Position numbers and translations under genes: made by a program. A stretch of DNA of 11,454 nucleotides from Desulfobacterales bacterium. Its GTDB lineage: Bacteria; Desulfobacterota; Desulfobacteria; Desulfobacterales; Desulfobacteraceae. Below the pieces are notes generated by a model. That model saw only the letters and a program-made list of their open reading frames with translations, ran no database searches and was not told the DNA's origin. The DNA is taken from positions 1 to 11,454 of the forward strand of contig JAKSBO010000396.1 in assembly GCA_022361095.1 (NCBI GenBank), in the 5' to 3' direction. Below are positions 1-11,454 of the stretch, in pieces (position 1 is the first letter of the stretch; each line of letters starts with the position of its first letter).

Positions 1-2988
1 ATGTCAGGGGCTGATGCCGCCATCACCATTGCCGATAATGCAGGAACCTTTGACCGGATCATTATAGATCAGTCTTCCGGGGCCGATCCCCTTATTGCAG
101 GGGGCAACAGTATTGTCAACGGACATGAGCACCTTCAGTGGCAGCCGGGTATCGAGAATATCATGTTCATGGCCACAGGGGATTCCGGCGGGATAAATAT
201 GACCGGAGATACCGTGATTGATTTTGGAGAGGCCGATCTGACAATATCTGCAGAGACCTTAACCCTTGACACGCCTGTCAGCGCGGGTTCCATTGAGATA
301 GATCTGGTTAATTCCGTAAACATCGCAGGATTAATTGCCGTTAATAACGGCTATATCGATATTTTTGTTCAGAATGGCGATATTTTGATTGCAGGTGATG
401 TGGTTGTGTCGGACGGCACTGGATTTGCCGGTGATGGAAACGGGTGGGTCAGCCTTGCTGCGGCGGGTGGTTCGATCTTAAACACCAACGGTTCGCAATT
501 GGCTGTTGAAAGCGGTGTGCTTATCCTTCTGGCCCAAGGCGGAATAGGGTCGGTGGAGAATCCGCTTCTGACCCGGGTACAACAACTTACCGCCATCAGC
601 ACGGGGGCTGCCGCCGGTGATATTGTGATAACGGAAACAGATGGTCTTGATGCCTTGGCTTATGATTACGCCGCTCATTTGCAAACGGATTATACCCATC
701 AGGCGGTATTGGCAGCCGGGCTTGAATCCTATGCCCTGTTTGCCGGGGACGGGGACGTCCATATAAGAGCCGGTGGCGGCCTTGTGCTTAATAATATCAG
801 TACGGCCGGGGGACTGACCCTTGTATGCGATGCCATTGAGATCCAGGGGATTATTTCAGGAAACGGGGTGCTTACAATATCACCCGGATCGGCAGACCGG
901 ACCATGCGTATCGGTGATGTCTCTGTTTTGGTTAATGCCGGCAGCCTGAATGTGAATATGGAATTGTTCCCGCTGACCTTCAGTGAAATTGTTTTTGGTG
1001 AGCCGGGCGTTTATCAGGGGGCTGTAGAAATTTTTCCATATGCGGCGGGTGTGTTCTATCCCGCACCGGTATCGGTTTATGGCGGGTCCATGACCATCCG
1101 CGATACCGGCGTTCCCTTTGAACTGGCCCATACGTTTACAGCCCGGACATTGGATTTTATATCCATTTCAAATGCTCGAATTGAGGCTGATGGGGAAATT
1201 GTATTGCTTTGCGGCGGAGATTTAAACCTGTCAGATGTAGCTTTTGTTGGCGGCCTTCTTGATCTGAATGCCGGCGGCTTTGCAATAATGGACAACACGG
1301 TATTTGAAGCGTTCCAGGCAATATCAATGGAAGTGGGGCAGGATCTTGGGATGGCTGAAGTTGAAATTCTGAGTGATGATACGCAGATCTCGGTTGCAGG
1401 TGTTTTAACCGTAACCGGCGGGCTTTCAACCAACAAAAGCATTGCGATCCGGGCTGGGTCCTTGTACCAAAACAATGCCGGATTTATTTCTGCCCAGGGG
1501 TTGACGATCAATGTCCGGGATGGATTTGAACTGACCAATGTCAACCTTGATGAATTTGCGTTTGTCGTAAATAATATGGGCAACGCGGTTATTAAGGATA
1601 AGGATGACCTGATGATTTTGACAGGTCTTATGAACGGCGGCGATTTAGAAATATATGCAGGGGGAACGATCTCTTTGTACCAGGAAAATGACGGAGACAT
1701 TGCAATAAGCGGTGTCGATAATGCCATGGTGACTGCGGGGCAGGACATTATTTTTGCCGGTGCCCTGGATACCGGTGAAAACGGAACCGTCACCTTGAAT
1801 GCCCAGGGTGATATTACAGGCAATTCTCCTGCGGACATCCAGGCGGGATTTGTGGCCATAACAGCAAATGGCGGCCTTGTTGAGCTTCGTGATCCGGACG
1901 GATTAAGAATAGATTCTTTTGAGTCAGACAACCCCATGATAGAGATCTATTTTGAAACTGAAGGCGGCGACCTTATTCTTGCTGCACCGATTACCACAGG
2001 AGGGAATGTATGGATGGTGGGCGGGTCTATTTTACAGGAAGGTGACGATGTACTTACCGCTGAAATCCTGGTGCTGCATTCCCAGGATAAAATTGAATTA
2101 TCAGGGGTCAATGTGAGGACCCTGGATGTGGTTAATACCGGCTCCCGTGACATAAGTATTACCCAGGTTGCGGAGGGCGGCAATCTTGAAATTCTTGGGC
2201 TTGTGTCAGGCGGTGAGGTTAATCTCAACGTCATTTCCGGGGATCTGGTTTTAAATGGTTTGATTAAAACCCCGGGCGGACTTCATATGAATGTGTTCGG
2301 TGAAATCGAAGCAGAAGGTTCTGCCGCTATAGATGCGGCTGTTATTATCATCGGTGGTGAAGAAATGGATCCTCCCGTGCCTGAATCGGATGATGCCAGC
2401 CCCTTTGAAGTCATTGATGCATTATCCGGGCAGGCTGTTCAGGCTTCTTCCATTTTAGATACGGCCGTTTCTGCGTCTTCTGTAGACGTTTCTTGGCAAG
2501 CCGGCACCGGGCAGGAAAGCGTTACCACGGATAGCGTAAAAAATACGGGCGGCCGTTATTTCTCAAATGCTTCTGATCAGAATGCCGGGGGCGATGGTAT
2601 TAACGGTGATGATGATGCCCCCGGTGATGAGAAAAGCCCCGCACATGAAGCCGGGGCTTCTGATGCACAAGGTGGTAATTCCGGGCAAAACGATGACCCG
2701 GGTGCAGAACAGTTCCAGGCCCTGGTTGATTTTGTCCAGGTTTATTTGGGATCCGTTGATGCAGAGCGGGTAAAGGCGATTGTTCCGTCAGGTCAGTTGA
2801 TCGTGATCCTGCCTGTCATAAAGATTCTTTTAACCGGCAGCAAGGCGCTTGATTTTGAACAGGCATACGCAATATACCTGTCCATATGCAAGGAAACTTC
2901 CGTGAAGCCCATGACAAGTGAAATGTTTGAGGCCTGTCTCAGTGTATTGGACGTTGAAGCCGAAATTCAATCCCTGGCAGCGGCTTAA
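1..2988 (+). CDS. Large beta-helix (filamentous haemagglutinin-like) surface protein, probably N-terminally incomplete
   Basis: The reading frame is open from the first base of the window, giving 995 residues. Residues 1 to about 786 are short, alternating hydrophobic/polar beta-strand units rich in Gly, Asn, Asp, Ala, Ile and Val. Recurring patterns such as G-G-D-L-x-L, L-T-x-x-A and G-x-I are typical of right-handed beta-helix passengers of exported adhesin-like proteins. A low-complexity acidic Gly/Asp/Ser linker follows (about 787-901, most acidic at 861-900). A non-repetitive, largely helical C-terminal domain closes the protein (about 902-995). The ATG at base 1 has no visible upstream context, and the encoded N-terminus has no signal peptide, so the true gene probably starts outside the window. 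There is no C-terminal autotransporter barrel, so export by a two-partner or other outer-membrane route is likelier. By family knowledge it may act in adhesion or as a surface fibre; the function is inferred from fold only. The kinase gene begins 48 bp downstream. Confidence 0.75.
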   Translation: MSGADAAITIADNAGTFDRIIIDQSSGADPLIAGGNSIVNGHEHLQWQPGIENIMFMATGDSGGINMTGDTVIDFGEADLTISAETLTLDTPVSAGSIEIDLVNSVNIAGLIAVNNGYIDIFVQNGDILIAGDVVVSDGTGFAGDGNGWVSLAAAGGSILNTNGSQLAVESGVLILLAQGGIGSVENPLLTRVQQLTAISTGAAAGDIVITETDGLDALAYDYAAHLQTDYTHQAVLAAGLESYALFAGDGDVHIRAGGGLVLNNISTAGGLTLVCDAIEIQGIISGNGVLTISPGSADRTMRIGDVSVLVNAGSLNVNMELFPLTFSEIVFGEPGVYQGAVEIFPYAAGVFYPAPVSVYGGSMTIRDTGVPFELAHTFTARTLDFISISNARIEADGEIVLLCGGDLNLSDVAFVGGLLDLNAGGFAIMDNTVFEAFQAISMEVGQDLGMAEVEILSDDTQISVAGVLTVTGGLSTNKSIAIRAGSLYQNNAGFISAQGLTINVRDGFELTNVNLDEFAFVVNNMGNAVIKDKDDLMILTGLMNGGDLEIYAGGTISLYQENDGDIAISGVDNAMVTAGQDIIFAGALDTGENGTVTLNAQGDITGNSPADIQAGFVAITANGGLVELRDPDGLRIDSFESDNPMIEIYFETEGGDLILAAPITTGGNVWMVGGSILQEGDDVLTAEILVLHSQDKIELSGVNVRTLDVVNTGSRDISITQVAEGGNLEILGLVSGGEVNLNVISGDLVLNGLIKTPGGLHMNVFGEIEAEGSAAIDAAVIIIGGEEMDPPVPESDDASPFEVIDALSGQAVQASSILDTAVSASSVDVSWQAGTGQESVTTDSVKNTGGRYFSNASDQNAGGDGINGDDDAPGDEKSPAHEAGASDAQGGNSGQNDDPGAEQFQALVDFVQVYLGSVDAERVKAIVPSGQLIVILPVIKILLTGSKALDFEQAYAIYLSICKETSVKPMTSEMFEACLSVLDVEAEIQSLAAA

Positions 2989-3036
2989 ATCTGTTTTTAT
3001 GGCGTTGTCGGAAACATACCGGATTTTTAGAAACTT

Positions 3037-5394
3037 ATGATATATGCTGGCGGGATGAATAAGATATTCGTATCAGTCATTATATGCCTGGCTCTCTTTT
3101 GTTCGCAACTTGATGCCCAAAACGCGGCGGGCCATGACGGCTTCAACGGTCTAGGGCTAACTGAAAATGAAAAGCAATTTATCCGTAACAATCCCTCAAT
3201 TGTTCTGGGAGGGGGCGCCTCTTTTGAGCCGTTTATCATGGCGGACAGTGATGGTTCCATTATCGGGCATGATGCGGAGATCGCACGTTTGATCGGAAAA
3301 ATGGCCGGCCTGGATATTCGCTTTAAGCTGGGAGAATGGTTTGATATTCAAAAACAGGCTGAAGGCAGAGAAATTGACGGATTGACCAGTACGGCACATC
3401 ATCCGGAAAGGACGGCTTTTTGCAGTTACACGCTGCCCTATGTCAAATTCACCAGTTTTGTTTTTGTTCGAAAAGGCAATCCCCTTGGTATTCATCGCCC
3501 TGGGGATCTTTTCCAAAATCGGGGGGCATTCCAAAAAGGCAACCTGGCGTTCACAAAGATTGTTTCTTCCTATGTGGATGATGACAAGAGCAGATATTAT
3601 ACCACCATACACGATGTAATACGGGCTGTGGTCTCTGGTGATGCCGATTTCTTTGTTTTGGATGAAACGGCGTTCTATGTCTCTGCCGGACTTGGACTGG
3701 GCGGTTTTATTGAGCCTGCGTTCCCTTTGGGGGACCCGTTTGATTTATCTTTTTGCCTGCGCAATGACATACCGGAGCTGGTTTCCATTTTCAATAAAGG
3801 GATCAAACGCATTCCCCAAGCTGAAAAGATAAAAATCCGTGATAAATGGTTTGGCTACCAACATCGTTCATCACAAACCGGGGAGGGGGCAGGGATCAGC
3901 CTGACATCCGGCGAAAGGGCTTACCTGATTGAAAAAAAAGTAATACGGGGCTGTCCCGGGGGAAACGGGATGCTGCCGCAACGGGGTATTGCCAGCGATT
4001 TGTTTCCACTGGTTAAGGGCCGGCTGGGTCTGGACAGCAGCCTTTTTTTATACGAAATGAAATCAGGGGATATTGATGCCCTTGTTAAGGGGACATGCGA
4101 TTTTGTCGTGTTCGCGGATTCAAATTACAATCAGCGGGATGACTTAAATTTAACCCGGCCGATTATGTCCTTTCCCTATGTCCTTGCGACAACCATGGAT
4201 AAAATTTATATTGAAGACCTTGGTAATGAAACGGACAAAATATTTGCTGTTTTGAATGCGCCCGTATTTATCGACAGGCTGAAAAGGGCATATCCGGCAA
4301 TTAAGCTTCTGGCTGTACCTGAGATACGTGACGGGCTTGACGCTGTAAGATCCGGCCGGGCATTCGGGTATATTGATTCTTACGTTGCCATGGCCTATGC
4401 CATACAAAACCAGTTAATGCCGGGCATTAAGATTACCGGACAATTAAAGTTTAATGAAGATTTCTGTATGGCCACCAGACAAGAGAATAAGTTACTGGCC
4501 CAGATTCTACAGAAAGTGGTCGGCAGTATCGGCGAAGCAGAGAAGAAAAAAATTCTGGATAAATGGATCTCCGTCAAATATGAAAAAGGAATCAACTACA
4601 CGCTGGTGTGGGGGGTTGCTGCCGCCTCTTTGCTTGTTCTTACCGGCATTGCTTATTGGAACCGCAGTTTAAATAAAGAAAAAAAACGGGCTCAAAAGGC
4701 TTTGGCCGCCCAAAAGGAGGCTGTTAAACAAAATATCAATTTTATAGATATGATTTCCCATGAGTATCGTACGCCCATGTCGGTAATTTTTTCAAGTCTT
4801 GAGCTTATGGAGATGAAGCTGCCCGGGGCCGTGTGTCCAAGTATCAAACCGCAGTTGGATGATTTAAAAAAATCTTCGGAAAGGCTGGTGGATATTTTTA
4901 ATACAGCCCTGCATGAAAAGCGGATTTCTGAAAAGGGAATTTCATCCCATCTTGAAGCTGTGGATTTGAATAATATTATTTTAACAGCCATAGAGTATGC
5001 CCAAGACAGGATGCCGGAAAATGAGATTGTTTTTCATTCTGATTCAACCCGGATTTTTATGAAAGCGGACCCCGATATGATGGGGATTGCCATTGGAAAC
5101 ATACTTAACAATGCCTGCAAATATTCTAAACATAACGCCGCGGTGGAAATCTTTCTTGATAAAACCCAGGATAATGCAGTCATACGTATCAAGGACAATG
5201 GTATCGGTATTCATAAAGATGAACTGCACCGTATTTTTGAAAAATATTACCGTGCTGATTCGGTTCGGGAAATCCCAGGTGCCGGTGTCGGGCTCTATCT
5301 TGTAAAAAAGGTGGTGGAGCAGCATGGCGGAAATATCAGTATTTCCTCCAAATTGGGAAAAGGAACACGGGTGGTTGTCAGGCTGCCTTTATAA
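3037..5394 (+). CDS. Membrane sensor histidine kinase with two periplasmic solute-binding (SBP_bac_3-like) domains
   Basis: The 785-residue protein is probably the sensor of a two-component system. A signal peptide occupies about residues 7-27 (hydrophobic VSVIICLALF, cleavage likely after LDA). Two tandem bacterial solute-binding family-3 type domains follow, about 45-278 and 290-515, and should lie in the periplasm as in BvgS/EvgS-type sensors. One membrane helix lies at about 521-543. A short charged coiled-coil linker joins it to the kinase core. The H-box is ISHEYRTP with phospho-acceptor His575. The N-box is ILNNACKYS (Asn691/Asn692), the G1 box is DNGIGI (Asp720 onward) and the G2 box is GAGVGL (about 748-753), so the ATPase looks intact. 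There is no HAMP, PAS, receiver or Hpt domain, making it simpler than BvgS. The ATG at 3037 puts six residues before a second ATG at 3055, which begins a cleaner signal peptide. Neither has a good ribosome-binding site, so the start is uncertain. The ligand is unknown; amino acids or other small solutes are usual for this sensor fold. Confidence 0.9.
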   Translation: MIYAGGMNKIFVSVIICLALFCSQLDAQNAAGHDGFNGLGLTENEKQFIRNNPSIVLGGGASFEPFIMADSDGSIIGHDAEIARLIGKMAGLDIRFKLGEWFDIQKQAEGREIDGLTSTAHHPERTAFCSYTLPYVKFTSFVFVRKGNPLGIHRPGDLFQNRGAFQKGNLAFTKIVSSYVDDDKSRYYTTIHDVIRAVVSGDADFFVLDETAFYVSAGLGLGGFIEPAFPLGDPFDLSFCLRNDIPELVSIFNKGIKRIPQAEKIKIRDKWFGYQHRSSQTGEGAGISLTSGERAYLIEKKVIRGCPGGNGMLPQRGIASDLFPLVKGRLGLDSSLFLYEMKSGDIDALVKGTCDFVVFADSNYNQRDDLNLTRPIMSFPYVLATTMDKIYIEDLGNETDKIFAVLNAPVFIDRLKRAYPAIKLLAVPEIRDGLDAVRSGRAFGYIDSYVAMAYAIQNQLMPGIKITGQLKFNEDFCMATRQENKLLAQILQKVVGSIGEAEKKKILDKWISVKYEKGINYTLVWGVAAASLLVLTGIAYWNRSLNKEKKRAQKALAAQKEAVKQNINFIDMISHEYRTPMSVIFSSLELMEMKLPGAVCPSIKPQLDDLKKSSERLVDIFNTALHEKRISEKGISSHLEAVDLNNIILTAIEYAQDRMPENEIVFHSDSTRIFMKADPDMMGIAIGNILNNACKYSKHNAAVEIFLDKTQDNAVIRIKDNGIGIHKDELHRIFEKYYRADSVREIPGAGVGLYLVKKVVEQHGGNISISSKLGKGTRVVVRLPL

Positions 5395-5560
5395 CAGCCG
5401 CGGGCCGATCAGAGATATGAGCTGCCGGATTCAGCCTGCAATAAAGTTTGAAAGATCTGAGCAACTTAAACAGACTTTCTTATAAAAATGAAATATTTGT
5501 TTCCGTCCCATCACGGGTTTTCGGTTGGACACTAATTAGGGAAAGGGGGACGCAGGGTCA

Positions 5561-6268
5561 ATGAAAAAGGGATCTGTTATTCTGGTAGAGGACGATGAAA
5601 AGCTTTTAGCAAATCTGGTTGAGCTGCTGTCTCTCAAGGGATTTGATGTGGTTGGGGTATCCTGTGCCCTTGATTTTTTTCAGTGCCTGACAGCAAACCA
5701 CTATGATGTTGCAATTGTAGATATTAACCTGCCCGACAAGTCCGGATTTGAAATTGTTCATCATCTTCGTGAAAACACCCAATTGGGAATTATTGTGATG
5801 ACGGCAAGGGATACAATCAATGATAAGGTCAAGGGGTATGAGTGCGGGGCGGATTACTATTTTGTAAAACCCGTTCACATCAGGGAGCTTGAGGCATCAA
5901 TCAACAATCTGCTGAACCGCCTGGGCAAGGCCGAAGCGCAAAATAACGAGGATGAGGCCCTTGGGGAATGGGAATTCAATGCCGCGCAATTGATTCTTTC
6001 AAACCCCATTGGCAGAGCAATTGATCTGACGGTAAAAGAGTCTGACTTTATCAGGGTTTTGGTTCGAGAATATCCGAATGCTGTTTGCCGGAGCGTGTTT
6101 TTAAAGGCGCTTAACTATGAGGCAACCGGCACCTATGGCGAGCGAGCCCTTTATGTGATGATTACCCGCCTGCGCAGTAAGATCCGGGATGAAACAGGCA
6201 AAGATGCCCCCATCAAAACATTGCGGACCGTTGGGTATTGTTTTTCTGCGCCTGTAAAGTTCGCGTGA
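5561..6268 (+). CDS. OmpR/PhoB-family response regulator (receiver plus winged-helix DNA-binding domain)
   Basis: This 235-residue protein has an N-terminal receiver domain (about 5-120). Its acidic pocket is Glu10/Asp11/Asp12, the phospho-acceptor is Asp54 in VAIVDINLPD, and the conserved switch Thr81 and Lys103 (FVKP) are present. A C-terminal winged-helix domain (about 137-230) has the family's LTVKESDF start, the recognition-helix region around ALYVMITRLRSKI and the terminal hairpin IKTLRTVGYCF. It is expected to bind DNA when phosphorylated, most likely by the kinase ending 166 bp upstream on the same strand. The spacer is long for a coupled pair, so the regulator may also have its own promoter, but I found no convincing -35/-10 pair there. 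Purine-rich GGGAAAGGGGGA and AGGG lie just upstream of the ATG and can serve as ribosome-binding site. The gene converges with the SH3-like gene, the stop codons being 9 bp apart. Confidence 0.93.
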   Translation: MKKGSVILVEDDEKLLANLVELLSLKGFDVVGVSCALDFFQCLTANHYDVAIVDINLPDKSGFEIVHHLRENTQLGIIVMTARDTINDKVKGYECGADYYFVKPVHIRELEASINNLLNRLGKAEAQNNEDEALGEWEFNAAQLILSNPIGRAIDLTVKESDFIRVLVREYPNAVCRSVFLKALNYEATGTYGERALYVMITRLRSKIRDETGKDAPIKTLRTVGYCFSAPVKFA

Positions 6269-6277
6269 TTGATTATT

Positions 6278-7162
6278 TTACGGGGCTTGGGGCGCAAAGG
6301 GTTTTAACAGCCCCGAATGGATGTATCCGGTTGTGGTTTCCGTAAGTTGAATTTTGTTCCATTCCCCTTTTTGTTTTATGACCAAGACAATATCCCCCTT
6401 TTTTTTCCCAACCAAATACCGGTAGTCTTTCCCCGGTCCGGTCCGTACCAGGGTGTTTTGAGCCGTGACGATCATCGGCACTGGGAAAAGCCCTTCCCTG
6501 TCCGGTAACGGTTTTTCTTCAACACTTGTTAAGGTGGAAGGGGGGGCAATGCCGGACGGATGGTGGATATCCCTTTGGGATGCCGGTTTCGACTTGAGGC
6601 GGCCGGCATATTCAAAAACCGGTCCCTCGCTGAATCCGCCGTTTGGGGATTTTAATCTTAGATATAATGTCGATTTTTCAAATTTTTTCATTTGCCGGAA
6701 GTTTGCCCGGTCTTCTTCCTTATTAAACAATACGGTCAGATTGTTGGTCTCTCCGCCCGGTCCCCAGCACCACATATATTCGGTACCATCCGGTGCAAAT
6801 GTCTTCATTCTGGCTTTGTTCATTTTGACAAACACAACATCCCACAGCACCACCGGCGCATTACGGCTTTGGGGATGCCGTTGAATCTCATCCAGGGATA
6901 TAATGCCTGGAACAAAGCCTTCCGGTTTAAGCGTTTGGTCTTCGGGCATTAAAGGAGACCTGATCCACCCTTTGATCATCACCTTTGACCATTCATTGTT
7001 TTTTTCGATGGTTTCAAGGCTTGAAAAATCATTTAAATAGCCGATAGGCGGGCCGCCGGGGCTATGTAAAACAGGTATCGATATCTGACTGCCTGCATAT
7101 GAGTTCAGGCTGTAAAATAATAAGGATAATAATATGGTGCTTAGAAGCCTGGAATTTTTCAT
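6278..7162 (-). CDS. Secreted protein with N- and C-terminal SH3-like domains
   Basis: The 294-residue product starts with a signal peptide (about 1-23, hydrophobic LLSTILLSLLFYSL, likely cleavage after SYA), so it should act in the periplasm or envelope. Residues about 231-287 form a bacterial SH3 (SH3b) domain, with TLVRTGPGKDYRYL, the GEWNKI turn and the closing GYIHSGLLK. Residues about 26-75 look like a second, more degenerate SH3-like unit, with the parallel NEWSKV turn followed by KGWI. The central stretch, with the phrase YMWCWGPGGETNNL, matches no family I recognise. SH3b domains often bind peptidoglycan or protein partners, but no catalytic domain is visible. The ATG at 7162 is preferred over a TTG six codons upstream because AAAAGGA stands 7 nt before it and the signal peptide begins directly. 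The gene follows the presenilin-like gene by 25 bp and is probably the last of the row. Confidence 0.75.
   Translation of the reverse strand: MKNSRLLSTILLSLLFYSLNSYAGSQISIPVLHSPGGPPIGYLNDFSSLETIEKNNEWSKVMIKGWIRSPLMPEDQTLKPEGFVPGIISLDEIQRHPQSRNAPVVLWDVVFVKMNKARMKTFAPDGTEYMWCWGPGGETNNLTVLFNKEEDRANFRQMKKFEKSTLYLRLKSPNGGFSEGPVFEYAGRLKSKPASQRDIHHPSGIAPPSTLTSVEEKPLPDREGLFPVPMIVTAQNTLVRTGPGKDYRYLVGKKKGDIVLVIKQKGEWNKIQLTETTTGYIHSGLLKPFAPQAP
6281..6315. terminator. Inverted repeat at the convergent gene ends, possible weak terminator
   Basis: CGGGGCT at 6281-6287 is matched perfectly by AGCCCCG at 6309-6315 with a 21-nt loop. It lies exactly where the response-regulator transcript (+) meets the end of the minus-strand gene row, and overlaps the last codons of the SH3-like gene. 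Neither side is followed by a clear T-run (the minus side continues TAAAATAATC), so it is not a textbook intrinsic terminator. Confidence 0.3.
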
Positions 7163-7169
7163 TGGACGG

Positions 7170-7176
7170 TCCTTTT
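7170..7176 (-). promoter_or_regulatory. Ribosome binding site that decides the SH3-like protein start
   Basis: On the minus strand AAAAGGA is followed by a 7-nt spacer and then ATG at 7162. A longer alternative start, TTG at 7180, would place this motif inside the coding region, so the shorter start is favoured. Confidence 0.6.
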
Positions 7177-7187
7177 GCAAAAAAAAA

Positions 7188-8027
7188 TTAACCGGGTCCG
7201 CTGCCGTTCTTTAAGATGGTAAATACAGCCATAAGCAAACCCATCAGGATGCTTACAAAAATCATGGCCCGGATCTCTTCCGGTCCAAGTTTTCGGACTG
7301 CGGGGTATTTAACTGCCATGACGATAAGAAAAACAATGACAATAAACGGCAGGGCCGGCAGGTAGAGGTTCATGGATCTTGCCGCAACAATGGAGAGAAC
7401 CAGGCCGATCGCTGCCACGGGGAAAAATGCCCGGGATTTGTTTGGCCGTTGTATCGATCCGGCAAGGCTGAACAGGTTATCGTCCAGGTTGAACCGAAGG
7501 GCGCCTGCGGACAGCAGGGCCAGTATGACCCAGTCGGTGATGCCGAACACAGGCATAAAATAATCATTGCCGGGCATGGGCATTTTCACCAGGAAAAAAT
7601 CCACCAGGGGCGCAGGGCCTGCCATGCCTTCCCGGTAATAGTGGGAAATATCTTCTGCAAAGTTGCGGGTGGGGCCTGAAAAGACACTGAATATGTCGGA
7701 CAGGGCCACGGCCATGCCGATGGGAATCAATTCAGACGGGCGCTTCAGGGGGATGACCAGCCAGTGGCCTGTGACACAGGCCAAAAGCACCAGGGTTGCC
7801 GTGGAAAGGGCCGTAATGATATTGCTTTTCAACCCTGCCCGGCTCACCAGCAGGTAGAGTATTGTAAAAAATAGGGTTAACGCACCGATCCAGATCAGGC
7901 GCCGGGCCGTGGCTGTGCCGATGGTTGGCTCAATCCGGTGTTGATAAATGCGGGTCATCCGGACAAGGCAGGCAATGAGCCCTAGGATAATGATATAATC
8001 AAATCCGGCCCGAACCGTTTCCGGCAC
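7188..8027 (-). CDS. Presenilin/signal peptide peptidase-like (A22, GxGD-type) intramembrane aspartyl protease candidate
   Basis: From the GTG at 8027 the product is 279 residues with about eight membrane helices (roughly 11-27, 44-61, 70-92, 99-117, 157-177, 200-218, 222-240, 253-272). Three features match the A22 family in order. One is Asp111 in ALSDIFSVF, compared with the YDIFWVF or YDLVAV helix of SPP and presenilin. The second is Asp165 in FGITDW, compared with GLGD, followed by LLSAGALRFN, which resembles the ALLLRFD of SPP. The third is PALP at 224-227, the conserved PAL motif. If active it would cleave membrane-embedded helices inside the cytoplasmic membrane. Departures are Ser for Tyr before the first Asp, and Thr for the second Gly of GxGD, so activity is not assured. 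The GTG has no ribosome-binding site, and the open frame extends upstream to 8105 through one more hydrophobic helix, so the real protein may have about 305 residues and nine helices. It lies between the DUF4438 and SH3-like genes. The assignment is by motif reading from memory, not a search. Confidence 0.7.
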   Translation of the reverse strand: MPETVRAGFDYIIILGLIACLVRMTRIYQHRIEPTIGTATARRLIWIGALTLFFTILYLLVSRAGLKSNIITALSTATLVLLACVTGHWLVIPLKRPSELIPIGMAVALSDIFSVFSGPTRNFAEDISHYYREGMAGPAPLVDFFLVKMPMPGNDYFMPVFGITDWVILALLSAGALRFNLDDNLFSLAGSIQRPNKSRAFFPVAAIGLVLSIVAARSMNLYLPALPFIVIVFLIVMAVKYPAVRKLGPEEIRAMIFVSILMGLLMAVFTILKNGSGPG

Positions 8028-8105
8028 GACCCGGCCCAGGGCTTGGAATACAAATGCCCCAAACCCCCAGACCAGATATATACGGACTACAGGTGTTATG
8101 GTTAT
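8028..8105 (-). other. Probable N-terminal coding extension of the presenilin-like gene
   Basis: These 26 codons upstream of the GTG are open in frame and encode a hydrophobic stretch (VVRIYLVWGFGAFVFQALG) that could be a first membrane helix. No ATG, GTG or TTG lies in frame here. The possible starts are CTG at 8075, or ATA at 8105 or 8099. The ATA at 8105 overlaps the DUF4438 stop as ATAA and has GGTGGAG four nt upstream. If the region is not translated, it is a 74-bp spacer (8028-8101) with no other visible feature. Confidence 0.5.
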
Positions 8106-8998
8106 TCGTCTCCACCGGCCGCGCTGCCGATACCCAGAAGATCGGCGATATTGGCGGCAGGGTCTATTACAGGTTCAATCTGCGGGGTTGCACAGGTCAA
8201 CAGCGTGGAGACCCCCGGGCCGTGGCCGGCCAGCAGGCAGTCGGAGTGCACCACAATACCGATGGAGACCGCGCCCTGGACATAGGCTCTGCCATAGCAG
8301 TTGTCGTGGTCCATGAGGGCCACAAAATCCCCAAACCTGATTTTATCCAGGTTGTATTTTTTCACGGTATCCGGATCAGATGTCATAACATCATAATCGC
8401 CTGCCCCCACATGTGCCCGGCCAACGCCTGATCCCATGCAGGGTGCCGGCACCATGGTGGTCACCGGCACCTGGAGCACCCCTGCACCTTTTTCAACAAT
8501 CTTCATCTTTTCCAGCAGGTCCGGGTCCAGGTTGAAGAGCTTGATTTCGGGATAGTCGGTCAGGGCCAGTCCCTGGCCCTTGGCCCGGATCATAATCTTG
8601 TCGTCATAGCTCATCTTCTCCTTGGTTTTTCTGGGGAACTCCACAATCACGTGCTCGGAACCGCCGTGGTGGCCGATGACCACGCCGGTCTCTCCCTGGG
8701 CGTCCCCGGAGATGATGTTCGCCTGGTTCCCCACACAGGAGAGCAGTTGCAGGGTATTGTTGGGAAAATCATTGGGTTTTTCCATATTGGCCGTACAGGA
8801 GACCCCGGGCTCGATATGGTCCCCGGCAAGACCGAAGGCCGAATCCCCGGCCTGAACATTGAGGGTGATGCCGCCGATGCCGGGCAGAAGAAATGGGTTG
8901 CCTTTGTAATCCACTTTCCAGCCGGCCCCTGCCCGGGGCATGCCGGGTTTGCAGGCCAGAAACATTTCAACCACTTTATCTTTGTTTGTTTTTAACAT
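8102..8998 (-). CDS. DUF4438 domain-containing protein
   Basis: The 298-residue soluble protein matches my recollection of the DUF4438 family over its whole length. Hallmark stretches are [16 protein letters not shown] (33-48) and [10 protein letters not shown] (58-67), then [17 protein letters not shown] (89-105) with GHHGG (109-113). Further on come [18 protein letters not shown] (188-205), [17 protein letters not shown] (221-237), and [18 protein letters not shown] (249-266). No signal peptide or membrane helix is seen, so it should be cytoplasmic. The family has no biochemical role that I know of. The many conserved Gly, His, Asp and Cys residues suggest a ligand- or metal-binding site, which is inference. 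Its ribosome-binding site AAGGGA (9005-9010) overlaps the transporter stop codon as TAAGGGA, 6 nt before the ATG, which favours translational coupling. Its own stop overlaps the possible ATA start of the next gene. Confidence 0.87.
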
Positions 8999-9008
8999 GG
9001 TATATCCC

Positions 9009-10205
9009 TTATTTTTTTAATTTGATGAGAAACGGAATTGCCGTGAAACCTGCCAGGGCGGATATGATAAACATCATGTCCAGGCCGAATGCATCCGCCA
9101 GGGCTCCTGCCGCCACAACCGCTATGGATCTTACGGCAAATGAGAGCATCATGAAAAGCCCATTGGCGGCTGCCGGGCTCTCCTTGGCATTCTCCTGGAC
9201 CAGCGCCAGCATGACAGGGGTGGTTGACAATACGGTGAACCCTGTTATCAAAAGCGAAAGGATCTGGATCACCCCCGTGGTTGTGGCAAATAATAAGATG
9301 GTTACGGGGGCTACGGCCAATGCCCAGAATAACACTCGCCTTCGCCCTAAACGATCGGACAGGGTCCCTGCGGAGAGGATGCCTGCAACACCCATGGCCT
9401 CATACAGGGTCAGTGCCGTGCCGCCCAGCCACAAAGATCCTGTGGCCTGTTCCACATACAGGGTCAAAAACATGCCCATGGAGCCGTGCATCATGGCCCG
9501 GGCCGAAAGGATACCGGCCAGGGGATTGAGCACATGCCGGATCTCTTTGTAGGCCTGGGTTAAAGAGCCCCGCCGTTTTGCTTTTACAGGCTCCTGGGAG
9601 GGCTCCAGGGTGATGAACAGCAGCACCGAGGTGGCCAGGGCCAGGGCCAGGACAAAATGGAACCGGTCCAGACCCAGGTACGATACCGCCGCAACGGCAA
9701 GGATGGGGCCTACCGTCCTTGCAAGTTCGCCGCCGGTCATGAAAAAGCTCATGCCCCGGCCTTTGAATTTGCCCGAATACCTTGCCACCGTCACCGGTGC
9801 AGGCACATGGAACAGGGATACCGAGATACCGGCCACAAATACAAGGACCAGCAGCATACCATAGGAGGGCGCAATGCCGATGAAGCTCATGGGAATGGCC
9901 GTCAGGGTCGGGGCCAGGATCACCAGCCACCGGGCAAGGCCCTTGTTGTCGGCAAACAGGCCAATGAAGGGGTTGGCCAGGGATGGGATCTGCATCACCG
10001 TGGATAAAAGACCTGCCTGGCTCAGGGTAATGGAAAGCTTTTCAATGATCAGGGGCAGCAGGGGGGCCAGAAAGCTTGTGTAAATATCATGGACAAAATG
10101 GGCAAATGCAATGGTGGTGACCCTGGATGCTTGAAAATCTGATGCTTGAAAATTTGACGCTTGAAATTCAGAAGTTTCTACCGAAGTGTTATCTGGTGTT
10201 GTCAT
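9009..10205 (-). CDS. Major facilitator superfamily transporter, Fsr-like (drug/metabolite efflux type)
   Basis: The 398-residue protein has the length and roughly 12 hydrophobic helices of an MFS permease. Its first helix reads [20 protein letters not shown] (35-53), reminiscent of fosmidomycin-resistance (Fsr) type transporters. Loop motif A is recognisable after helix 2 ([12 protein letters not shown], about 82-93) and in the second half ([12 protein letters not shown]). Proton-driven export of a small molecule is the usual activity; the substrate cannot be read from sequence. The cytoplasmic N-terminus carries three tandem pentapeptides, [10 protein letters not shown] and DFQAS (13-27), which are unusual. 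The ATG follows the surE stop without any spacer (TAAATG), and AAAGG inside the end of surE can serve as its ribosome-binding site, so coupled translation with surE is likely. No alternative Met occurs before helix 1, so the start is well supported. Confidence 0.9.
10126..10170 (-). repeat. Three tandem 15-bp repeats in the 5' end of the MFS gene
   Basis: On the + strand the units are gatgcttgaaaatct (10126-10140), gatgcttgaaaattt (10141-10155) and gacgcttgaaattca (10156-10170). The first two differ at one base and the third is more diverged. The unit is a multiple of three, so copy-number change keeps the frame and only lengthens or shortens the cytoplasmic N-terminal tail by five residues per unit. 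Confidence 0.9.
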
Positions 10206-10955
10206 TTAAAAATCAGCCTTTGCAACCACATCCATGGCGGCATGGGCGGTCATGTCGCACTGCAGCGGTGTGATGGAGATAAAGTTTTCAAGCAGGGCGC
10301 CGTCATCAGAGCCTTCACTGGCCTTTGTCTGCTTCATGCTGGCGTACCAGTAGTATGTCAGGTCTCTTGGATTCTGGCGGCGGTCGAACATATTGATCAG
10401 GTTGTTCTCCGCCTGGGATGTAACCTTTGTACCGGCGATCCGGTCAAAGGAAACGGCCGGGGCATTGATGTTCAGGAAAACCCCCGGGGGAAGATCCAGT
10501 GCCATGGCCTTCTCCAGAATAGAGGCTGTGTAGCTTGCCATACCCTGAAAGTCCATATCATCACCGTACTGGATAGAAACGGCAATGGCGGGAATTCCGT
10601 TAATGGCCGCTTCCCGGGCAGCGCCCACGGTACCTGAATAGTTGATGTTTACCCCGGTGTTGGACCCGGCATTGATCCCTGAAATCACAAGATCCGGTGT
10701 CTGGTCACAAATATCAAACAGGGCTAGCTTGACACAGTCGGCCGGGTTTCCGGCAACCGCATGGCCATAGTCATTGTGTCCCATGCGCACTTTTTGGTGT
10801 TTCAGCGGTGTATGCAGGGTGATGCCGTGTCCCACGGCGCTTTTCTCCATATCAGGGGCGGCCAGAATTACCTCATGATCCGATTTTAAGGCATTGAACA
10901 GGGCCCGGATGCCCGGCGCCTGGTACCCGTCGTCGTTAGTCACTAATATTTTCAT
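10206..10955 (-). CDS. surE: 5'/3'-nucleotidase SurE
   Basis: SurE removes phosphate from nucleoside 5'- and 3'-monophosphates in a divalent-metal-dependent reaction and may act on polyphosphate; it is cytoplasmic. The 249-residue length is typical. The signature NDDGYQAPG holds metal ligands Asp8 and Asp9. Ser39 is in MEKSAVGHGIT, the AGNPADCVKLAL segment is at 68-79, and SGINAGSNTG (92-101) supplies Asn95. YSGTVGAAREA follows. All canonical metal-site residues are therefore present. The ATG at 10955 gives MKILVTNDDG, the standard start of the family; the AGGA about 12 nt upstream is a weak, distant ribosome-binding site. It is the first gene of the minus-strand row, abutting the MFS gene with zero spacing, and is divergent from a TetR-type regulator. 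Confidence 0.95.
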   Translation of the reverse strand: MKILVTNDDGYQAPGIRALFNALKSDHEVILAAPDMEKSAVGHGITLHTPLKHQKVRMGHNDYGHAVAGNPADCVKLALFDICDQTPDLVISGINAGSNTGVNINYSGTVGAAREAAINGIPAIAVSIQYGDDMDFQGMASYTASILEKAMALDLPPGVFLNINAPAVSFDRIAGTKVTSQAENNLINMFDRRQNPRDLTYYWYASMKQTKASEGSDDGALLENFISITPLQCDMTAHAAMDVVAKADF

Positions 10956-11049
10956 AATTTGTTTTGATCCTGTTACAGAGTTGAGAGTCTAAAAAAAAAT
11001 TTACACTTGTGTTGATAAAACATAAAAACGGAGGCAACTGCAATAAAAA

Positions 11050-11079
11050 TTGACAAAAAAGAGAGTGCCCTTATATATT
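11050..11079 (+). promoter_or_regulatory. Predicted sigma-70 promoter of the TetR-family gene
   Basis: A consensus TTGACA (11050-11055) is followed 18 nt later by TATATT (11074-11079), about 47 bp before the ATG. It lies in the AT-rich 170-bp divergent spacer between surE and the regulator. For the surE direction I found no comparably good promoter. An ACACTTGTGT near-palindrome (10993-11002) is a weak operator candidate. Confidence 0.6.
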
Positions 11080-11125
11080 ATGGATTGATTAGCATATAAA
11101 CAATAAAAAAAAGGCAAAGGAATTT

Positions 11126-11454
11126 ATGGGAAGAAAAAGCATATCTCATATCCGAAAACCTGAAATACTGAGACATACCTACAAGGTTGTGGAAGAAGAA
11201 GGCTTTAAGGGTATGACCATCGGTAAAATTGCAAAACGCATGGGTGTCAATTCAGGTCTGCTGATTCATTACTTCAAAAGTAAAGAGGGGCTGATCATGG
11301 AAATGGTGGATTTCCTTTATGAAACTTCCATGAATAATTATTTAAAGGAGCTGGAAACCCTCACCAGCCCGCAGGAGCGCATGGATACCCTGCTGGGGAT
11401 CCTTTTTGATGCCGGCGGCACCTGGCCCCAGCGGGATGCGGTGTTCTGGTCCTG
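11126..11454 (+). CDS. TetR/AcrR-family transcriptional regulator, 3' end cut by the window
   Basis: The frame starts at ATG 11126 behind AAAGGA (11116-11121, 4-nt spacer) and stays open to the window edge, giving 109 residues of a protein that normally has about 190-210. The N-terminal DNA-binding domain is clear: an initial helix with RKPEILRHTYKVVEEEGF, then the helix-turn-helix MTIGKIAKRMGVNSGLLIHY and the closing FKSKEGL. The HYF/K-GL pattern and the early SIR/HIR motif resemble the BetI branch of the family, but the ligand domain is mostly missing, so the inducer cannot be judged. These proteins usually repress a neighbouring divergent gene and respond to a small ligand. The surE-transporter row is therefore the likely target, which is inference from layout. 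Confidence 0.9.
   Translation, partial: MGRKSISHIRKPEILRHTYKVVEEEGFKGMTIGKIAKRMGVNSGLLIHYFKSKEGLIMEMVDFLYETSMNNYLKELETLTSPQERMDTLLGILFDAGGTWPQRDAVFWS

Follow-up and report, generated by a model that had tools for sequence, protein, structure and literature searches.

Presenilin-fold proteins of Desulfobacterota: a candidate bacterial branch of the intramembrane aspartyl proteases

Does the class of enzymes to which presenilin belongs extend into bacteria? Presenilin is the protease familiar from Alzheimer's disease; A22 enzymes have been studied in eukaryotes and archaea. The question is raised by a gene without annotation in the genome of a Desulfobacter, a sulfate-reducing bacterium, whose stop codon lies at 7188-7190 on the minus strand of the window, i.e. 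the whole 11,454-nucleotide stretch analysed here. A first-pass annotation had read it as a bacterial presenilin or signal peptide peptidase (SPP)-like candidate on a divergent branch, and had suggested alignment of homologues, profile comparison with archaeal A22 proteins and structure prediction as ways of checking this. Motif invariance and the predicted fold support that reading, and the gene probably belongs to a bacterial branch of intramembrane aspartyl proteases with the presenilin fold, which would act on helices whose N-terminus is in the cytoplasm. There is good support for the presenilin fold, from the models, and for the conserved site, from the aligned sequences, while catalysis, the class of substrate and stepwise cutting are what we infer. 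The features first needed are as follows.

7188..8105, minus strand: gene for a predicted presenilin-fold membrane protein, 305 amino acids from ATA at 8105 or 279 from GTG at 8027
7695..7697, minus strand: codon of Asp137, the first putative catalytic Asp, present in 117 of 117 aligned sequences
7533..7535, minus strand: codon of Asp191, the second putative catalytic Asp, present in 117 of 117 aligned sequences and in all 70 of those not fetched by its pattern
7347..7361, minus strand: LPALP (residues 249-253), equivalent of the PAL motif, where predicted helix 251-266 begins, with Pro250 in 117 of 117

The sequences SDIFSVF, FGITDW, LRFN and PALP are all in the open reading frame exactly as first written down. 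The span given with them, 7188-8105, is that of the 305-amino-acid frame and stands; the residue numbers belonged to the mismatched 279-amino-acid frame from GTG 8027, in which Asp137, Asp191 and PALP250-253 of the present numbering are Asp111, Asp165 and PALP224-227. Database entries P0003, P0004 and P0038 start close to 8105, an argument for the longer form and its one extra N-terminal helix; P0002 and P0022, of 279 amino acids, have the shorter start. The stop of the preceding DUF4438 gene and the first codon of the presenilin-like gene share bases at 8102-8105, as ATAA in the window and at loci L002 and L003, and as ATGA (ATG start, TGA stop) at L004. ATA occupies the start position in the window, L002, L003, L006, L007 and L011, and within the 30 bases shown at the start junction of the latter five there is no in-frame ATG. 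As GGAG is also found immediately 5' of the junction (window, L002, L003 and L004), this combination of an ATA, no in-frame ATG nearby and GGAG just 5' suggests, at the level of sequence, initiation at ATA.

Conservation was assessed in 117 aligned sequences, namely the 53 rows of alignment A4 (window included) together with loci L002-L065, which derive from 40 relatives, a phylum draw and named genomes. Duplicates are among them, e.g. the window recurs as L017, and L023, with the same match position, probably repeats L015, and the set falls into 94, 49, 23 and 10 clusters at 90, 70, 50 and 40% identity. Because the pattern used to scan the named genomes contains the second Asp, that residue was preselected in the 47 loci so obtained, and only the other 70 sequences are independent for Asp191. 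Identity among the aligned sequences drops to about 25% while both Asp and Pro250 stay invariant in 117 of 117; homologues without them, which would have spoken against the first reading, did not turn up. The remainder of the PAL region is nearly as constant (Ala251 in 110, Leu252 in 115 and Pro253 in 116), and S140, G144, P145, P185, F187, G188 and W192 are each found in all 117. Asp137 lies near the periplasmic end of predicted helix 123-142, in most sequences within [AS]D-x-x-S-[VW]-x-x-GP; the residue before it is A in 76, S in 36 and another in 5, and in none of the 117 is it the Tyr of a YD motif. Asp191, at the start of predicted helix 189-204, has the context F-G-[IV]-[ST]-D-W. Residue 190, just before it, is Ser in 83, Thr in 31 and Ala in 3, with the Gly of GxGD in none of the 117, though G188 is invariant. 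Purifying selection is evident, with dN of 0.07-0.11 and dS of 0.38-0.43 against L002, L003, L005 and L021, the numbers for L005 and L021 being identical.

Relatives are readily found but known families are not. Two protein searches, both of which scored only the approximately 8000 candidates sharing most words, gave 53 and 42 partly shared matches, which carry no precomputed Pfam domain and are nearly all, where named, 'hypothetical protein'. No A22 family in Pfam matches the window protein, 17 members or 37 members, with PF01080, PF04258 and PF06550 all lacking a match in hmmscan of the two member sets; NCBIfam yields no A22 match for the window protein, and a sequence search of the PDB yields none either. 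Weak matches were disbelieved: YndJ (E 0.0042, 1 of 17 members) and Peptidase_A8, which is signal peptidase II (E 0.088, 2 of 17); ATPase_gene1 (E 0.023, 1 of 37), Vut_1 (0.28) and EPS_sugtrans (4.8); a nascent chain in the PDB (0.28) and two PHROGs with function unassigned (0.29-0.35). Profile comparison by hhalign with 37 archaeal PSH sequences (Methanomicrobiales by name, and 37 of 120 among the matches listed) gave 0.2% for A4 and 0.1% for A3, the wider alignment scoring 0.1-0.2% and a core-only version 1.1-1.3%. In the A3 path ADLFSVF does fall opposite YDAISVY and GVSDW opposite GMGDL, with PALP not opposite AGLP, but at a score of 0.1% such an overlay is worthless, and profile-profile homology to archaeal PSH is rejected. 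The HMM comparison with archaeal A22 that had been proposed is thus negative throughout (0.1-1.3%), and the case for kinship therefore rests on fold and motif register, not on sequence. PF06550 itself was found in none of 147 class genomes and none of 198 phylum genomes, the control matching in 2 of 14 (H. volcanii and M. acetivorans); the corresponding zero of 198 phylum genomes for PF04258 is uninformative, as the control genomes were likewise without a match.

The structural argument is carried by two confident models, whose alignments differ in part (of the 37 rows of A6, 15 recur in A4). That of the window protein has nine long helices, 4-26, 29-62, 66-88, 95-117, 123-142, 189-204, 230-245, 251-266 and 275-301, and that of P0086 has eight, the last of the nine being missing. 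In both the Asp pair is on the fifth and sixth long helices, which are adjacent, and neither shows the canonical nine helices with Asp on TM6 and TM7. The match to presenilin begins at the second helix, leaving two helices before the first Asp helix as against four (TM2-TM5) in presenilin. With VIA-align the top 17 rows for the window model and the top 22 for the P0086 model are all A22, with three subfamilies represented in each, and in both cases a broad gap separates them from unrelated rows. Foldseek gave no match at E <= 0.001, and its superpositions were poor, with TM of 0.33-0.41 among A22 rows. The predicted fold is that of presenilin and not that of a transporter, which would have refuted the first reading.

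The register of the PAL equivalent can be judged from the first and last aligned residues only, on the assumption of a gapless last helix. For the window model, PSEN1 rows end with residue 269 on 452 (nine entries), 270 on 453 (two) or 272 on 455 (one), the same offset in 12 of 12, and the three PSH rows end with 269 on 292 or 268 on 291. If the last helix is gapless, Pro250 would fall on PSEN1 433 and PSH 273, placing LPALP on L432-PAL and PALP on A273-G-L-P276, the PAL of PSEN1 being, we take it, residues 433-435. L432 adjoins PAL in PSEN1 (PMC10290658). In the P0086 model Pro263 is on PSEN1 433 in 5 of 15 rows and one residue off in the other 10, and on PSH 273 in 3 of 3. Further elements, identified in the predicted model by order and spacing, have PSEN1 counterparts in TM6a (268-277), beta1 (288-290) and beta2 (377-381), about Asp 257 and Asp 385 (PMC10290658, PMC2405781).

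7632..7670, minus strand: predicted helix 146-158, candidate TM6a equivalent (PSEN1 from PMC10290658)
7581..7592, minus strand: predicted strand 172-175, candidate beta1 equivalent (PSEN1 from PMC10290658)
7542..7556, minus strand: predicted strand 184-188, candidate beta2 equivalent, just before Asp191

With their P0086 counterparts (Asp150, helix 158-171, strands 184-187 and 196-200, Asp203), the order of these elements and their spacing to the Asp match PSEN1 to within a few residues in both models.

For topology, loop bounds taken from the window model were applied to all 117 sequences, and in every one K and R are denser in loops 2, 4, 6 and 8 than in loops 1, 3, 5 and 7 (0.158 versus 0.054 per residue). 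Because of this positive-inside pattern, the modelled protein would preferably have its N-terminus in and the Asp-Asp loop out, in the periplasm, as in SPP. A start at GTG 8027 would instead remove the first helix and weaken the orientation argument. The catalytic centre of SPP is inverted relative to presenilin, which may explain its preference for type II helices (PMC7366577). From an SPP-like orientation it follows that the substrates to be proposed here are helices with their N-terminus in the cytoplasm.

Of the alternatives, that which survives best, at a small but real probability, is a presenilin fold lacking protease function, i.e. a receptor, scaffold or channel in which the Asp pair serves ion or proton binding. 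The absence of YD and GxGD from all 117 sequences is in keeping with it, as are the family-specific invariants S140, G144-P145 and W192, for which we know of no A22 counterpart. Also pertinent is the water-filled hole, letting small ions pass, in an archaeal PSH structure (PMC12067869). Pointing the other way are the constancy of both Asp and Pro250 in 117 of 117 at the lowest identities and the retention, in both models, of the strand pair before the second Asp, a pair on which PSEN1 depends to clamp its substrate (PMC10290658). It is very unlikely that the model is wrong and that some other membrane fold, that of a transporter for instance, resembles presenilin in its two Asp and PALP through convergence, given that both confident models rank A22 rows alone highest, well clear of unrelated ones, and that the PAL is in register or one residue off. 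That this is a prepilin-peptidase-type (A24) protease has almost nothing to commend it beyond A24 enzymes being prokaryotic GXGD di-Asp proteases (PMC2947513), since a separate A24 enzyme is encoded elsewhere in the same genome (G000 contig C397, 1.1e-18), PF01478 has no match in Pfam searches of the window protein and 17 members, and the best fold matches are A22.

On the preferred reading, that of a protease, Asp137 and Asp191, on adjacent long helices beside LPALP, would be the water-activating pair. Helix 146-158 and strands 172-175 and 184-188 would do the work of presenilin's TM6a, beta1 and beta2, keeping the unwound substrate in place as an additional strand, and likely substrates would be signal-peptide remnants and the stubs of type II proteins. 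Catalysis with a Ser (small) or Thr (larger) before the second Asp is plausible, though by no means assured. G219A considerably slows MCMJR1/PSH, and Gly-to-Ala at that position also slows presenilin and SPP (PMC2947513); larger residues at G382 or G384 all but abolish gamma-secretase activity (PMC10290658). Since Gly is replaced by S or T (by A in 3 of 117), and Gly-to-Ala slows PSH, presenilin and SPP, the putative activity may, by analogy, be low. The fuller proposition of a third, bacterial branch of working presenilin-fold proteases, with a G-x-[ST]-D-W site, altered helix order and SPP orientation, cutting signal-peptide remnants in Desulfobacterota, is one to which we incline, though with less assurance than to the general reading. 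Because YD, GxGD, the TM6/TM7 placement and a profile match were each looked for and are each lacking, the protein is not placed within the A22 sequence families. Presenilin and SPP might themselves be convergent (PMC2947513), and a common fold therefore need not mean common descent.

The surrounding genes offer a context but not a fixed partner.

6278..7180, minus strand: SH3-domain protein, next downstream (PF08239 7.2e-09), beside the gene in 2 of 15 loci (L002, L004)
8102..8998, minus strand: DUF4438 protein (PF14505 4.5e-60, PF20999 1.6e-53), in 15 of 15 relatives' loci (L002-L016)
9009..10205, minus strand: MFS transporter (PF07690 1.5e-44), in 15 of 15 relatives' loci (L002-L016)
10206..10955, minus strand: SurE nucleotidase, head of the gene run (PF01975 3.6e-61)

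The genes for SurE, MFS and DUF4438 and the presenilin-like gene form a head-to-tail run, and on the minus strand from 6000 to 11200 there are no promoter-like matches and 7 terminator-like ones, as against 6.9 in shuffles. DUF4438 and MFS with SurE are beside the gene in 5 of the 47 named loci (L019, L020, L021, L023 and L025), the run not being seen in the remaining 42, several of them short. Among the 48 loci L018-L065, where crude calling of reading frames missed some DUF4438, no neighbour cluster recurs in more than 7, and no conserved partner or substrate gene was seen outside the DUF4438-type loci. Conversely, a 100% complete Desulfobacter genome (G013) lacks the gene and keeps SurE, MFS and DUF4438 in a row (L077), followed on the opposite strand by a protein that is TPR-like by our reading; MFS and DUF4438 occur without it in G021 and G022, and DUF4438 alone in G024, with short flanks. 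An operon neighbour as substrate or cofactor is rejected, none being judged a fixed partner in these loci. The gene is patchy in distribution, and is accessory since it is absent from a complete genome that keeps SurE, MFS and DUF4438. It also evolves much faster than its neighbour, being 39-45% identical between L013-L016 and the window where DUF4438 is 82-85% identical (41-45% and 83-85% for L013-L015). Elsewhere in the window, on the plus strand, positions 1-2988 encode a repeat-rich protein of 995 amino acids with no Pfam match at 0.001, by eye only resembling a large surface adhesin, and 3037-6268 a sensor kinase with an SBP_bac_3 solute-binding domain and then a response regulator with Trans_reg_C.

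Among relatives, 15 of 18 other genus members and none of 21 genomes outside the genus have the gene, and the phylum draw has it in 2 of 297 genomes, the window's own included. Scanning named genomes with the one pattern yielded 47 loci, with titles of Desulfobacter, Desulfosediminicola, Desulfobacterales, Desulfobacteraceae, Desulfocapsaceae, Desulfuromonadales and their genera, and Geobacteraceae, others being merely Deltaproteobacteria and one (L024) Proteobacteria. Among plasmids the window protein has no match, a PSH query matching one Natrinema record, and 17 pattern matches in viral contigs include no relatives.

In the open-access literature, among the matches listed, no presenilin or SPP is described from a bacterium; PMC8396450 mentions a bacterial presenilin homologue in passing, by which we believe the archaeal PSH is meant. 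For bacteria, a 2025 review gives LspA as the aspartyl signal peptidase, and it has presenilin in mammals with an archaeal homologue (PMC12067869). If the present protein is active, the presenilin class of enzymes has bacterial members of a kind that goes unnoticed in ordinary sequence searches, this family having been missed by the profile searches tried and found by predicted structure. If the proposal is true, the presenilin fold is in all three domains of life, the Gly that precedes the second Asp is not indispensable, and of the nine canonical helices two can be spared. Being small, naturally substituted in GxGD and with fewer core helices, such a bacterial relative would test which parts of presenilin catalysis requires, and could serve as a tractable system.

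SppA is a known bacterial remover of signal peptides and RseP is described as another; they do the job proposed here and are of unrelated families (S49 and M50). M50 is present in the window's own genome, and in its assembly (G000, 1178 contigs) no S49 was found. With an S49 match in 15 of 15 other gene-carrying genomes and 37 of 40 genomes overall, the missing S49 is probably an assembly gap; the notion of the presenilin-like protein as an SppA replacement is rejected, as all 15 other carriers have S49. Type IV prepilin peptidase and FlaK (A24) are alike in being prokaryotic GxGD di-Asp membrane proteases, and lack a sequence match. PSEN1 in gamma-secretase (6idf, 6iyc) differs in having the orientation opposite to that predicted here, in its partner subunits, none of which is seen here, and in the region between the Asp helices, here just 46 residues. 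SPP and SPPL (PF04258; SPPL2a 9k92, 9k93), without a sequence match and with the same departures from YD and GxGD, have a fold match covering residues 33-273 of the model, the helices here extending beyond at both ends. For archaeal PSH/MCMJR1 (PF06550; 4hyc, 4hyg, 4y6k) the profile match is absent by hhalign; its YD and GMGD contrast with [AS]D and G[IV][ST]DW here, and its Asp on TM6 and TM7 (PMC12067869) with an Asp pair on the fifth and sixth long helices.
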